64,000 bases of DNA from assembly GCF_029917005.1 (NCBI RefSeq), contig NZ_CP123967.1, positions 1,240,001-1,304,000 of the forward strand, read 5' to 3'. Positions 1-64,000 of this stretch are shown here, in pieces. A program made the position numbers and the translations under genes. Every line of letters begins with the position of its first letter. Position 1 is the first letter of the stretch. Origin of the DNA: Tessaracoccus lacteus. Its GTDB lineage: Bacteria; Actinomycetota; Actinomycetes; Propionibacteriales; Propionibacteriaceae. The notes beneath the pieces were generated by a model. That model was not told the origin of the DNA and searched no databases. It saw only the letters and a program-made list of their open reading frames with translations.

Positions 1-288
1 GGACGCGCCGCCGTGACCCTCCAACAGGAGACGGGCCTGGAGCACGTCGTCGGCCTCGCCGGCGGCGACCGGCACGACGAGGGCGCCGCGCTTCGGGTAA
101 AGCTGGAGCCATCCCTCCGATTCAAGGCGGAGGAATGCCTCGCGCACGGGCGTGCGGCTGACCCCGAGCTCCGAGGCCACCTCGCCCTCGCTGAGCATGG
201 TGCCTCCCGCCAGTTCCGAGCGCAGGATCTGGTCCTTCACGTAGCGGTAGGCGGTCTGGGCTGCTGAGGGGGTCGCTGCAATGGACAC
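1..288 (-). CDS. GntR-family transcriptional regulator, FCD type (3' end outside window)
   Basis: The minus-strand frame opens with GTG at 288, preceded by a good ribosome-binding site (TTGGAGGC), and runs off the left edge after 96 codons. Residues about 10-75 form a GntR winged helix-turn-helix: a YVKDQIL helix, then ASELGVSRTPVREAFLRLE, then the wing around LYPKRGALVVP. The next residues (GEADDVLQARLLLEG) look like the start of an FCD ligand-binding domain, so the full protein would be about 220 residues. Such proteins repress metabolic genes and are released by small carboxylates or sugars; the effector cannot be read here. A perfect palindrome 26 bp upstream of the start is a likely autoregulatory operator. 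Divergent from comEA. Confidence 0.85.
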   Translation of the reverse strand, partial: MSIAATPSAAQTAYRYVKDQILRSELAGGTMLSEGEVASELGVSRTPVREAFLRLESEGWLQLYPKRGALVVPVAAGEADDVLQARLLLEGHGGAS

Positions 289-313
289 GCCTCCAAGCTA
301 AACATGTATGGAA

Positions 314-325
314 CTTGTATACAAG
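314..325. promoter_or_regulatory. Putative GntR/FCD operator palindrome
   Basis: CTTGTATACAAG is a perfect 12-bp palindrome just upstream of the GntR gene. Its TTGTATACAA core fits the TNGTNNNACNA pattern reported for FadR/FCD-type operators. Autoregulation is inferred from position only. Confidence 0.5.
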
Positions 326-419
326 GTGAGGCGCCGCGTGACCACTTCCGGGCAGCCGACTTCTCCACAGGTGTCCCGGAGCCTGACGCATCGGGGGAGG
401 GATCGGCCATCACGGTCGC

Positions 420-1175
420 ATGGGACGAAGTGACGCAGAGGAGCTCATCCGCGCGCGGCTCGCGTACCTGGGCGCCGGGCGTCGCGGGCTGGGGGAGCCG
501 CGGCGTGGAGTCGTCGAAGACGCAGCGCCGACGTCGCCTCCGCAGACCTCGACCCCGGCAGCGCCAGGGTCGCCACGGTTCCCGGTGCAGCTCCGCCACG
601 TGGCCGTCGTCGCGCTGCTTGTCCTGGTCGGTATCGGGGTCAGCCTCGCGACGCTCGGCCGCAGCTCGGCCACCGAGGTCCCGGTGGAGCCGGTCGTCGT
701 GACGAGCGGGTCGCCGGTCGCTCCGACCCCCTCCGCGGCCGGGGCGTCGTCGGCCCCGCTGCGGGTGCACGTGGCCGGTGAGGTCCGCAGCCCCGGCGTC
801 GTGCTCGTCAGTCCTGGCGCGATCGTGCTGGACGCGATCGAGGCCGCCGGAGGCCTGACGAAGGAGGCCGATCCTGCGCTGCTCAACCTGGCGGCGCGGG
901 TCGCGGACGGCGTGCAGATCGTCGTGGGCAGCAGCCGGAGTCCCGCGGGGGAGATCGTGGGCGAGGCCACCGCCACCCAGGGGATGCTGGTGAACCTCAA
1001 CACCGCCACCGCCGCGCAGCTCGAGGAACTGCCCGGGGTGGGACCCGTGACCGCCGCGGCGATCATCGCGTGGCGCGAGGAGAGCGGCCCGTTCAGTGCG
1101 GTCGACGATCTGCAGGAGGTCAGCGGCATCGGGCCGAAGACGTACGAGCAGCTCAGGGAACTCGTGACGATATGA
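420..1175 (+). CDS. comEA: ComEA-family competence DNA-binding protein
   Basis: Protein of 251 residues. Residues 1-60 are cytoplasmic and proline-rich. Residues 61-79 form one membrane helix (VAVVALLVLVGIGVSLATL). An SLBB domain follows at about 114-170 (LRVHVAGEVRSPGVV), and residues 191-251 hold the double helix-hairpin-helix DNA-binding domain (VNLNTATAAQLEELPGVGP and SGIGPKTYEQL). In the ComEA family the helix-hairpin-helix domain binds double-stranded DNA outside the membrane and hands it to the ComEC channel. The stop overlaps the comEC start as ATGA, so the two are translationally coupled. ATG 420 has only a distant purine stretch (GGGGGAGGG about 20 nt upstream), so the exact start is less sure than the identity. 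Confidence 0.92.
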   Translation: MGRSDAEELIRARLAYLGAGRRGLGEPRRGVVEDAAPTSPPQTSTPAAPGSPRFPVQLRHVAVVALLVLVGIGVSLATLGRSSATEVPVEPVVVTSGSPVAPTPSAAGASSAPLRVHVAGEVRSPGVVLVSPGAIVLDAIEAAGGLTKEADPALLNLAARVADGVQIVVGSSRSPAGEIVGEATATQGMLVNLNTATAAQLEELPGVGPVTAAAIIAWREESGPFSAVDDLQEVSGIGPKTYEQLRELVTI

Positions 1176-3484
1176 GCGCCACGCATGACCTGAGGCTGGT
1201 GCCGGTCGCGGCCGTGACCTGGGTCGGCGCCTGGGTCGGCGTCTCCGGATGGCGTCCCGAGCCCCAGGTGCTGCTTCCGCTGACCGCGGCGCTGGTGCTC
1301 GCGATGGTCGTGGCGGCGCGGGCAGGGCGGTGGTGGCTCGCGGTGTGCCTGCTGGTACTCACCTCCTCCTCGCTTGCGGCGGGGGCCCTCTCCTGGCAGC
1401 GCCACGGGTCGCCGGTGGCCGAACTCGCGGCGGCCGGGCGGGTCGGCACGGTGGAGTTCGTGGTGCGGGCGCTCCCACATCAGGGTGCGAGGGCGGTGGC
1501 GGTCGACGCCGATTTCGCGGAGGTCCAGGCCCGGGGCGTGAGGGTCGAGGGGTCGGTGCCTGTGGTGCTGCTGGGCTCGGGCGACCGGGCCGACGATCTG
1601 CTGGCGCTCCGGGTGGGCGCCAGGTACCGCGCGGTCGCGCGGCTCGGCGCCGCCGAGTTGTCCGATCGCGAGGCGGCCGTCGTGAGCCTCCGCGCGGCCC
1701 CGGAGGAGCTCGCGGGGCCGGGGTCCACGGATGCCTGGGCGGCCAGCCTGCGGGAGGGGCTGCGCTCCGCGATGAGTCACTCCCCGCCGGACCAGGCCGC
1801 CATCGTCCCCTCGCTGGTGGTCGGCGACACCAGGGCGGTGGGCGAGGAGCTGCGGGAGGACTTCCGGGCCACGGGGTTGACGCACCTGATGGCCGTCTCG
1901 GGGGCGAACCTGTCCCTGATGCTGGGGGCGCTCCTGGCCGCGGCCAGGGTCTGCGGGGTGCGAGGGTGGGGCCTGCGGGGCCTCGCGGTCGCCGGCGTCG
2001 CCGCGTTCATCGTGCTGTGCGGCAGTGAACCCTCGGTGCTCAGGGCGGCGGCGATGGGGCTGATCGCGCTGGCGGGGATCGGCGCGGGGCGCGGTCGACG
2101 CAGCCTGCGGGCACTGTGTCTCGCAGTGTGCGTCCTGCTGTGGCTGGACCCGTGGCTGGCGTCGTCGGCGGCGTTCGCGTTGTCCGTGCTGGCCTGCGCG
2201 GGGATCGTGCTCATCGGCCCCTTCCTGCTCGCCTCCCTGACGCGTTGGCTGCCCGCCTGGCTCGCGGAGTCGTTGGCGGTGCCCATCGCGGCCCAGCTGG
2301 CGACCCAGCCGATCGTGACGGGGATCAGCGACCGGGTCTCCGTCGTCGGTGTGCTCGCCAACGTCCTGGCCGGCCCGTTCGTCGGACCGACCACCGTGCT
2401 GGGCTTCCTGGCGGCCTTCCTGAGCCCGCTGGGGATGCCCGCTGTGCCGCCGGCCTGGCTTGCCGGGTGGTGTGCCCAGCCGATCCTGTGGCTGGCCGGA
2501 GGCGGCGCAGCGCTGCCGAGTGCCTCCTGGGAATGGCCGGCGACGACATCGGGACTGCTGCTCGTGGCTCTGGGCTCCGCCGCGCTGGGTTGCCTGCTGG
2601 TGGCCGCCCTGCGGAGCCCGTGGGGCGGAGCTGCCTTCGCGGCGCTCCTCGTGTCCGCGTGCCTCGTCCGACCGGTGCCGCTCGGTTGGCCGGGGGAGTG
2701 GGGCGCGGTGTTCTGCGATGTCGGCCAAGGCGACGCCACGCTCATCAGGGCCGGGCCCCGGGCTGCGGTGGTGATCGACGCCGGGCCGGAGCCCGCGCCT
2801 GCGCTGACGTGCCTGGACGCGGCGGGGATCGACGCGGTTCCTCTGCTCGTGCTGACGCACTATCACGCCGACCACGTCGGCGGCGCGACGGAGATCATCG
2901 CGCGCTTCAGGCCGGGGCTCGTCCTCGTGCGCGGCGGTGCCGTGCCCGCCTGGCTGAACGCCGCGGCCGGTGCGGTCGGGGCCACCGTGCGCTCCACCGT
3001 TCCGGGCGAGTCGATCGTCGTGGGCGATGCCACCTGGACGACCGTCTCCACCGGGCAGGCCCCACCCGGGCCCGGGGCCGCGGAAGAGGGGGAGGGGAGC
3101 GCGGAGAACGACGCGTCGGTCGTCGCCGTGGCGGAGTCCGGCGGGCTGAGGGTGGTGCTGCCCGGCGATGCGGAGCCCGCTGGTCAGGCGTCGGCGCTGC
3201 GCGGTGCGGCGCGACTGGGGATCAGCCTGTCGGCCGGCGTCCTCAAGCTGCCCCATCACGGGTCGGCGCGCCAGGAGCCCCGGTTCTTCGCGGCCACGGG
3301 AGCCAGTCTTGCGGTGGCGAGCGCCGGTCGCGACAACGACTACGGCCACCCGGCCGAGGCGGCCCTCGAGCTCAGCATCCGGCTCGGCATGACGGTCGCG
3401 CGCACCGACGAGCAGGGCTCCGTCGCTGTCGCCCTGGATGAGGCTCGACTCGTCGTGCGGGCCGCGCGCTCCCCCCGGGGGTAG
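1172..3484 (+). CDS. comEC: ComEC/Rec2-family DNA-uptake channel
   Basis: ATG at 1172 overlaps the comEA stop and gives 770 residues, normal for ComEC. The N-terminal part has several membrane helices and a soluble DUF4131-like segment. The middle is the multi-helix Competence domain, starting near MAVSGANLSLMLGALLA. The C-terminal third is a metallo-beta-lactamase-like domain with THYHADHVGG; the metal ligands H563, H565, D567 and H568 are visible, followed later by LPGDAE and LPHHGS. ComEC forms the inner-membrane pore for single-stranded DNA uptake, and the MBL domain is proposed to degrade the non-transported strand. Usually followed by holA in actinobacteria; here about 6 kb of accessory genes intervene. 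Natural competence itself is not shown, since no comG-like genes are in the window. Confidence 0.93.
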   Translation: MSATHDLRLVPVAAVTWVGAWVGVSGWRPEPQVLLPLTAALVLAMVVAARAGRWWLAVCLLVLTSSSLAAGALSWQRHGSPVAELAAAGRVGTVEFVVRALPHQGARAVAVDADFAEVQARGVRVEGSVPVVLLGSGDRADDLLALRVGARYRAVARLGAAELSDREAAVVSLRAAPEELAGPGSTDAWAASLREGLRSAMSHSPPDQAAIVPSLVVGDTRAVGEELREDFRATGLTHLMAVSGANLSLMLGALLAAARVCGVRGWGLRGLAVAGVAAFIVLCGSEPSVLRAAAMGLIALAGIGAGRGRRSLRALCLAVCVLLWLDPWLASSAAFALSVLACAGIVLIGPFLLASLTRWLPAWLAESLAVPIAAQLATQPIVTGISDRVSVVGVLANVLAGPFVGPTTVLGFLAAFLSPLGMPAVPPAWLAGWCAQPILWLAGGGAALPSASWEWPATTSGLLLVALGSAALGCLLVAALRSPWGGAAFAALLVSACLVRPVPLGWPGEWGAVFCDVGQGDATLIRAGPRAAVVIDAGPEPAPALTCLDAAGIDAVPLLVLTHYHADHVGGATEIIARFRPGLVLVRGGAVPAWLNAAAGAVGATVRSTVPGESIVVGDATWTTVSTGQAPPGPGAAEEGEGSAENDASVVAVAESGGLRVVLPGDAEPAGQASALRGAARLGISLSAGVLKLPHHGSARQEPRFFAATGASLAVASAGRDNDYGHPAEAALELSIRLGMTVARTDEQGSVAVALDEARLVVRAARSPRG

Positions 3485-3500
3485 TCCGCCGGTCTGATTC

Positions 3501-3515
3501 ACTACGCTTCGTAGT
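3501..3515. promoter_or_regulatory. Inverted repeat upstream of the activase-like gene
   Basis: ACTACG-CTT-CGTAGT is a perfect 6-bp inverted repeat around a 3-bp centre, in the 74-bp gap before the 1,442-residue gene. It is short for a terminator and has no T-run. It could be an operator, perhaps for the TetR protein encoded at 7877-8470, but that link is inference. Confidence 0.35.
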
Positions 3516-3558
3516 AGTATTGCACTAAACAGAACGAGTGTTTTGCTTGGAGGGGTGT

Positions 3559-6500
3559 ATGAGCGACCTTGGTCTCGATATCGGGTCCACGACGGTCAAG
3601 GCCGCTGTCATGGACGGAGAGCGTCTCGTGTTCAGCGCCTACCGGCGCCACAACGCCGACGCCCGTGGCGCGCTGCGCGACCTCCTCCACGACATCGACG
3701 AGGCCCTGCCGGGGCGGGAGTTCCGCTGCCACGTCACCGGATCTGCGGGTCTCGGCGTCGCCGACCTGATGGGCGTCGGCTTCGTCCAGGAGGTCATCGC
3801 CTCGACCGAGGCCATCGAGAGGTTCAACCCGACCGCGGATGTCGTGATCGAGCTCGGCGGCGAGGACGCGAAGATCACCTACCTCCATCCCGTCGTCGAG
3901 CAGCGCATGAACGGCACCTGCGCCGGTGGTACCGGCGCCTTCATCGACCAGATGGCGACGCTGCTGCACACCGACGCCGGCGGCCTCGACGAGCTCGCGT
4001 CCCGGTACCAGAACCTCTACCCGATCGCTTCGCGGTGCGGGGTGTTCGCCAAGTCCGACCTGCAGCCGCTGCTGAACCAGGGCGCCCCGCACACGGACCT
4101 GGCGGCCTCGGTCTTCCAGGCCGTCGCGACCCAGACCATCGCCGGCCTGGCCTGCGGCAACCCCATCCGCGGCAACCTCGTGTTCCTCGGCGGGCCACTG
4201 CACTTCCTGCCCCAGCTCCGCGCGGCCTATGAGCGCGCGCTCGGCGATCACGTCACGTCGTTCACCACCCCGGCGGACGCCCATCTCTACGTCGCCATGG
4301 GGGCCGCACTGGTGGCGGGTCAGCAGACCGAGACACCGCGCCACCGTCTCACCGACCTTGCGGACGGGCTGCGTCAGCGCACCCTGATCCCCCTGGCGAC
4401 CACGAGGCTGCGGCCTCTGTTCCTCGACGACCAGGAGCGCGAGGAGTTCCTGACACGCCACGCCCGCGCCACCGTCCCGCGCCGGGAGCTGTCCGAGGCG
4501 AGCGGGCCGGTCTTCCTCGGCATCGACGCCGGCTCCACGACGGTCAAGGCCGTCGTGACCACCGCCGACGGCGAACTCCTCTTCACGCACTACCAGGGCA
4601 GCAACGACCCGGTCTCCGTAGCCTCGGCCATCCTGCGCACCGTCTGGGAGGCGCTCCCCGAGACCGCCTACCTTGCCCGCGCCTGCGTCACCGGCTACGG
4701 GGAGGGCCTCGTCAGGGCCGCGCTCCGCCTCGACGACGGCGAGATCGAGACCATGGCGCACTACCGGGCCGCCGAGCACCTCGCGCCCGGCGTCACCTCG
4801 GTGATCGACATCGGCGGCCAGGACATGAAGTACCTGCGGATCCGCCGCGGCGCGGTCGACTCCATCGCCGTCAACGAGGCATGCTCGTCCGGCTGCGGGT
4901 CCTTCCTGCAGACCTTCGCCGCCACGCTGGGCACCGACATCCAGAGCTTCGCCGCCCAGGCGCTGACCTCCACGGCACCGGTTGACCTCGGCACCCGGTG
5001 CACCGTCTTCATGAACAGCTCGGTGAAGCAGGCCCAGCGCGAGGGCGCGTCGCCCGCCGACATCGCCGCAGGCCTCTCCTACTCCGTCATTCGCAACGCC
5101 CTCTACAAGGTCATCAAGCTGAAGGACGCGTCCCAGTTGGGGGAGCGCGTCGTGGTGCAGGGCGGAACCTTCCTCAACGATGCCGTGCTGCGTGCCTTCG
5201 AGCTGCTCACCGGGGTCGAGGTCGTCCGGCCAGACGTCGCGGGACTGATGGGCGCCTACGGGGCTGCGCTGACCGCCCGCCGGAACTGGGGACAGGGAGA
5301 ACGGTCGCAGGCCCTCGACCTCGACGAACTCGACGCGCTGCGGGTCGACACCTCCATGGACGTCTGCCGGCTGTGCCAGAATCACTGCCAGCTGACCATC
5401 TCCCGGTTCTCCGACGGCACCCGCCACGTCTCCGGCAACCGCTGCGAGCGCGGCGCCAGCACCGAGAAGGTGCCGCCGAAGTCCGAGCTGCCCAACCTGT
5501 ACGACTACAAGTACCGCCGCATCTTCGGCTACCGCAGGCTCACCGCGGAGAAGGCCACGCGTGGCGACATCGGCATCCCCCGCGTGCTGAACATGTACGA
5601 GAACTACCCCTTGTGGTTCACGGTGCTCACGAAGCTCGGTTTCCGCGTGATGATCTCGGGCCGGTCCAACCATGAGCTGTTCGAGCGCGGCATGGACTCC
5701 ATCGTCTCCGAGAACATCTGCTACCCCGCCAAGCTCGCGCACGGACACGTTGAATCGCTGCTGGACAAGGGTGTCGACACAATCTTCCTGCCCTGCGTGC
5801 CGATCGAGGCCAAGGAGGTCGACGGCGCGGACAACCACTTCAACTGCCCCGTCGTCGCCTTCTACCCGCAGGTGCTCGGCAAGAACGTGGCCCGGCTGCG
5901 GGAGCAGGGCGTGCGCTATCTCGCCCCGATGCTGAGCCTCGACGACCCCGCCAAGCTGGCCACCCGGCTCGTGGAGGTCTTCGCCGACTGGAACGTGACG
6001 CCGGAGGAGGCAACCGCGGCGGTCGAGGCGGGCTTCGCCGAGGACGCGGCGGCCAAGGCCGACGTGCGCGCCGAGGGCCGCCGGGCGCTCGAGTACCTCG
6101 CGAAGCGTGGCCTGAAGGGCATCGTGCTCGCCGGTCGCCCCTATCACGTGGACCCTGAGGTCAACCACGGCATCCCGTCGCTCATCAACGGCCTCGGGAT
6201 GGGGGTGCTCACCGAGGACTCCATCCTCGACCCCACCGCGAGCGAGTTGGAGCGCCCGCTGCGGGTGCTGGATCAGTGGGCCTACCACACCCGCCTCTAC
6301 GAGGCCGCCGCGCGCGTCGCCACCCGGCCGGACCTGCACCTGGTGCAGCTCAACTCGTTCGGCTGCGGGGTGGACGCGATCACCACCGACCAGGTGGCGG
6401 AGATCCTCGAGCGCTCCGACGACCTGTACACGCTGCTGAAGATCGACGAGGTCTCGAACCTCGGCGCCGCCACCATCCGGCTGCGGTCCATGAAGGCGGC

Positions 6501-7887
6501 CGCCGCCGAGCGCCGCGGATCCGCGACCGTGGAGACCCACGACATCGACCGCACCCCGCCGCTGTTCACCCTTGAGGCCCGCCGCACGCACACCGTCTAT
6601 GCACCGCAGATGGCCCCGACCCACTTCCGGCTCATCGTGCCGGTGCTGAGGAAGGTGGGCATCAACGTCGAGCTGCTCGAGCATGCGAGCACCGAGGACG
6701 TCGAGGTCGGCCTGAAGTTCGTCAACAACGACGCCTGCTTCCCGGCGATCATGGTCGTCGGGCAGCTTGTGAACAAGATCCGCTCCGGCGAGGCGGATCC
6801 TGAGCGCTCGTCGGTGATCATCACGCAGACCGGCGGCATGTGCCGCGCCACCAACTATGTCGGGCTGCTGCGCAAGGCTCTGGCGGACGCGGGATACCCG
6901 CAGATCCCCGTGCTTGCCGTCAGCGTGCAGGGCCTCGAGGAGAGCCCGGGGTTCACGCTGAGCCCGTCGATGATCCATCCGCTCCTGCAGGCGCTGGTGC
7001 TCGGCGACCTGCTGCAGTCGCTGCTGCTGCGCGTGCGCCCGTACGAGGCGCTGGAGGGCAGCGCGAAGGAGCTCTACGGGCGCTGGGACCTGATCTGCCA
7101 GGAGTGGCTGCAGTTCTCCGGCCGCAGCGCGACGCTCGGACGGAGCGTCGGCTACTCGAAGCTGGTCCGGCTGATCGTGGGCGAGTTCGATGCGCTCCCG
7201 CTGACGGACGGCCCGCGGCGACCACGCGTCGGCATCGTCGGTGAGATCCTGGTGAAGTTCCACCCGGACGCGAACAACCACGTGGTCGACGTCGTCGAGG
7301 ATGAAGGGTGCGAGGCTGTGCTGCCTGGCATGCTGCCGTTCTTCCTGATGGGGATGTACTCGTCGAGGCACCGCTACGAGACGCTCGGCGTCGGAGGAAG
7401 CTCGCGACACCTCAAGGCGATGGCGACGTGGCTCGTGGAGCGCTACCAGGACCCGGTCCGGCGCGCGCTGGCCGCCACGGGTGGCAAGTTCGACGTGCCG
7501 GCGACGATGAAGGAGCTGGCGGGCAAGGCCGACGGCATCATCTCGCTCGGCACCCTGGCCGGCGAGGGCTGGCTGCTGACCGCCGAGATGGTCGAGCTGA
7601 TCGAGCTCGGTGCGCCCAACATCATCTGCGCGCAGCCGTTCGCCTGCCTGCCGAACCACGTCGTCGGTCGCGGCATGTTCGCCGAGCTGAGGCGTCAGCA
7701 CCCTCGGGCCAACGTGGTGAGCGTCGACTACGACCCCGGTGCCTCCGAGACCAACCAGCTCAACCGCATCAAGTTGATGATCGCCACCGCCCACAAGCAG
7801 GCGGCCAGGGCAGGGGACGGGTTCCGGCTCGGGGCGGCCACGCCCGTCTCCCCGGTCGACGTCTGGGAGGACTCACTCACCCGCTGA
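3559..7887 (+). CDS. Large double-activase protein of the 2-hydroxyacyl-CoA dehydratase activator family (BcrAD/BadFG + DUF2229)
   Basis: ATG 3559 follows a strong GGAGG; 1,442 residues. Two ASKHA ATPase domains come first: domain 1 at about 1-280 (phosphate loop DIGSTTVK from D7) and domain 2 at about 318-570 (DAGSTTVK from D323). Each keeps two cysteines 39 residues apart (C121/C160 and C442/C481), the same spacing as C127/C166 that hold the shared [4Fe-4S] cluster of HgdC. A cysteine cluster C603-x2-C606-x3-C610-x18-C629 follows, then a DUF2229/dehydratase-like half with conserved cysteines C721, C746, C1060, C1095, C1357 and C1363. The family is annotated as acyl-CoA dehydratase activase-related; activases use ATP to drive low-potential electron transfer. 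The real substrate is unknown. No hgdA/hgdB genes are nearby. Its last 11 bp overlap the convergent tetR. Confidence 0.85.
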   Translation: MSDLGLDIGSTTVKAAVMDGERLVFSAYRRHNADARGALRDLLHDIDEALPGREFRCHVTGSAGLGVADLMGVGFVQEVIASTEAIERFNPTADVVIELGGEDAKITYLHPVVEQRMNGTCAGGTGAFIDQMATLLHTDAGGLDELASRYQNLYPIASRCGVFAKSDLQPLLNQGAPHTDLAASVFQAVATQTIAGLACGNPIRGNLVFLGGPLHFLPQLRAAYERALGDHVTSFTTPADAHLYVAMGAALVAGQQTETPRHRLTDLADGLRQRTLIPLATTRLRPLFLDDQEREEFLTRHARATVPRRELSEASGPVFLGIDAGSTTVKAVVTTADGELLFTHYQGSNDPVSVASAILRTVWEALPETAYLARACVTGYGEGLVRAALRLDDGEIETMAHYRAAEHLAPGVTSVIDIGGQDMKYLRIRRGAVDSIAVNEACSSGCGSFLQTFAATLGTDIQSFAAQALTSTAPVDLGTRCTVFMNSSVKQAQREGASPADIAAGLSYSVIRNALYKVIKLKDASQLGERVVVQGGTFLNDAVLRAFELLTGVEVVRPDVAGLMGAYGAALTARRNWGQGERSQALDLDELDALRVDTSMDVCRLCQNHCQLTISRFSDGTRHVSGNRCERGASTEKVPPKSELPNLYDYKYRRIFGYRRLTAEKATRGDIGIPRVLNMYENYPLWFTVLTKLGFRVMISGRSNHELFERGMDSIVSENICYPAKLAHGHVESLLDKGVDTIFLPCVPIEAKEVDGADNHFNCPVVAFYPQVLGKNVARLREQGVRYLAPMLSLDDPAKLATRLVEVFADWNVTPEEATAAVEAGFAEDAAAKADVRAEGRRALEYLAKRGLKGIVLAGRPYHVDPEVNHGIPSLINGLGMGVLTEDSILDPTASELERPLRVLDQWAYHTRLYEAAARVATRPDLHLVQLNSFGCGVDAITTDQVAEILERSDDLYTLLKIDEVSNLGAATIRLRSMKAAAAERRGSATVETHDIDRTPPLFTLEARRTHTVYAPQMAPTHFRLIVPVLRKVGINVELLEHASTEDVEVGLKFVNNDACFPAIMVVGQLVNKIRSGEADPERSSVIITQTGGMCRATNYVGLLRKALADAGYPQIPVLAVSVQGLEESPGFTLSPSMIHPLLQALVLGDLLQSLLLRVRPYEALEGSAKELYGRWDLICQEWLQFSGRSATLGRSVGYSKLVRLIVGEFDALPLTDGPRRPRVGIVGEILVKFHPDANNHVVDVVEDEGCEAVLPGMLPFFLMGMYSSRHRYETLGVGGSSRHLKAMATWLVERYQDPVRRALAATGGKFDVPATMKELAGKADGIISLGTLAGEGWLLTAEMVELIELGAPNIICAQPFACLPNHVVGRGMFAELRRQHPRANVVSVDYDPGASETNQLNRIKLMIATAHKQAARAGDGFRLGAATPVSPVDVWEDSLTR

Positions 7888-8470
7888 CGGCGAGTCCGTT
7901 AACGACCGATCGGCGGAGCTCCTCGCGGTCGGCCCCCGGCTGCAGCACGATGCGCACGACGAACCCGTGCATCGCGGCCAGGACGACGCCCGCGGCGTCC
8001 CTGGCCCGGTCATCCGCGTCGGATCCGAAACGCTCCCGGCCCCAGGGGGCCAGCGCACCGACGACGACGTCGAGGAGGTCGGTGACCGCGTCGCTGGCCA
8101 GCCGCGCGAGCTCCTGCTCGAACGGGACCTGCGACCAGACCTGCAGCAGCAGGGAGGCCGTCGCCTCGAACGGCTCGTCCTGCTCGAGGAGCAGCTGGTC
8201 GAGCACCTGGGCAGGTGTCGGCCGGTCTCGGGAGTCCAGCCCGGCCTGCAGGGACTCCAACCGGGCGGTGAGCACCTCTGCGATGGCGTGGCGCAGCAGG
8301 GCCGCCTTGCTGTCGAAGTGCGAGTAGATAGACCCGGCGGACAGGCCGGACTCCGCGATGATGTCCGCCATCGACGTGCTGGCGAACCCGTCGCGCACGA
8401 AACAGCGCAGCGCCGCCGCCGCGATCTGGTCGCGCCGGTCGCGGCGCGTGTCGTCGGAGAGGCGGGGCAT
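7877..8470 (-). CDS. TetR/AcrR-family transcriptional regulator
   Basis: Protein of 197 residues. Residues about 10-60 form the TetR helix-turn-helix: RRDQIAAAALRCFVRDGF, then TSMADIIAESGLSAGSIYSHF, then SKAALLRHAI. The rest is a helical effector domain of normal length with no recognisable ligand signature. It lies 3 bp downstream of the oxidoreductase gene on the same strand, so the two are probably cotranscribed. Its 3' end overlaps the convergent activase-like gene by 11 bp. Effector and targets are unknown; candidates are its own operon and the inverted repeat at 3501-3515. Confidence 0.9.
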   Translation of the reverse strand: MPRLSDDTRRDRRDQIAAAALRCFVRDGFASTSMADIIAESGLSAGSIYSHFDSKAALLRHAIAEVLTARLESLQAGLDSRDRPTPAQVLDQLLLEQDEPFEATASLLLQVWSQVPFEQELARLASDAVTDLLDVVVGALAPWGRERFGSDADDRARDAAGVVLAAMHGFVVRIVLQPGADREELRRSVVNGLAVSG

Positions 8471-8473
8471 GGG

Positions 8474-9466
8474 TCAGCGGGTCTCGCGGGGCTCGAGCCC
8501 GGCGGCCACGTACATCGCGTCGATGACCCGCATCTGCGCGACCGCGTTGGCGGTCCCCGTCAGCAGCGGGGCCCCGTCGCGCACGGCGGCGACGAAGGCG
8601 GCCAGCTGCTCCTCGTAGCTGGTGGGGGAGCCGGGCACGTCGTGGCGGGTGGTGACCCCGTCGACGGTGACGGCGATGGAGCTGGCGTCCTGAGGCTTCA
8701 CGAAACCCTCGACCCGGATGGTGCCGCGGGTTCCGGTGACGGTGGCGCTCTGGCGCTCGACGTCCTCCAGCAGGGAGCTGGAGATCGTGCCCGTCACGCC
8801 GTCGGGGAAGCGGAGTTCCGCGGACAGGGCCTCGTCGAGCCTCGGGTCGGTCGAGGGCCGCGCGACGGCCGAGACAACCTCGGGTTCCGCACCGGCGATG
8901 GCGCGGGCGAAGAACAGGCTGTAGCACCCGAGGTCCATGGTCGCGCCGCCGGCGAGTTCCTGGATGTAGCGGATGTTCGTGCGGTCCGGCATGTGGATGT
9001 CGAAGTGGGCCGACACGTCGACGAGGTCGCCGATCGCGCCCTCGGCGATGAGGGTCAGCACCCGGGTGACGAGCGCGTGGTAGCGGGAGTGGATGGCCTC
9101 CATGACGACGCGGTCGGTCGCGTCGACCCTCCGCGCGACCTCCCGGGCCTCGGCCGCGTTGGAGGCGAACGGCTTCTCCACGAGGACGTGCCTGCCGGCG
9201 TCGACCGCGGCGACGGTCCAACGGCCGTGCTCCGAGTTCGGTAACGGGATGTAGACCGCGTCGATGCCCGCGTCGGCGAGCAGTGCCTCGTAGCTGTCGT
9301 GCACGGTGGGGATGCCATGCCGCGTCGCGAACTCCTGGGCCCGCGCCCGGTCGCGGGCGGCGACCGCGACGATCTCGACGTCCTGGTTGCTGGCGGCGGG
9401 TTCGAGCAGCGCGGACGGCGTGATGCCTGCGGCGCCGAGGATGCCGAAGCGGAGCGGTGCGGTCAT
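8474..9466 (-). CDS. Gfo/Idh/MocA-family NAD(P)-dependent oxidoreductase
   Basis: ATG at 9466 is preceded by GGGGAGA at good spacing; 330 residues. The N-terminal Rossmann fold (FGILGAAGI, residues about 7-15) is followed by the diagnostic HVLVEKPFA, whose EKP lysine binds cofactor and substrate in this family, and by a GFO/IDH C-terminal domain with GGATMDLGCYSLFF. Members oxidise or epimerise sugars, inositols and dihydrodiols; similarity to dihydrodiol and xylose dehydrogenases is suggested by GCY but not proven. First gene of a two-gene operon with tetR and divergent from holA. The substrate cannot be assigned. Confidence 0.88.
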   Translation of the reverse strand: MTAPLRFGILGAAGITPSALLEPAASNQDVEIVAVAARDRARAQEFATRHGIPTVHDSYEALLADAGIDAVYIPLPNSEHGRWTVAAVDAGRHVLVEKPFASNAAEAREVARRVDATDRVVMEAIHSRYHALVTRVLTLIAEGAIGDLVDVSAHFDIHMPDRTNIRYIQELAGGATMDLGCYSLFFARAIAGAEPEVVSAVARPSTDPRLDEALSAELRFPDGVTGTISSSLLEDVERQSATVTGTRGTIRVEGFVKPQDASSIAVTVDGVTTRHDVPGSPTSYEEQLAAFVAAVRDGAPLLTGTANAVAQMRVIDAMYVAAGLEPRETR

Positions 9467-9578
9467 GGGCTCTCCCCTTGAGACTGGCTGGTGTTGCACG
9501 AGTCTAGGGGCCACGGCACGCGCCCCGGGGTGACGGGTGCCGGGAGGCGCCGGGTTCGTTCCTGTCGGTGGGCGCTGG

Positions 9579-9584
9579 CAGAAT
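9579..9584 (+). promoter_or_regulatory. Candidate -10 element for leaderless holA
   Basis: CAGAAT ends 6 nt before the holA ATG, and no Shine-Dalgarno is present (CTCCCC precedes the start). It differs from TANNNT at position 1. Weaker than the other examples in this window but at the same distance. Confidence 0.35.
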
Positions 9585-9590
9585 CTCCCC

Positions 9591-10553
9591 ATGCCCGCCT
9601 TCGGATCAGCCCTCCTCGTCACCGGACCCGAGCCACTGCTCGCCAGCCGCATCGTGGCCGACGCGAAGGCGGCCGCACTGCGCGAGCAGCCCGGGGCCGA
9701 CGTCAACGAGATCACGGCGACCGACCTCGAGGACCACATGCTGTCCGAGGTCATCGGTGGCTCGCTGTTCTCCACCCACATCGTCGCGGTGATCGACGAC
9801 CTCGGCTCCTGCCCGCCCGAGGTGGTCGAGCAGCTGGTCGACGTGGCGAGAAATCCCCCCGACGAGCTGTGTCTGATCCTCGTGCACCCGGGCGGCAACA
9901 AGGGTAGGGGAGTGGTCGACAAGCTGAAGAAGGCCAAGGTGCCGACCCAGATCGTTGCCGCGCTGAAGCCCAGCGAGCTCGGCCAGTTCATCACGGCGGA
10001 GGCGAGGCGCGCGAAGGTCCGCATCGGGGCCGAGGCGAACCAGGAGCTGCAGCAGGCGGTCGGGGGTGACCTGCGGGCGCTGGCGGCCGCGGTCAAGCAG
10101 CTGGCCGTCGACGCCGAGTCCGGTGAGATCGATAAGGCGCTCATCCACCGCTACTTCGCGGGTCGCGCCGAGGCGTCGTCGTTCAAGGTGGCCGACGCGG
10201 TGCTGGCCGGCAACGGCGCGGTCGCGATGGAGAACCTGCGGTGGGCCCTCGAGACGGGCGTGGCGCCGGTGCTGATCACCAGCGCGTTGGCGGGATCCTT
10301 CCGCGGCATGGGCCGGCTGCTGGACGCGCAGAGCCGACGGGTGTCCGGGGGCGAGCTGGCGCGGGCGCTGGGCATGCCTCCGTGGAAGATCAGGAACCTG
10401 GAGCGCACATCGCGCAACTGGCGATCCGGCGACGTCGCTCAGGCCATCCGCATCGTCGCCGAGGGCGACGCGGCGGTCAAGGGAGCGGCGACGGACGCCG
10501 ACTATGCCCTGGAGAAGATGGTGCTGGCGATCCTCAAGCTGCGCAGCCGCTGA
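9591..10553 (+). CDS. holA: DNA polymerase III subunit delta
   Basis: Protein of 320 residues, typical for delta. ATG 9591 gives MPAFGSALLVTGPEPLLASRIV, matching the N-terminus of HolA proteins, which have a degenerate P-loop (here TGPEPLLA) because delta does not hydrolyse ATP. The fold then runs through AAA-like domains (EVIGGSLFSTHIVAVIDD, LILVHPGGNKGRGVVDKLKKA) to a helical collar domain ending in ALEKMVLAILKLR. Delta opens the beta sliding clamp within the clamp-loader complex. An upstream in-frame start at 9537 has no family support. Convergent with rpsT across a shared terminator. Confidence 0.94.
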   Translation: MPAFGSALLVTGPEPLLASRIVADAKAAALREQPGADVNEITATDLEDHMLSEVIGGSLFSTHIVAVIDDLGSCPPEVVEQLVDVARNPPDELCLILVHPGGNKGRGVVDKLKKAKVPTQIVAALKPSELGQFITAEARRAKVRIGAEANQELQQAVGGDLRALAAAVKQLAVDAESGEIDKALIHRYFAGRAEASSFKVADAVLAGNGAVAMENLRWALETGVAPVLITSALAGSFRGMGRLLDAQSRRVSGGELARALGMPPWKIRNLERTSRNWRSGDVAQAIRIVAEGDAAVKGAATDADYALEKMVLAILKLRSR

Positions 10554-10572
10554 CACGTGCGAGGGCACGCAA

Positions 10573-10608
10573 AACAGCGCCTTGACGACCGAGGGTCAAG
10601 GCGCTGTT
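10573..10608. terminator. Bidirectional rho-independent terminator between holA and rpsT
   Basis: A perfect 14-bp stem (AACAGCGCCTTGAC with its complement at 10595-10608) encloses an 8-nt loop. It lies between convergent genes. On the minus strand the hairpin is followed by a short T-run (TTTTG). Confidence 0.85.
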
Positions 10609-10659
10609 CTTGCCAAGAGATCAGCGTGCTGCCGGGCCCGGGGCCCGGCCTGCGCAGGA

Positions 10660-10920
10660 TCAGAGAGCGGCGACTGCCGTGGAGATGGCCGACTTACGGT
10701 TCGCGGCCTGGTTCTTGTGGATGACGCCCTTGCTCACGGCCTTGTCGAGGCTGCGGTTAGCGGCAACGGCCAGCTCGGCGGCCTTCGTGGCGTCACCGGC
10801 GGCAACAGCCTCACGGACGGCGCGGACGTTGGTGCGCAGGTTGGACTTCACGGCCTTGTTACGCTGGCGCGCGATCTCGTTGGTCTTGATGCGCTTCTTC
10901 TGGGACTTGATGTTCGCCAC
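10660..10920 (-). CDS. rpsT: 30S ribosomal protein S20
   Basis: Protein of 86 residues, standard for bacterial S20. The GTG at 10920 gives (M)[18 protein letters not shown], the canonical N-terminus. The rest is the usual lysine/arginine-rich helical bundle ([20 protein letters not shown] ... [19 protein letters not shown]). S20 binds 16S rRNA early in 30S assembly. Convergent with holA and divergent from lepA, as in many actinobacteria. Confidence 0.97.
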
Positions 10921-11140
10921 TGGGCAAGCCTCTTCACGGTAAGTTGGTGTACTCGGTCTGTTGCGTTTGCACGCGACGATCAAGCTTACCTTGTCCGGCC
11001 GAGAGCCGCCAAATCCGCCCCGCAGCGTCGCCATCTGGCCGCGGATCGGGGCCTCACGTAGGGTCCCACCCGGCCAGATTCCGGGGGCGGCGCGTTCCGT
11101 GAGAGACTTACCTGTCCCACATCCACTGACGAGGAACTGC

Positions 11141-12973
<1,833 letters not shown>

Positions 12974-12981
12974 GCCACCCG

Positions 12982-14172
12982 ATGGCCCAACTGCCCGACG
13001 GTGACGAGGCGCCCCGCGACGGGGCGCTGCCCGCGTCATCACTCGATGCGAGGCGCCCGCTGTCGCTGTACATCCATGTGCCCTTCTGCCGGGTACGCTG
13101 CGGCTACTGCGACTTCAACACGTACACGCCGGCCGAGCTGGGCGACCTGTCGCCCGACACCTACCTCGGAGCGGCCATGCGCGAACTCGACCTTGCCCGC
13201 CGGATCCTCGGGCCCCGCAGGATCGACACGGTGTTCTTCGGAGGCGGGACCCCGACCATGCTGCCGGCCGAGGCACTGACTGGTCTGCTCCGGAGGGCCG
13301 GAGAGCTGTTCGAGGTCTCTCACGACGCGGAGACCACCACCGAGGCCAACCCGGAGACGGTTACTCCGCAGTACTTCGATGATCTTAGAAGTGGGGGTTT
13401 CACGCGCATCTCACTGGGCCTGCAGTCGGTCGTCCCGCACGTGCTGCAGGTGCTCGAGCGAGTCCACACGCCGCGTCGAGGGCTGGATGCGGCACGCTGG
13501 GCCAGTGAGGCCGGTTTCGAGCATGTGAGCCTCGACCTCATCTACGGCACGCCGGGGGAGAGCCGGGACGACTGGGCCGCCAGCCTCGAGGCGGTATCGT
13601 CGGCCCCGGTCGACCATGTGAGCGCGTACTCGCTGATCGTCGAGGACGGCACCCGTCTGGCGGCGCAGGTGCGCCGTGGCGAGATCGGGATGCCCGACGA
13701 CGACGACCTGGCCGACAAGTACGTGATGGCCGACGAGGCGCTGACCGCCCTCGGGCTGGCCAACTACGAGGTGTCGAACTGGGCGCGCCCCGGGGGCGCC
13801 TGCCGGCACAACGTCGCCTACTGGCAGGGCGCGGACTGGTGGGGGATCGGGCCCGGTGCCCACTCGCACATCGGCGGCGTCCGGTTCTGGAACCGCAAGC
13901 ACCCCCGCAGCTACGCGGCGGCCCTCGCCGCGGGAGACTCTCCGGCGCTGGCCCGCGAGGTGCTGGACCACGAGCAGCGCCGCGTCGAGCGGGTGCTCCT
14001 CGAACTGCGCGTCGACTCCGGCCTGCCGCTCGACGTCCTGACCGCCACTGAGCTTGCCCGCGTAGCCGAGCCGGTCGCGCGCGGACTTGCCGTCGTCGAC
14101 GGTGACCGTCTGAGACTCACGCGCGCGGGTCGGCTGCTTGCCGACGGGGTGACGCGCGATCTTCTGGACTGA
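12982..14172 (+). CDS. hemW: HemW, heme-binding radical-SAM protein (coproporphyrinogen oxidase-like)
   Basis: Protein of 396 residues. The radical-SAM cluster motif CxxxCxxC is in VPFCRVRCGYCDFNTY (residues about 34-49), with the GGGTPT glycine motif further on. As in HemW, it lacks an extra N-terminal cysteine upstream of the motif that true HemN enzymes carry. HemW proteins bind heme and act in heme trafficking or insertion rather than porphyrinogen oxidation. Probably cotranscribed with lepA. In related genomes DUF3097 or hrcA follows closely; here a beta-glucosidase and a GntR/ABC operon lie between. Confidence 0.92.
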   Translation: MAQLPDGDEAPRDGALPASSLDARRPLSLYIHVPFCRVRCGYCDFNTYTPAELGDLSPDTYLGAAMRELDLARRILGPRRIDTVFFGGGTPTMLPAEALTGLLRRAGELFEVSHDAETTTEANPETVTPQYFDDLRSGGFTRISLGLQSVVPHVLQVLERVHTPRRGLDAARWASEAGFEHVSLDLIYGTPGESRDDWAASLEAVSSAPVDHVSAYSLIVEDGTRLAAQVRRGEIGMPDDDDLADKYVMADEALTALGLANYEVSNWARPGGACRHNVAYWQGADWWGIGPGAHSHIGGVRFWNRKHPRSYAAALAAGDSPALAREVLDHEQRRVERVLLELRVDSGLPLDVLTATELARVAEPVARGLAVVDGDRLRLTRAGRLLADGVTRDLLD

Positions 14173-14213
14173 CCTCGGTGCGATCGGTCGCGGTCAACTG
14201 GTGCCCACGCTGG

Positions 14214-14227
14214 TGAGAGCGCTCCCA
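14214..14227. promoter_or_regulatory. LacI/CebR-type operator upstream of beta-glucosidase
   Basis: TGAGAGCGCTCCCA matches 13 of 14 positions of the palindrome TGGGAGCGCTCCCA known for CebR, the cellobiose-responsive LacI-family repressor of actinobacteria. It sits 38 bp upstream of the GH1 start and next to a possible -10 (TAGGCT at 14234). The sequence suggests that the glucosidase is induced by beta-glucosides. Confidence 0.7.
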
Positions 14228-14264
14228 TGGCTCTAGGCTGGGACCCACACGCAAGGAGGCGAGC

Positions 14265-15707
<1,443 letters not shown>

Positions 15708-15728
15708 CCACCCCGGTCGGGCCCCTCC

Positions 15729-15792
15729 GAAAATCGGTCAGTGCCCGGTTCTCCCCGGTCATCCAGGGACAACCGGGCACTGATCGATTTTC
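15729..15792. terminator. Long hairpin after the beta-glucosidase gene (two head-to-head copies of an intergenic repeat)
   Basis: Two 22-nt arms (15729-15750 and 15771-15792) pair with a single mismatch around a 20-nt loop. Each arm is a copy, in opposite orientation, of the GACCGGGGAGAA...CGGGCACTG...CGATTTTC repeat also found at 15846, 43308 and 43444. It probably acts as a terminator for the upstream gene; its repeat nature suggests a dispersed element. Confidence 0.6.
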
Positions 15793-15845
15793 GCGTCCCG
15801 GGCCCGAGAGGCGGGCGAGGAGGCAATGAGCGAAAGTCGTGTCCG

Positions 15846-15876
15846 GACCGGGGAGAATCGACCACTGCCCGATTTC
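15846..15876 (+). repeat. Copy of the GACCGGGGAGAA intergenic repeat
   Basis: GACCGGGGAGAATCG, then ACTGCCCGATTTC, matching the copies at 43308-43340 and 43444-43476. It lies between the hairpin at 15729-15792 and the GntR operator at 15904. Confidence 0.6.
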
Positions 15877-15903
15877 TGGGATGGGGTGGGCGAGTCTGTG
15901 CTA

Positions 15904-15925
15904 CTGTATTAACTACCTAATACAG
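15904..15925. promoter_or_regulatory. Putative operator of the YtrA-like GntR repressor
   Basis: CTGTATTA and TAATACAG form perfect 8-bp arms around a 6-bp spacer (ACTACC), 31 bp before the gntR start. AT-rich in a GC-rich genome, it probably overlaps the promoter. It is most likely the autoregulatory site of the gntR-ABC operon. Confidence 0.6.
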
Positions 15926-15956
15926 AGATACAGAAGGCACAGCGAGGAGGTGTTCC

Positions 15957-16337
15957 GTGGAGTTCGACCCCAGCGTCCCGATCTGGCTCCAGCTCACGGG
16001 CGAGTTCACGCGTCGCGTCGTGACCGGCAGCTGGCTGCCCGGCGAGAAGATCCCAGCGGTGCGCGAGTTGGCGGTCGACCTGAAGGTCAACCCCAACACC
16101 GTGCAGCGCGCCCTGGCTGAGCTCGAGCGCAGCGGGCTCACCCGCACCGAGCGTACGGCAGGCCGGTTCGTGACCGACGACCTGGCGGCCATCGACGCGG
16201 CCCGTCGCGGGCTCGCCGCCGAGGCCGCCATCGACTACGCGCGCAGGGCCGACGGGCTGGGCATGGGCCTGGCCGCCGCGCGCGAACTGCTCAGCCAGGA
16301 GTGGCCTGGCGCTACCCAGGAAGGAGACGCCAGGTGA
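15957..16337 (+). CDS. GntR-family regulator, short YtrA type
   Basis: GTG 15957 follows GAGGAGG; 126 residues. The winged helix spans residues about 8-75 (IWLQLTGEFTRRVVTGSW, GEKIPAVRELAVDLKVNPNTVQRALAELERSGL). There is only a short helical tail instead of a large effector domain, as in the YtrA subfamily. YtrA-type regulators usually repress a linked ABC exporter operon, often induced by cell-wall-active compounds. Here the stop overlaps the GTG start of an ABC ATPase (GTGA). The nature of the inducer is inference. Confidence 0.9.
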   Translation: MEFDPSVPIWLQLTGEFTRRVVTGSWLPGEKIPAVRELAVDLKVNPNTVQRALAELERSGLTRTERTAGRFVTDDLAAIDAARRGLAAEAAIDYARRADGLGMGLAAARELLSQEWPGATQEGDAR

Positions 16338-17026
16338 ACGCCATCGACATCACCGGCTGCACCAAGAAGTACGGCAGCCTCCCGGCCCTGAACGGGCTCA
16401 GCCTCTCGCTGCCACCCGGTCAGATCGTCGGGCTGCTCGGCGAGAACGGTTGCGGGAAGACCACGCTGCTCAAGATCCTGGCCGGCGCTCTGACGCAGTA
16501 CGACGGCGAGGTCATGATCCACGGGCAGCGACCCGGACCCGAGACGAAGGCCATGGTCTCGTTTCTCCCCGACGCCAGCTTCCTGGCGGGCGGCGTGACC
16601 ATCGAGGAGGCCGTCGCGTACTTCCGCGACTTCTTCTTCGACTTCAACGAGCCCAAGTGCCGGGACCTGCTCGGCATCTTCGGCCTCGACGCGGGCCGGA
16701 AGCTCAACACCCTGAGCAAGGGGATGCGCGAGAAGGTGCAGCTCTCGCTGGCGATGAGCCGCGAGGCGAAGGTGTTCCTGCTCGACGAGCCCATCTCCGG
16801 CGTCGACCCGGCGGCCCGCGAGGTGATCCTCTCGGCCATCGTGCGCGACCTCAACCCAGAGGCCCTCGTCCTGATCTCGACCCACCTGATCCACGACCTC
16901 GAGCCCGTCCTCGACGGTGTCGCGATGATGCGCTACGGCCAGGTCCTGATGGCCGACAGCGTCGACCATCTCCGCGAGGTCCACCACAAGTCCGTCGATG
17001 AACTGTTCAGGGAGGTCTACCGATGA
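16334..17026 (+). CDS. ABC transporter ATP-binding protein
   Basis: GTG 16334 overlaps the gntR stop and follows AAGGAGA; 230 residues. Walker A is GENGCGKTT, the signature loop is LSKGMREK (a variant of LSGGQ common in this type), Walker B is VFLLDEPISGVDP, and the H-loop is in LISTHLIHDLE. It should power the membrane protein encoded next, as an export-type ABC-2 system. The substrate is unknown. Confidence 0.93.
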   Translation: MNAIDITGCTKKYGSLPALNGLSLSLPPGQIVGLLGENGCGKTTLLKILAGALTQYDGEVMIHGQRPGPETKAMVSFLPDASFLAGGVTIEEAVAYFRDFFFDFNEPKCRDLLGIFGLDAGRKLNTLSKGMREKVQLSLAMSREAKVFLLDEPISGVDPAAREVILSAIVRDLNPEALVLISTHLIHDLEPVLDGVAMMRYGQVLMADSVDHLREVHHKSVDELFREVYR

Positions 17027-17838
17027 TCAAGATGCTCTTCAAGCACGAGTTCCTTCGCACCTGGAAGCTCGCCCTCGTCGTGCTCGGCGGCGGCGCCGTC
17101 GTCTCGGCGCTCGGGGCACTCGGCGCGCTGTGGTTCCCCGGCCCCGTCGGCGCGCTGACCGGTGTCCTCGGAATCCTGGTCGCGGGCGTCCTGCCGTTCG
17201 CCGTCACGCTCGGCCTCGGCATCGACTTCTACCGCTCGACGTACGCGAAGACCGGATACCTGACCGCGGCGCTGCCCGTGAAGGGGTCGACGATCTACGG
17301 GGTGAAGCTCGCCTACGCCTACCTGGTCACCCTTCTGAGCCTCCTGGTGGCCGTGCCTCTCGCCGCGTTCGCCATCGCCGCGCTGCTCGGCGTCTCCGGT
17401 GAGATGACGTTCGCCGAGGCGTGGGCCAGCATCGGTGAGGTGGGCGGCGCGTTCGGCGGACTGCCGTTCTGGCTGCAGGCCTCCATCGTGGTGCTCGTGC
17501 TGCTGTACCCGCTCAGCAGCCTCGCCCAGTACTGGTTCGCGGTCACGGTCGGCAGCGAGTCCTGGATCAACCGGCTGGGTCTCGGCGGCGTCGTGCTCAC
17601 CTGGTTCGGCTACTACGTGGCGGCGCAGCTGGTTGCGGTCGTCGCCATCTTCATCCCGCCGTACCTCGACATCACCGACCCGTCCGACGTGCACGTGTTC
17701 ACCAACCCGATGCAGCTGTTCTCCGAGTACAGCGAGGGCGGCCTGCCGGTCATGGCCATCGTGGTGGGTTTCGTGCTGGCGATCGCGGCGATCTGGTGGG
17801 GGAAGGTGTCGTACGACCGGAGGCTGGAGCTTCGCTGA
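17023..17838 (+). CDS. ABC-2-like membrane permease
   Basis: The start overlaps the ATPase stop (ATGA); 271 residues with about six hydrophobic segments (for example LALVVLGGGAVVSALGALGA, GVLPFAVTLGLGIDF and VMAIVVGFVLAIAAIWWG). No strong family motif is visible. Third gene of the gntR-ABC operon and the natural membrane partner of the ATPase. A role in envelope stress or drug export is suggested by the YtrA-type regulator but not shown. Confidence 0.85.
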   Translation: MIKMLFKHEFLRTWKLALVVLGGGAVVSALGALGALWFPGPVGALTGVLGILVAGVLPFAVTLGLGIDFYRSTYAKTGYLTAALPVKGSTIYGVKLAYAYLVTLLSLLVAVPLAAFAIAALLGVSGEMTFAEAWASIGEVGGAFGGLPFWLQASIVVLVLLYPLSSLAQYWFAVTVGSESWINRLGLGGVVLTWFGYYVAAQLVAVVAIFIPPYLDITDPSDVHVFTNPMQLFSEYSEGGLPVMAIVVGFVLAIAAIWWGKVSYDRRLELR

Positions 17839-17852
17839 TACGGTCCTTGACC

Positions 17853-18692
17853 GTGGATCGATACGCGAAGGACGTGCTGAGCGCAGGCTGGCAGAAGTCC
17901 CACCTCAGGCAGTCCCGCGACGTGGCCGTCGAACTCGACCTGGTGGTCGAGTTCGACGACTTCTGCGGGGCGGTCGTCGGCTGGGAGAACGGCATCGTCC
18001 TGCTGGAGGACCGTCGGGGGAAGCGTCGTGGCGCGCCCTTCGGACCTGGCTTCCTGCTCGAGGGCCAGCCCGTCGCCCTCCGGGCCCCGCTGCGAGAGTC
18101 GGCGAAGAAGCCGGCCTACACCGCCTCCGGGTCCCGCGCCTCTGCCGAGCCGCAGAAGGCGAGGGTCGCCCTCCCCAGCCGGATCTACGTCGAGGGACGC
18201 CATGACGCGGAGCTCATCGAGAAGGTCTGGGGCGACGACCTGCGCCACGTCGGCGTTGTCGTCGAGTTCCTGGGCGGCATCGACGATCTCCCCGCCATCG
18301 TCGCGGAGTTCGCGCCAGAGCCCGGGCGCAGGCTCGGCGTGCTGGTGGACCACCTCGTCCCCGGCTCCAAGGAGTCGCGGATCGCGAAGCAGGTGTATCA
18401 GGCCGGCCACCGCGACACCGTGCTGATCGAGGGGCACGAGTTCATCGACATCTGGCAGGCCGTCCGGCCGCAGCGCATCGGCCGCAAGGCCTGGCCCGAG
18501 GTCCCGCGCGACGTCGACTTCAAGCTCGGCACGCTCGCGGCCCTCGGGCTGCCGCACGCCGACCAGGCGGACATCGCCCGCGGCTGGCAGGCCATCCTGG
18601 CGCGCGTCGGCAGCTGGCGAGACCTCGAGCCGCAGCTCAACACGCGGGTCGAGAGGCTCATCGACTTCGTGACTCAGGACCACCTCGAGTGA
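17853..18692 (+). CDS. DUF3097-family protein
   Basis: Protein of 279 residues from GTG 17853, chosen because family members begin with DRY(G/A)xDVL, here VDRYAKDVLSAGW. The conserved core SRIYVEGRHDAELIEKVWGD, then GGIDDLPAIVAEF, then RLGVLVDHLVPGSKESRIA, is diagnostic; EGRHDAE and DHLVPGSKE resemble acidic motifs of TOPRIM-like folds (inference). Function is unknown. DUF3097 genes are largely actinobacterial and usually near hemW and hrcA, as here. No good Shine-Dalgarno; a TACGGT hexamer ends 8 nt upstream of the start. An in-frame TTG at 17847 is an alternative. Confidence 0.85.
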   Translation: MDRYAKDVLSAGWQKSHLRQSRDVAVELDLVVEFDDFCGAVVGWENGIVLLEDRRGKRRGAPFGPGFLLEGQPVALRAPLRESAKKPAYTASGSRASAEPQKARVALPSRIYVEGRHDAELIEKVWGDDLRHVGVVVEFLGGIDDLPAIVAEFAPEPGRRLGVLVDHLVPGSKESRIAKQVYQAGHRDTVLIEGHEFIDIWQAVRPQRIGRKAWPEVPRDVDFKLGTLAALGLPHADQADIARGWQAILARVGSWRDLEPQLNTRVERLIDFVTQDHLE

Positions 18693-18740
18693 CGTGACCG
18701 TTCTCACAGCCGCGGGACAGGACCGCTAAAGTGCGTGGGT

Positions 18741-19514
18741 ATGGACACCGAAGCCATCCTGGGGCTGCTCAAGGAGACCGCCGCGGAGGTGATCACGCCG
18801 CGGTTCCACCAGCTCGCGGCCGATGAGATCGTCGAGAAGCGCCCCGGCGACCTCGTGACGATCGCCGACCGTGAGGCGGAGCAGCGCATCGGCGCGCGCC
18901 TGGCAGACGCGTTCCCCTCGGCCGTCATCGTGGGCGAGGAGGCCGTCTTCTCCGACCCCGGGCTGCTGAGCGCTCTGGCCGGCGCCGACCACGCCTTCGT
19001 CATCGACCCGATCGACGGGACCAGGAACTTCGTGCGCGGCCGCGACGAGCACGGGGTCATGGTCGCGGAGACCCGTGGGGGCATCACGACCCGCGGCTGG
19101 ATCTGGCAGCCGATGACCGGCCGAGCCTACGTCGTCGAGCGTGGCTCGGGGGTCAGGCTCAACGACGGGGCGGTCACCCGGGCGCAGCACGACAGGGCGC
19201 CGCTGGGGGCGTCATCGAAGAAGAGGCTCGTCGGCTACGACGCAGACGGCCACCTCAGCCCCGCTGTGCTAAGCCACTTCTGCTGCGCGTTCGACTACCC
19301 GGCCGTGCTCCACGGCGACATCGACTTCATGGCCTACACGTCCATGCACCCGTGGGACCACCTCGCCGGATCGCTCATGATCACCGAACACGGGGGAGTC
19401 AGCCGCACGGTCGAAGGGCTGGCCTACACGCCCACCTCGAGAGGGAAGGGCCTCATCATCGCAGGAGACACCGTGAGCTGGATGGCAGCGCAGCAGTACT
19501 GGCCGGTGGCGTGA
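18741..19514 (+). CDS. Inositol monophosphatase-family phosphatase
   Basis: Protein of 257 residues from ATG 18741 (GTG 18735 is possible). Metal-binding motifs are GEEAVF (residues about 65), DPIDGTRNF (about 91-99) and the C-terminal WDHLAGSLMITEHGG. These are Li-sensitive, Mg-dependent phosphatases acting on inositol phosphate, histidinol phosphate or nucleotide phosphates; the substrate cannot be decided from sequence. A TAAAGT hexamer ends 8 nt before the ATG, with no Shine-Dalgarno, so it may be leaderless. The stop overlaps the lacI start by one base (TGATG). Confidence 0.9.
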   Translation: MDTEAILGLLKETAAEVITPRFHQLAADEIVEKRPGDLVTIADREAEQRIGARLADAFPSAVIVGEEAVFSDPGLLSALAGADHAFVIDPIDGTRNFVRGRDEHGVMVAETRGGITTRGWIWQPMTGRAYVVERGSGVRLNDGAVTRAQHDRAPLGASSKKRLVGYDADGHLSPAVLSHFCCAFDYPAVLHGDIDFMAYTSMHPWDHLAGSLMITEHGGVSRTVEGLAYTPTSRGKGLIIAGDTVSWMAAQQYWPVA

Positions 19515-20524
19515 TGGCGCGCAAGGCACAACCCCGCCCCTCCATCCGCGACGTCGCGGCCCTGGCCGGCGTCTCTTACCAGACGGTTTCGAGGGTCATC
19601 AACGAGCCGCAGCGGGTCCGCCCCGCCACCGCGCAGCGCGTCAACGAGGCCATCGCCGAACTCGGCTACCGGCCGAGCAAGGCCGCGCGCTCCCTGGTGA
19701 CGCGCGACTCCATGACCATCGGGGTCGTCGCCTACCACGGCGAGCTCTACGGCCCGCACCAGATGACGCTGGCGATCGACGAGGGCGCCAGGGCCCGCGG
19801 CTACGCCACCGCGACGGTCACGGTGCGCGACGACTCCGACGAGTCGCTCGCGGAGGCGCGCGAGCACCTCCTCGGCCTCGGCGTCGACGGGGTCGTGATC
19901 ATCGCCTGGACGAGCGCCATGCTCGAGCTGGCCCGCACCTTCGCCGCGGAGCTCCCCACGTGCGTCATCGCCGAAGGACAGGTTCCGCCCGGCATCGCCC
20001 GCGCGCACAGCGACCACTTCTCCGGCGCCCACCAGGCCACCAGCGCCCTGCGGGCGGCCGGCAGGCGCCGCATCGCGCACCTGAGCGGCCCCGTCGAATG
20101 GCTGGAGGCGCGCACCCGCATCGAGGGGTGGAAGGCCGCCGCCGGCGCCGCCTGTGGCCCCCTCGTCGAGGCCGGGTGGGGCGTGCGCGGCGGCTACCTC
20201 GGCGTGGACCGGATCCTTGAGGCCGACGACTCGGTCGACGCCATCTTCGCGTCCAACGACCAGGTCGCCGTCGGGGCGCTGCGCCGGCTGCAGGAGCTGG
20301 GTCTCGACGTGCCCGGTCGGGTGGCCCTCGTCGGCTACGACGACCTCGACATCGCGCCCTACCTGCGGGTGCCGCTGGCCTCCGTGCGCCAGCCATTCGC
20401 TGAGGTCGGCTCGGCGGCGGCCGAGCTGCTGTTCGAGGTGGTCGAGGGGGGCGAACCCGGTTCCCGCACGCTGCCCGCGCTGTACGTGCCCCGAGCGTCG
20501 GCGGGGATTCCCGCAGCCGGGTAG
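19514..20524 (+). CDS. LacI-family transcriptional repressor, probably of L-arabinose genes
   Basis: Protein of 336 residues. The helix-turn-helix and hinge (SIRDVAALAGVSYQTVSRVIN and then AARSLVT) occupy residues 10-65, followed by a periplasmic-binding-like effector domain (MTIGVVAY, FASNDQVAVGALR, LVGYDDLDIAPYL). It is followed by araD-araA, and a LacI-type palindrome (TGTGAACGGTCACA) lies in between. It is therefore the likely regulator of arabinose use, with L-arabinose as presumed effector; alternatively it could control the GH1 gene. Translationally coupled to the IMPase-like gene, an unusual partner. Confidence 0.9.
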   Translation: MARKAQPRPSIRDVAALAGVSYQTVSRVINEPQRVRPATAQRVNEAIAELGYRPSKAARSLVTRDSMTIGVVAYHGELYGPHQMTLAIDEGARARGYATATVTVRDDSDESLAEAREHLLGLGVDGVVIIAWTSAMLELARTFAAELPTCVIAEGQVPPGIARAHSDHFSGAHQATSALRAAGRRRIAHLSGPVEWLEARTRIEGWKAAAGAACGPLVEAGWGVRGGYLGVDRILEADDSVDAIFASNDQVAVGALRRLQELGLDVPGRVALVGYDDLDIAPYLRVPLASVRQPFAEVGSAAAELLFEVVEGGEPGSRTLPALYVPRASAGIPAAG

Positions 20525-20568
20525 GTCCCCCTCCGTTGACCCCGGAATCGCGGCCGGGTAGCATGTTG

Positions 20569-20582
20569 TGTGAACGGTCACA
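20569..20582. promoter_or_regulatory. LacI-type operator upstream of araD
   Basis: TGTGAACGGTCACA: perfect TGTGA/TCACA arms around a CG-containing centre typical of LacI-family sites. It lies 61 bp before the araD start and 45 bp after the lacI stop. Confidence 0.6.
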
Positions 20583-20643
20583 TGGCGGTGCCGTGCAGTC
20601 AGGCCGATGCCGCCACTGGCGCCTCAAACCCCGGAGGAGATGT

Positions 20644-21363
20644 ATGACCATCCGCCTTGCCGACCTGCCGGCCGATGTGCAGGAGGAGGTCGCGGCGACG
20701 CGCACCATCGTCGCCGACCTGCACGCCGAACTGCCCCGCTGGGAACTCGTCGTCTGGACCGCAGGTAACGTCTCGCAGCGCATCCGTTGCGCGGACCGCA
20801 TCGGGCAGGACCTGTTCGTCATCAAGCCCTCCGGAGTGTCCTACGACCAGCTCTCGCCCGAGGCGATGGTCGTGTGCACGCTCGACGGGAAGAAGATCGA
20901 CGACGGCACGCCCGACAGGCTGCGGCCGTCCAGCGACACCGCCGCGCACGCCTACGTCTACGAGCACTTGGACCGCGTCGGCGGCGTCGTGCACACGCAC
21001 TCCACCTACGCCACCGCCTGGGCGGCCCGCGGCGAGGAGGTGCCCTGCGTCCTGACGATGATGGCCGACGAGTTCGGCGGCCCCATCCCGATCGGCCCCT
21101 TCGCCCTGATCGGCGACGACTCGATCGGTCGCGGCATCGTCGAGACCCTGAAGGACTCCCGCAGCCGCGCTGTCCTCATGCAGAACCACGGCCCCTTCAC
21201 CATCGGCACCGACGGCCGCGACGCCGTCAAGGCGGCCGTCATGGTCGAGGAGGTCGCCCGCACCGTGCACATCTCGCGCCAGCTCGGCGAACTCATCCCC
21301 ATCGAGCAGTCAAAGATCGACTCGCTCTTCGACCGCTACCAGAACGTCTACGGACAGAAGTAG
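20644..21363 (+). CDS. araD: L-ribulose-5-phosphate 4-epimerase (class II aldolase family)
   Basis: ATG 20644 after GGAGGAGA gives 239 residues. Family motifs: TAGNVSQR (phosphate binding), IKPSGVSYD, and metal ligands in [13 protein letters not shown]; the catalytic-region segment [10 protein letters not shown] and the later VARTVH and Y residues are present. It converts L-ribulose-5-phosphate to D-xylulose-5-phosphate, the last step of arabinose entry into the pentose phosphate pathway. araA follows after 8 bp. An earlier in-frame ATG lacks a ribosome-binding site. Confidence 0.94.
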
Positions 21364-21371
21364 GAGAGACC

Positions 21372-22883
21372 ATGGAAAACCCGTACGCAGGCCGGAAGGT
21401 CTGGTTCTTCACCGGCTCGCAGGACCTCTACGGCCCCGAGGTCCTCCAGCAGGTGGAGGAGCAGGCCAGGCAGGTCGTCGCCGACCTCAACGCCTCCGAC
21501 GAGATCCCCTTCGAGATCGAGTGGCGCCCGACCCTCAAGGACCGCGTCGCGATCCAGCGCGCCATGGTCGAGGCCAACGCCGACGAGTCCGTCGTGGGCG
21601 TCATCTGCTGGATGCACACGTTCAGCCCCGCCAAGATGTGGATCCTGGGCCTCGACGCCCTGGCCAAGCCCATGCTGCACCTCCACACGCAGGCCAACGA
21701 GGCCCTGCCGTGGGACACCATCGACATGGACTTCATGAACCTGAACCAGGCCGCCCACGGCGACCGCGAGTTCGGCTACATCGTCAGCCGGCTGGGCAAG
21801 CAGCGCAAGATCGTCGTCGGGCACGCCAGCCACGCCGACGTGCAGCACAAGGTCGCCGTCTGGGCGCGCGCCGCCACCGGCTGGGCCGAGCTGCGCACCA
21901 TGAAGCTCGCCCGCTTCGGCGACAACATGCGCAACGTCGCCGTCACCGAGGGCGACAAGACCGAGGCGGAGCACAAGCTCGGCGTCTCCATCAACACGTG
22001 GGGCGTCAACGAGGTCGTCGCCGCCGTCGAGGCCGTCTCCGACGCGGACGTCGATGCGCTGGTCGCCACCTATGAGGACCTCTACGACGTGGCCCCCGAG
22101 CTCCGCAAGGGCGGGGACCGTCACGAGTCGCTGCGCTACGGTGCGCGCCAGGAGATCGCGATGCGCGGCTTCCTCGAGTCGGTGGGAGCCAAGGGCTTCA
22201 CCGATACCTTCGAGGACCTCGGCGGCCTGAGGCAGCTCCCCGGCCTGGCAGTGCAGCGCCTGATGGCCGACGGCTACGGCTTCGGCGCCGAGGGCGACTG
22301 GAAGACCGCTATCCTCGTGCGGCTGGCCAAGGTGATGGGCTACGGCCTGCCCGGCGGCGCCTCGCTGATGGAGGACTACACCTACGAGCTGACCCCCGGC
22401 AAGCAGAAGATCCTCGGCGCACACATGCTCGAGGTCTGCCCGTCGCTGACCACCTCGAAGCCGACGCTGGAGATCCATCCGCTCGGCATCGGCGACCGCG
22501 AGGACCCGGTTCGCCTGGTCTTCAACACGGACCCGGGCGAGGCCATCGTCGTGGCCATGTCCGACCTGCGCGACCGCTTCCGCCTGACCGCCAACGTGGT
22601 CGACGTCGTCGAGCCCGACCAGCCGCTGCCGAACCTGCCGGTCGCGCGCGCCGTCTGGGAGCCCCGCCCGAACCTGTCGACGTCCGCCGAGTGCTGGATC
22701 ACCGCCGGCGCCGCGCACCACACCGTGATGTCGACCGCCGCGGGCCTCGAGCACTTCGAGGACTTCTCCGACATGGCCGACATCGAACTGGCGCTGATCG
22801 ACGAGAACACCACCACCCGTGGGTTCGCCGCCGAGCTGCGCTACACCGCCGCGGTGCGCAAGTTCACCGACGGCCTGCGCTGA
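21372..22883 (+). CDS. araA: L-arabinose isomerase
   Basis: Protein of 503 residues from ATG 21372 after TAGGAGAG. It starts with [12 protein letters not shown], typical of AraA, and contains [30 protein letters not shown], and the C-terminal segment [10 protein letters not shown] with metal-binding histidine. The enzyme converts L-arabinose to L-ribulose in the cytoplasm. Operon with araD; the ribulokinase gene (araB) that should act between them is absent from the window. A strong terminator follows. Confidence 0.96.
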
Positions 22884-22892
22884 CCTGACACC

Positions 22893-22931
22893 AGAGGGCG
22901 GCGCCTCCCATGGGGGGAGGCGCCGCCCTCT
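22893..22931. terminator. Strong hairpin terminator between araA and the MBL-fold gene
   Basis: A perfect 17-bp GC-rich stem (AGAGGGCGGCGCCTCCC and its complement at 22915-22931) with a 5-nt loop. It lies between convergent genes and can serve both. Confidence 0.85.
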
Positions 22932-22948
22932 CCTCGTGTCCGGAGGTG

Positions 22949-23719
22949 TCAGAGGCCGAAGATCGGCAGCTGCTTCCTCGGCGTGATGCCCTTGGCGGCC
23001 AGCTCCGCGTAGGCCTTCGGCAGTGCGACGGCGAGCGTCTCGGCAGAGAACGGCCACTCGGTCGCGGCCGCCGCGTCCTCCAGCGCGGTGCCCTGCTGGA
23101 TCAGCATCTCCGTCTGCCCGTAGAGCATCGAGATCTCGGCGCGGGCGATGAACGCGAAGTCACGGTCGACCACGTCGCCGTGGCCTGGGACGAACCGCGT
23201 GGTCGCGTTGGTGGCGCCCAGCACTCCGTCGAGGAACGTCGGCCAGTTGCTGAGGTTGCTGGTCTCGTCCACCTGGATGTCCGCGCCCTCCTCGAGCAGG
23301 TCCCCGGCGATCACCACGTTTTCGCCAGGAACGAACACCACGACGTCGCTGCGGGTGTGGGCCTCGCCGAAGTGGAGCGCCTCGACCCGCTGGTTGCCCA
23401 GGTCCAGCGAGACGGCCATCGAGAAGGTGCGGGTCACCGGCACCGCCGTCAGGTTCTCGTGGGCCAGCGACTCGACCTCTCCCATGCCCTTCAGGCCGCC
23501 GTAGTGGTCCTCGTGTGCGTGCGTGAGGATCACGTGCGTCACGGGCACACCCGCTCGCTCCTCGGCTGAGGCGAGCAGCTCCGCCCCTTGCGCGGGCGTG
23601 TTCCCGGCGTCGACGAGCAGGGCGGCGTCCTCGCCGATCACCAGCGTCGAGTTCACCCGGTGGGGCTCGAGGCGGGTCACGAGTACGCGGTTCGTCACGG
23701 GGGCCCAAGTCATCGACAT
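22949..23719 (-). CDS. MBL-fold metallo-hydrolase
   Basis: Protein of 256 residues. Metal motifs: LTHAHEDHYGG (HxHxDH), EAHTRSD, VIAGDLLEEG and FVPGHGD, the usual beta-lactamase-fold set, most like the quinoprotein-relay/SoxH type. No signal peptide. Probably hydrolytic, substrate unknown. ATG 23719 was chosen over 23713 because TATGAT ends exactly 7 nt upstream of it, predicting a leaderless message. Divergent from hrcA, so its promoter sits next to the CIRCE operator. Confidence 0.87.
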   Translation of the reverse strand: MSMTWAPVTNRVLVTRLEPHRVNSTLVIGEDAALLVDAGNTPAQGAELLASAEERAGVPVTHVILTHAHEDHYGGLKGMGEVESLAHENLTAVPVTRTFSMAVSLDLGNQRVEALHFGEAHTRSDVVVFVPGENVVIAGDLLEEGADIQVDETSNLSNWPTFLDGVLGATNATTRFVPGHGDVVDRDFAFIARAEISMLYGQTEMLIQQGTALEDAAAATEWPFSAETLAVALPKAYAELAAKGITPRKQLPIFGL

Positions 23720-23726
23720 GGGTCAC

Positions 23727-23732
23727 ATCATA
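23727..23732 (-). promoter_or_regulatory. -10 element of leaderless MBL gene
   Basis: On the minus strand TATGAT is followed by 7 nt and the ATG at 23719, so transcription should begin at or next to the start codon. No Shine-Dalgarno is present. Confidence 0.55.
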
Positions 23733-23745
23733 ATTCGGCGCTACA

Positions 23746-23772
23746 CTGGCACTCGGCATCCGAGAGTGCCAG
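23746..23772 (+). promoter_or_regulatory. CIRCE element (HrcA operator)
   Basis: CTGGCACTC - 9 nt - GAGTGCCAG: perfect 9-bp arms with the canonical 9-nt spacer and the conserved GCACTC/GAGTGC. It lies 18 bp before the hrcA start, with a possible -10 (TACACT, 23742-23747) overlapping it. Binding of HrcA here would make the hrcA-dnaJ operon heat-inducible and autoregulated. Confidence 0.92.
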
Positions 23773-23790
23773 GAATCCACGGGAGGTGAC

Positions 23791-24792
23791 ATGCTGGACG
23801 ACCGCAAACTCGAGGTCCTCAAGGCCATCGTTACCGACTACGTGGCCAGCCGCGAGCCCGTCGGCTCCAAGGCCCTTGTCGAGCGCCACCAGCTCGACGT
23901 GTCCGCCGCCACCGTGCGCAACGATATGGCCGCGCTGGAGGAGGAGGGCTACATCATGCAGCCCCACACCAGCGCCGGACGCATCCCCACGGACAAGGGC
24001 TACCGGCTGTTCGTCGACAAGCTGTCGAAGGTCAAGCCGCTGTCGACCGCGGAGCGCACGGCCATCACGACCTTCCTCGGCGGGACGGCCGACGTCGACG
24101 ACCTCGTCAGCCGCACGGTCAGGCTGCTCGCCCAGCTGACCCGCCAGGTCGCCATCGTGCAGTACCCCATCGCGCAGCGCGACGTCATCCGGCACCTCGA
24201 CCTCGTGACGCTGAGCCCCGAGCGGCTCCTGGTCATCGTCGTGCAGTCCAACGGGCGCGTCGACCAGACGACCCTCGAGGCCCCGGTGCTCGACGAGCCG
24301 CGCCTGCAGGCGCTGCGGGGCCGGATCGCCTCGGCGATCATCGGTCAGACGGCGGCCGACGCCGCCAGCGTGCTCGCCGGGTTCCTGGAGACCATCGCCC
24401 CGGAGGACCGGGCGCTGGCCGGCCCGGTCGTGGCCGCGGTCCTCGAGGCCATCGCGACGCAGCCCGCCTCGCAGGTTCTCGTCGCGGGCGTCCCGAACCT
24501 CGCTGGCACCGCGTTCGAGGCCAACATGCGGCCGCTGCTGGAGGCGCTCGAGGAGCAGGTCGTGCTGCTCCGGCTCCTGGGCGAGGCCGCGGGCGACGAC
24601 GTCACCGTGCGCATCGGCCAGGAGAACCGGGCGCAGGGCTTCCACGCGACCAGCCTGGTGGCCGCTGGCTACGGCGCCCAGTACGGCGCCTCGCTGGGGG
24701 TCGTCGGACCCACCCGCATGGACTATCCCTCCACCATCGCCGCGGTCCGCGCCGTGGCACGCTACGTGAGCCGAATCCTCACCGAAGGCTGA
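23791..24792 (+). CDS. hrcA: Heat-inducible transcription repressor HrcA
   Basis: Protein of 333 residues; ATG 23791 follows GGGAGG. N-terminal winged helix ([58 protein letters not shown]) and C-terminal GAF-like domain ([21 protein letters not shown]). HrcA binds CIRCE and releases it on heat shock, with GroEL aiding its folding. A CIRCE element is directly upstream, and dnaJ is downstream. Confidence 0.97.
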
Positions 24793-24812
24793 CGTCCCAA
24801 CCGAGAAGAGAC

Positions 24813-25985
24813 ATGACCAAGGACTACTACGACATCCTCGGCGTCGAGCGCGACGCAACCCCTGAGGCCATCAAGAAGGCGTACCGTCGCCGCGCCATGA
24901 GGGTGCACCCCGACGTCGCGCCCGACGACGCCGACGCGGCCGAGAAGTTCAAGGAGCTCAGCGAGGCCTACGAGGTGCTGAGCGACTCGAACAAGCGCGC
25001 CGTGTTCGACCGCGGCGGAGACCCGATGTCCGGCGCCGGTTCCGCGGGCTTCAGCGGCTTCGGCGGCGGATTCTCCGGGGGCTTCGATTTCACCAACCTC
25101 GTCGACGCGATGTTCGGCCAGGCCGGCGGCCGCGGCCCGCGCTCGCGCGTGCGCCAGGGCCAGGACGCGCTGGTGCGCGTCACCCTGCAGCTGCACGAGG
25201 CCGTCTTCGGGGTGACCAAGCCCGTCAAGGTCGCCACCGCTGTCGTGTGCCCGAAGTGCTCCGGCAAGGGCGGCGAGCCCGGCTCCGAGCCCGTCACGTG
25301 CTCGACGTGTGACGGCGCCGGCGAGGTCACCGCGATCCAGCGCAGCTTCCTCGGCGACATCCGCACCACGCAGGCCTGCCCGACGTGCCGCGGCTACGGG
25401 ACGATCATCCCGCAGCCCTGCTCGGAGTGCTCCGGCGAGGGCCGCGTCCGCACCACCCGGACGCTGCAGGTCAAGATCCCCGCGGGCGTCAGCACCGGCA
25501 TCCGCATCCACCTGGAGGCGCAGGGCGAGGTCGGCCCCGGCGGCGGCCCCGCCGGCGACCTCTACGTCGAGCTGTCCGTCGCCGACCACGAGACGTTCCG
25601 CCGCGACGGCGACAACCTCGAGATGGTCGTGAAGCTGCCCATGACGGCCGCGGCGCTCGGCACCACCGTCGACGTCACGACGCTCGAGGCCGAGTGGGAG
25701 GGCTCCGACCCGGCCGACCGCAGCGTCGCCGTCGACATCCCGGCCGGCACGCAGTCCGGCACCCGCATCGCGCTGAAGGACCGCGGCGTGCCGAAGCTGC
25801 GCGGCGGCGGCCGCGGCGAGCTCGGCGTCACCGTGCTCGTGCAGACCCCGACGAAGCTGGACGATCACCAGCGGGACCTGCTGCGCCAGCTCGCCGAGTC
25901 GCGCCGCGAGGACCACCCGGAGGCGGAGACCGCGAAGCACGGCAAGGGCGTGCTCGGCAAGCTCTCCGAGTGGTTCACCTCGTGA
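24813..25985 (+). CDS. dnaJ: Chaperone protein DnaJ (DnaJ2)
   Basis: Protein of 390 residues. J domain at 1-70 with the HPD motif ([11 protein letters not shown]), then a Gly/Phe-rich linker (about 75-105). The zinc domain has four repeats, [27 protein letters not shown] and CSECSGEGR, followed by two substrate-binding beta domains. Co-chaperone that delivers unfolded proteins to DnaK and stimulates its ATPase. Linked to hrcA (the DnaJ2 arrangement of actinobacteria) and coupled to rsmE by a GTGA overlap. Confidence 0.97.
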
Positions 25986-26710
25986 CCTTCCCGCTGTTCC
26001 TGGCCGACTTCGACGAGTCCGTCGCCGTCGGCTCGAGGATCGCCGTCGTAGGGGAGGAGGCGCACCACGGCATCGTGAAGCGCATCGCCCCCGGCGAGTC
26101 GGTCCTGCTCAGCAACGGCGCGGGACTCGGCCTGACCGGCACGGTGGTGGCCGTCGACAAGCGGGAGTTCGTCGTCGAGGTCACGGCCCTCGAGCACGCC
26201 GGCGACCGGGCCTTTAACTGGACGGTCGTGCAGGCGCTCGCCAAGGGCGACCGGTCCGACCTCGCCGTCCAGATGGCCACCGAGCTCGGGGCCTGCCGCA
26301 TCCTCGCCTGGCAGGCGTCGCGCTCCATTGTGCGCTGGTCCGGGGACAGGGGTGACAAGTCGCTCGCCAGGTGGCAGGCCACGGCCCGGGAGTCGGCCAA
26401 GCAGGCGCGTCGCATGGTCGTCCCCGTCGTCGAGGCCGCCTCGACGGCAGACGTCGTGGCCGCCATCGGCTCCGTGGACGTCGCGCTCGTGCTGCACGAG
26501 GACGCGGAGCTGCACATCGCCGACGTCGTGCTGCCCGACCGGGGGGCCGGGCTGGTCATCGTCGGCCCCGAGGGCGGCATCTCGGCCGACGAGCTCGACC
26601 GCTTCGTCGCCGCCGGGGCCATGCCGGTGCTGATCAGCGACGGCGTCCTGCGCACCTCCACCGCCGCGGCCGTCGCGCTCGGCCAGCTCGACGTCCTGGC
26701 CCGCCGATGA
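25982..26710 (+). CDS. rsmE: 16S rRNA (uracil-1498-N3)-methyltransferase
   Basis: GTG 25982 overlaps the dnaJ stop; 242 residues. An N-terminal PUA-like domain ([21 protein letters not shown]) is followed by a SPOUT knot with [13 protein letters not shown] and the SAM-binding [14 protein letters not shown]. It methylates U1498 of 16S rRNA. The dnaJ-rsmE pair is conserved across bacteria. Its stop overlaps the tgt start (ATGA). Confidence 0.95.
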
Positions 26711-27942
26711 GCGGCTTCTCCTTCGACGTCGCGCACCGGCTCGACGGCGCGCCCGGCCGCGCCGGTGTGATCCACACGCCGCACGGCGACATCGAGACGC
26801 CAGCCTTCGTGGTCGTCGGCACCAAGGCGACAGTCAAGGCCGTGCTGCCGGAGAGCGTCGCCGAGCTCGGCGCCCAGGCCGTGCTCGCCAACGCCTACCA
26901 CCTGTATCTGAGGCCCGGCTCCGACCTCATCGACGAGGCCGGCGGCCTCGGACGGTTCATGAACTGGCCCGGCCCCACCTTCACCGACTCCGGCGGCTTC
27001 CAGGTGATGAGCCTCGGCGCCGGGTTCCGCAAGGTGCTCGCGATGGACACCAAGGGGCTCGCGAACGACGACGTCATCGCCGAGGGCAAGACCCGCCGCG
27101 CGCACGTCGACGAGGACGGCGTCACGTTCGTCTCGCACCTCGACGGTACGAAGCACCGGTTCACGCCCGAGGTCTCGATGCGGATCCAGCACGAGCTCGG
27201 CGCCGACATCATGTTCGCGTTCGACGAGCTGACCACGCTCATGAACACCCGCGCCTACCAGGAGGACTCCGTCGAGCGGACCCACCGGTGGGCCGTGCGC
27301 TGCCTCGCGGAGCACGCGAAGCTGACCCGGGAGCGCGCCGACAAGCCGTACCAGGCGCTGTTCGGCGTCATCCAGGGCGCCCAGTACGAGGACCTGCGCC
27401 GCCGGGCGGCCGCCGGGCTCGCCGCCCTTGAGATCGACGGGGCGAGCTTCGACGGCTTCGGGCTGGGCGGGGCGCTGGAGAAGGAGAACCTCGGGGAGAT
27501 CATCGGCTGGATGGTCGACGAGCTGCCCGAGGACAAGCCCCGCCACCTGCTCGGCATCTCTGAGCCGGACGACTTCTTCGCGGCCGTCGAGATGGGCGCC
27601 GACACGTTCGACTGCGTCAACCCGTCGCGCGTCGCGCGCAACGCGGCCATTTACACGGCCGACGGGCGCTACAACGTCAACACCGCCAGGCACCGCCGCT
27701 CGTTCATCCCGCTGGAGGAGGGCTGCGACTGCTACACCTGCGCGCACTACACGCGGGCCTACCTGCACCACCTCTTCAAGGCCAAGGAGATGCTGGCCTC
27801 GACGCTGGCGACGATCCACAACGAGCGCTTCACGGTCCGCCTGGTCGACAACATCCGGGAGGCGCTGAAGGCCGGCGAGTTCCACGCCTACCGCGACGAG
27901 TTCCTCGGCCGGTTCTACGGGGACTCCTCGCCCGTCGCCTGA
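26707..27942 (+). CDS. tgt: tRNA-guanine (queuine) transglycosylase
   Basis: Protein of 411 residues, starting in an ATGA overlap with rsmE. Catalytic region TDSGGFQVMSLG and FAFDELTT; the zinc site is CDCYTCAHYTRAYLHHL, with the final histidine ligand following. It swaps guanine-34 of GUN anticodon tRNAs for queuine or preQ1. No queuosine synthesis genes are in the window, but a YhhQ-type queuosine-precursor transporter gene lies about 1 kb downstream, suggesting salvage. Confidence 0.95.
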   Translation: MSGFSFDVAHRLDGAPGRAGVIHTPHGDIETPAFVVVGTKATVKAVLPESVAELGAQAVLANAYHLYLRPGSDLIDEAGGLGRFMNWPGPTFTDSGGFQVMSLGAGFRKVLAMDTKGLANDDVIAEGKTRRAHVDEDGVTFVSHLDGTKHRFTPEVSMRIQHELGADIMFAFDELTTLMNTRAYQEDSVERTHRWAVRCLAEHAKLTRERADKPYQALFGVIQGAQYEDLRRRAAAGLAALEIDGASFDGFGLGGALEKENLGEIIGWMVDELPEDKPRHLLGISEPDDFFAAVEMGADTFDCVNPSRVARNAAIYTADGRYNVNTARHRRSFIPLEEGCDCYTCAHYTRAYLHHLFKAKEMLASTLATIHNERFTVRLVDNIREALKAGEFHAYRDEFLGRFYGDSSPVA

Positions 27943-27964
27943 CCGGCCGGGGGCGGCCCCGCGG

Positions 27965-27970
27965 TAGCGT
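27965..27970 (+). promoter_or_regulatory. -10 element of leaderless aldo-keto reductase gene
   Basis: TAGCGT followed by 6 nt (GGGGCC) and ATG 27977; no Shine-Dalgarno. Confidence 0.5.
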
Positions 27971-27976
27971 GGGGCC

Positions 27977-28927
27977 ATGCAGTACGCACAGCTGGGGCGC
28001 AGCGGAGCCCGCGTCTCCCGCCTGGTGCTGGGAACCATGAACTTCGGCCCGCACACCGACGAGGCGGACGCCTTCGCCATCATGGACCGGGCCTTCGACG
28101 AGGGCATCAACTTCTTCGACACCGCCAACGTCTACGGCGGCGCCGAGCACCGCGGCTGGACCGAGGAGATCGTGGGTCGCTGGCTGGCGAAGTCCGGCCA
28201 CCGCGACGAGATCGTGCTCGCCACCAAGGTGTTCGGCAAGATGAGCGAGCGCATCAACGACCGCGGCCTGTCGGCCTTCAACATCCGCCGCGCGGTCGAG
28301 GACTCGCTGCGGAGGCTCGGCACCGACCACATCGACCTCTACCAGATGCACCACGTCGACAGGGACACCGGTTGGGACGAGATCTGGCAGGCGATGGACG
28401 TCCTCGTGACGCAGGGGAAGATCACCTACGTAGGCAGCTCGAACTTCGCCGGCTGGCACATCGCGCAGGGCTCCGAGGCGGCCCGCGCCCGCCACGGCCT
28501 CGGCCTGGTGACCGAGCAGTCGCTGTACAACCTGCTCGCCCGCGACATCGAACTCGAGGTGCTCCCAGCGGCCCAACACTACGGGCTCGGCGTCATCGCA
28601 TGGTCGCCGCTAGCCTCCGGTCGGCTCGGCGGCTCTTCCGGCGGCGTGCGTCGGGCCGGGTACAAGGTCGACGACGCCAAGGCCGCGGCCCTGGCGAAGT
28701 GGGAGGACTTCTGCGCCGAGCGGGAGCTCAGGCCCGGCGAGGCCGCCCTCGCGTGGCTGCTGCACCGTCCCGGCGTGCTCGGCCCCATCGTCGGCCCCCG
28801 CACGCTCGACCAGCTGATCTCCGCCCTCTCGGCGTTCGACATCACGTTCGGCGAGGAAGCCCTGGCGCGGATCGACGAGATCTTCCCAGGTCCCGGCGGC
28901 CCCGCGTCGGAGGCCTACGCCTGGTGA
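27977..28927 (+). CDS. Aldo/keto reductase
   Basis: Protein of 316 residues. AKR motifs: LGTMNFG; FFDTANVYGGAEH (catalytic D and Y); LATKVFG (catalytic K); DHIDLYQMHHVD (catalytic H); and the NADPH-binding end GPIVGPRTLDQL. The TIM-barrel enzyme reduces aldehydes or ketones with NADPH; it resembles the YhdN/potassium-channel-beta subgroup. The physiological substrate is unknown. Convergent with yhhQ, with a 19-bp gap. Confidence 0.92.
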   Translation: MQYAQLGRSGARVSRLVLGTMNFGPHTDEADAFAIMDRAFDEGINFFDTANVYGGAEHRGWTEEIVGRWLAKSGHRDEIVLATKVFGKMSERINDRGLSAFNIRRAVEDSLRRLGTDHIDLYQMHHVDRDTGWDEIWQAMDVLVTQGKITYVGSSNFAGWHIAQGSEAARARHGLGLVTEQSLYNLLARDIELEVLPAAQHYGLGVIAWSPLASGRLGGSSGGVRRAGYKVDDAKAAALAKWEDFCAERELRPGEAALAWLLHRPGVLGPIVGPRTLDQLISALSAFDITFGEEALARIDEIFPGPGGPASEAYAW

Positions 28928-28946
28928 GCCCTCGGCCGCGCCCGAC

Positions 28947-29669
28947 TCAGGGAACGGGATCCGGCTCCGCCGCGCGGCCGGCGTAGGACGGCTCGAGCCG
29001 CTTCACGACCCGGATCACCCGGTACGTGACGGGCAGGAAGGCGGCCTCCACGCCGACCTTCCACAGGTAGCCGACCAGGATGTAGTTGACCATCGTCGCG
29101 CCCGAGATGACGCCGCCGAAGGCGATGAGGCAGAACAGGATGGTGTCAGCCGCCTCACCGACGACCGTCGAGCCGAGCAGGCGTGCCCACAGCGACCGCT
29201 CGTCGGTGCGCTCCTTGAGCTTCACCAGCACCCACGCGTTCAGCAGCTGGCCGGCCAGGTAGCCAACCAGCGACGCGACGACGATCCGCGGGACGAAGCC
29301 CAGCACCGCCAGGAACGCCTCCTGGTTCGCGTAGTCTGCGGCCGGCGGCAGCGCCCCGACCACCACGAAGGTCAGCGACGCCAGGACGGACACTGCGAAC
29401 CCCAGGAAGATGGCCCGCCTGGCACCGCGCAGCCCGTAGACCTCGGCGAGCACGTCGCCCAGCACGTAGGTCAGCGGGAACAGCAGGGCGCCGCCGTCGG
29501 TGATGAGAGGCAGCAGCGGGAACCCCCACAGCGTCAGCTCCGGCCCGAGCTGGATCAGCTTCGTCGCGGCGATGTTCGAGATCAGCAGCAGCGCGCAGAA
29601 CAGGGCCACGACGATGTCGAAGATGCCGCGGGGACTCTCGGCGAAACGGGTGCGTGAGGTGGGCGTCAC
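28947..29669 (-). CDS. Queuosine-precursor transporter (YhhQ/VUT family)
   Basis: Protein of 240 residues with about six membrane helices. Family features: LLISNIAATKLI near the N-terminus; TDGGALLFPLTYVLGDVLAEVYG, the hallmark of the family; and STVVGEAADTILFCLIAFGG. E. coli YhhQ imports preQ0/preQ1, and related ECF-type proteins do likewise. The proximity of tgt supports queuosine salvage. GTG 29669 is preceded by TAGGAT ending 7 nt upstream, so the transcript is probably leaderless. Confidence 0.88.
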   Translation of the reverse strand: MTPTSRTRFAESPRGIFDIVVALFCALLLISNIAATKLIQLGPELTLWGFPLLPLITDGGALLFPLTYVLGDVLAEVYGLRGARRAIFLGFAVSVLASLTFVVVGALPPAADYANQEAFLAVLGFVPRIVVASLVGYLAGQLLNAWVLVKLKERTDERSLWARLLGSTVVGEAADTILFCLIAFGGVISGATMVNYILVGYLWKVGVEAAFLPVTYRVIRVVKRLEPSYAGRAAEPDPVP

Positions 29670-29676
29670 GGGTCAG

Positions 29677-29682
29677 ATCCTA
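29677..29682 (-). promoter_or_regulatory. -10 element of leaderless yhhQ-like gene
   Basis: TAGGAT on the minus strand, then 7 nt, then GTG at 29669; no Shine-Dalgarno. Confidence 0.5.
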
Positions 29683-29798
29683 CGGCCGACGCGCCGCGCG
29701 GCCTCATCGGGACCCTCCGCTCCGGCGACGCGGAGGCCTGATCGGAGGGGAATGCGCGACGCTCGGGGGTTTCGCCTGAACCTGTCGCCCGGGGGTGG

Positions 29799-29804
29799 CA
29801 GACT
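29799..29804 (+). promoter_or_regulatory. Candidate -10 for leaderless DUF5709 gene
   Basis: CAGACT, 6 nt, then ATG 29811. It lacks the T at position 1 but keeps the A and final T and the exact distance; no Shine-Dalgarno. Confidence 0.4.
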
Positions 29805-29810
29805 CAGCAC

Positions 29811-30239
29811 ATGAGCGAAGAATTCGGAGACGGCATCCCCGAGGGATCGGAGCAACTCGACCAGCTTCAGCGGTCTGACTCGCTGATCGACCGCGGCGTC
29901 GACGACGTGCTGGACGAGGGCTACATCGCCCCGGACAACTGGTCGCCCGCCCAGGGCTTCGGCAACACGCCTGAGGAGATGCGTCAGGGGGAGACCCTCG
30001 AGCAGCGCATCAGGCAGGAGATCCCCGAGCCCGTCCCGGATGTCGAGAACTGGAACCCCAACAACGAGAAGCGTGAGGTCGGAGCCGAGCGGGCCGGCCG
30101 GCTGATGCACGTGCAGGGGAGCGGCCGGGAGGACACGCTCGGCGTGGATGTCGGCATCAGCGGCGGCGCGGCGTCGGCCGAGGAGGCTGCGATGCACATC
30201 ATCTCGGACGACCAGAGCGACGACGACATCATCGAATGA
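29811..30239 (+). CDS. DUF5709-family acidic protein
   Basis: Protein of 142 residues, strongly acidic (ends SDDQSDDDIIE). Recognisable DUF5709 features: LIDRGVDDVLDEGYIAPD, then EEMRQGETLEQRIRQEIPE, then ERAGRLM, then VDVGISGGAASAEEAAMHII. Small, soluble, probably partly disordered. The family is actinobacterial and of unknown function. Monocistronic by position, upstream of phoH. Confidence 0.82.
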   Translation: MSEEFGDGIPEGSEQLDQLQRSDSLIDRGVDDVLDEGYIAPDNWSPAQGFGNTPEEMRQGETLEQRIRQEIPEPVPDVENWNPNNEKREVGAERAGRLMHVQGSGREDTLGVDVGISGGAASAEEAAMHIISDDQSDDDIIE

Positions 30240-30308
30240 GCCGGGCCGCGCCCCGGTAGTAAGCTGGGACGCCGGGCGAGAGACGCCCACACCGACCAGG
30301 AGTGAACC

Positions 30309-31313
30309 CTGAACAGCAGCAACGCACCCGGCCTGCAGCTCGCGACCCGCACCGTGATGGTGCCGAGCTCGATCGACATGGTCACCCTGCTCGGCCCGAG
30401 CGACGCCTTCCTGCGGATCCTCGAGGACCAGCTGGCCGCCGACATCCACGTGCGCGGCGCGCGGGTCACGATCAGCGGCGCCGCCGACCAGGTCGCGAAG
30501 GCGGCGGAGATCGTCACCGAACTCGTCACCATCCTGCGCACCGGTCAGGGGCTGACCAGCGAGACCGTCGAGCGCGTCATCGGCATGGCGGACGACCCGC
30601 ACGCGGCCGCCGCCGAGATCCTGACGCAGAACATCGTCAGTTCGCGCGGGCGGGCCGTGCGTCCCAAGACGCTCAACCAGAAGCGGTACGTCGACGCGAT
30701 CGACCGCCACACCGTCGTGTTCGGCATCGGGCCCGCGGGCACCGGCAAGACCTACCTCGCCATGGCGAAGGCGGTGCAGGCCCTCCAGAACAAGGAGGTC
30801 AGCCGCATCATCCTGACGCGCCCCGCGATCGAGGCGGGGGAACGTCTCGGGTTCCTGCCCGGCACGCTGAACGACAAGATCGACCCCTACCTGAGGCCGC
30901 TCTACGATGCGCTGCACGACATGGTCGAGCCCGACTCGGTGCCGAAGCTCCTGACGTCCGGGACGGTGGAGGTCGCGCCGCTGGCCTACATGCGCGGACG
31001 CACGCTCAACGACGCGTTCATTATCCTCGACGAGGCGCAGAACACGTCGATGGAGCAGATGAAGATGTTCCTCACGCGACTCGGCTTCGGCTCGAAGATC
31101 GTCGTCACGGGCGACGTCACCCAGATCGACCTGCCCGGCGGCACCCGCTCGGGGCTCCGGGGCGTGCAGGACGTCCTCGACGGCGTCGACGACATCGCCT
31201 TCTGCACGCTGACGTCGCGCGACGTCGTGCGGCACAAGCTCGTCGGCCGGATCGTCGCCGCCTACGACCAGTTCGAGAGTCTCAACCAGCCACGGGAGCA
31301 GCACCGCCGATGA
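30309..31313 (+). CDS. phoH: PhoH-family ATPase
   Basis: The core is clear: Walker A GPAGTGKTY, then ILTRPAIEAGERLGFLPG, Walker B FIILDEAQNT, and VTGDVTQIDLPGG. The start is unusual. The only in-frame ATG/GTG codons (30354, 30357) would cut into the first strand (TRTVMVPSSIDMV) and lack a Shine-Dalgarno. AGGAG (30298-30302) sits 6 nt before an in-frame CTG at 30309, and a stop is at 30303, so CTG 30309 is proposed (334 residues); 30354 is the conservative alternative. PhoH proteins are RNA-linked ATPases or helicases, and the phoH-ybeY pairing suggests a role in RNA or ribosome maturation. Coupled to ybeY (ATGA). Confidence 0.9.
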   Translation: MNSSNAPGLQLATRTVMVPSSIDMVTLLGPSDAFLRILEDQLAADIHVRGARVTISGAADQVAKAAEIVTELVTILRTGQGLTSETVERVIGMADDPHAAAAEILTQNIVSSRGRAVRPKTLNQKRYVDAIDRHTVVFGIGPAGTGKTYLAMAKAVQALQNKEVSRIILTRPAIEAGERLGFLPGTLNDKIDPYLRPLYDALHDMVEPDSVPKLLTSGTVEVAPLAYMRGRTLNDAFIILDEAQNTSMEQMKMFLTRLGFGSKIVVTGDVTQIDLPGGTRSGLRGVQDVLDGVDDIAFCTLTSRDVVRHKLVGRIVAAYDQFESLNQPREQHRR

Positions 31314-31762
31314 TCGACATCAACAACGAGTCCGGCCTCGAGGCCGACGAGCTGGGGCTGGTGGCGCTCGCGCGCTTCGCGCTGGCGCAGCTGCGCATCC
31401 ACCCGCAGGCCGACCTGTCGATCCTGCTGGTCGACGAGAAGACCATGGAGGACTACCACGAACGGTTCATGGACCTCCCCGGCCCGACCGACGTGATGAG
31501 CTTCCCCATGGACGAGCTCCGCGCGCCGGCCGAGGATGAGGAGCCTCCGAGCGGTCTGCTCGGCGACATCGTGCTGTGCCCCGCCGTCACAGCCAGACAG
31601 GCGGCCGAGAACGGACGCCTCCCGAACGCCGAGGCCGAGTACCTGCTCATCCACGGGCTGCTGCACCTGCTCGGGCACGACCATGCCGAGCCGGAGGAGA
31701 AGGCCGTCATGTTCGGGCTCAACGACAAGATCATCGCCGCCTGGGAACTGGCCCGCCCGTGA
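31310..31762 (+). CDS. ybeY: Endoribonuclease YbeY
   Basis: Protein of 150 residues, starting in an ATGA overlap with phoH. The zinc motif is HGLLHLLGHDH (H-x3-H-x5-H), preceded by GPTDVMSFP and LGDIVLC. YbeY is a metal-dependent RNase involved in 16S rRNA 3' maturation and ribosome quality control. It is in the conserved phoH-ybeY-corC-era order, and its stop overlaps the next GTG. Confidence 0.95.
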   Translation: MIDINNESGLEADELGLVALARFALAQLRIHPQADLSILLVDEKTMEDYHERFMDLPGPTDVMSFPMDELRAPAEDEEPPSGLLGDIVLCPAVTARQAAENGRLPNAEAEYLLIHGLLHLLGHDHAEPEEKAVMFGLNDKIIAAWELARP

Positions 31763-33075
31763 CACAGGCCGAATGGATCCAGGTCATCGGCGCGCTCGTG
31801 TGCGCCGTCGCCGCCTCCCTCCTGGCCGCCGTGGAGACCGCATTGAGCGTCATCAAGGGCTCCAGGGCCGAGCGGCTCGTCGAGCAGGGATCCCGCGGCG
31901 CCGAGCGCATCCGGCTCATCGCGGCCGACCCCGCACCGTCGATCAACGCGGTGATGTTCACGCGCGCCGCCTTCGAGACCGCCTCGATCGTGCTGGCGGC
32001 CATCGTGATGTTCACGCAGTTCTCGGCCGACTGGGTGCGCGCCCTGGTGACGATCGCCATCATGCTCACGGTGTCGTTCATCCTGTGGGGGGTGGCCCCG
32101 CGCACGCTGGGCAGGCAGAACCCCGAGAAGACGCTCACCATCTTCGGCCCGCTGGTCACCGGCCTCACCACCGTGCTTGGCCCCGTCGCGCAGCTGATGA
32201 TCCTCATCGGCAACGCGTTGACCCCGGGTCGCGGGTACGCGGACGGGCCGTTCGCGAGCGAGGCCGAGCTGCGCGACCTCGTCGACATCGCCGAGGCGAA
32301 CGAGGTCATCGAGGCCGGCGAGTCCAAGATGATCCACTCGGTCTTCGAACTGGGCGACACGATCGTCAAGGAGGTCATGGTCCCGCGCACCGACATGGTG
32401 TACGTGACCCGCGACAAGACGCTGCGCCAGCTGCTGAGCCTCGCCCTGCGCTCGGGCTTCTCGCGCATCCCCGTCATCGGCAAGGACCTCGACGACATCC
32501 TCGGGGTCGTGTACCTCAAGGACGTGTCCAAGCGCATCTACGACTTCCCCGACGCGGAGCGGCAGGAGAGTGTGGGCGACATCATGCGGCCCGCCGCGTT
32601 CTGCCCCGACTCCAAGCCGGTCAGCGAGCTCCTGCACGACATGCAGCTCAGCCACTCGCACCTCGTCGTCGTGATCGACGAGTTCGGCGGCACAGCGGGG
32701 CTGGCGACGATCGAGGACATCCTCGAGGAGATCGTCGGCGAGATCGTCGACGAGTACGACACCGATCAGCCCGCGGTCCAGGACCTGGGGGAGGGACGGT
32801 TCCGCGTCTCGGCGCGGCTTCCCGTCGACGAGCTCGGCGCCCTGTTCGACGAGAGGATCGACGACGACGACGTCGAGACCGTCGGCGGGCTGATGGCCAA
32901 GCAACTCAACCTCGTGCCCATTCCCGGATCGCGCACCGTGGTGAGCGACATCGAACTGATCGCCGACCGGGCGATCGGCCGCCGCCACCAGATCGGCACC
33001 GTCCTGGCCCGCAGGCTCAGCGACGAGGAGCTCGCGGAACTCCGCGGCGAAGAAGGAGAACCCGAAGATGACTGA
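31759..33075 (+). CDS. Hemolysin-C/CorC-family membrane protein (CNNM + CBS domains)
   Basis: GTG 31759 overlaps the ybeY stop; 438 residues. The N-terminal CNNM domain has about four membrane helices (IGALVCAVAASLLAAVETAL to about residue 150). Two CBS domains follow (VMVPRTDMVYV..., MRPAAFCPDSKPVSELL...), then EFGGTAGLATIEDILEEIVGEI and a CorC_HlyC domain. The family is linked to Mg/Co export; the hemolysin name is historical. It overlaps era by 8 bp. Confidence 0.92.
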   Translation: MTQAEWIQVIGALVCAVAASLLAAVETALSVIKGSRAERLVEQGSRGAERIRLIAADPAPSINAVMFTRAAFETASIVLAAIVMFTQFSADWVRALVTIAIMLTVSFILWGVAPRTLGRQNPEKTLTIFGPLVTGLTTVLGPVAQLMILIGNALTPGRGYADGPFASEAELRDLVDIAEANEVIEAGESKMIHSVFELGDTIVKEVMVPRTDMVYVTRDKTLRQLLSLALRSGFSRIPVIGKDLDDILGVVYLKDVSKRIYDFPDAERQESVGDIMRPAAFCPDSKPVSELLHDMQLSHSHLVVVIDEFGGTAGLATIEDILEEIVGEIVDEYDTDQPAVQDLGEGRFRVSARLPVDELGALFDERIDDDDVETVGGLMAKQLNLVPIPGSRTVVSDIELIADRAIGRRHQIGTVLARRLSDEELAELRGEEGEPEDD

Positions 33076-33994
33076 CACCGCATTCCACTCGGGCTTCGCC
33101 TGCTTCGTGGGGCGCCCGAACGCCGGCAAGTCGACGCTGACCAACGCGCTCGTCGGCCAGAAGATCGCCATCGCCTCCAGCAAGCCGCAGACCACGCGCC
33201 ACGCGGTGCGCGGCATCATCACGCGCGACGACGGGCAGCTCGTCCTCATCGACACCCCCGGGCTCCACCGCCCCCGCACGCTGCTGGGCCAGCGCCTCAA
33301 CGACCTCGTCTACGAGACCTGGAGCGAGGTCGACGTCGTCGGCGTCTGCCTGCCCTGCGACCAGCGCATCGGCCCCGGCGACAAGTTCATCATCTCCGAG
33401 ATCGCCAAGCTGCCGAAGAAGCCGACGCTCATCGCGCTGGCCACCAAGACCGACCTCGTGACGAAGGAGCGGCAGCTGTCGCACCTGGTGGACGTCGCCG
33501 CCGTGGCAGAGGAGCTCGGCGTCACGTGGGCAGAGGTCATCCCCTGCTCCGCGACGGCGGGGGACCAGGTCGACACCGTGCGCGACGTCCTCATCTCGCT
33601 GCTGCCCGAGGGCCCGGCCTACTACCCGGACGGCGAGATCACCGACGAGCCCGAGGAGACGCTGATCGCGGAGCTGATCCGCGAGGCCGCTCTGGAAGGC
33701 GTCCGCGACGAGCTGCCCCACTCCATCGCCGTCGTCATCGACGAGATCATGCCGCGCCCCGACCGCCCGGAGGACAAGCCGTTGACCGACGTGTTTGCGT
33801 CGATCGTCGTCGAGCGGGAGTCCCAGAAGGGCATCATCATCGGCCACAAGGGCGCCCGGCTGCGCGAGATCGGCACGACTGCCCGGGAGCAGATCAACCG
33901 CCTGCTTGGCACCCGAGTGCATCTGAACCTGCACGTCAAGGTGCTCAAGGAATGGCAGCGCGACGCGAAGTACCTGAACCGGCTGGGATTCTGA
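33068..33994 (+). CDS. era: GTPase Era
   Basis: Protein of 308 residues. G1 GRPNAGKST, switch TTRHAVRGI, G3 DTPGLH, G4 ATKTDLV (NKxD variant), and a C-terminal KH domain with GxxG in IIIGHKGARLREIG. Era binds the 3' end of 16S rRNA and assists 30S assembly. It ends the phoH-ybeY-corC-era operon. A repeat array starts 8 bp after the stop. Confidence 0.96.
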   Translation: MTDTAFHSGFACFVGRPNAGKSTLTNALVGQKIAIASSKPQTTRHAVRGIITRDDGQLVLIDTPGLHRPRTLLGQRLNDLVYETWSEVDVVGVCLPCDQRIGPGDKFIISEIAKLPKKPTLIALATKTDLVTKERQLSHLVDVAAVAEELGVTWAEVIPCSATAGDQVDTVRDVLISLLPEGPAYYPDGEITDEPEETLIAELIREAALEGVRDELPHSIAVVIDEIMPRPDRPEDKPLTDVFASIVVERESQKGIIIGHKGARLREIGTTAREQINRLLGTRVHLNLHVKVLKEWQRDAKYLNRLGF

Positions 33995-34001
33995 CACGCC
34001 C

Positions 34002-34085
34002 CCGGTTCCCTGAGCGCCGTGCCCGGTTCCCCGAGCGCCGTGCCCGGTTCCCCGAGCGCCGTGCCCGGTTCCCCGAGCGCCGTGC
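34002..34085. repeat. 21-bp tandem repeat, four units
   Basis: Four adjacent 21-bp units start with CCGGTTCCC(T/C)GAGCGCC. A fifth partial unit at 34086 runs into the CCCTGAGCTTGTCGAAGGG element. The unit looks like the head of the dispersed repeat copied in tandem. Not coding. Confidence 0.8.
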
Positions 34086-34457
34086 CCGGTTCCCTGAGCT
34101 TGTCGAAGGGCGCCGAGCGGAGCGAGGCGGGCTTTCCGGGTGTAGATGTGTCTCATGGGCGGCGGGTCGCCGGGTTGGGACTGTCCCCTTCGCTGCGCTC
34201 AGGGCGCTTCGACAGGCTCAGCGAACCGGCGTGCTGATCTTTTCGAAGAGCGCCGTGCCCGGTTCCCTGAGCGCTTCGACAAGCTCAGCACAGGCCTGTC
34301 GAAGGGCGCCGTGTCCGGTTCCCTGAGCTTGTCGAAGGGCGTCGAGCGGAGCGAGGCGGTGTTCCGGGTGTAGATGTGTCTCATGGGCGGAGGGTCGCCG
34401 GGTTGGGACTGTCCCCTTCGCTGCGCTCAGGGCGCTTCGACAAGCTCAGCGAACCGG
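34082..34457. repeat. Long direct repeat (about 148 bp, two copies)
   Basis: 34082-34229 recurs at 34310-34457 with a few mismatches and one 1-bp indel. Each copy runs from CCCTGAGCTTGTCGAAGGGC through GGTGTAGATGTGTCTCATGG to CTTCGACA(G/A)GCTCAGCGAACC, so each is bounded by inverted CTTCGACAAGCTCAG elements. The 80 bp between the copies holds further fragments. No gene is seen in 33995-34756. Confidence 0.8.
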
Positions 34458-34519
34458 TTGCCTGAGCTCGGCGAGGGCGCTGAGCCGTCCGGCTGGAGGT
34501 CCGACCGCTCCCGACCTCA

Positions 34520-34642
34520 CAGACGCCACCCTTACGTGCAGACGCCACCCTTCTTCGCACATGCCACCGCCATGGCGGTGGCATCTGTGTCCAGCGGTAG
34601 CGCCTGCACGAAAGGGTGGCGTTTGACGAGAAGGGTGGCGTC
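34520..34642. repeat. Compound inverted repeat with central 24-bp palindrome
   Basis: CAGACGCCACCCTT occurs at 34520 and 34539. A perfect 24-bp palindrome (ATGCCACCGCCA and its complement) is at 34561-34584. AAGGGTGGCGT, the inverse of the first motif, occurs at 34612 and 34631. The order is R-R-palindrome-R'-R'. It resembles a small non-autonomous element or a recombination/regulatory structure; nothing codes. Confidence 0.75.
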
Positions 34643-34756
34643 GGGACAATCCCGAGGGTCGGTGGGCCAGGCGGACAGGCGGACCGGCCGTTCCCATGCT
34701 GAGAAGTCCGGCCATGTCTCTTGCCTCTGCACCCGAGCCGGGTTAATCTCGGCTCC

Positions 34757-34807
34757 GTGCGTGGCAGGCTTCTCCTCCTTGGCCGCCGCAGCGGGGCCCA
34801 GTCCTGA
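34757..34807 (+). CDS. leuL: Leucine leader peptide (attenuator) of leuA
   Basis: A 16-codon frame from GTG 34757 encodes VRGRLLLLGRRSGAQS, with four consecutive leucine codons (CTT CTC CTC CTT, 34769-34780), ending in TGA 72 bp before leuA. Leu-rich leader peptides upstream of leuA are an established ribosome-mediated attenuation device in actinobacteria. A possible -10 (TTAATC, 34743) lies a short distance upstream, which would make the leader almost leaderless. No clear Shine-Dalgarno. Confidence 0.72.
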   Translation: MRGRLLLLGRRSGAQS

Positions 34808-34833
34808 ACGACCAGCCGGCCTCCTCGCTGCGG
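34786..34833 (+). promoter_or_regulatory. Candidate attenuator pairing downstream of the Leu codons
   Basis: CCGCAGCG (34786-34793, inside the leader peptide) can pair with CGCTGCGG (34826-34833). An alternative GCCGG/CCGGC pairing spans 34815-34851. Ribosome position on the leucine codons could decide between them. Structures were judged by eye only. Confidence 0.4.
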
Positions 34834-34879
34834 TGAACTCCCGTGCCCGGCACCACACCCCACCGAGGAACCCGAGGAC

Positions 34880-36625
34880 ATGACCACCACCTTCAACACC
34901 CGCACGCAGTCCGTGCCCACGCAGCAGCCGACGCCGATGCCGGTGCACCGCTACACCCCGTTCCAGCCCGTCGACGTGCCGGACCGCACTTGGCCGACGA
35001 AGCGCATCGAGAAGGCGCCGCGCTGGCTGTCGACCGATCTCCGCGACGGCAACCAGGCGCTCATCGACCCCATGACGCCTGCGCGCAAGATGCGCATGTT
35101 CGAGCTCCTCGTCTCGCTGGGGTTCAAGGAGATCGAGGTCGGCTTCCCGTCGGCCTCGCAGACTGACTTCGACTTCGTCCGCCAGCTCATCGAGGGCGAC
35201 AGGATCCCCGAGGATGTCACGATCTCGGTCCTGACGCAGGCGCGTGAGGACCTGATCTCCCGCACGGCGGAGTCGCTGATCGGGGCTCGAAGCGGCACGA
35301 TCCACATGTACAACGCGACGGCACAGCTGTTCCGCGACGTCGTGTTCCGCATCTCCGAGGCCGAGTGCGTCCAGCTGGCCGTGCACGGCACGGAGACCGT
35401 CATGAAGTACGCGGACAAGTTCCTGGGCGACGTCGAGTTCGGCTACCAGTACTCGCCGGAGATCTTCACGCAGACTCCCACCGACTTCGCCGTCGAGGTC
35501 TGCAATGCCGTCAGCGACGTGTGGCAGCCCGGCGAGGGTCGCGAGATCATCTTCAACCTGCCTGCCACCGTCGAGCGTTCCACGCCCAACACGTACGCCG
35601 ACCAGATCGAGTACTTCATCCGCAACGTCAACAACCGCGAGCACGTCGCGGTGTCGCTGCACCCGCACAACGACCGCGGCACGGCCGTGGCCGCCGCCGA
35701 GCTGGCGCAGATGGCCGGCGCTGACCGCGTCGAGGGCTGCCTGTTCGGCCACGGGGAGCGCACAGGCAACGTCGACCTCCTCACCCTGGCGCTGAACCTG
35801 TACACGCAGGGCGTGGACCCGCAGTTGGACTTCTCCGACATCGACGCCGTACGGCGCACCGTCGAGTACTGCACAGGTCTGCCCGTCCACCCGCGTCACC
35901 CGTACGCCGGCGACCTCGTCTACACGGCCTTCTCCGGCTCCCACCAGGACGCCATCAAGAAGGGCCTCGAGCATCTGGAGGCCGAGGCGCTCAGGGCCGG
36001 CAGCACCGTCGGCGACATGCCGTGGGAGGCGCCGTACCTGCCCATCGACCCGCACGACGTGGGCCGCACGTACGAGGCCGTCATCCGCGTGAACTCGCAG
36101 TCGGGCAAGGGCGGCATGGCCTACCTGATGAAGTCCGAGTACAAGATGGAGCTGCCGCGCCGGCTGCAGATCGAGTTCAGCCGCGTCGTGCAGCAGCACA
36201 CCGATGCCCGCGGCGGCGAGGTGTCCCCGCAGGAGATCATGGACATCTTCACCGACGAGTACCTCAGCGAGGGAGCGTGGAAGCTGATCAGGGAGGGCTC
36301 CACGTCGGCGAACGGCCAGTTCCACGTCGCCGCCGTGGTCGACGGCCCGACGCGCAAGGGCGTCTCCGTCGAGGGTGAGGGCAACGGCCCGCTGTCGGCC
36401 TTCGTCGACGCGCTCAGCCGGGAGGGCGCGAGGATCACCGTGCTCGACTACTCGGAGCACGCGCTCCAGTCCGGCGGCGACGCGAACGCCATCGCCTACG
36501 TCGAGTGTGAGGTCGGCGAGGGCGACGACGCCCAGGTGCTGTGGGGCGTCGGCATCGACCCGAGCATCACATCCGCTTCGAAGAAGGCGATCCTGAGCGC
36601 CCTGAACCGCGCACAGCGCGGCTGA
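34880..36625 (+). CDS. leuA: 2-isopropylmalate synthase
   Basis: Protein of 581 residues, typical of the longer actinobacterial LeuA2 type. Catalytic barrel: STDLRDGNQALIDPMTPARK (metal-binding D), GFKEIEVGFPSASQTDFDFV, SLHPHNDRGTAVAAAEL (HxH metal ligands), and GCLFGHGERTGNVDL. The C-terminal regulatory domain for leucine feedback covers about residues 440-581. First step of leucine biosynthesis, acetyl-CoA plus 2-ketoisovalerate. Preceded by a leucine leader peptide and followed by a strong terminator. Confidence 0.96.
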   Translation: MTTTFNTRTQSVPTQQPTPMPVHRYTPFQPVDVPDRTWPTKRIEKAPRWLSTDLRDGNQALIDPMTPARKMRMFELLVSLGFKEIEVGFPSASQTDFDFVRQLIEGDRIPEDVTISVLTQAREDLISRTAESLIGARSGTIHMYNATAQLFRDVVFRISEAECVQLAVHGTETVMKYADKFLGDVEFGYQYSPEIFTQTPTDFAVEVCNAVSDVWQPGEGREIIFNLPATVERSTPNTYADQIEYFIRNVNNREHVAVSLHPHNDRGTAVAAAELAQMAGADRVEGCLFGHGERTGNVDLLTLALNLYTQGVDPQLDFSDIDAVRRTVEYCTGLPVHPRHPYAGDLVYTAFSGSHQDAIKKGLEHLEAEALRAGSTVGDMPWEAPYLPIDPHDVGRTYEAVIRVNSQSGKGGMAYLMKSEYKMELPRRLQIEFSRVVQQHTDARGGEVSPQEIMDIFTDEYLSEGAWKLIREGSTSANGQFHVAAVVDGPTRKGVSVEGEGNGPLSAFVDALSREGARITVLDYSEHALQSGGDANAIAYVECEVGEGDDAQVLWGVGIDPSITSASKKAILSALNRAQRG

Positions 36626-36644
36626 GCCGCCGCCTGCACGCCCT

Positions 36645-36680
36645 GAATGAGCTGGTCAGCCGAGGCTGACCAGCTCATTC
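36645..36680. terminator. Bidirectional terminator between leuA and the transglutaminase-like gene
   Basis: A perfect 16-bp stem (GAATGAGCTGGTCAGC and its complement at 36665-36680) with a 4-nt loop. On the minus strand the stem includes the last codons and stop of the transglutaminase-like gene. Confidence 0.85.
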
Positions 36681-37447
36681 ACGTTGTCGGTGGGGAGGCG
36701 ATCCGCGACGGCCGTCACCTGCATGGCGTCCAGGGACGCCATGCCGTGGTGCACGGACATGAACGCCGTGTCCGCCGCGTCCCGACCGGTCGCGATGCGC
36801 AGGAACGCCTGTCGCGGCGCCAGCGTCGTGGCGTCGACAACCCGCCACTGACCGTCGACGAAGGCCTCGGCGACGGCGTGGAAGTCCATGGGGTCCAGTC
36901 CTGGCGCGTAGACGGACACCAGGCGAGCCGGGACGTCGAGCGCGCGGAGCAGCGCGACGACCAGGTGGGCGTAGTCTCGGCAGACGCCCTGCCGGGCCAA
37001 CAGTGTGCGGACGGCGCCATCGGTGGGAAGCGAGGAGCCGGGTACGTAGGTCAGCCGCGTGCCGACCCATGAGCTCACGGCCGCCAGGAGGTCGGCCCCC
37101 TGCAGACCTGAGAACTCGGCGTGCGCGGTGGGGGAGAGCTGGTCCGACTCGCAGTAGCGGCTCGGTCGCAGATAGTGGAGAAGGTCGTAGTCGTCGATGG
37201 GCGCTGGGGCGCTCAGGCCCTCGATCTCCAGCCGGTAGTCGACGGTTACCTGCCCGGCCCGAACATCCAGCACGTGCCACCGGGCGCCGTGCGGAGCCGG
37301 GATGTTGCGGATCGTTGGCGGGTGGCCCGAAGCGGTCGCGGAAAGCGTCTTCGCTCCGTCTCCGCCTGCGGCAGCGGCGATCTCCAGGACGATCGTCGCG
37401 TCGGTGGCGGCTGTGATCTCAAGATGGGCGGTCACGGTCCGGTGCAT
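36656..37447 (-). CDS. Transglutaminase-like cysteine protein
   Basis: ATG 37447 after AGGAG gives 263 residues. An N-terminal beta domain (about 1-130, Bact_transglu_N-like, ending in YDLLHYLRPSRYCESD) is followed by the transglutaminase core. The catalytic triad is visible: Cys in QGVCRDYAHL, His in DFHAVAEAF, Asp in WRVVDAT. No signal peptide. Family members are papain-fold peptidases or amidases often linked to alpha-E/circularly permuted ATP-grasp genes, none of which is adjacent. Substrate unknown. Convergent with leuA over a shared terminator. Confidence 0.87.
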   Translation of the reverse strand: MHRTVTAHLEITAATDATIVLEIAAAAGGDGAKTLSATASGHPPTIRNIPAPHGARWHVLDVRAGQVTVDYRLEIEGLSAPAPIDDYDLLHYLRPSRYCESDQLSPTAHAEFSGLQGADLLAAVSSWVGTRLTYVPGSSLPTDGAVRTLLARQGVCRDYAHLVVALLRALDVPARLVSVYAPGLDPMDFHAVAEAFVDGQWRVVDATTLAPRQAFLRIATGRDAADTAFMSVHHGMASLDAMQVTAVADRLPTDNVNELVSLG

Positions 37448-37500
37448 GCGGTTCTCCTGTCTCGGTGGCGTCACCCTACAGCCTGCGAAATTCTAAGAAC

Positions 37501-37529
37501 TTGCATTCAAATCTGAGAAAACTTAAGGT
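37501..37529 (+). promoter_or_regulatory. Candidate promoter of the NlpC/P60 gene
   Basis: TTGCAT (37501-37506), a 17-nt spacer, then TAAGGT (37524-37529), in an unusually AT-rich patch 55 bp before the start codon. Spacing is canonical for the housekeeping sigma factor. Confidence 0.5.
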
Positions 37530-37584
37530 AGCGTGCGGTCAGCCCCCAAGAACGGCCAGCCCGGCCGGACGAAAGGACCACACC

Positions 37585-38352
37585 ATGAACCTGCGAAGGA
37601 CCATCGCCTCCGTGTTCGTCGCCGTAGCTCTCCTGGGAGCCGGCTTCGTTCCCGCCGCGTCCGCCGACGCGCCGGCACTGCCGGCCAAGTCGTCGGCCTC
37701 CGCACCGAAGTCGAGCAAGACGAAGGTGACGTCGAAGCCGTCCACGGTGACGAACAAGACGAAGTTCACCGTCAAGGGCAAGGTGTCCCCGGCACGCAAG
37801 GGCGCGGTCGTCGAGCTTCAGCGTCTCAACGGCAAGAAGAAGTGGGTCAAGGTCGCTTCCACGAAGACCAGCTCGTCGGGTGCCTACAAGCTGAGCGCCA
37901 AGATCTCGCGGACCAGCAGCAGCGCGACGCTGCGCGTCGCGACGAAGAAGACGGCCAAGTACGCGAGCTCCGCGACGGGCCGCTTCCGGGTAGAGATCCT
38001 GACGAAGAAGGCCGCGAAGGCCGTGGCAGTCGCGAAGAAGCAGGTCGGCAAGCGGTACCGCTACGGAGCCACCGGCCCCAGCGCCTTCGACTGCTCAGGG
38101 CTGACGAGCTACGCCTACAAGTCGGCGGGCGTGAAGCTGAGCCACTCCGCGAGGACGCAGTCCAGGAACGGGAAGAAGGTCGCCAAGAAGGATCTGCAGG
38201 CGGGAGATCTGGTGTTCTTCTACGCTCCCATCAGCCACGTCGGGATCTACATCGGCAACGGCAAGATCGTGCATGCCGGATCCTCGCGCACCGGCGTCGA
38301 GATCGCCAAGCTCTCCTGGATGCCCTACAGCGGAGCCCGACGGGTCGGCTGA
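37585..38352 (+). CDS. Secreted NlpC/P60 peptidoglycan endopeptidase
   Basis: Protein of 255 residues. Signal peptide at residues 1-27 (MNLRRTIASVFVAVALLGAG ... ASA). Then a lysine/serine-rich beta domain (about 45-135) that looks like an Ig-like or SH3-like wall-binding module (TKFTVKGKVSPARKGAVVELQ). The NlpC/P60 domain covers about 140-255, with catalytic Cys in FDCSGLTSYAY, His in ISHVGIYIG and a polar residue in IVHAGS. It should cleave D-gamma-glutamyl-diaminopimelate bonds in the cell wall. The very high lysine content gives a basic protein suited to the anionic wall. Confidence 0.92.
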   Translation: MNLRRTIASVFVAVALLGAGFVPAASADAPALPAKSSASAPKSSKTKVTSKPSTVTNKTKFTVKGKVSPARKGAVVELQRLNGKKKWVKVASTKTSSSGAYKLSAKISRTSSSATLRVATKKTAKYASSATGRFRVEILTKKAAKAVAVAKKQVGKRYRYGATGPSAFDCSGLTSYAYKSAGVKLSHSARTQSRNGKKVAKKDLQAGDLVFFYAPISHVGIYIGNGKIVHAGSSRTGVEIAKLSWMPYSGARRVG

Positions 38353-38645
38353 GTCGGCTGCTCGCCCGCCGGAGTTCTCCCGTCGGCGCGACACGACCGG
38401 CGCCAACCGACGCATCCGCAGGGAGTGTAGATCGGCCGGCGAGAGACAACGACGCGGCCATCGAATCCCTTCAGGTGGGTAGGCGGTGGGGATGATGGCG
38501 CCAACCCGCAGACAGTCCAGGCACACGTCGAGGGCCCCGGGAAGCGCGCCCGACTAGGCCGGCCGCCGGCGGCGGGCCACCGCGGTACCTCCGAGACGAA
38601 TGCCGGGGCCGGGAGACCTGGCTCTGCACGTCGACGCCCGGAAGG
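38353..38645. other. Intergenic region without recognisable gene
   Basis: About 290 bp between the NlpC/P60 stop and the helicase promoter. No conserved open frame, tRNA or strong terminator is seen. CCGGCCGCCGGCGGCGG (38560s) can form local GC hairpins that may end the upstream transcript. Confidence 0.5.
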
Positions 38646-38651
38646 TAGGGT
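38646..38651 (+). promoter_or_regulatory. -10 element of leaderless helicase gene
   Basis: TAGGGT, 7 nt, then ATG 38659. Confidence 0.5.
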
Positions 38652-38658
38652 GAACGCC

Positions 38659-41193
38659 ATGCCGAAGCTCACCGACCGCGTCGCCGGTGACGCCGACACC
38701 CTGTACGAGCACTTCACGGCCTGGGCTGAGGGCGAAGGCATCCAGCTGTATCCCCACCAGGACGAGGCCGCGATCGAGCTGTTCAGCGGAAACAACCTGA
38801 TCCTCGCGACGCCAACGGGATCGGGAAAGTCGATGGTGGCGTTGGCCGCGCACTTCGCGGCCCTCGCCACGGACCGGGTCTCCTTCTACACGGCACCCAT
38901 CAAGGCACTGGTGAGCGAGAAGTTCTTCGCGCTGTGTCAGGTCTTCGGGGCCGACAACGTCGGCATGGTCACCGGCGATGCCTCCGTCAACGCGGACGCG
39001 CCCATCATCTGCTGCACGGCCGAGATCCTCGCCAACATCGCGCTGCGTGAGGGGCGCGACGCCGACGTCGGTCTCGTGATCGCGGACGAGTTCCATTTCT
39101 ACTCCGAGCCCGATCGCGGCTGGGCCTGGCAGGTCCCTCTGCTGGAGCTGCCTCAGGCGCAGTTCCTGCTGATGAGCGCCACGTTGGGCGACGTCTCCGA
39201 GATGGCGGCGCAGTTGAGTGAGTTCACCGGGCGCCCCACGAACGTCGTCGACGACGCCGAGCGTCCCGTCCCCCTGCTGTTCGAGTGGTCGACGAGGCCG
39301 CTGCAGGAGCAGGTCCTCGAGCTGGTGCGCGAGCAGAAGGCACCCATCTACATCGTTCACTTCACACAGGCGGACGCCCTGGAGCGCGCCCAGTCCCTGC
39401 TCAGCGTCAACCTCATCACCCGACACGACGCGGACCTGCTCGCCGAGGAGATCGGGGCATTCAGGTTCGGACCCGGTTTCGGGAAGACCCTGCAGGGGCT
39501 CGTGCGGCGCGGCATCGGCGTGCACCACGCCGGGATGCTGCCGAAGTACCGGCGCCTCGTCGAGCAACTCGCCCAGACGGGCCTGCTGAAGGTCATCTGC
39601 GGCACCGACACGCTCGGCGTCGGCATCAACGTGCCCATCCGCACCGTGTTGTTCACGGGCCTGACCAAGTACGACGGCAACCGGGTACGGCGCCTGAAGT
39701 CGCGTGAGTTCCACCAGATCGCCGGCCGGGCCGGGCGGGCGGGCTTCGACACCGTCGGCTTCGTCGTGGTCCAGGCGCCCGAGCACGTGATCGAGAACGA
39801 GCGGGCGCTCGCCAAGGCCGGCGACGACCCGAAGAAACGCCGGAAGGTCACGCGGAAGAAGCCGCCGGAGGGCTTCGTGAACTGGAACGGGGAGACATTC
39901 GACAGGCTCAAGGTCGCCGAGCCGGAACAGCTCGTCAGCCGGATGCAGGTCAACCACGGGACGCTTCTGAACATCGTGCAGCGACCCGGCGACGCGGCCT
40001 CCGCGCTCAAGAATCTCATCGAGACGAGCCACGAGTCGCCGGACCGGAAGCGCGCGCTGAAGCGTCGTGCCGTGTCCCTCGCCCGTGGTCTCGTCGCCTC
40101 CGGCGTCATCGTTCGCGGCGACGACGGCTACCGGCTGGCTGACGACGTGGCCGAGGATTTCGCGTTGAACCAGCCGCTCGCCCCGTTCGCGGTGGCCGCG
40201 TTGGAACTGCTCGACCCCGAGGGCGACTCCTACGCCCGCGACGTCGTCTCCGTCATGGAGTCCGTGCTCGACGACCCGTTCCAGGTCCTTCTTGCCCAGC
40301 AGCATCAGGCCCGCGGCGAAGCCGTCGCGCAGCTGAAGGCCGACGGCGTCGAGTACGAGGAGCGCATGGAGCGCCTCGAGGCGATCACCTGGCCGAAGCC
40401 ACTTGCCGATCTGCTCGAACCCGCCGTCGACATCTACGCGCAGGCCCACCCCTGGGTGGACGCCACCGCGCTGTCCCCGAAGTCCGTGGTGCGTGACATG
40501 TGGGAACACGCGATGAACTTCACGCAGTTCATCGGCTTCTACAAGCTGCAGCGCAGTGAGGGCACTGTGCTCAGGTACCTGTCCGACGCGTACCGGGCGC
40601 TCCGGCACACGGTCCCGGACGATTACCGCAACGAGGAATTCGAGGACATCGTCGAGTGGCTGGGGGAGACCATCCGCCAGACCGACTCGTCGCTCCTCGA
40701 CGAGTGGGAGTCGCTCACCGACCCCGAGAAGGTCGCCGAGGCCGCGGCGCTCGCCGCCCAGGGAGCGCCCCCGCCGCCCCCGCGTCCCGTCACGGGCAAC
40801 GAGCGGGCGTTCACCGCAATGATCCGCACCGCCATGTTCCGCCGCGTCGAGCTCGCAGCCCGCGACAGGTGGGAGCAGCTCGGAGCGCTGGAGGAGTCCG
40901 CGGCCCAGCTCGTCGAACCGCCGCTGGAGGTCCCGTTCGACGCCGAGGCCTGGGACGACGCGCTCGCCGACTACTGGGACGAGCACGACGACATCGGCAT
41001 CGACGGCGGCGCCCGCAGTCCCGGGCTCTTCTCGCTGGCGAAGGCTCCGAAGGTCTGGACCGCGACGCAGATCATCGACGACCCAGCGGGTAACCACGAC
41101 TGGCGCATCACCGCCGACATCGACCTCGCCGCGAGTGACGCTGCCGGCTCGGCTGTCGTCCGGACCACGTCCTTCGGCCGCCTCGACGGCTGA
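38659..41193 (+). CDS. DEAD/DEAH-box RNA helicase with DUF3516 C-terminal domain
   Basis: Protein of 844 residues. Helicase motifs: LYPHQDEAAIELF (Q-like), ATPTGSGKS (motif I), TAPIKALVSEKF (Ia), IADEFHFY (motif II, DEFH), LMSATLGD (III), and, in the second RecA domain, GIGVHHAGMLPKYR, GTDTLGVGINVPIRTVL and HQIAGRAGRAGFD (VI). The C-terminal half (about 480-844) matches the DUF3516 domain typical of actinobacterial proteins. SKI2-like, so probably acts on structured RNA; the role is unknown. ATG 38659 was chosen for its -10 at 7 nt; GTG 38650 would add three residues. Confidence 0.9.
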   Translation: MPKLTDRVAGDADTLYEHFTAWAEGEGIQLYPHQDEAAIELFSGNNLILATPTGSGKSMVALAAHFAALATDRVSFYTAPIKALVSEKFFALCQVFGADNVGMVTGDASVNADAPIICCTAEILANIALREGRDADVGLVIADEFHFYSEPDRGWAWQVPLLELPQAQFLLMSATLGDVSEMAAQLSEFTGRPTNVVDDAERPVPLLFEWSTRPLQEQVLELVREQKAPIYIVHFTQADALERAQSLLSVNLITRHDADLLAEEIGAFRFGPGFGKTLQGLVRRGIGVHHAGMLPKYRRLVEQLAQTGLLKVICGTDTLGVGINVPIRTVLFTGLTKYDGNRVRRLKSREFHQIAGRAGRAGFDTVGFVVVQAPEHVIENERALAKAGDDPKKRRKVTRKKPPEGFVNWNGETFDRLKVAEPEQLVSRMQVNHGTLLNIVQRPGDAASALKNLIETSHESPDRKRALKRRAVSLARGLVASGVIVRGDDGYRLADDVAEDFALNQPLAPFAVAALELLDPEGDSYARDVVSVMESVLDDPFQVLLAQQHQARGEAVAQLKADGVEYEERMERLEAITWPKPLADLLEPAVDIYAQAHPWVDATALSPKSVVRDMWEHAMNFTQFIGFYKLQRSEGTVLRYLSDAYRALRHTVPDDYRNEEFEDIVEWLGETIRQTDSSLLDEWESLTDPEKVAEAAALAAQGAPPPPPRPVTGNERAFTAMIRTAMFRRVELAARDRWEQLGALEESAAQLVEPPLEVPFDAEAWDDALADYWDEHDDIGIDGGARSPGLFSLAKAPKVWTATQIIDDPAGNHDWRITADIDLAASDAAGSAVVRTTSFGRLDG

Positions 41194-41804
41194 CAGCAGA
41201 CCCACACCTTCGCAGTCGACCCGGTAGCCGTCAGGGCCTGGGCCGGTGCTGGCCGTGGGCGTGCCGTCGGGTCAGCGCCTCCACACCTCTGTCGATCCGG
41301 ACGGCTGGCCGCGACAATGGCAGCCAGCAGCCAGCCGGCGGTCAGGGTGGCGGGAGCCCGAGGTGTCGGGGCTGGCGACAGTCGTTGCTTGGCTGTCCAC
41401 CCGCCCTGCGCTGACCGTGCCTGGGCAGCGCGTCCAGCCGGGTCCTGCGTCGGGCGTCCCGCACCGTCCGATGCCCGCTGCTGTGCGCCGCACGATGCCT
41501 TGCGTCCGGACGCCGCCCGTTGCCCGCTGCTGTGCGCCGCGCGATGCCTTGCGTCCCGACGCCGCCCGCTGCTGTGCGCCGCACGATGTGCTGCGCTCGG
41601 ACGCCGCCCGATGCCCGCAGTCCGAGAGGCCACGCGCCGTCCCGACGCTTGGCAGCGTGCGTGGAGTCGCTCGGCCCGTCTCGGCGCGGCGCTGCCTGGC
41701 GCCGGGCGCTTCCAGGTGGGTGCGTGCGGCATCCAGGGCCCGAACCGGGCGGCCCTGCGTCGTCCGTTCTCCGGAGTGGGGGTGTGTCGGGGCGCGTCGC
41801 TGGG
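41194..41804. other. Gene-poor gap with tandem repeats
   Basis: 611 bp between the helicase and HNH genes. Apart from the 49-bp tandem repeat at 41471-41610 no feature is supported. Open frames here give proline/arginine/cysteine-rich low-complexity proteins with no family resemblance. Confidence 0.6.
41471..41610. repeat. 49-bp tandem repeat (49 + 49 + 42 bp)
   Basis: Three adjacent units contain GCTGCTGTGCGCCGC(A/G)CGATG and end in GACGCCGCCCG. The third lacks the first 7 bp, and a fourth fragment (ATGCCCGC) follows. Non-coding. Confidence 0.8.
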
Positions 41805-43205
41805 TCAGCTGGTGTCTGGGGGTTCTCGGCCGAGTGTGGGTCTGCCGGTGTGGGGGTTGAGGGTGATGTGCCAGCCGTCGGGGGAGGTGGTGCCGGCGGC
41901 GGGGCCGGTGTGGGTGGGTTCGACTTTGGGGTGGTGGTAGGGGCAGAGCAGTGCGAGGTTGGTCAGGGATGTGCTGCCGCCTGCCCACCATGGGGTGATG
42001 TGGTGGGCGTCGCATTCGAGGGCGGTGGCGTGGCAGCCGGGGAAGATGCAGCCGTTGTCGCGGAGGTTGAGGGCGTGGCGGATGGCGGGGGTGACGAAGC
42101 GGTGTGCGCGGCCGACGTCGAGGATTTCGGACTGCGCGCCCAGGACGATGGGGATGATCTGGGCGTCGCAGGCCAGCCGACGTAGTTCTTTGGCTGGGAG
42201 GCGGGCTCCGGAGGGGAGCTGGCCGGAGGCGTGGAGTTGGGTGGCGAGTTCGGTGTAGTCGATGGTCACGATAAGCGTCGCGGGTGTGTATGGGTCCGGG
42301 CTGTTGCTCGCGTCGGAGCCTTCAGATCCGCGGTTCGTTGAGCTTGTCGAAACGCCCTGAGCCTGTCGAAGGGTTGGCGGCTTCGGCTGTGGGGGATCGG
42401 CTGGCGGTGCTGCCGCGGTCGTGAGGGTGGTGAGGGCGTCGGCCTGGCGTTGGTCCCAGCGGGGTGTGTCGTGTCGGCGGTGCTGGCGTCGTTGGGCGCG
42501 TTTGGCGTGGTTGACCTGGATGGTGATGGCCCGGATGACCTGCTCGGCCTCGAGGGTGGGGAGGGAGCCTTTGAAGTACCAGGAGCCGGGATGGGTGGTG
42601 TCTTCGCCCCAGGTGAAGGAGCGGCGGGCCAGAGCGTCGGCGCGTTGCCGGGCGAGTCGGGTGTCGCGTTCCTCGGCGGTGGGGACCAGGTCGGGTGCGA
42701 CGGCGGCCAGCACGTCGTCGGTGGAGGCGGTCAGGCGGCCCGGAGTCTGATTCGCGGCCTTCGCGATGAGGAACTCTCGCGCTCTTTCGCGCTGCTGGGT
42801 GTTGAGGGTGTGGGGGAGTGTGTCGAGGGTGCGGCGGATGGCCTGGGCGTGCTGGGGTGAGAGGTTGCCGTCGATGACGCGGCGGGCGACGTCGTTGTGG
42901 TGGGCGATGTCGCGGGCCTGGGTGACGGTGCGGAGGGTGTCGCGGACATCGAGGTGTTCCTGCTGGCCGAGCAGGGTGGGGAGTTGGGTTCCGGTGACGG
43001 CTTCGGCTGAGTGGTTGGCTTCTGCTTCGCCGGTGAGCATGGCCACGAGGCCGGCGAGTTGTCCCTGGGCGCGGCGGGCGGTCTGGAGGAGGGTGAGGCG
43101 TTCGTGGTGGCTGATGTGGGTGCGTTGGGGGTGGTCGATGGCGGCCAGCGCGGCACGGATTGCGGTCAGTGCCGCGTCGGTGGTGAGTCTGGTCGTGGGT
43201 TCCAT
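41805..43205 (-). CDS. HNH endonuclease-domain protein (DUF222 / 13E12 repeat family)
   Basis: Protein of 466 residues. The DUF222 part spans about 10-330 (LARQRADALARRSFTWGEDTTHP, LEAEQVIRAI). The HNH part is at about 400-445: CIFPGCHATALECDAHHI, then PWWAGGSTSLTNLALLCPYHH, with the HH, N and final H visible and paired cysteines for zinc. Between them sits a low-complexity insert (LRQAQGVSTSSTN) encoded by a dispersed CTTCGACA-type repeat. Such genes are multi-copy in many actinobacteria, related to mobile DNA; activity unproven. ATG 43205 was chosen because TACCGT ends 6 nt upstream. A longer frame to 43463 only translates intergenic repeats. Confidence 0.88.
   Translation of the reverse strand: MEPTTRLTTDAALTAIRAALAAIDHPQRTHISHHERLTLLQTARRAQGQLAGLVAMLTGEAEANHSAEAVTGTQLPTLLGQQEHLDVRDTLRTVTQARDIAHHNDVARRVIDGNLSPQHAQAIRRTLDTLPHTLNTQQRERAREFLIAKAANQTPGRLTASTDDVLAAVAPDLVPTAEERDTRLARQRADALARRSFTWGEDTTHPGSWYFKGSLPTLEAEQVIRAITIQVNHAKRAQRRQHRRHDTPRWDQRQADALTTLTTAAAPPADPPQPKPPTLRQAQGVSTSSTNRGSEGSDASNSPDPYTPATLIVTIDYTELATQLHASGQLPSGARLPAKELRRLACDAQIIPIVLGAQSEILDVGRAHRFVTPAIRHALNLRDNGCIFPGCHATALECDAHHITPWWAGGSTSLTNLALLCPYHHPKVEPTHTGPAAGTTSPDGWHITLNPHTGRPTLGREPPDTS
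42331..42377. repeat. Dispersed repeat inserted inside the HNH gene
   Basis: GTTGAGCTTGTCGAAACG followed by CCCTGAGCCTGTCGAAGGG, the same element as in 34082-34457 and 56569-57064. It is read in frame within the coding sequence. Confidence 0.75.
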
Positions 43206-43211
43206 GTCTTC

Positions 43212-43217
43212 ACGGTA
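43212..43217 (-). promoter_or_regulatory. -10 element of leaderless HNH gene
   Basis: TACCGT on the minus strand, 6 nt, then ATG 43205; only a weak purine stretch otherwise. Confidence 0.45.
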
Positions 43218-43307
43218 GAGATCGGCACCGACAGAAATCGTTCGCATGTTCGACGTGTTCGCTGAGGGTGAAACCTCGTGCGGGGTGTTGGTCGTTTTTC
43301 GTGACGG

Positions 43308-43340
43308 GACCGGGGAGAAGCGGGCAATGCCCGATTTTCG
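43308..43340 (+). repeat. Copy of the GACCGGGGAGAA intergenic repeat
   Basis: GACCGGGGAGAAGCGGGCAA, then TGCCCGATTTTCGG, preceded by TTTTTCGTGACGG. The inner CGGGCA/TGCCCG can form a small hairpin. It lies in the 309-bp gap between uppS and the HNH gene (43206-43514), which contains no gene. Confidence 0.65.
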
Positions 43341-43443
43341 GCACCGGCCGGGGGTGCGCTGGGGGAAGGAAGCAACCGAGCTGAGGAAGCGTCCGGGCGC
43401 TGAAGGGGTGCCACGGAGGGGCGGTGTGCGTTTCTCGTGACGA

Positions 43444-43476
43444 GACCGGGGAGAACCGGGCACTGCCCGATTCTCA
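43444..43476 (+). repeat. Copy of the GACCGGGGAGAA intergenic repeat
   Basis: GACCGGGGAGAACCGGGCAC, then TGCCCGATTCTCAG, preceded by TTTCTCGTGACGA; exactly 136 bp after the previous copy and in the same orientation. Confidence 0.65.
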
Positions 43477-43514
43477 GAAGCGGCCGGGAGGGGACGGGTG
43501 GTGAACGAGGGCGG

Positions 43515-44279
43515 TCAGGCGGTGCCGAAGCGGCGCTCGCGCGACACATACTGCTCCACGGCCGCCCAGAGGTCGCGGCGGTCGAAGTCCGGCCATAGAC
43601 GGTCGAGGAAGATGAACTCCGCGTAGGCCGACTGCCACAGCAGGAAGTTCGACGTGCGCTGCTCACCGGAGCTGCGGAGGAACAGATCGACGTCGGGGAT
43701 CTCCGGCTCGTCGAGGAACTTCGCGAAGCGGTCCTCGGTCAGCCTGTCGGGGTCGAGCTTGCCGGCCTTCGCCAGGCGGGCGATCTCGCGGGCCGCGTCG
43801 ACGATCTCCGCCCGGCCGCCGTAGTTCACGCAGAATTGCAGCGTCAGCGTGGTGTTGTCCCGGCTCATCTCCTCGGCGACCTCGAGCTCCCTGATCACCG
43901 ACCCCCACAGCCTCGGGCGGCGCCCGGCCCAGCGGATCCGGACGCCGAGGTCGTTGAGCTCGTCGCGACGACGGTGGATCACGTCCCGGTTGAAGCCCAT
44001 CAGCCAGCGCACCTCCTCCGGCGACCGCTTCCAGTTCTCCGTCGAAAAGGCGTAGGCCGAGAGGTACGGGATGCCCTGCTCGATGGCCCCGTGGACGACG
44101 TCGAGGAGCGAGGCCTCGCCCATCGCGTGACCCTCCGTGCGCTTCAGGCCGCGCTGCTTCGCCCAGCGGCCGTTGCCGTCCATCACGATCGCGACGTGTC
44201 GGGGCAGCGCCTTCTTCGGCAGGTCGGGCGGGGTGGCGCCACTGGGGTGAGGCGTGGGGCGACGGCGAGGCTCAGGCAC
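43515..44279 (-). CDS. uppS: Isoprenyl (undecaprenyl) diphosphate synthase
   Basis: Protein of 254 residues. Family signature [24 protein letters not shown] with the catalytic Asp, then [10 protein letters not shown], and the C-terminal [25 protein letters not shown]. It condenses isopentenyl diphosphate with an allylic primer to make the cis-polyprenyl carrier for cell-wall precursors. GTG 44279 has TAGATT 6 nt upstream and starts 31 bp from the divergent recO start. Confidence 0.95.
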
Positions 44280-44285
44280 GCTCCA

Positions 44286-44291
44286 AATCTA
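44286..44291 (-). promoter_or_regulatory. -10 element of leaderless uppS
   Basis: TAGATT on the minus strand, 6 nt (TGGAGC), then GTG 44279. It mirrors the recO element in the same 30-bp gap. Confidence 0.5.
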
Positions 44292-44297
44292 GCGGCC

Positions 44298-44303
44298 TAC
44301 AAT
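44298..44303 (+). promoter_or_regulatory. -10 element of leaderless recO
   Basis: TACAAT, 6 nt (TCTCCG), then GTG 44310. No Shine-Dalgarno is possible in this pyrimidine-rich spacer. Confidence 0.6.
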
Positions 44304-44309
44304 TCTCCG

Positions 44310-45029
44310 GTGCCCACCTACCGTGACGAAGCCGTGGTGCTGCGGACTCACCAGTTCGGTGAGGCTGACCGCGTCATCATTCTGCTGACACGCGCCCACG
44401 GCAAGGTGCACGCCGTCGCGAAGGGGGTCCGGCGAACCTCGTCGAAGTTCGGTGGCCGGCTCGAGCCGTTCCAGCACATCGACATCCAGTTCGCCCAGGG
44501 ACACGGCCTGGACATCGTGACGCAGGCCGTGTCGCTGCACAGCAGCAGCCTCGGCGCCGACTACTCGAGATTCACGGCGGCCCAGGTACTCGTCGAGACG
44601 GCCGAGCGACTCGTCTCGGAGGAGGGAGTCCCCTCCCTGCAGCAGTACCGTCTCCTCCTCGGTGCGCTGCTGGCACTCGACGCCGAGGACCGGCCTGCGC
44701 CGCTCATCGTCGACTCCTATCTCCTGAGGGCACTTGCCATCGCCGGCTATGCCCTCGCGACGGAGGCCTGCGCGGGCTGCGGAGACGTGGACGTCCGCTG
44801 GTTCTCCCCGCAGGGCGGTGGTGCGGTATGCACGGCGTGCCGGACCCCCGGCTCCGCCCAGCTGTACCCGGGGGACTCCGCGTACCTCGGGGCGCTGCTC
44901 GCCGGTGACTGGGCCGCGGTGACCGCCGCCGACCGCGCCACGCAACAGCGCGTCGACGGGATGGTCGTGGCCTACTCCACCTGGCACCTGGAGAGGGCGC
45001 TCCGGTCGCTCCCGTTCTTCGAACGTTAG
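44310..45029 (+). CDS. recO: DNA repair protein RecO
   Basis: Protein of 239 residues from GTG 44310 (PTYRDEAVVLRTHQFGEADR, the standard RecO start). N-terminal OB fold to about residue 80, helical middle, and zinc-type cysteines in CAGCG and CTACR near 155-180. RecO loads RecA with RecR in the RecFOR pathway. Divergent from uppS; the recO-uppS association is conserved in actinobacteria. Its stop codon lies inside the predicted -10 of the next gene. Confidence 0.94.
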   Translation: MPTYRDEAVVLRTHQFGEADRVIILLTRAHGKVHAVAKGVRRTSSKFGGRLEPFQHIDIQFAQGHGLDIVTQAVSLHSSSLGADYSRFTAAQVLVETAERLVSEEGVPSLQQYRLLLGALLALDAEDRPAPLIVDSYLLRALAIAGYALATEACAGCGDVDVRWFSPQGGGAVCTACRTPGSAQLYPGDSAYLGALLAGDWAAVTAADRATQQRVDGMVVAYSTWHLERALRSLPFFER

Positions 45030-45032
45030 GGT
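45027..45032 (+). promoter_or_regulatory. -10 element of leaderless HAD gene
   Basis: TAGGGT (starting at the recO stop), 7 nt, then ATG 45040. Confidence 0.45.
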
Positions 45033-45039
45033 TGAGGCC

Positions 45040-45843
45040 ATGCGCCTCATTGCCACCGACGTCGACGGGACCCTCATCCGCAGCGACCACACGCTCTCCA
45101 CGCGGACCCGCCGAGCCTTCCAGGCGGCGCGCGACGCGGGCATCCGGGTGCTGGCGATCTCGGGCAGGCAGCCCTACTCCATCGGCGCCATCGTGCAGGG
45201 CACCGCGCTCATGGGGCCGTGCGTCGGCAGCAACGGCGCGGTCATCACTGACCTCGAGACCCGCCAGGTGCTCTGGCAGGCGACCGTCGCGATCGACGTC
45301 CAGCAGCGACTCGTCGACGAGATGACGGTGCTGTTCCCGACGCTGAAGGCCGTGTCCGTGCGCGATGGGGGAGACCTCTATTTTGCCGAGGCCGGTTACC
45401 AGGGGTTGGCCGACCCGGGTGAGCTCGAGACCCTCTGGCCGGTCACCCAGCGCATCGGCGACCGCGAGGAGGTGTTGGCGGCACCCTCGGGCAAGCTGGT
45501 CCTGCGTGACGACCACCACGACCCGGCGGATCTCCTGGCTGCCGCTCGCGGCCTGGGCATCGACGGCTTCCACGCCACCACCAGCGGTGCGCCGTTCCTG
45601 GAGGTCGGCCCGGTGGGCGTCACGAAGGCAGTGGCCCTGGCGCGCCTGTGTGACCGATGGTGCATCGACCGGGCCGACGTCGTGGCCTTCGGCGACAACC
45701 TCAACGACGTCGAGATGCTGCGCTTCGCCGGCCTCGGCGTCGCGATGGGCAACGCCGAGCCGGAGGCGGTCGCGGCGGCCGACCGTGTGACGCTGACCAA
45801 CAACGAGGACGGCGTCGCCGCCGTGATCGAGACGCTGCTGTAG
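45040..45843 (+). CDS. Cof-type HAD-IIB phosphatase
   Basis: Protein of 267 residues. HAD motif I DVDGTL (residues 6-11), motif II AISGRQP, a type IIB cap in the middle, and motif IV GDNLNDVEML, followed by VAMGNAEPEAVAAAD. These enzymes dephosphorylate sugar phosphates, flavins or related cofactors; the substrate is unassigned. It runs directly into a convergent PhzF remnant on the other strand. Confidence 0.92.
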   Translation: MRLIATDVDGTLIRSDHTLSTRTRRAFQAARDAGIRVLAISGRQPYSIGAIVQGTALMGPCVGSNGAVITDLETRQVLWQATVAIDVQQRLVDEMTVLFPTLKAVSVRDGGDLYFAEAGYQGLADPGELETLWPVTQRIGDREEVLAAPSGKLVLRDDHHDPADLLAAARGLGIDGFHATTSGAPFLEVGPVGVTKAVALARLCDRWCIDRADVVAFGDNLNDVEMLRFAGLGVAMGNAEPEAVAAADRVTLTNNEDGVAAVIETLL

Positions 45844-45849
45844 CCGGTC

Positions 45850-46160
45850 AGGCCGGAGTCGGCGAGGACCAGCCCGAACGCCGCCGCGGCCGAGCCCGTC
45901 GCCGGATCCTCGGGGACGGCCTCACCCGGGATGAACACCCGGGCGTGCGTGGCCACGGTCCCGTTCGGGGCCTCGCTTAGCGCGTAGACGACGGTTCCGT
46001 CGAACCTATCGGTGGGCTTGGGACCCGAGAAGATCGACGCGCGGCCGACGGCCTCGTCGTTCACCCGCAGGAACGAGAACGGCAGCCCGGCGCTGGCGTT
46101 ATGACCGGTCAGCAGGTCGTCGGCGGCCAGGCACGGCGTGGGTACTGAGGTGATCCTGGC
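45850..46160 (-). pseudogene. Remnant of a PhzF-family epimerase/isomerase gene
   Basis: The minus-strand frame encodes PTPCLAADDLLTG ... FDGTVVYALSEAPNGTVATH then FIPGEAVPEDPATGSAAAAF, whose DPATGSAAAAF is a hallmark of the C-terminal half of PhzF proteins. The N-terminal half with the catalytic Glu is missing (the zur gene lies there), and the C-terminus is cut off by the HAD gene. About 100 of the usual 280 residues remain, so it is a decayed fragment. Confidence 0.75.
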
Positions 46161-46177
46161 ACGTCCCCCGCGGTTCC

Positions 46178-46594
46178 TCAGGCGTCGTCCGCCAGGCGGG
46201 AGCAGTCCTGACACAGCCCGAAAATCTCGAGCTCGTGGCCGACCTGCGTGAAGCCGTGCTGCTGCGCGACGGTGGCCGCCCAGGCCTCCAGGTCGGTCGG
46301 CTTGATCTCGATCGAGAAGCCGCAGCGCCGACAGACGAGGTGGTGGTGGTGACCGGCGGAACAGCGCCGGTAGGCCGCCTCGCCGTCGGGGGTGCGCAGC
46401 ACGTCCACCTCGCCGGCCTCGGCCATCGCCTGCAGCGCCCGGTAGACCGTGGCGAGCCCCACCTTCGCCCCGATTCCGCGCAACTGGTCGTGGACCTGCT
46501 GCGCGGTGCGGAACTCGCGTGCTCCCTCCATCAGGTCACGCACCGCGGCGCGCTGCCAGGTCTGGCGGGTGACCGGGCTGTTAGTGCTCGTCAT
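46178..46594 (-). CDS. zur: Fur-family regulator, probably Zur (zinc uptake repressor)
   Basis: Protein of 138 residues from ATG 46594, preceded by CGGAGA. Winged helix (RAAVRDLMEGAREFRTAQQV, VGLATVYRALQAMAEAG), histidine-rich metal site CSAGHHHHLVCRRC, and a second CxxC in CQDCSRL. Assigned to Zur rather than Fur because it ends a znuACB operon and a Zur-like box precedes znuA. The start overlaps the permease gene by 14 bp, giving tight coupling. Confidence 0.9.
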   Translation of the reverse strand: MTSTNSPVTRQTWQRAAVRDLMEGAREFRTAQQVHDQLRGIGAKVGLATVYRALQAMAEAGEVDVLRTPDGEAAYRRCSAGHHHHLVCRRCGFSIEIKPTDLEAWAATVAQQHGFTQVGHELEIFGLCQDCSRLADDA

Positions 46595-47567
46595 AGTGGT
46601 CTCCGTGGAGGGCATGCCGGTGCCCGTCGTGGACGTAGTCGACATGGTCTCCGTGCTGGATCACCTTGACCCCGGACTTGTGCGCGTGGCCGTCGTCGTG
46701 GTTCTCGGCGGGGGTGTGGTCGTGGCCTCCGTGGTCCTCCACGAACGGGATGAACTGGTGAGCCCTGCGGATCCGCCCGCCGAGCAGCCAGGCTATGCCG
46801 AGCAGCACGATGGAGGTCACGACGATGGTGGCGCCGGTGGCGGTGTCCAGGTAGTAGGAGCCGACGGTGCCGCCGAGGGCCGCAAGGACGCCGACGACCA
46901 TCGACCCGAAGAAGGCGTGGTAGAAGCCGACGAACAGCTGCTGGGCGGCGGCGACGGGGATGACCATCAGGGCACTGATCAGCAGCAGGCCGACGGTCCG
47001 CATCGCCGCCGTGATGCTGATGGCGGCCAGCACGACCACGAGCAGGTTGATGACCTTGACGCGGATGCCGAGCACCCGGGCGAAGTCCTCGTCGACGCAC
47101 ACGGCGAACAGCCGGGGGGCCAGCCCGATGCACGTGACGAGGATCACGACGCCGAGCACGGCGATCAGCACGATGTCGGTCTCGCTGACCGAGGTGAGCG
47201 AGCCGAACAGGTACGACGACAGTCCGCCGGCGCCCTGCCCGGCGATGCCGGCCATCAGCACGCCGGAGGCGAGGCCGCCGTAGAACAGGATGGCCAGGCC
47301 GAGGTCTCCGGTCGCCTTGCCGTGCTGGCGCAGCAGTTCGACGGCCACCGCCCCGACGACGCAGACGACGACGGCGACGGGCATGGTCGCCCAGCCCGTC
47401 ATCAGCGCCAGGCCGACGCCCGCGATCGCCACATGGCCGAGCCCGTCGCCCAGCAGGCTCATGCGCTTCTGGACGATGAAGGTGCCGATGGCGGGCGCGA
47501 TGAGGCCGCTCAGCACGGCGGCGATGACCGCGCGCTGCATGAACGGCAGGGAGAGGATCTCGATCAT
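46581..47567 (-). CDS. znuB: Zinc (metal) ABC transporter permease
   Basis: Protein of 328 residues. ABC-3 family membrane protein with about eight helices (FMQRAVIAAVLSGLIAPAIG, QKRMSLLGDGLGHVAIAGVG, GLLLISALMVIPVAAAQ). The C-terminal 60 residues are a hydrophilic, histidine-rich tail (EDHGGHDHTP, HDGHRHALHGDH) that may bind zinc at the inner face. The start overlaps znuC (ATGA). Confidence 0.92.
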   Translation of the reverse strand: MIEILSLPFMQRAVIAAVLSGLIAPAIGTFIVQKRMSLLGDGLGHVAIAGVGLALMTGWATMPVAVVVCVVGAVAVELLRQHGKATGDLGLAILFYGGLASGVLMAGIAGQGAGGLSSYLFGSLTSVSETDIVLIAVLGVVILVTCIGLAPRLFAVCVDEDFARVLGIRVKVINLLVVVLAAISITAAMRTVGLLLISALMVIPVAAAQQLFVGFYHAFFGSMVVGVLAALGGTVGSYYLDTATGATIVVTSIVLLGIAWLLGGRIRRAHQFIPFVEDHGGHDHTPAENHDDGHAHKSGVKVIQHGDHVDYVHDGHRHALHGDHYDEH

Positions 47568-48319
47568 GATGCCGCTCCTGCGATGGGGTCGGAGAGTCCG
47601 ATCAGCGACGGCTCGGGGGCCGGGTGGTCGCGTTCGGTATCGACGGGGTGGTTCTCGTCTGTCACGACGCGTCCGTCGCACAGCGTGACCGTGCGGTCGA
47701 GGACCTGGGCCATGGCGCCGCGTTCGTGCAACACGACGAGCAGGCCGAGCCCCGCGTCTCGGAAGCCACGCAGCAGCTCCGCCAGCCCGGCCTGGCTGTG
47801 CAGGTCGACGCCGGCCAGCGGTTCGTCCATCACGAGCAGCTCGGGCTCGGCGGCCAGTGCGCGGGCGATCAGCACCCGCTGCTTCTGGCCTCCGGACAGC
47901 GCGCTGAACGGCCACTTCGCGCGGTCGGCCAGCCCGACCTGTTCGAGGGCGTGGTCCCTGGCAGCCCGGTCGGCGGCGGACAACCACTGGAAGGGCCTGC
48001 GGTGTGCCAGCCGCCCGGCCGACGCGATCTCGCGCACGGTCGCGCCCGCCACGTTCACCGTCGACAGCTGTGGCACGTAGCCCACGCGCCGCCAGTCGTG
48101 GAACCCTGGCAGCCGCTCGCCGAAGAGCTCGACGACGCCCTCCTGGTGCGGGATGAGCCCCAGCACGGCGCGGATGAGTGTCGACTTGCCGGATCCGTTG
48201 CCGCCGATCAGGGCGACGGCCTCACCGGCCGCGACGTCGACGTGGACGTCGCGGAGGATGGGCATCCCGCCGAGGGAGACGTAGACGCCCTCGGCGTGGA
48301 CGAGGTCAGCTGCAGCCAT
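47564..48319 (-). CDS. znuC: Zinc (metal) ABC transporter ATP-binding protein
   Basis: Protein of 251 residues. Walker A GGNGSGKST, signature LSGGQKQR, Walker B LLVMDEPLAGVD, H-loop VVLHE. Powers metal import with ZnuA and ZnuB. The start overlaps the end of znuA by 14 bp. Confidence 0.93.
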   Translation of the reverse strand: MAAADLVHAEGVYVSLGGMPILRDVHVDVAAGEAVALIGGNGSGKSTLIRAVLGLIPHQEGVVELFGERLPGFHDWRRVGYVPQLSTVNVAGATVREIASAGRLAHRRPFQWLSAADRAARDHALEQVGLADRAKWPFSALSGGQKQRVLIARALAAEPELLVMDEPLAGVDLHSQAGLAELLRGFRDAGLGLLVVLHERGAMAQVLDRTVTLCDGRVVTDENHPVDTERDHPAPEPSLIGLSDPIAGAAS

Positions 48320-49256
48320 TGGCCGTCCGTAGTGCTTCGAGGTTTGCGCGCATGATTGAAGGGTAGTCAGTGCCGGGCGACTTTTCCGTGACGCCCTCGA
48401 GGGGGTCGAGCACAGCGGTCTTCAGGCCGAGGTCGCTCGCGATCGACGAGGCGACTGCGTCGGAGCTGAGGGTCTCGAAGAAGATCGTGGTGATGTTGTG
48501 CTCCGTCGCCTCCTCCTGGATGGCGGCGATGCGGGCCGGCGAGGGCTCCTCGTCTGGGCTGATGCCCGAGATGCCGATCTGGGTGAGGTCGTAGCGGTCG
48601 GCGAGGTAGCCGAAGGCCTCGTGCGTGGTGATGAACTCGTTGATCGCACAGTTCTGCAGGCCCGTGGTGAACTCGTCGTCGATCCTGCTCAGCTCCGCGG
48701 TCGCGGCGTCTGCGTTGGCGCTGAAGGTCCCCGCATTGCCGGCATCGACCTCGGCGAGCGCGTCGGAGATCGCCGCGACGACCTTCTGCATCCGGGTCGG
48801 GTCCTGCCAGAAGTGCGGGTCGAAGTCGCCGTGGTCGTGCTCGTCCTCGGTGGCCTCCTCTTCGTGCTCGTCCGCCTCGTGGTCGTGGTCCTCGACAGGG
48901 GTCAGCAGATCGACGTACTGGGCGACGTCCAGCACGTTGGTCGCGCCGGACTGCTCGATGGCGTCGTCGACGGCGCTCTGAAAGTCGGAGAGGTAGATGA
49001 CCAGGTCGGCGTCGGCCAGGGATGCGACCTGTTTCGGCGTGAGCTCCAGGTCGTGCGGCTCGACGCCCGGCGCCGTCAGCGTCGAGACCGACCCGATGTC
49101 GCCCATCACCTGGGTGCTCGCCCACTCCAGCGGATAGAAGGCGACGACCACGTCGGGGCCGTTGTCCTCGGCGTCGGTCGAGCTGGTGGCAGCGGTCGAG
49201 CCACAGGCCGCGAGGCTGAGCGCTGCGGCGGCGGCAAGTGCGGGCTTCAGGTCCAT
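48306..49256 (-). CDS. znuA: Zinc-binding lipoprotein of ABC transporter (ZnuA-like)
   Basis: Protein of 316 residues. Lipoprotein signal ending in LSLAACGS (Cys near residue 17). Cluster A-1 metal-binding fold: VEPHDLELTPKQ (His ligand); an acidic histidine-rich loop (EDHDHEADEHEEEATEDEHDHGDFDPHFW) typical of zinc-binding members; then TTHEAFGYLADRY and FFETLSS. ATG 49256 was chosen because GATAAT ends 7 nt upstream and the Zur-like box covers that region; in-frame ATG 49265 lies inside the box. Confidence 0.92.
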   Translation of the reverse strand: MDLKPALAAAAALSLAACGSTAATSSTDAEDNGPDVVVAFYPLEWASTQVMGDIGSVSTLTAPGVEPHDLELTPKQVASLADADLVIYLSDFQSAVDDAIEQSGATNVLDVAQYVDLLTPVEDHDHEADEHEEEATEDEHDHGDFDPHFWQDPTRMQKVVAAISDALAEVDAGNAGTFSANADAATAELSRIDDEFTTGLQNCAINEFITTHEAFGYLADRYDLTQIGISGISPDEEPSPARIAAIQEEATEHNITTIFFETLSSDAVASSIASDLGLKTAVLDPLEGVTEKSPGTDYPSIMRANLEALRTANGCS

Positions 49257-49270
49257 GAGAACCATTATCA
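49256..49270. promoter_or_regulatory. Zur-like box overlapping the znuA -10 and start
   Basis: On the znuA strand TGATAATGGTTCTCA, a near-palindrome (TGA-n-AA ... TT-n-TCA) like actinobacterial Zur sites. It contains the predicted -10 GATAAT (49264-49269) and reaches the first base of the znuA ATG, so a bound repressor would block transcription initiation. Confidence 0.6.
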
Positions 49271-49326
49271 ACTGGTGGAGGGTTGCTGTCAAAGCCGAGG
49301 GCGTGTGACCACCGGAGATCGTCCGC

Positions 49327-49332
49327 TAGTGT
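49327..49332 (+). promoter_or_regulatory. -10 element of leaderless ABM gene
   Basis: TAGTGT, 7 nt, then ATG 49340; no Shine-Dalgarno. Confidence 0.5.
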
Positions 49333-49339
49333 CGTGACC

Positions 49340-49639
49340 ATGCTCGCCATCAGCCGCTTCCGCGACCAGGGCGACGGGTTCCGAGACGAGGCTCAGCCCG
49401 TCGTCGACTGGTGGTCGGCCCGTCCCGGCTGCGTCAGCATGGACCTCGTGCAGAACCTCGACGAGCCGGGTCTGTGGGCCATTGTCGGCCGCTGGGCGTC
49501 CGTCGGCGCCTACCGCCGCTCCTTCAACGGGTACGACGCGAAGATGCTGCTGACCCCACTGCTCAGCCGCGCCGTCGACGAGCCGAGCGCCTACCTGCCG
49601 CCCGACGAGGTCGGCGAGAACCAGCCCCGCAACACCTGA
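49340..49639 (+). CDS. Antibiotic biosynthesis monooxygenase (ABM)-like small protein
   Basis: Protein of 99 residues with the dimeric alpha/beta-barrel pattern: LAISRFR, then RPGCVSMDLVQNLDEPGLWAIVGRW (strand-rich), then YRRSFNGYDAKMLLTPLLS. Such proteins may act as monooxygenases or heme-related enzymes, but many are uncharacterised. The gene often follows zur in actinobacteria. Divergent from znuA, and 18 bp upstream of the alpha-galactosidase gene. Confidence 0.75.
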   Translation: MLAISRFRDQGDGFRDEAQPVVDWWSARPGCVSMDLVQNLDEPGLWAIVGRWASVGAYRRSFNGYDAKMLLTPLLSRAVDEPSAYLPPDEVGENQPRNT

Positions 49640-49657
49640 TACGACTGAGGAGTCATC

Positions 49658-51790
49658 GTGGACACCCGCCTCGTCCTTTCCGCCGCCGGGGTCAGCATCG
49701 CCCTGGAGACGACGGGGGGAGACCTCCCCGAAGTGCTGCACTGGGGAGACCACCTCGGCCCCGTCTCTGAGACCCAGCTCACCGAGCTGTCGGCGGCGAC
49801 CCGCGCCACCGTCGCGCCCAGCGCGCCGGACAGCCCCGTGCGCTACGCGGTCCTGCCGGAGGCCAGGCGCGGCATCACGGTGCGGCCCGGGCTGATCGGC
49901 TCGCGCGACGGCCGCGACTGGACGCCCGACTGGCGGGTGAACGCCGTCACGGTCGACGGGGCGCCAGCCCCCGCCTTCGCCTCACTCGGCGCCGCCAGCG
50001 TCGACTTCCACGCCGTCGCGCCCGGTCTCGAGCTGACGATCACGGTGCAGCTGACGCCGCAGGGCCTGGTCGCGGCGCGGGCCGCGGTCACCAACCGCGG
50101 GGAGGGGGCGTTCACCCTCGACGAGATCACGCTGGCGCTGCCGGTGCCGACCCGCGCCACCGAGGTCCTCGACTTCGCCGGGCGCTGGGGCGTCGAGCGG
50201 TTCCCGCAGCGCACGACACTCGGCACGGGCGCCCACCGCAGGGAGGGGCGACACGGCCGCACCGGCGCCGACGCCGCCTATGTCCTGCACATCGGGGAGG
50301 CGGGCTTCGGGTTCGGCGCGGGCGAGGTCTGGTGCGTCCACACGGCGTGGAGCGGCAACCACATCCACCAGGTCGAGCGCGACCTCTACGGCACCCAACT
50401 CATCTCCGGCGGCGAGCTGCTGCTGCCTGGGGAGGCCAGGCTGGCGACGGGGGAGAGCTACACGACCCCCTGGCTGTACTTCGGCCACGGGCATGGCCTC
50501 GACGCGGTCGCCGATCGCTTCCACGGCTTCCTCCGCGCCCAGCCGCACGCCCCGTCGGCCGACCGCCCGGTGACGCTCAACGTCTGGGAGGCCGTCTACT
50601 TCGACCACGACGCCGACCGTCTCGTCGACCTCGCCCGCCGCGCGGCGAGGGTGGGCGTCGAACGGTTCGTGCTCGACGACGGCTGGTTCGGTGGCCGCCG
50701 CCACGAGCGCGCCGGCCTGGGCGACTGGGTCGTCTCCCCCCAGGCGTGGCCCGACGGCCTCCACCCCTTGGTCGATCAGGTCAAGGACCTCGGCATGCAG
50801 TTTGGGCTCTGGTTCGAGCCCGAGATGGTCAACCTCGACTCCGACGTCGCCCGGGCGCATCCAGAGTGGGTGCTGCAGCCCGCCGGCCGGCTGCCGGTGG
50901 AGTCCCGCTTCCAGCAGGTGCTCAACCTCGCCGACGAGGGCGCCTTCGCACACGTCCTCGGCCAGGTGGACGCCGTGCTCGCCGAGTACCGCATCGACTA
51001 CGTGAAGTGGGACCACAACCGCGACCTGGTCGACGCCGGCAGCGGGCCGGACGGCCGGCCCGGCGTGCACGCGCAGACCGCCGCCTTCTACCGGCTGCTC
51101 GACGAGCTGCGCCGACGGCATCCGGGCGTGGAGTTCGAGTCGTGCAGCTCCGGTGGCGCCCGTGTCGACCTCGAGGTCCTCAAGCGGACCGAGCGGGTGT
51201 GGGTCTCCGACATCATCGACCCGGCCGAGCGGCAGCGGATGCTGCCGTGGACCGGCCAGCTGATCCCGCCGGAGTTCCAGGGCAGCCACATCGCCTCGGG
51301 ACGTTCGCACACGACGGGGCGCTGGCATGACCTCACCTTCCGTGCCGTCACCGCCGTGTTCGGGCACCTGGGCATCGAGTGGGACCTCGCGCAGGCCACC
51401 GAGGACGAGCTGGCCGAGCTGGGCTGGTGGATCGACTGGTACAAGGCCAACCGGTCAGTGCTGCTCGGCGGTCGGCAGATCCGCGTCGACACCCCGGATC
51501 CCGGCACCTGGTTCAAGGGCGTCGTCACGAATGACAAGGCGATCTTCTCGCTGGCTCAGCTGTCCGCCACGCCTGGCGCCAACCTCGGCCTTGTGCGGTT
51601 CCCCGGCCTCGACAGTGACGCGGACTACCGGCTGACCGTCATCGATCGGCAGCCGGTGCCGCCGCAGCTGCGCCCCGCGTGGGAGGCGCAGCCCGTCGTG
51701 CTGCCGGGCAGACTGCTCGGCACCGTCGGCGTGCGCGCACCGATGATGCTGCCCGAGTCGGCCGTCCTGTTCGAGCTGGAGCGCCTCTGA
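49658..51790 (+). CDS. GH36 alpha-galactosidase
   Basis: GTG 49658 after TGAGGAG; 710 residues, normal for GH36 subgroup I. N-terminal beta-supersandwich, then the (beta/alpha)8 domain with FVLDDGWFGGRRHE, GLWFEPEMVNLDSD, the nucleophile D452 in VKWDHNRD, ESCSSGGARVDL, and the acid/base D518 in WVSDIIDP. Cytoplasmic, acting on melibiose/raffinose-type sugars. No sugar transporter is adjacent; the only neighbours are an ABM gene and a convergent GNAT gene. Confidence 0.94.
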   Translation: MDTRLVLSAAGVSIALETTGGDLPEVLHWGDHLGPVSETQLTELSAATRATVAPSAPDSPVRYAVLPEARRGITVRPGLIGSRDGRDWTPDWRVNAVTVDGAPAPAFASLGAASVDFHAVAPGLELTITVQLTPQGLVAARAAVTNRGEGAFTLDEITLALPVPTRATEVLDFAGRWGVERFPQRTTLGTGAHRREGRHGRTGADAAYVLHIGEAGFGFGAGEVWCVHTAWSGNHIHQVERDLYGTQLISGGELLLPGEARLATGESYTTPWLYFGHGHGLDAVADRFHGFLRAQPHAPSADRPVTLNVWEAVYFDHDADRLVDLARRAARVGVERFVLDDGWFGGRRHERAGLGDWVVSPQAWPDGLHPLVDQVKDLGMQFGLWFEPEMVNLDSDVARAHPEWVLQPAGRLPVESRFQQVLNLADEGAFAHVLGQVDAVLAEYRIDYVKWDHNRDLVDAGSGPDGRPGVHAQTAAFYRLLDELRRRHPGVEFESCSSGGARVDLEVLKRTERVWVSDIIDPAERQRMLPWTGQLIPPEFQGSHIASGRSHTTGRWHDLTFRAVTAVFGHLGIEWDLAQATEDELAELGWWIDWYKANRSVLLGGRQIRVDTPDPGTWFKGVVTNDKAIFSLAQLSATPGANLGLVRFPGLDSDADYRLTVIDRQPVPPQLRPAWEAQPVVLPGRLLGTVGVRAPMMLPESAVLFELERL

Positions 51791-51811
51791 GCCGGGTGGC
51801 AGGCCCGCTGG

Positions 51812-52501
51812 TCAGAGGGGAACGGTGTCCACAGTGTCGCCTCCCAGGGCGTCCAGCAGCTCGACGGCCTCGGGGTCGGTGGGCGGGCGCTCTTCGGTGG
51901 CCGCGATGTAGTCGGCGATGAATGCCCGCAGCGGCGGCGCCGAGACGCTGAGGTGCCCGTCGACCTCCTCGCCCACCCTCGCGGAGGGGGAGATGTGCAG
52001 CAGCATGAGGTACATCGGGATGCGGTGGCGTGCCGGCGCGATCCCGGGCTGGAAGAACGGGGCGACGACGCGCCGCGCACCGAAGCGGCGGTAGAACCGC
52101 AGCCTGGCTTCCGGGTCGCCGTGTTCCTCGACCACGTCGGCGCGATCGCCCGGCCGCTCGACCTCGCCGATCACGAAATCCGGGGAGAAGATCTCGTCCC
52201 ACCGCTGGAGAGAACCCGCCATCAGCGCGTTGCCGTACCCGCCGCCGCGCGTGCCCGGCCGGACCGCCAGATAGGCGAGCAGCAGTACTCCCGCGCCGGC
52301 GTCGTGGAAGGCGATCGACACGGCCAGGTCCAGGCCCTCGTCGTCCCGCAGAGTCAGGACCAGCGAGCCGGGATCACCGAGGTCGGCCTGGAGCGCCTCC
52401 AGCGAACCTAGCTCGTCGGCGGGGAAGCTGGGCTCCAGCAGCTCGCTGTAGATGCGCGCCAGTTCGTCCGGGTCGGAGACGGCGGTCAGGTGCGTGCTCA
52501 T
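51812..52501 (-). CDS. GNAT-family acetyltransferase-like protein
   Basis: Protein of 229 residues; ATG 52501 after GAGGA. GNAT fold: LLAYLAVRPGTRGGGYGNALM is the acetyl-CoA loop (R/Q-x-x-G-x-G/A variant) at about residues 75-95, followed by EVERPGD and RFYRRFGARRV. The C-terminal third (about 155-229) is a helical extension. Substrate unknown. Convergent with the alpha-galactosidase and divergent from the siderophore operon. Confidence 0.8.
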   Translation of the reverse strand: MSTHLTAVSDPDELARIYSELLEPSFPADELGSLEALQADLGDPGSLVLTLRDDEGLDLAVSIAFHDAGAGVLLLAYLAVRPGTRGGGYGNALMAGSLQRWDEIFSPDFVIGEVERPGDRADVVEEHGDPEARLRFYRRFGARRVVAPFFQPGIAPARHRIPMYLMLLHISPSARVGEEVDGHLSVSAPPLRAFIADYIAATEERPPTDPEAVELLDALGGDTVDTVPL

Positions 52502-52648
52502 CGGGGGTTCCTCATGAAGGCAATGCTGCCCTATCCCGCCGTCGCTGTGGCGACTGAGTGTCCGCCCCGGTTTAGCTCTATATTGTCCTTGCTTTATTCC
52601 AGACCGGCCCGCGGCCCTGACAAAGGCCGCCTCCGAAAGGTTCCCCCC

Positions 52649-53695
52649 ATGCATGCCATCGCCAAGCGAGCAGCCCTCGGCGTCTCGTCGGTGCTGGTCG
52701 CCGCCCTCGCGCTGACCGGTTGCGGTTCCAGCAGCGACGCGACGACCGATGCCGCCTCGACCTCCTCGTCCGCCGCCGACGACGCATTCCCCGTCACCAT
52801 CACCTCCGCCCTCGGAGACGCGGTGATCGAGTCCAAGCCCGAGCGCGTCGCGACCTGGGGCTGGTCCGCGCAGGATGCCGTGCTCGCGCTCGGCGTCGTG
52901 CCCGTCGCGATGCCCGCCAACACCTACGGCGGCAACGAGGACGGCGTCCTGCCCTGGGACGCCGACAAGATCACCGAGCTGGGCGGTGAGACTCCGACCC
53001 TGCTGACCGGCACCGAGAACGGGGAGCCGGACGTCGAGGAGTTCGTGGCCGTCAAGCCCGACGTCATCCTCGCGCCCTACTCCGGCCTGACGCAGGAGCA
53101 GTTCGACTCGCTCAGCCAGATCGCTCCGGTCGTCGCCTACCCCGACCAGATGTGGGCCACCACCTGGCAGGACCAGACGACGCTCGTCGGCCAGGCCCTC
53201 GGGCTGGAGGACGAGGCCGCCGCTCTCGTGCAGCAGACCGATGATGCCGTCGCCAAGCTTGCCGCCGACAACCCGGTGCTCGCCGGCAAGACGTTCGTCT
53301 ACGCCGCGAACAACCAGCCCGAGGTGCTCAACATCTTCCGCGACACCGACCCGCGCGTGCAGCTGCTCGCCCAGCTCGGCATGACCGTCGCACCCTCGGT
53401 CGACGAGCTCGACCCGAAGGAGGACGACTCGTACTTCTTCCCCGTCTCGTTCGAGAACCTGCAGAAGGTGGAGTCCGACGTGCTCGTGGCCTACTTCGGT
53501 AGCCAGGACGAGGCCGACGCGTTCGTCGCCGACCCGCTGGTCGCGGCCATGCCGCAGGTCAAGGAGGAGCGCTTCGCCCCGATCGTGGGCGAGTCCTTCG
53601 TGATGGCCTCCAGCGCCCCGACCGTCCTGTCCATCCCGTGGATGCTCGACCAGTACGTGCCGCAGCTCGCCGCGGCCGCTGAGCGTGTCAAGTAG
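52649..53695 (+). CDS. Iron-siderophore ABC transporter substrate-binding lipoprotein
   Basis: Protein of 348 residues; ATG 52649 after GAAAGG. Lipoprotein signal with lipobox LTGCGSSS (Cys near 26), Ser/Thr-rich linker, and a class III binding fold (PERVATWGWSAQDAVLALGVVP, VKPDVILAPYSGLTQEQF). FepB/FecB-type proteins bind ferric siderophores outside the membrane. First gene of a four-gene operon. AT-rich promoter region (TATATT at 52579) about 65 bp upstream; no convincing IdeR/DtxR box was found. Confidence 0.92.
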   Translation: MHAIAKRAALGVSSVLVAALALTGCGSSSDATTDAASTSSSAADDAFPVTITSALGDAVIESKPERVATWGWSAQDAVLALGVVPVAMPANTYGGNEDGVLPWDADKITELGGETPTLLTGTENGEPDVEEFVAVKPDVILAPYSGLTQEQFDSLSQIAPVVAYPDQMWATTWQDQTTLVGQALGLEDEAAALVQQTDDAVAKLAADNPVLAGKTFVYAANNQPEVLNIFRDTDPRVQLLAQLGMTVAPSVDELDPKEDDSYFFPVSFENLQKVESDVLVAYFGSQDEADAFVADPLVAAMPQVKEERFAPIVGESFVMASSAPTVLSIPWMLDQYVPQLAAAAERVK

Positions 53696-54740
53696 CACCA
53701 GCACCTCCAGCAGACCGGCCCCGGGGCTCGACCGGGGCCGGTCCACGAACCGGCGCGCCCCGGGGGCGGTGGTCCTGATCGTCGCGCTGGTGGCCGCGTC
53801 GTTCCTCAGCCTCGCCGTCGGCAGCGCCGACATCTCGCTCGAGAGCGTGTGGCGGGCGATCGTCGCCTACGATGCGGCCGACCCTGAGCACATCGCCATC
53901 ATCGACAAGCGGCTGCCAAGGACGGTGGTCGGCATCGCCGTAGGGGCCGCTCTGGGACTCGCGGGGGCCGTCGCACAGGGCCTGACCCGCAACCCCATCG
54001 CCGACCCGGGCCTGCTCGGCATCTCTCCCGGCGCGGCGCTCGCCGTGGTGGTGGGCATCGTTGCCTTCGGCGTCACGAATCCCGCGGGCTACCTGTGGTT
54101 CGCCTTCGCCGGCGCCTGCATCGCCTCCGCGCTCGTGTGGTTCATCGCCTCGCGCGGTCGGGACGGCGCCACGCCCGTCAAGCTGACGCTCGCCGGCGCC
54201 GCGATCGGCGCCGCCACCACCTCGCTCGTCTCCGGGCTCCTGATCGCGCGCGCCGAGGCGCTCGACACCATGCGCTTCTGGCAGGTCGGTGCGCTCGCCG
54301 GCCGCGGTTTCGACGTGCTCGGACCGATCGCGCCGTTCCTCATCGTCGGGGTTGTCGCCGCGCTGTTCCTCGGCCGGCCCCTCAACCTGCTCGCGCTTGG
54401 CGACGACACCGCGGCAGGTCTCGGCCTGAACGTCGGCCGCACCCGGCTGCTGGTCGGCGCGATCCTCGTGGTGCTCGTCGGAACCGCCACCGCCGTCGCC
54501 GGCCCCATCAGCTTCCTCGCGCTGGTCGTCCCGCACGCCGTGCGCCGCTTCACGGGGCCTGACTACCGCTGGATCCTGCCCTACAGCGCGCCCGCGGCCG
54601 CCGCGATCCTGTTGTTCGCCGACGTCGCCGCGCGGATCGTCGCCCGACCGAGCGAGCTGCAGGTGGGCATCGTCGTGGCCGTCGTCGGCGCCCCGGTGTT
54701 CATCGCATTGATCCGACGGGGAAGGGCGGCCGGCCTGTGA
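53685..54740 (+). CDS. FecCD-family siderophore ABC permease (first)
   Basis: GTG 53685 overlaps the upstream gene by 11 bp; 351 residues with about nine or ten helices. Typical features: RLPRTVVGIAVGAALGLAGAVAQGLTRNPIADPGLLGISPGAA and GPISFLALVVPHAVRRFTGPDYR, the ATPase-contact loop. Forms a heterodimer with the next gene product. Confidence 0.93.
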   Translation: MSSSTSTSSRPAPGLDRGRSTNRRAPGAVVLIVALVAASFLSLAVGSADISLESVWRAIVAYDAADPEHIAIIDKRLPRTVVGIAVGAALGLAGAVAQGLTRNPIADPGLLGISPGAALAVVVGIVAFGVTNPAGYLWFAFAGACIASALVWFIASRGRDGATPVKLTLAGAAIGAATTSLVSGLLIARAEALDTMRFWQVGALAGRGFDVLGPIAPFLIVGVVAALFLGRPLNLLALGDDTAAGLGLNVGRTRLLVGAILVVLVGTATAVAGPISFLALVVPHAVRRFTGPDYRWILPYSAPAAAAILLFADVAARIVARPSELQVGIVVAVVGAPVFIALIRRGRAAGL

Positions 54741-55765
54741 GCGTCACCGCGACCTGGCGGCGGAACCTCCGCCGCCGCACCATGACCGTCGGCCTGTGCA
54801 TGACGACTCTGGCCTTCGCTCTGTTCGTCGTCGCGCTGATGCTCGGCCAGGCGGGGCTCTCCCCGACCGAGGTGCTCGAGGCGCTCACCGGACGCGGCGA
54901 CCGGATCACCAACTTCGTCGTGCTGCAGAACCGCCTCCCACGGGCGCTGGCCGCCGCGCTCGTCGGCGGCTGCCTCGGCGCCTCCGGCGCCGTGTTCCAG
55001 GCGGTGCTGCGCAACCCGCTCGCCAGCCCGGACATCATCGGCGTCACGTCGACGGCGGGCACCGCGGGCGTTGTCGGCGTGCTGCTGCTCGGCCTCTCCG
55101 GGCTGCCGCTCACCCTGCTGGTCGCCGTCGGCGGCGTCGTCGGGGCCGCGATCGTGGCCGGCCTGACCTGGAACCGCGGGCTCGTCGGGATGCGCCTGGT
55201 GCTGGTCGGCATCGGCGTCGCGGCCGTCGCCACGGCGTTCACCAGTTATCTGATCACCACGGTCGACAGCCGCGAAGCGGCCGTGGCCTACACCTGGCTG
55301 GTCGGCTCGCTGAACGGGGCGGGGTGGCCGGTCGTGACCGTCACCGCCGTGGTCGGCATCCTGGCGCTGGTCGCGCTCGCGCTGCAGGCCAGGGGACTGC
55401 GCGCGCTCGAGCTCGGCGACGCGACCGCCGCAGGGCTCGGGTTCCGGGTCGAGCGCACCCGCATCCTGGTGATGCTCACCGCCGTAGTGCTGGCCTCGGT
55501 CGCGGTCGGGGCGGCGGGCCCCGTCGGGTTCGTCGCGCTGATGGCGCCCCAGATCGCGCGCCGCCTGGTCGGCCACGCGTCAGCGTCGCCCGCCGCGGCC
55601 ACCGCCGTCGGCGCCGCGCTCGTCATCGGCGCGGACCTCATCGCCCAGTACGCCGTCTCGGGCGTCAACCTGCCGGTAGGCGTCGTGACCGGCGCCCTCG
55701 GCGCCCCGTACCTCGCCTGGCTGCTCGCCAGGAACGACATCAACCGCCCGGGAGGCCGATCGTGA
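54737..55765 (+). CDS. FecCD-family siderophore ABC permease (second)
   Basis: GTG 54737 in a GTGA overlap; 342 residues. RLPRALAAALVGGCLGASGAVFQAVLRNPLASPDIIGVTS and GPVGFVALMAPQIARRLVGH are the family hallmarks. Partner of the preceding permease. Confidence 0.93.
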   Translation: MSVTATWRRNLRRRTMTVGLCMTTLAFALFVVALMLGQAGLSPTEVLEALTGRGDRITNFVVLQNRLPRALAAALVGGCLGASGAVFQAVLRNPLASPDIIGVTSTAGTAGVVGVLLLGLSGLPLTLLVAVGGVVGAAIVAGLTWNRGLVGMRLVLVGIGVAAVATAFTSYLITTVDSREAAVAYTWLVGSLNGAGWPVVTVTAVVGILALVALALQARGLRALELGDATAAGLGFRVERTRILVMLTAVVLASVAVGAAGPVGFVALMAPQIARRLVGHASASPAAATAVGAALVIGADLIAQYAVSGVNLPVGVVTGALGAPYLAWLLARNDINRPGGRS

Positions 55766-56568
55766 CCACGTCGCACCAGCTGAGCGCCGAGAGTGTCAGC
55801 CTCGGCTACGACCAGCGCACCGTCGTCGACGGGCTCGACCTCGACGTGCCCCCCGGCCGCCTCACCGTCATCGTGGGCGCCAACGCGTGCGGCAAGTCCA
55901 CGCTGCTGAGGGGCCTGGCGCGCCTGCTGGCGCCTACCTCCGGGAAGGTGCTGCTCGACGGCCACGACATCCACACCATGCCGACCTCCCGGGTCGCCAC
56001 ACTGTTGGGCCTCCTGCCGCAGTCGCCCATCGCGCCCGACTCGATCACGGTGGCCGACCTCGTCTCCCGTGGCCGCTACCCGCACCAGGGCTGGCTGCGG
56101 CGAGGCACGGCGAACGACGACGAGATCGTCGACGAGGCGATGGCCTCCGCCGGGGTGATCGACCTGGCCGAGCGCAGTGTGGACGAGCTGTCCGGCGGCC
56201 AGCGCCAGCGCGTCTGGATCGCCATGGCGCTGGCACAGGACACCGATCTGCTGCTGCTCGATGAGCCGACCACCTACCTGGACATCTCGCACCAGATCGA
56301 CGTGCTGGACCTCCTGGTCGACCTGAACGAGCGTCGCGGCACCACCGTCGTGATGGTGCTCCACGAACTGGCGCTGGCCTGCCGCTACGCCGAGCATCTG
56401 ATCGCGATGAAGGACGGCCGGATCGTGGCGCAGGGCGCCCCCGTCGACATCGTCGACGCGGCTCTGGTGAAGGAGGTCTTCGGCATCGACTCCGAGGTCC
56501 TCTCGGACCCCGTGAGCGGCACCCCGATGGTCGCTCCCTACAGCCGCCGCCACCGCCCGGTCGGCTGA
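55762..56568 (+). CDS. Siderophore ABC transporter ATP-binding protein
   Basis: GTG 55762 in a GTGA overlap, after GGGAGG; 268 residues. Walker A GANACGKST (Ala replaces the usual Gly), signature LSGGQRQRVWIAMALAQ, Walker B LLLLDEPTTYLD, H-loop VLHELALACRYAEHLIAM. FepC-type ATPase; last gene of the operon. A long repeat array follows. Confidence 0.94.
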   Translation: MTTSHQLSAESVSLGYDQRTVVDGLDLDVPPGRLTVIVGANACGKSTLLRGLARLLAPTSGKVLLDGHDIHTMPTSRVATLLGLLPQSPIAPDSITVADLVSRGRYPHQGWLRRGTANDDEIVDEAMASAGVIDLAERSVDELSGGQRQRVWIAMALAQDTDLLLLDEPTTYLDISHQIDVLDLLVDLNERRGTTVVMVLHELALACRYAEHLIAMKDGRIVAQGAPVDIVDAALVKEVFGIDSEVLSDPVSGTPMVAPYSRRHRPVG

Positions 56569-57064
56569 AACTCTCCGCTCGGCGACTCCTCTCGCTGCGC
56601 TCGAGGCACCTCCACAGGCCCGGCGACTCCTCTCGCTGCGCTCGAGGCACCTCGACAGGCTCGGCGACCCGTCCGGTTCCCTGAGCCTGTCCCGGTTCCC
56701 TGAGCACTTCGACGAGCTCAGCACATGCTTGTCGAAGGGCCCTGAGCGGAGCGAAGGGGATCACTCGGGGGTTTCCTCTCGCTGCGCTCGAGGCACCTCG
56801 ACAGGCTCGGCGACCCGTCAGGTTCCCTGGACCTGTCCCGGTTCCCTGAGCCTGTCCCGGTTCCCTGAGCACTTCGACGAGCTCAGCACATGCTTGTCGA
56901 AGGGCCCTGAGCGGAGCGAAGGGGATCACTCGGGGGTTTCCTCTCGCTGCGCTCGAGGCACCTCGACATGCTCGGCGACCCGTCCGGTTCCCTGAGCCTG
57001 TCCCGGTTCCCTGAGCCTGTCCCGGTTCCCTGAGCTTGTCGAAGGGCCCTGAGCGGAGCGAAGG
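56569..57064. repeat. Array of dispersed repeats with a 129-bp direct duplication
   Basis: 56691-56819 recurs at 56856-56984 with one mismatch. Units include CTCTCGCTGCGCTCGAGGCA, GGTTCCCTGAGCCTGTCCC and GCTTGTCGAAGGGCCCTGAG, i.e. the CTTCGACAAGCTCAG family plus a second motif. No gene is supported in 56569-57146; a TAGACT hexamer at 57108 may be the -10 for dus. Confidence 0.8.
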
Positions 57065-57146
57065 GTTCCACCCCGACGACGATTCTCGCCACGCCTCACC
57101 CGCGACGTAGACTGTCACGTCGCCCTGCTACCCAGAGGAGCCCGCG

Positions 57147-58310
57147 TTGACCGTGACCGACACCACCTTCGCCCCGCTGCGCCTGCACGCGCCGAGCCGG
57201 CGCGACGCCGTCGTCGTCGAGCTGCCGGTGGTGCTCGCGCCCATGGCGGGTGTGACGAACGCCGCATACCGGCAGCTGTGCCGCGAGCAGGGCGCCGGGC
57301 TGTACGTGTGCGAGATGATCACGTCGCGTGGGCTGGTCGTCGGTGATCCGAAGTCGCGCGACATGGTGCGCTTCGACGACGGCGAGACCACCCGCTCGGT
57401 GCAGCTCTACGGCGTCGACGCCCCGATCATGGCCGAGGCCGCCCGCATCCTCGCCCGAGACTTCGCCGTCGACCACATCGACCTCAACTTCGGCTGCCCT
57501 GTGCCGAAGGTCACCAGGAAGGGCGGCGGGGGAGTGCTGCCCTACAAGCGGGACCGGCTGCGCGCCATCGTCCGTGAGACGGTCGCCGCTGCCGACGAGT
57601 TCGGCGTGCCCGTCACCGTCAAGACCCGCATCGGCATCGACGACGCCCACACCACATTCCTCGACGCGGGCCGCATCGCCGAGGAGGAGGGCGCGGCGGC
57701 GATCACCCTGCACGGCCGCACCGTCGCGCAGGCGTACTCGGGGGAGGCCGACTGGGCCCGGATCGCGGAACTCAAGCAGGCGGTCGGCATCCCGGTGCTC
57801 GGCAACGGCGACATCTGGGAGGCCGAGGACGCGCTGACCATGATGGAGGAGACCGGCTGCGACGGCGTCGTCATCGGCCGAGGCTGCCTCGGCCGCCCCT
57901 GGCTGTTCGGCGACCTGGCGGCCGCCTTCCGCGGGGAGGGTCAGCGGATCCGCCCGACGCTCGGCGAGGTCGGCCGGATGATCATCCGCCACGCGGAACT
58001 GCTTGCCGAGCACCAGGGCGAGCGGCACGGGCTGACGGACCTCCGCAAGCACATGGCCTGGTACTTCAAGGGCTACCCCGTCGGCGAGCTGCGTCGGTCG
58101 TTCGCCATGGTCTCCTCCCTGGGCGAGCTACGCGGGCTCGTCGACCAGCTCGACGCCGACGCGCAGTTCCCCGTCGCGGAGCTCGGGACCCCACGCGGCC
58201 GGCAGGGCTCGCCGCGCGGCAAGGTCGTCCTGCCGCACGGCTGGTACGACGACACCTCGGGTTGCGACCTCGACCTGAGCGACGCGGAGGTCGGCGTCTC
58301 GGGAGGCTGA
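57147..58310 (+). CDS. dus: tRNA-dihydrouridine synthase
   Basis: Protein of 387 residues from TTG 57147, with AGAGGAG at ideal distance (GTG 57153 possible). FMN-binding barrel: LAPMAGVTNAAYR, FGCPVPKVTRKGGG (catalytic Cys), VKTRIGI, LHGRT, GNGDIW, IGRGCLGRPWLF. Reduces specific uridines of tRNA with NADPH/FMN. Longer than E. coli DusB by a C-terminal actinobacterial tail (PRGRQGSPRGKV ...). Confidence 0.93.
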   Translation: MTVTDTTFAPLRLHAPSRRDAVVVELPVVLAPMAGVTNAAYRQLCREQGAGLYVCEMITSRGLVVGDPKSRDMVRFDDGETTRSVQLYGVDAPIMAEAARILARDFAVDHIDLNFGCPVPKVTRKGGGGVLPYKRDRLRAIVRETVAAADEFGVPVTVKTRIGIDDAHTTFLDAGRIAEEEGAAAITLHGRTVAQAYSGEADWARIAELKQAVGIPVLGNGDIWEAEDALTMMEETGCDGVVIGRGCLGRPWLFGDLAAAFRGEGQRIRPTLGEVGRMIIRHAELLAEHQGERHGLTDLRKHMAWYFKGYPVGELRRSFAMVSSLGELRGLVDQLDADAQFPVAELGTPRGRQGSPRGKVVLPHGWYDDTSGCDLDLSDAEVGVSGG

Positions 58311-58418
58311 GGATTCCCGTTATCCGACCCGTCTCAGCAACGTCACAGGTGGTCGGAGTAGATTCCCCGAAACGCGGTTGCTCCTTGTGGGTGGCCTTTC
58401 GATCGGAGGTAATCCCCA

Positions 58419-59756
58419 ATGACCGAATCTGTGACTCTAGTCGTCGACGGGGTCGAGCACGTCCTGCCCGTCGTGACCGGAACCGAGGGTGAGCGGGGGA
58501 TCGACATCAGCTCGCTGCGCGCCACGACCGGGCTCATCACGCTCGACGACGGCTACGGCAACACCGGCTCGTGCGAGTCGGCGATCACCTTCATCGACGG
58601 TGAGAAGGGCATCCTGCGGTACCGCGGCGTGCCCATCGAGGACCTGGCCGCCCGCTCGAGCTTCATCGAGACCGCCGAGCTGCTGATCTTCGGCTCGCTG
58701 CCGGACAAGGAACAGCGCGACGAGTTCCGCGACCTGCTGACGGAGAACTCGTCGCTGCACCGCGACATGCGCAAGCACTTCGACGGCTTCCCCGTCAACG
58801 CGCACCCAATGAGCATTCTCTCGTCGATGATCAACGCGCTGCAGAGCTACGAGCCGCACCAGGAGTTCGACGACGAGGCAGGGTTCCGTCGGGCGGCGGC
58901 CAGCCTGCTCGCCAAGACGCGCACGATCGCGGCGGCGTCCTACAAGTCGCACCTGGGGCAGCCGGTCACCTACCCGCGCTACGACCTGCCCTACGCCGAG
59001 AACTTCCTGCACATGATGTTCTCGGTCCCGTACCGCGACTACGAGGCGACGCCCGAGGTCGCCCACGCGCTCAACATGTTCCTTGTCCTGCACGGGGACC
59101 ACGAGCAGAACTGCTCGACGTCGACCGTCCGGATGGTGGCCTCGTCGAAGGCGAACCTGTTCGCGTCCGTGTCCGCCGGCGTCAACGCCCTGTGGGGTCG
59201 CCTGCACGGCGGCGCCAACATGGCCGTCATCGAGATGCTGGAGCGGATCCAGGAGGGCGACCTGACGGCCGCGGAGTACGTCGCGAAGGTCAAGGACAAG
59301 TCATCCGACGTCAAGCTGATGGGCTTCGGACACCGCGTCTACCGCAACTTCGACCCACGGGCGAAGATCCTCAAGGAGGCCGCGGACTCGCTGCTCGACT
59401 CGATGCACGTGACCGATCCGCTGCTGGACATCGCCCGTGAGGTCGAGCAGATCGCGCTCGCTGACGACTACTTCACCTCGCGCCGCCTCTACCCGAACGT
59501 CGACTTCTATTCCGGCATCATCCTGCGCGCCATCGGCATCCCGAAGGATATGTTCACGGTGCTGTTCGGGATCGGCCGCACGCCGGGCTGGATCGCGCAC
59601 TGGAAGGAGGTCCACGACAACCCGGGTCAGCGGATCTACCGGCCCCGGCAGATCTACACAGGGGAGCCGCTGTCGGAGTGGATCCCGCAGGGCGAGCGGC
59701 CGGCGGTTCCGCCTACGCGCTTCCGCCGTTGGCGTGGTCTACGTTTGAGGGGATGA
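58419..59756 (+). CDS. gltA: Citrate synthase
   Basis: ATG 58419 after GGAGG; 445 residues. Type II citrate synthase features: ITFIDGEKGILRYRGVPIEDLA near the N-terminus, FLVLHGDHEQNCSTSTVRMV (catalytic His), MGFGHRVYRNFDPRA (catalytic His) and DFYSGIILRAIGIP (catalytic Asp). First step of the TCA cycle. After the usual end (RPRQIYTGEP) it has an arginine/proline tail ending within the dgt start (ATGA overlap). Confidence 0.95.
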   Translation: MTESVTLVVDGVEHVLPVVTGTEGERGIDISSLRATTGLITLDDGYGNTGSCESAITFIDGEKGILRYRGVPIEDLAARSSFIETAELLIFGSLPDKEQRDEFRDLLTENSSLHRDMRKHFDGFPVNAHPMSILSSMINALQSYEPHQEFDDEAGFRRAAASLLAKTRTIAAASYKSHLGQPVTYPRYDLPYAENFLHMMFSVPYRDYEATPEVAHALNMFLVLHGDHEQNCSTSTVRMVASSKANLFASVSAGVNALWGRLHGGANMAVIEMLERIQEGDLTAAEYVAKVKDKSSDVKLMGFGHRVYRNFDPRAKILKEAADSLLDSMHVTDPLLDIAREVEQIALADDYFTSRRLYPNVDFYSGIILRAIGIPKDMFTVLFGIGRTPGWIAHWKEVHDNPGQRIYRPRQIYTGEPLSEWIPQGERPAVPPTRFRRWRGLRLRG

Positions 59757-60862
59757 ACGACAACCTGTTGCCGCGCGCACGGGCCTGGGCCGAGACGATG
59801 CACGGCCACGGCTCGGACGTCACCGTCGCCCACTCGGCCTCGCGGGCGCGCGTCTCGCCCCGCGAGCCACGCGGCCGGGAGACCCGAGAGGAACTCGAAC
59901 GGCTGACACTGGTGCCGGAGGCGGCGTTCTCGCGCGGCTCGGGTGAGCGGGCCCGCGAGGAGGAACCCGACCCGCTGCGCACCTGCTTCGAGCGTGACCG
60001 CGACCGGATCGTGCACTCCGCGGCCTTCCGCAGGCTGGCCGGCAAGACGCAGGTGGTCGTCTACCCGACCGACCACCAGCGCACCCGCCTGACGCACGCG
60101 CTCGAGGTGGCCCAGGCCGCCGTCGCGATGGCGCGGGGCATCGGCGTCAACGTCACGCTGACCGACGCGATCGCGCTCGGCCACGACTGCGGCCACGGAC
60201 CAGGCGGCCACGCCTCCGAGGACGCGTTCGACGAGTTCATCACGGAGGGCTACGACCACGGCCCGTGGGGGGCCGACGTCGTCCTGGCCGACCTGAACCT
60301 CACGGTCCAGACGCTCGACGGCATCCGCAACCACTCCTGGTCGCGCCCCGCACCGCTGACGGTGGAGGGGGAGATCGTCTCCTGGGCCGACCGCATCGCC
60401 TACTGCGCTCACGACCTCGAGGACGCCATCCACGCGGGCATCGTCACGATCGACGACGTGCCCCCGATCGTGCGCGAGGTGGCCGGCACGCGACGGAGCC
60501 AGCAGCTCGCCACGTTCATCAACGCGGTGATCGACACGACGGCCGCGACCGGCACCGTCGGCATGGACAAGGTGACGGCGGAGGCACTCGCGGAGCTGCG
60601 TCGCTTCAACTACGAGCGGATCTACACCCGTGAGGAGGCCGTCGCCCAGTCGCTGACGGTCGTCGCGGTGCTGCGCGATCTGGTCAACTACTACCTCGAG
60701 AACCCCGATTCCCTGCCGCCGGAGTATACGCGCGCCAACCTGATGCACGGAGCTGTCGCCTACGTCGGTGGCATGACGGACCGTTTCGCGTTCGAACGGG
60801 CGCGCCTGCTGCTCGGCTGGGACCCCAGGCGGCTGCCCCGCTACATCGGCCGCGGAGCCTGA
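59753..60862 (+). CDS. dgt: Deoxyguanosinetriphosphate triphosphohydrolase-like protein
   Basis: Protein of 369 residues from ATG 59753. HD-domain residues: RLTHALEVAQ (H), LGHDCGHGPGGHASE (HD) and WADRIAYCAHDLEDA (D). Hydrolyses dNTPs to nucleoside and triphosphate. It overlaps the gltA stop (ATGA) and also has TACGTT 7 nt upstream, so it could be coupled or leaderless. dgt is followed by dnaG, as in many actinobacteria, but here a divergent FetB-like gene lies between. Confidence 0.92.
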   Translation: MNDNLLPRARAWAETMHGHGSDVTVAHSASRARVSPREPRGRETREELERLTLVPEAAFSRGSGERAREEEPDPLRTCFERDRDRIVHSAAFRRLAGKTQVVVYPTDHQRTRLTHALEVAQAAVAMARGIGVNVTLTDAIALGHDCGHGPGGHASEDAFDEFITEGYDHGPWGADVVLADLNLTVQTLDGIRNHSWSRPAPLTVEGEIVSWADRIAYCAHDLEDAIHAGIVTIDDVPPIVREVAGTRRSQQLATFINAVIDTTAATGTVGMDKVTAEALAELRRFNYERIYTREEAVAQSLTVVAVLRDLVNYYLENPDSLPPEYTRANLMHGAVAYVGGMTDRFAFERARLLLGWDPRRLPRYIGRGA

Positions 60863-60868
60863 CGGCCC

Positions 60869-61633
60869 TCAGGGATGCAGTCGCTCCTGCAGGTCGGAAG
60901 GCAGCAGCCAGCCTGCTGCCATCAGGGCCCGCGCGAGTGTCACGACGATCACCTGGGCAGCGTTGATGCCCACCAGGACCAGCACCTGTGCCGCCGCGGC
61001 CGCCCACGGGTCGCCGCCGCCCAACAGGACGCCGATGTAGGCGCCCGGCAGCGAGACCAGTCCGACGGTGCGGGTCTGATCCAGCGCCGGGAGCAGCGAC
61101 TCGTGCAGTGTGGGGGAGACCACGCCGGAGATCGCCCTGTCCCGCGTGAACCCCAGCGACAGCCACGCCTCGTACTCGGTGACGTGCTGCCGCAACTCGT
61201 CGAAGGAGCGCCGGCCCACCAGCGTGTGCACCGTCATCATGTTGCCGACAATGATGCCGGCGATCGGCACGATCGCAGGACCCGTCAGCGGCGCGGTGCC
61301 GCCGAGGAAGATGATGGCCAGCACCGGAACGGCTCCCGAGGCCATCGCCAGCGCCGCGGCCAGGTGCGGTCGGATCCCCTTCAGGCCCGTGCGGCGGCCG
61401 GTGGTGATCACGCCGACGGTGAACATCAACGCGACGAACGCGAACGCCAGCCACGGGTTCGACAGTGCCACGCCGACGATCAGCGAGACGACCATCAGCT
61501 GCAGACCCGCGCGCACCGCGGCCCAGCCGATCGCCGCGCGCACGGGCAGGCGAGCCAGGTGGGCCACGGTCATGCCCAGCGCGACGAGCGCCAGGAGCGC
61601 CACCGCCAGGGGCCAGCCGAGTTCCACCGTCAT
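60869..61633 (-). CDS. FetB/UPF0014-family ABC permease
   Basis: Protein of 254 residues from ATG 61633, preceded by TAGGGT ending exactly 7 nt upstream (GTG 61642 is less likely). Six or seven helices; signature GPAIVPIAGIIVGNMMTVHTLV and SLPGAYIGVLLGG. E. coli FetB exports iron together with the ATPase FetA; no fetA is adjacent here. Convergent with dgt (6-bp gap) and divergent from dnaG. Confidence 0.87.
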   Translation of the reverse strand: MTVELGWPLAVALLALVALGMTVAHLARLPVRAAIGWAAVRAGLQLMVVSLIVGVALSNPWLAFAFVALMFTVGVITTGRRTGLKGIRPHLAAALAMASGAVPVLAIIFLGGTAPLTGPAIVPIAGIIVGNMMTVHTLVGRRSFDELRQHVTEYEAWLSLGFTRDRAISGVVSPTLHESLLPALDQTRTVGLVSLPGAYIGVLLGGGDPWAAAAAQVLVLVGINAAQVIVVTLARALMAAGWLLPSDLQERLHP

Positions 61634-61640
61634 GACAGGC

Positions 61641-61646
61641 ACCCTA
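61641..61646 (-). promoter_or_regulatory. -10 element of leaderless fetB-like gene
   Basis: TAGGGT on the minus strand, 7 nt, then ATG 61633; no Shine-Dalgarno. Confidence 0.5.
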
Positions 61647-61691
61647 CTGCTGCGCCGGAGGCTCCTGTCATGGGGCCTGGGAGGGTGCCAC

Positions 61692-61697
61692 TACACT
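61692..61697 (+). promoter_or_regulatory. -10 element of leaderless dnaG
   Basis: TACACT, 7 nt, then ATG 61705; no Shine-Dalgarno. Confidence 0.55.
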
Positions 61698-61704
61698 TCG
61701 CAGC

Positions 61705-63546
61705 ATGGCGGGTCGAATCAACGAGGAGGACATCGCCCAGATCCGTGAGCGCAGTCGAATCGACGACGTCATCCGCGGCTACGTGCAGCTCCGGAACGCG
61801 GGCGGCGGGTCCCTGAAGGGACTGTGCCCGTTCCACGACGAGAAGACCCCCAGCTTCACCGTCACCCCGTCGCGCGGCTTCTACTACTGCTTCGGCTGCG
61901 GCGAGGGCGGAGACGTCATCACGTTCCTCCAGCGCCAGCAGAACCTGTCCTTCGTCGAGGCGGTGCAGGTGCTCGCCGACCGTGCAGGCATCGTGCTGCG
62001 GATCGACGACGACGGCCAGCCCGGCCAGCAGCCGGGGCTCCGCAAACGGGTGCTGGAGGCCAACCAGGCGGCCCAGGAGTTCTTCAGCGGCCAGCTCGAC
62101 TCCGCCGAGGCGGTGGAGGCGCGTCGCTTCCTGAACGGCCGCGACTTCGACCGGGCGGCCGCGCAGCAGTTCACCGTCGGCTACGCGCCGCGGCACGGGC
62201 AGGCGCTACGCCAGACGCTGCGCGGCAAGGGCTTCGACGACACGGTGCTCAAGGCCGCCGGGCTGATCCGCGACGGTGGCCGGGACTTCTTCACCGGCCG
62301 CGTGCTGTGGCCCATCCGCGATTCGGCGCAGGCCGTCCTCGGGTTCGGCGCGCGCCGCATCTACGACGACGACCGGCTGCCGGCCAAGTACATCAACACG
62401 CCGGAGTCGCCGGTCTACAAGAAGTCGCACGTCCTCTACGGGCTCGACCTTGCCCGACGCGAGATCGGCCGCAGGTCGCAGGCCGTGATCGTCGAGGGCT
62501 ACACCGACGTGATGGCCGCGCACCTCTCGGGGGTCACGACCGCCGTCGCGTCGTGCGGCACCGCGTTCGGTGAGGACCATGCGCGGCTTCTGCAGCGCCT
62601 GATGGGCAGCTCCGATGGCCTGCACGGCGAGGTCATCTTCACGTTCGACGGCGACAAGGCCGGCCAGGCCGCGGCTCTGAAGGTCTTCAAGGGGGACCAC
62701 AACTTCACGGCCCAGACGTACGTCGCGGTCGAGCCGAGCGGGCTGGACCCCTGCGATCTGAGGATGCAGCAGGGCGACGCCGCGGTCCGGGAGCTGGTCG
62801 CGAGACGTGTGCCGCTGTACCGCTTCGTGATGAGCAACATCGCCAAGAGCTACGACCTGGACCGCGCCGACGGCAGGCTGTCGGCTGCCCGTGAGGGCGC
62901 CGAGCTGGTCGGCTCCATCCGCGACCAGTCGCTCGTGACCCAGTACCTCCGCGAGCTTGCCGGGGTGCTCGGGATGGACGTCGAGGACGTGCGACGCGAG
63001 GCGCAGCGGGTCGCCCGCCGGGGCCAGCACGCTGAGCCGCCGCGCAACGAGCCTCCGCCGGAGGACGCGGCCTCGAGCCCGGACCCCGACTGGCCTCGGC
63101 CCGACGACCCGGCACTCAGGCTGGAGCGCGACACGCTCAAGCTGATGCTGCAGTTCCCCCTCACGTTCGACACGGCCTGGAACGCGGTGACGGCCGACGA
63201 CTTCACGCATCCCGGCTACCAGGCGGTGTTCCGGCTGATCAGCTCGGTCCCGTTCGGGGAGGGATGGACGGATCAGCTGCGTTCACAGGCGCCGAACGAC
63301 CTGGTGCGCCAGCTGCTGGTCGCGTTGCTCGTCGAGCCTCTGCTGCGGGTGCCGGACGAGGGCTACTCGCTGGCCTACAGCTCCCGGCTGCGGCTGACGC
63401 ATGTGACCCGCGACATCGCTCAGGTGAAGTCGCGGCTGCAGCGCACGGATCCGCTGAAGGACCCCACGGGACACCGCGCCCAGTTCGCGCAGCTGACGGA
63501 GCTGGAGATGCTGCGCAAGAAGCTGCAGAGCGTCTCGCTGGGCTAG
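61705..63546 (+). CDS. dnaG: DNA primase
   Basis: Protein of 613 residues. Zinc domain at 38-66 with C41, H44, C62 and C65 (CPFH ... CFGC). The RNA-polymerase/TOPRIM core includes VLWPIRDSAQAVLGFGAR, VIVEGYTDVMAAHLSG and FTFDGDKAGQAAALK. A proline-rich linker is at about 440-470, and the C-terminal helicase-binding domain follows. Makes RNA primers at the replication fork. Its last 4 bp overlap the convergent sigma-factor gene. Confidence 0.96.
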   Translation: MAGRINEEDIAQIRERSRIDDVIRGYVQLRNAGGGSLKGLCPFHDEKTPSFTVTPSRGFYYCFGCGEGGDVITFLQRQQNLSFVEAVQVLADRAGIVLRIDDDGQPGQQPGLRKRVLEANQAAQEFFSGQLDSAEAVEARRFLNGRDFDRAAAQQFTVGYAPRHGQALRQTLRGKGFDDTVLKAAGLIRDGGRDFFTGRVLWPIRDSAQAVLGFGARRIYDDDRLPAKYINTPESPVYKKSHVLYGLDLARREIGRRSQAVIVEGYTDVMAAHLSGVTTAVASCGTAFGEDHARLLQRLMGSSDGLHGEVIFTFDGDKAGQAAALKVFKGDHNFTAQTYVAVEPSGLDPCDLRMQQGDAAVRELVARRVPLYRFVMSNIAKSYDLDRADGRLSAAREGAELVGSIRDQSLVTQYLRELAGVLGMDVEDVRREAQRVARRGQHAEPPRNEPPPEDAASSPDPDWPRPDDPALRLERDTLKLMLQFPLTFDTAWNAVTADDFTHPGYQAVFRLISSVPFGEGWTDQLRSQAPNDLVRQLLVALLVEPLLRVPDEGYSLAYSSRLRLTHVTRDIAQVKSRLQRTDPLKDPTGHRAQFAQLTELEMLRKKLQSVSLG

Positions 63547-64000
63547 GCGCAGCCCTCATCATCGAGCGACGCGCCGCGGCTCCGAAGCGCCGTCGTCCGC
63601 TCTTCCTCGAGGATCCGGCGGGCCGCCCGCAGCGCGCCCTGGTGCACCCGCAGCGCCGTGGACGACGAGATTCCCAGGACGGCCGCGGCCTCCTGGAGAG
63701 TGTGGGCGGGGCCGTCGAGGCCGAATCTCAGCTTCAGCATCGTGCGATGCCGGGGATGCAGCAGCTCGAGGAAGTCAGTGCCCAGCTCGTCGATCCGGTG
63801 AAAGGCGAGGGCTGCGTCGGGGTCGGCGAGCGGTTCATCGGGGAGGCCGACGATCATCGTCGCGCCCCTCGCGGCCGCCGTCGCGGACACGCCGGCCAGG
63901 GCCGCGATCTCGTGCGGGGCCAGCCGGATGCCCCGCTCGGCGAGGCGTGAGTGCTCGTCCGCGACGACCCGCGCCGCGCGCCGGTCACCCTTGCTGGAGG
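63543..64000 (-). CDS. Sigma-70-family RNA polymerase factor, C-terminal part (5' end outside window)
   Basis: The minus-strand frame is open to the right edge. It reads as sigma region 3 (RLAERGIRLAPHEIAALAGV, then GLPDEPLADPD) followed by region 4 (ALAFHRIDEL, LLHPRHRTMLKLRFGLDG, TLQEAAAVLGISSSTALRVHQGALRAARRIL). The VHQGALRAAR recognition helix departs from the RVRQIEARAL of RpoD, so it is an alternative or degenerate sigma factor rather than the housekeeping one. Ends with a 4-bp overlap with dnaG. Confidence 0.72.
   Translation of the reverse strand, partial: SSKGDRRAARVVADEHSRLAERGIRLAPHEIAALAGVSATAAARGATMIVGLPDEPLADPDAALAFHRIDELGTDFLELLHPRHRTMLKLRFGLDGPAHTLQEAAAVLGISSSTALRVHQGALRAARRILEEERTTALRSRGASLDDEGCA

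Follow-up and report, generated by a model that had tools for sequence, protein, structure and literature searches.

A fused protein with two HgdC-type activase domains as a candidate single-chain, ATP-driven electron-transfer enzyme

Introduction

In the 64,000-nucleotide stretch of Tessaracoccus lacteus DNA analysed here (the window), one gene encodes two activase domains and a DUF2229-containing half in a single polypeptide. Could such a chain be a self-contained, ATP-driven electron-injection enzyme? An earlier note proposed that the two activase domains fold as an intramolecular pseudo-dimer with a shared cluster, joined to a dehydratase-like half. At least 7988 proteins matched the window protein, and relatives occur in Actinomycetota, Bacillota, Spirochaetota and Fusobacteriota; the window protein is a further member of a large, widespread and already annotated enzyme family. 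Open-access literature searches found no paper on the biochemistry of the fused family.

Results

The open-reading-frame check gave an ATG start at 3559, a stop ending at 7887 and a product of 1442 aa; the open frame extends 5′ to a GTG at 3538. The features of the gene are listed in Table 1. The C-terminal half can be divided into two related units (A and B). PF09989 (DUF2229) matched at 276.2 bits against a cut-off of 29.4.

Table 1. Features of the fused gene and its 3′ neighbour (window coordinates).
Feature	Residues	Position	Strand	Remarks
Fused-protein gene	1-1442	3559..7887	+	order D1-linker-D2-tail-A-B
D1, first HgdC-type activase domain	1-262	3559..4344	+	alignment, fold, conservation
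D1 sites	D7; C121; C160	C121 3919-3921; C160 4036-4038	+	
D1-D2 linker	263-316	4345..4506	+	from domain ends; bounds approximate
D2, second HgdC-type activase domain	317-580	4507..5298	+	alignment, fold, conservation
D2 sites	D323; C442; C446; C481	C442 4882-4884; C446 4894-4896; C481 4999-5001	+	
Motif CxxCxxxC(x18)C	C603/C606/C610/C629	5365..5445	+	activase tail
A unit	about 640-1000	5476..6558	+	DUF2229 at 671-889
A-unit invariant cysteines	C721; C763; C936	5719-5721; 5845-5847; 6364-6366	+	
B unit	about 1001-1442	6559..7884	+	
B-unit invariant cysteines	C1060; C1095; C1363	6736-6738; 6841-6843; 7645-7647	+	
B-unit C1357	C1357	7627-7629	+	invariant in main clade
TetR-family regulator		7877..8470	-	convergent, overlaps fused-gene end; TetR_N 1.1e-14

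TIGR00241 and PF01869 each matched the protein in two stretches, with whole-protein scores of 230.1 bits (cut-off 125.4) and 181.7 bits (cut-off 31.5), respectively. Compared with HgdC (1hux) by phmmer, D1 gave an E-value of 7.5e-23 and D2 one of 1.6e-25, bearing out the claim that one polypeptide carries two HgdC-type domains. Both domains could be aligned with HgdC, HadI, MbdP, MbdQ and DCCP reductase, and in fold comparison the models of both domains showed the fold of these proteins. The ASKHA aspartates D7 and D323 and the pairs C121/C160 and C442/C481 were found where the earlier note had placed them; in the D1-1hux alignment, C121 and C160 coincide with HgdC C127 and C166, the pair with which that note had compared their spacing.

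Conservation of these four cysteines, which the earlier note had named as a check, was assessed in 83 aligned full-length rows: 77 of 80 contig loci, 5 relatives from the genus and the window protein itself. Three loci (L067, L076 and L122) were left out because they are shorter than 1380 aa. C442 and C481 were present in all 83 rows, C160 in 82 and C121 in 81. The only exceptions for C121/C160 were L010 and L011, two rows in which a different reading frame holds the first domain; these losses were set aside as frame breaks, so that all four cysteines were kept in 81/81 intact rows. They were also kept in 13/13 more distant fused proteins. A fifth cysteine, C446, lies near the D2 pair, and the same site is Thr in 6/6 single activases.

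Relatives with other gene arrangements showed what the fusion had joined. A, B and one activase are encoded by neighbouring genes in L140, L143, L144, L145, L152 and Monoglobus, and Fusobacterium has a two-gene form, D1-D2-A plus a separate B. These split and two-gene relatives indicate that the fusion comprises two activases, one A and one B. The ratio, read from gene content, favours an intramolecular pseudo-dimer. HgdC itself is a homodimer (PMC8473912), and the domains might instead pair between chains (D1-D1′ and D2-D2′, or D1-D2′), with two bridging clusters per chain dimer. We consider this unlikely: a homodimer is needed by single-activase operons, whereas two activases per A and B already provide the activator-pair ratio within one chain, and the structure model of residues 1-640 (pTM 0.77) suggests, indirectly, a defined D1-D2 arrangement. 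Another structure model had a pTM of 0.84, so that both models are confident. We infer that C121, C160, C442 and C481 converge in one chain. The interpretation given in the earlier note gained partial support, the convergence of the cysteines being a prediction.

In a tree of 60 activase domains, all D1 domains formed one side, and the D2 domains shared the opposite side with the split and the solved activators (97/97). Because the tree was midpoint-rooted and long branches were flagged, no order of events is claimed. Covariation was calculated as mutual information with average-product correction for 207 full-length proteins, equivalent to an effective number of about 102. Of the 200 highest-ranking pairs, 25 linked D1 with D2 (background 5.6%); however, pairs between all other units stood out just as much, and few pairs lay within a domain. 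The pattern therefore reflects phylogeny and is silent on contacts, and was rejected as evidence for a D1-D2 contact. A genuine split of D1 and D2 into two genes in G016 and G028 was considered and set aside; both copies shift frame near the linker. An assembly error is likely in G016, where the lepA match shifts frame as well, while G028 may still have a real split. Among viral contigs, 2 stretches fit a pattern and neither encodes a relative.

The fold search with residues 316-1442 gave MbdQ as the best structural match of D2; its matches were filled by ASKHA proteins and were uninformative on A-B, so that the lack of dehydratases among the rows listed carries no weight. The closeness of D2 to MbdQ would suit a benzoyl-CoA reductase type enzyme with benzoyl-CoA type substrates, as would the make-up of two ATPase and two Hgd-D-like units that benzoyl-CoA reductase shares with the fusion (PMC11362221). 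Such an identity is quite improbable, because the protein scored far under the equivalog cut-offs (A, 97.7 against 578 bits; BzdQ, 69 against 380.2; D, 61.2 against 312.85) and no aromatic pathway gene was present among the adjoining genes examined.

The earlier note had described the C-terminal half as dehydratase-like, with conserved cysteines. The cysteine part of this description held: A and B each have three cysteines invariant in 83/83 rows. This number fits the dehydratase plan, in which 2-hydroxyacyl-CoA dehydratases have one three-Cys [4Fe-4S] cluster per subunit (PMC8473912). PF06050 (HGD-D) gave no match to the window protein, even with hits as weak as E 10 admitted. Among relatives, L133 (26.3) and L143 B (26.7) matched weakly, below the cut-off of 28.4, and split A of G126 exceeded it in a genome search (36.8). 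Profile comparison by hhalign with 23 HGD-D proteins linked split A (97.0%, E 1.2e-10; reversed control 0.5%) and split B (92.3%, E 5.7e-7; reversed control 0.2%) to this family. On their own, the fused A and fused B profiles failed to reach HGD-D (5.7% and 5.6%), and merged profiles gave 79.8% (A) and 40.4% (B), with reversed controls of at most 0.5%.

When the PDB was searched, no relative of the B profile was found. Thioredoxins were the top matches of the A profile (E 0.014 up), followed below by DCCP (0.061, 0.15) and HadB (0.64). Taken with the relationship of the D domains to DCCP reductase (7yyl_E), the weak DCCP matches would be compatible with a DCCP-like small-molecule reductase containing an [8Fe-9S] double-cubane cluster. 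For the ligands of a double cubane in one unit, the invariant cysteines, three in the A unit and three in the B unit with C1357 in addition, look too few, and we regard this reading as very unlikely.

A search of the complete 3.05-Mb host genome with PF06050 found 0 matches, which agrees with the statement that no partner dehydratase genes lie nearby. The database names, activase or activase-related, might suggest an activator only, which passes electrons to a separate dehydratase while A-B serves as a docking or regulatory part. The genome has no HGD-D protein that could serve in trans, a point that we count in favour of a self-contained chain, and the invariance of the A and B cysteines in 83/83 rows also counts against a docking part; this reading is very improbable.

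C603/C606/C610/C629 were kept in 83/83 rows. The same motif occurs in 6/6 single activases, and we therefore assign it to the activase tail. Two distant fused proteins, L139 and L146, have neither the tail nor the B cysteines, which counts against the single-chain reading set out below. This motif and the A/B division of the C-terminal half had been missed by the earlier note.

A TetR-family gene adjoined the fused gene in 13/17 Actinomycetota loci scanned, and its product is proposed as the regulator of the fused gene. No conserved operon was found around the fused gene in 80 contig loci; the commonest neighbour was one gene in 19/80, divergent in 18/19, an example of which had weak Pfam matches only. 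Near the split A, B and activase genes of L140, L144 and L145 lie NfnAB-like genes, a pair that we take to be SudAB/NfnAB. These genes, and the NRDD and POR matches of the host genome, speak for that reading; the genome also has COX1, which speaks against it and indicates that the host is not a strict anaerobe.

Discussion

The explanation that we favour, with a probability of roughly 0.6, is that the fused protein is related to the two-component, ATP-driven BCR/HAD-type enzymes and does their work in a single chain. Inside this chain, D1 and D2 would pair as an activator pseudo-dimer, with one [4Fe-4S] cluster held between C121, C160, C442 and C481. This cluster would receive its electrons from a low-potential donor, for instance ferredoxin, perhaps via a second cluster bound by C603/C606/C610/C629. 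As the two ASKHA sites bind and hydrolyse ATP, single electrons would be driven into a cluster on C721/C763/C936 in A and one on C1060/C1095/C1363 in B, where the substrate, plausibly a CoA thioester, would be reduced or dehydrated. In Actinomycetota, the product of the neighbouring TetR gene probably responds to an inducer. The cluster types, the shared cluster, the electron path, ATP coupling, substrate and regulation in this scheme are all predictions.

More tentatively, and with some doubt, the protein may be a nitrogenase-like one-polypeptide machine in which an intramolecular activator pseudo-dimer shares one [4Fe-4S] cluster, with C446 as a fifth cysteine near it. Electrons would enter through a separate cluster on the four-cysteine tail and reach two catalytic clusters, which makes about 16 Fe in each chain. 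The substrate class would differ from those of the known dehydratases and benzoyl-CoA reductases, and in Actinomycetota a TetR-family sensor would switch the machine on.

If the single-chain reading is correct, the protein would use ATP to supply electrons of very low potential from one piece, and would be simpler to express and dissect than reductases with four subunits. What the fusion joined can be read from the split, two-gene and one-gene forms, and the TetR genes beside it open a route to the inducer, hence to the substrate.

Among known systems, the fused YjiL-YjiL-DUF2229 enzymes have the same architecture, and the window protein, with two activase domains and DUF2229, is one of them; annotation names are 'acyl-CoA dehydratase activase-related protein' and '2-hydroxyacyl-CoA dehydratase'. 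This fusion has been described once in print, and in that account (PMC11362221) a further Hgd-D-like gene lies beside it, whereas the host genome of the window protein has none. HgdC with HgdAB and HadI with HadBC resemble the window protein in having an activator with two cluster cysteines and, like A and B, three cysteines in each catalytic unit, and by profile comparison they are probably remote homologues of split A and B. Unlike HgdC/HgdAB, the window protein is one chain with two unlike activator domains and a four-cysteine tail, and its A and B are too distant for the HGD-D model. The class I benzoyl-CoA reductases (BcrCBAD, BzdNOPQ, MbdONPQ) likewise combine two unlike activator and two unlike catalytic units; however, these are four separate chains, and the window protein misses their equivalog cut-offs. 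The double-cubane cluster protein and its reductase (6eno, 7yyl) share a related activator domain and a weak A-profile match, but are separate proteins, whereas the window protein carries three invariant cysteines in each of A and B.

Domain organization and cysteine conservation

The gene (Table) encodes, in one frame, a protein of 1442 aa with the order D1-linker-D2-tail-A-B, in which D1 and D2 are HgdC-type activase domains and A (DUF2229) and B are C-terminal units. The two activase domains described in the earlier note are present, and its cysteine pairs C121/C160 and C442/C481 and ASKHA aspartates D7 and D323 were all found in place. Pfam and NCBIfam searches gave two BcrAD_BadFG/CoA_E_activ stretches plus DUF2229, with scores above cut-off. 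Run separately in phmmer, D1 and D2 each aligned with HgdC, HadI, MbdQ, MbdP and the reductase of the double-cubane cluster protein (DCCP); counted on the alignment, HgdC C127 and C166 are the equivalents of C121 and C160.

Table. Coordinates of features in the window and in contig loci (L numbers)
Feature	Sequence	Position	Strand
Fused gene	window	3559-7887	+
TetR-family regulator gene, adjoining fused gene	window	7877-8470	-
C446 codon	window	4894-4896	
Fused gene, third type	L139	5693-10195	
Fused gene, third type	L146	6429-10391	
Frame change in D1-D2 linker, genus relative	L161	about 7260	
Frame change in D1-D2 linker, genus relative	L162	about 8520	
3-Hydroxyacyl-CoA dehydrogenase, downstream of Collinsella fused gene	L196	9943-10902	
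FMN-dependent azoreductase, upstream of Listeria fused gene	L193	2532-3167	

At least 7988 proteins matched the fused protein (7988/7988 scored candidates at E ≤ 0.001), a lower bound since scoring was limited to candidates sharing most words; the 120 matches listed were 1334-1548 aa long. A genome contig scan gave at least 588 stretches, 568 of them encoding a relative; its patterns sit just before C121, with C121 itself excluded, which may bias the scan towards copies whose first domain is intact. The best 80 of the 568, kept as contig loci, were 48-77% identical and came mostly from Bacillota, also from Actinomycetota and Spirochaetota.

The presumed cluster ligands proved conserved in an alignment of 83 full-length rows, made up of the window protein, five relatives from its genus and 77 of the 80 contig loci after the short L067, L076 and L122 were dropped: C442 and C481 in 83/83, C160 in 82/83 and C121 in 81/83. 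The C121/C160 exceptions were L010 and L011 only, where the first domain lies in another frame. All 83 rows also kept a fifth cysteine, C446, which lies four residues past a presumed ligand, together with the tail cysteines C603, C606, C610 and C629 (CxxCxxxC...C), C721, C763 and C936 of A, and C1060, C1095, C1357 and C1363 of B. Conservation was lower for C199 (77 rows), C746 (59) and C1251 (15). The four activase cysteines were kept in 13/13 more distant fused proteins; C1357 was replaced in nine of these, and the position of C446 was Thr in six (L133-L136, L139, L146) and in 6/6 single activases. L139 and L146 form a third fused type with R or S at position 103; the cysteines of A and all four of the activase domains are kept, those of B and the four-Cys tail are missing, and the B cluster may have been lost.

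Split and two-gene forms

Five Actinomycetota loci carried separate, adjoining genes for A (320-342 aa), B (364-390 aa) and a single activase D (319-335 aa), in the order A-B-D in L140, L143, L144 and L145 and D-A-B in L152. Two loci were incomplete: L141 had A and B with no D match, and L142 stops after A. Monoglobus had A-B-D genes, and Fusobacterium had D1-D2-A in one gene with B separate. In 6/6 single D proteins the cluster cysteine pair was present along with the CxxCxxxC...C tail; because every single D carries it, the tail is part of the activase. Five solved activators extend at most about 23 residues beyond the aligned part which, judged from lengths, is too short for this tail. Since the split forms give one D, A and B and Fusobacterium gives D1-D2-A plus B, the fused chain corresponds to a pair of activases with a single A and a single B. 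This ratio is the main argument that D1 and D2 would form an intramolecular pair. The ATP-driven electron injection proposed in the earlier note is likely in outline, with a geometric core that we infer. The present analysis compared split, two-gene and one-gene forms, placed the tail with the activase, and brought out a three-plus-three set of cysteines in A and B as well as the TetR link; these points are new here.

Genomic context

A TetR-family gene overlapped or lay ≤150 bp from the fused gene in 13/17 Actinomycetota loci (L153, L161, L162, L009, L053, L054, L138, L147-L151, L196), as found with a small TetR profile seeded partly with genes from linked loci; the link was noticed post hoc. 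No such gene was found within this distance in L055, L056, L137 and L163 with the same profile. Outside Actinomycetota, a TetR neighbour was found in 2/78 loci scanned (L068, L110), with flanks ≥700 bp on both sides in 64/78. The scan left out L007 (too little flank), L133-L136, L139 and L146. Pfam TetR domains were found in 13/13 linked loci, L151 scoring 23.5 against a cut-off of 24 and L196 matching through the C-terminal domain only. Eight genomes picked for showing the link gave 132 TetR_N matches in about 23 Mb total; with one gene per kb and two neighbours, the expected rate comes to roughly 1.1-1.4%. The 1.4% rate gives a binomial tail of about 2e-21, which ignores kinship among loci and so is no true probability. 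TetR orientation and subfamily vary among linked loci.

Near split A-B-D in L140, L144 and L145 is a gene pair with DHODB_Fe-S_bind/FAD_binding_6 and Fer4_20/Pyr_redox_2 domains (NCBIfam check in L145 only), resembling the two subunits of NfnAB or SudAB; ApbE is also present in L140 and L145. These three loci are not independent, because two of the genomes belong to one family (f16). Genes adjoining split A in L140, L142 and L144 we take, read by eye, to be dnaK, grpE, dnaJ, merR-like and clpB genes. Streptococcus mutans SMU_0438c, placed in the fused-protein family by its activator-related name alone, was reported to be up 2.2-fold on manganese depletion (PMC6952196).

The own genome had one DUF2229 match, inside the fused gene, one other PF01869 match, under cut-off, and no match to HGD-D (PF06050, 2-hydroxyacyl-CoA dehydratase component D). 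Its NRDD, POR and COX1 matches suggest a facultative anaerobe. The fused gene was patchily spread, in 8/36 genus genomes (own counted) and 0/24 genomes of the order. comEC and holA matches lay 41-83 bp apart in L157, L159 and L160; in the own genome and the related genome G033, whose fused protein is 98.6% identical, the fused and TetR genes lie between comEC and Gfo/Idh-holA. The genus relatives G016 and G028 carry the fused gene at another site. These arrangements point to its gain or loss at the comEC-holA site. In both relatives it has a frame change (L161, L162); lepA is likewise frame-broken in G016, so the change there is likely an assembly error.

Comparison of A and B with dehydratases

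In hhalign, fused A matched split A (E 2.5e-27), fused B matched split B (E 3.3e-16) and split A matched split B (E 1.5e-25). Against 23 HGD-D proteins, the split units gave 97.0% for A (E 1.2e-10) and 92.3% for B (E 5.7e-7), merged profiles 79.8% and 40.4%, fused profiles 5.7% and 5.6%, and reversed controls 0.2-0.5%. The region matched in split A and B was the C-terminal part, including the third cysteine. A PDB profile search with A was weak, with thioredoxins on top (E 0.014-0.035), then DCCP (0.061, 0.15) and HadB (0.64); with B it found no related protein. In the dehydratase plan, each subunit has one three-Cys [4Fe-4S] cluster and the activator dimer a two-plus-two-Cys cluster (PMC8473912). 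BzdO also uses three cysteines, 95/128/380 (PMC11971306), and their spacing resembles that of C1060/C1095/C1363 in the B unit.
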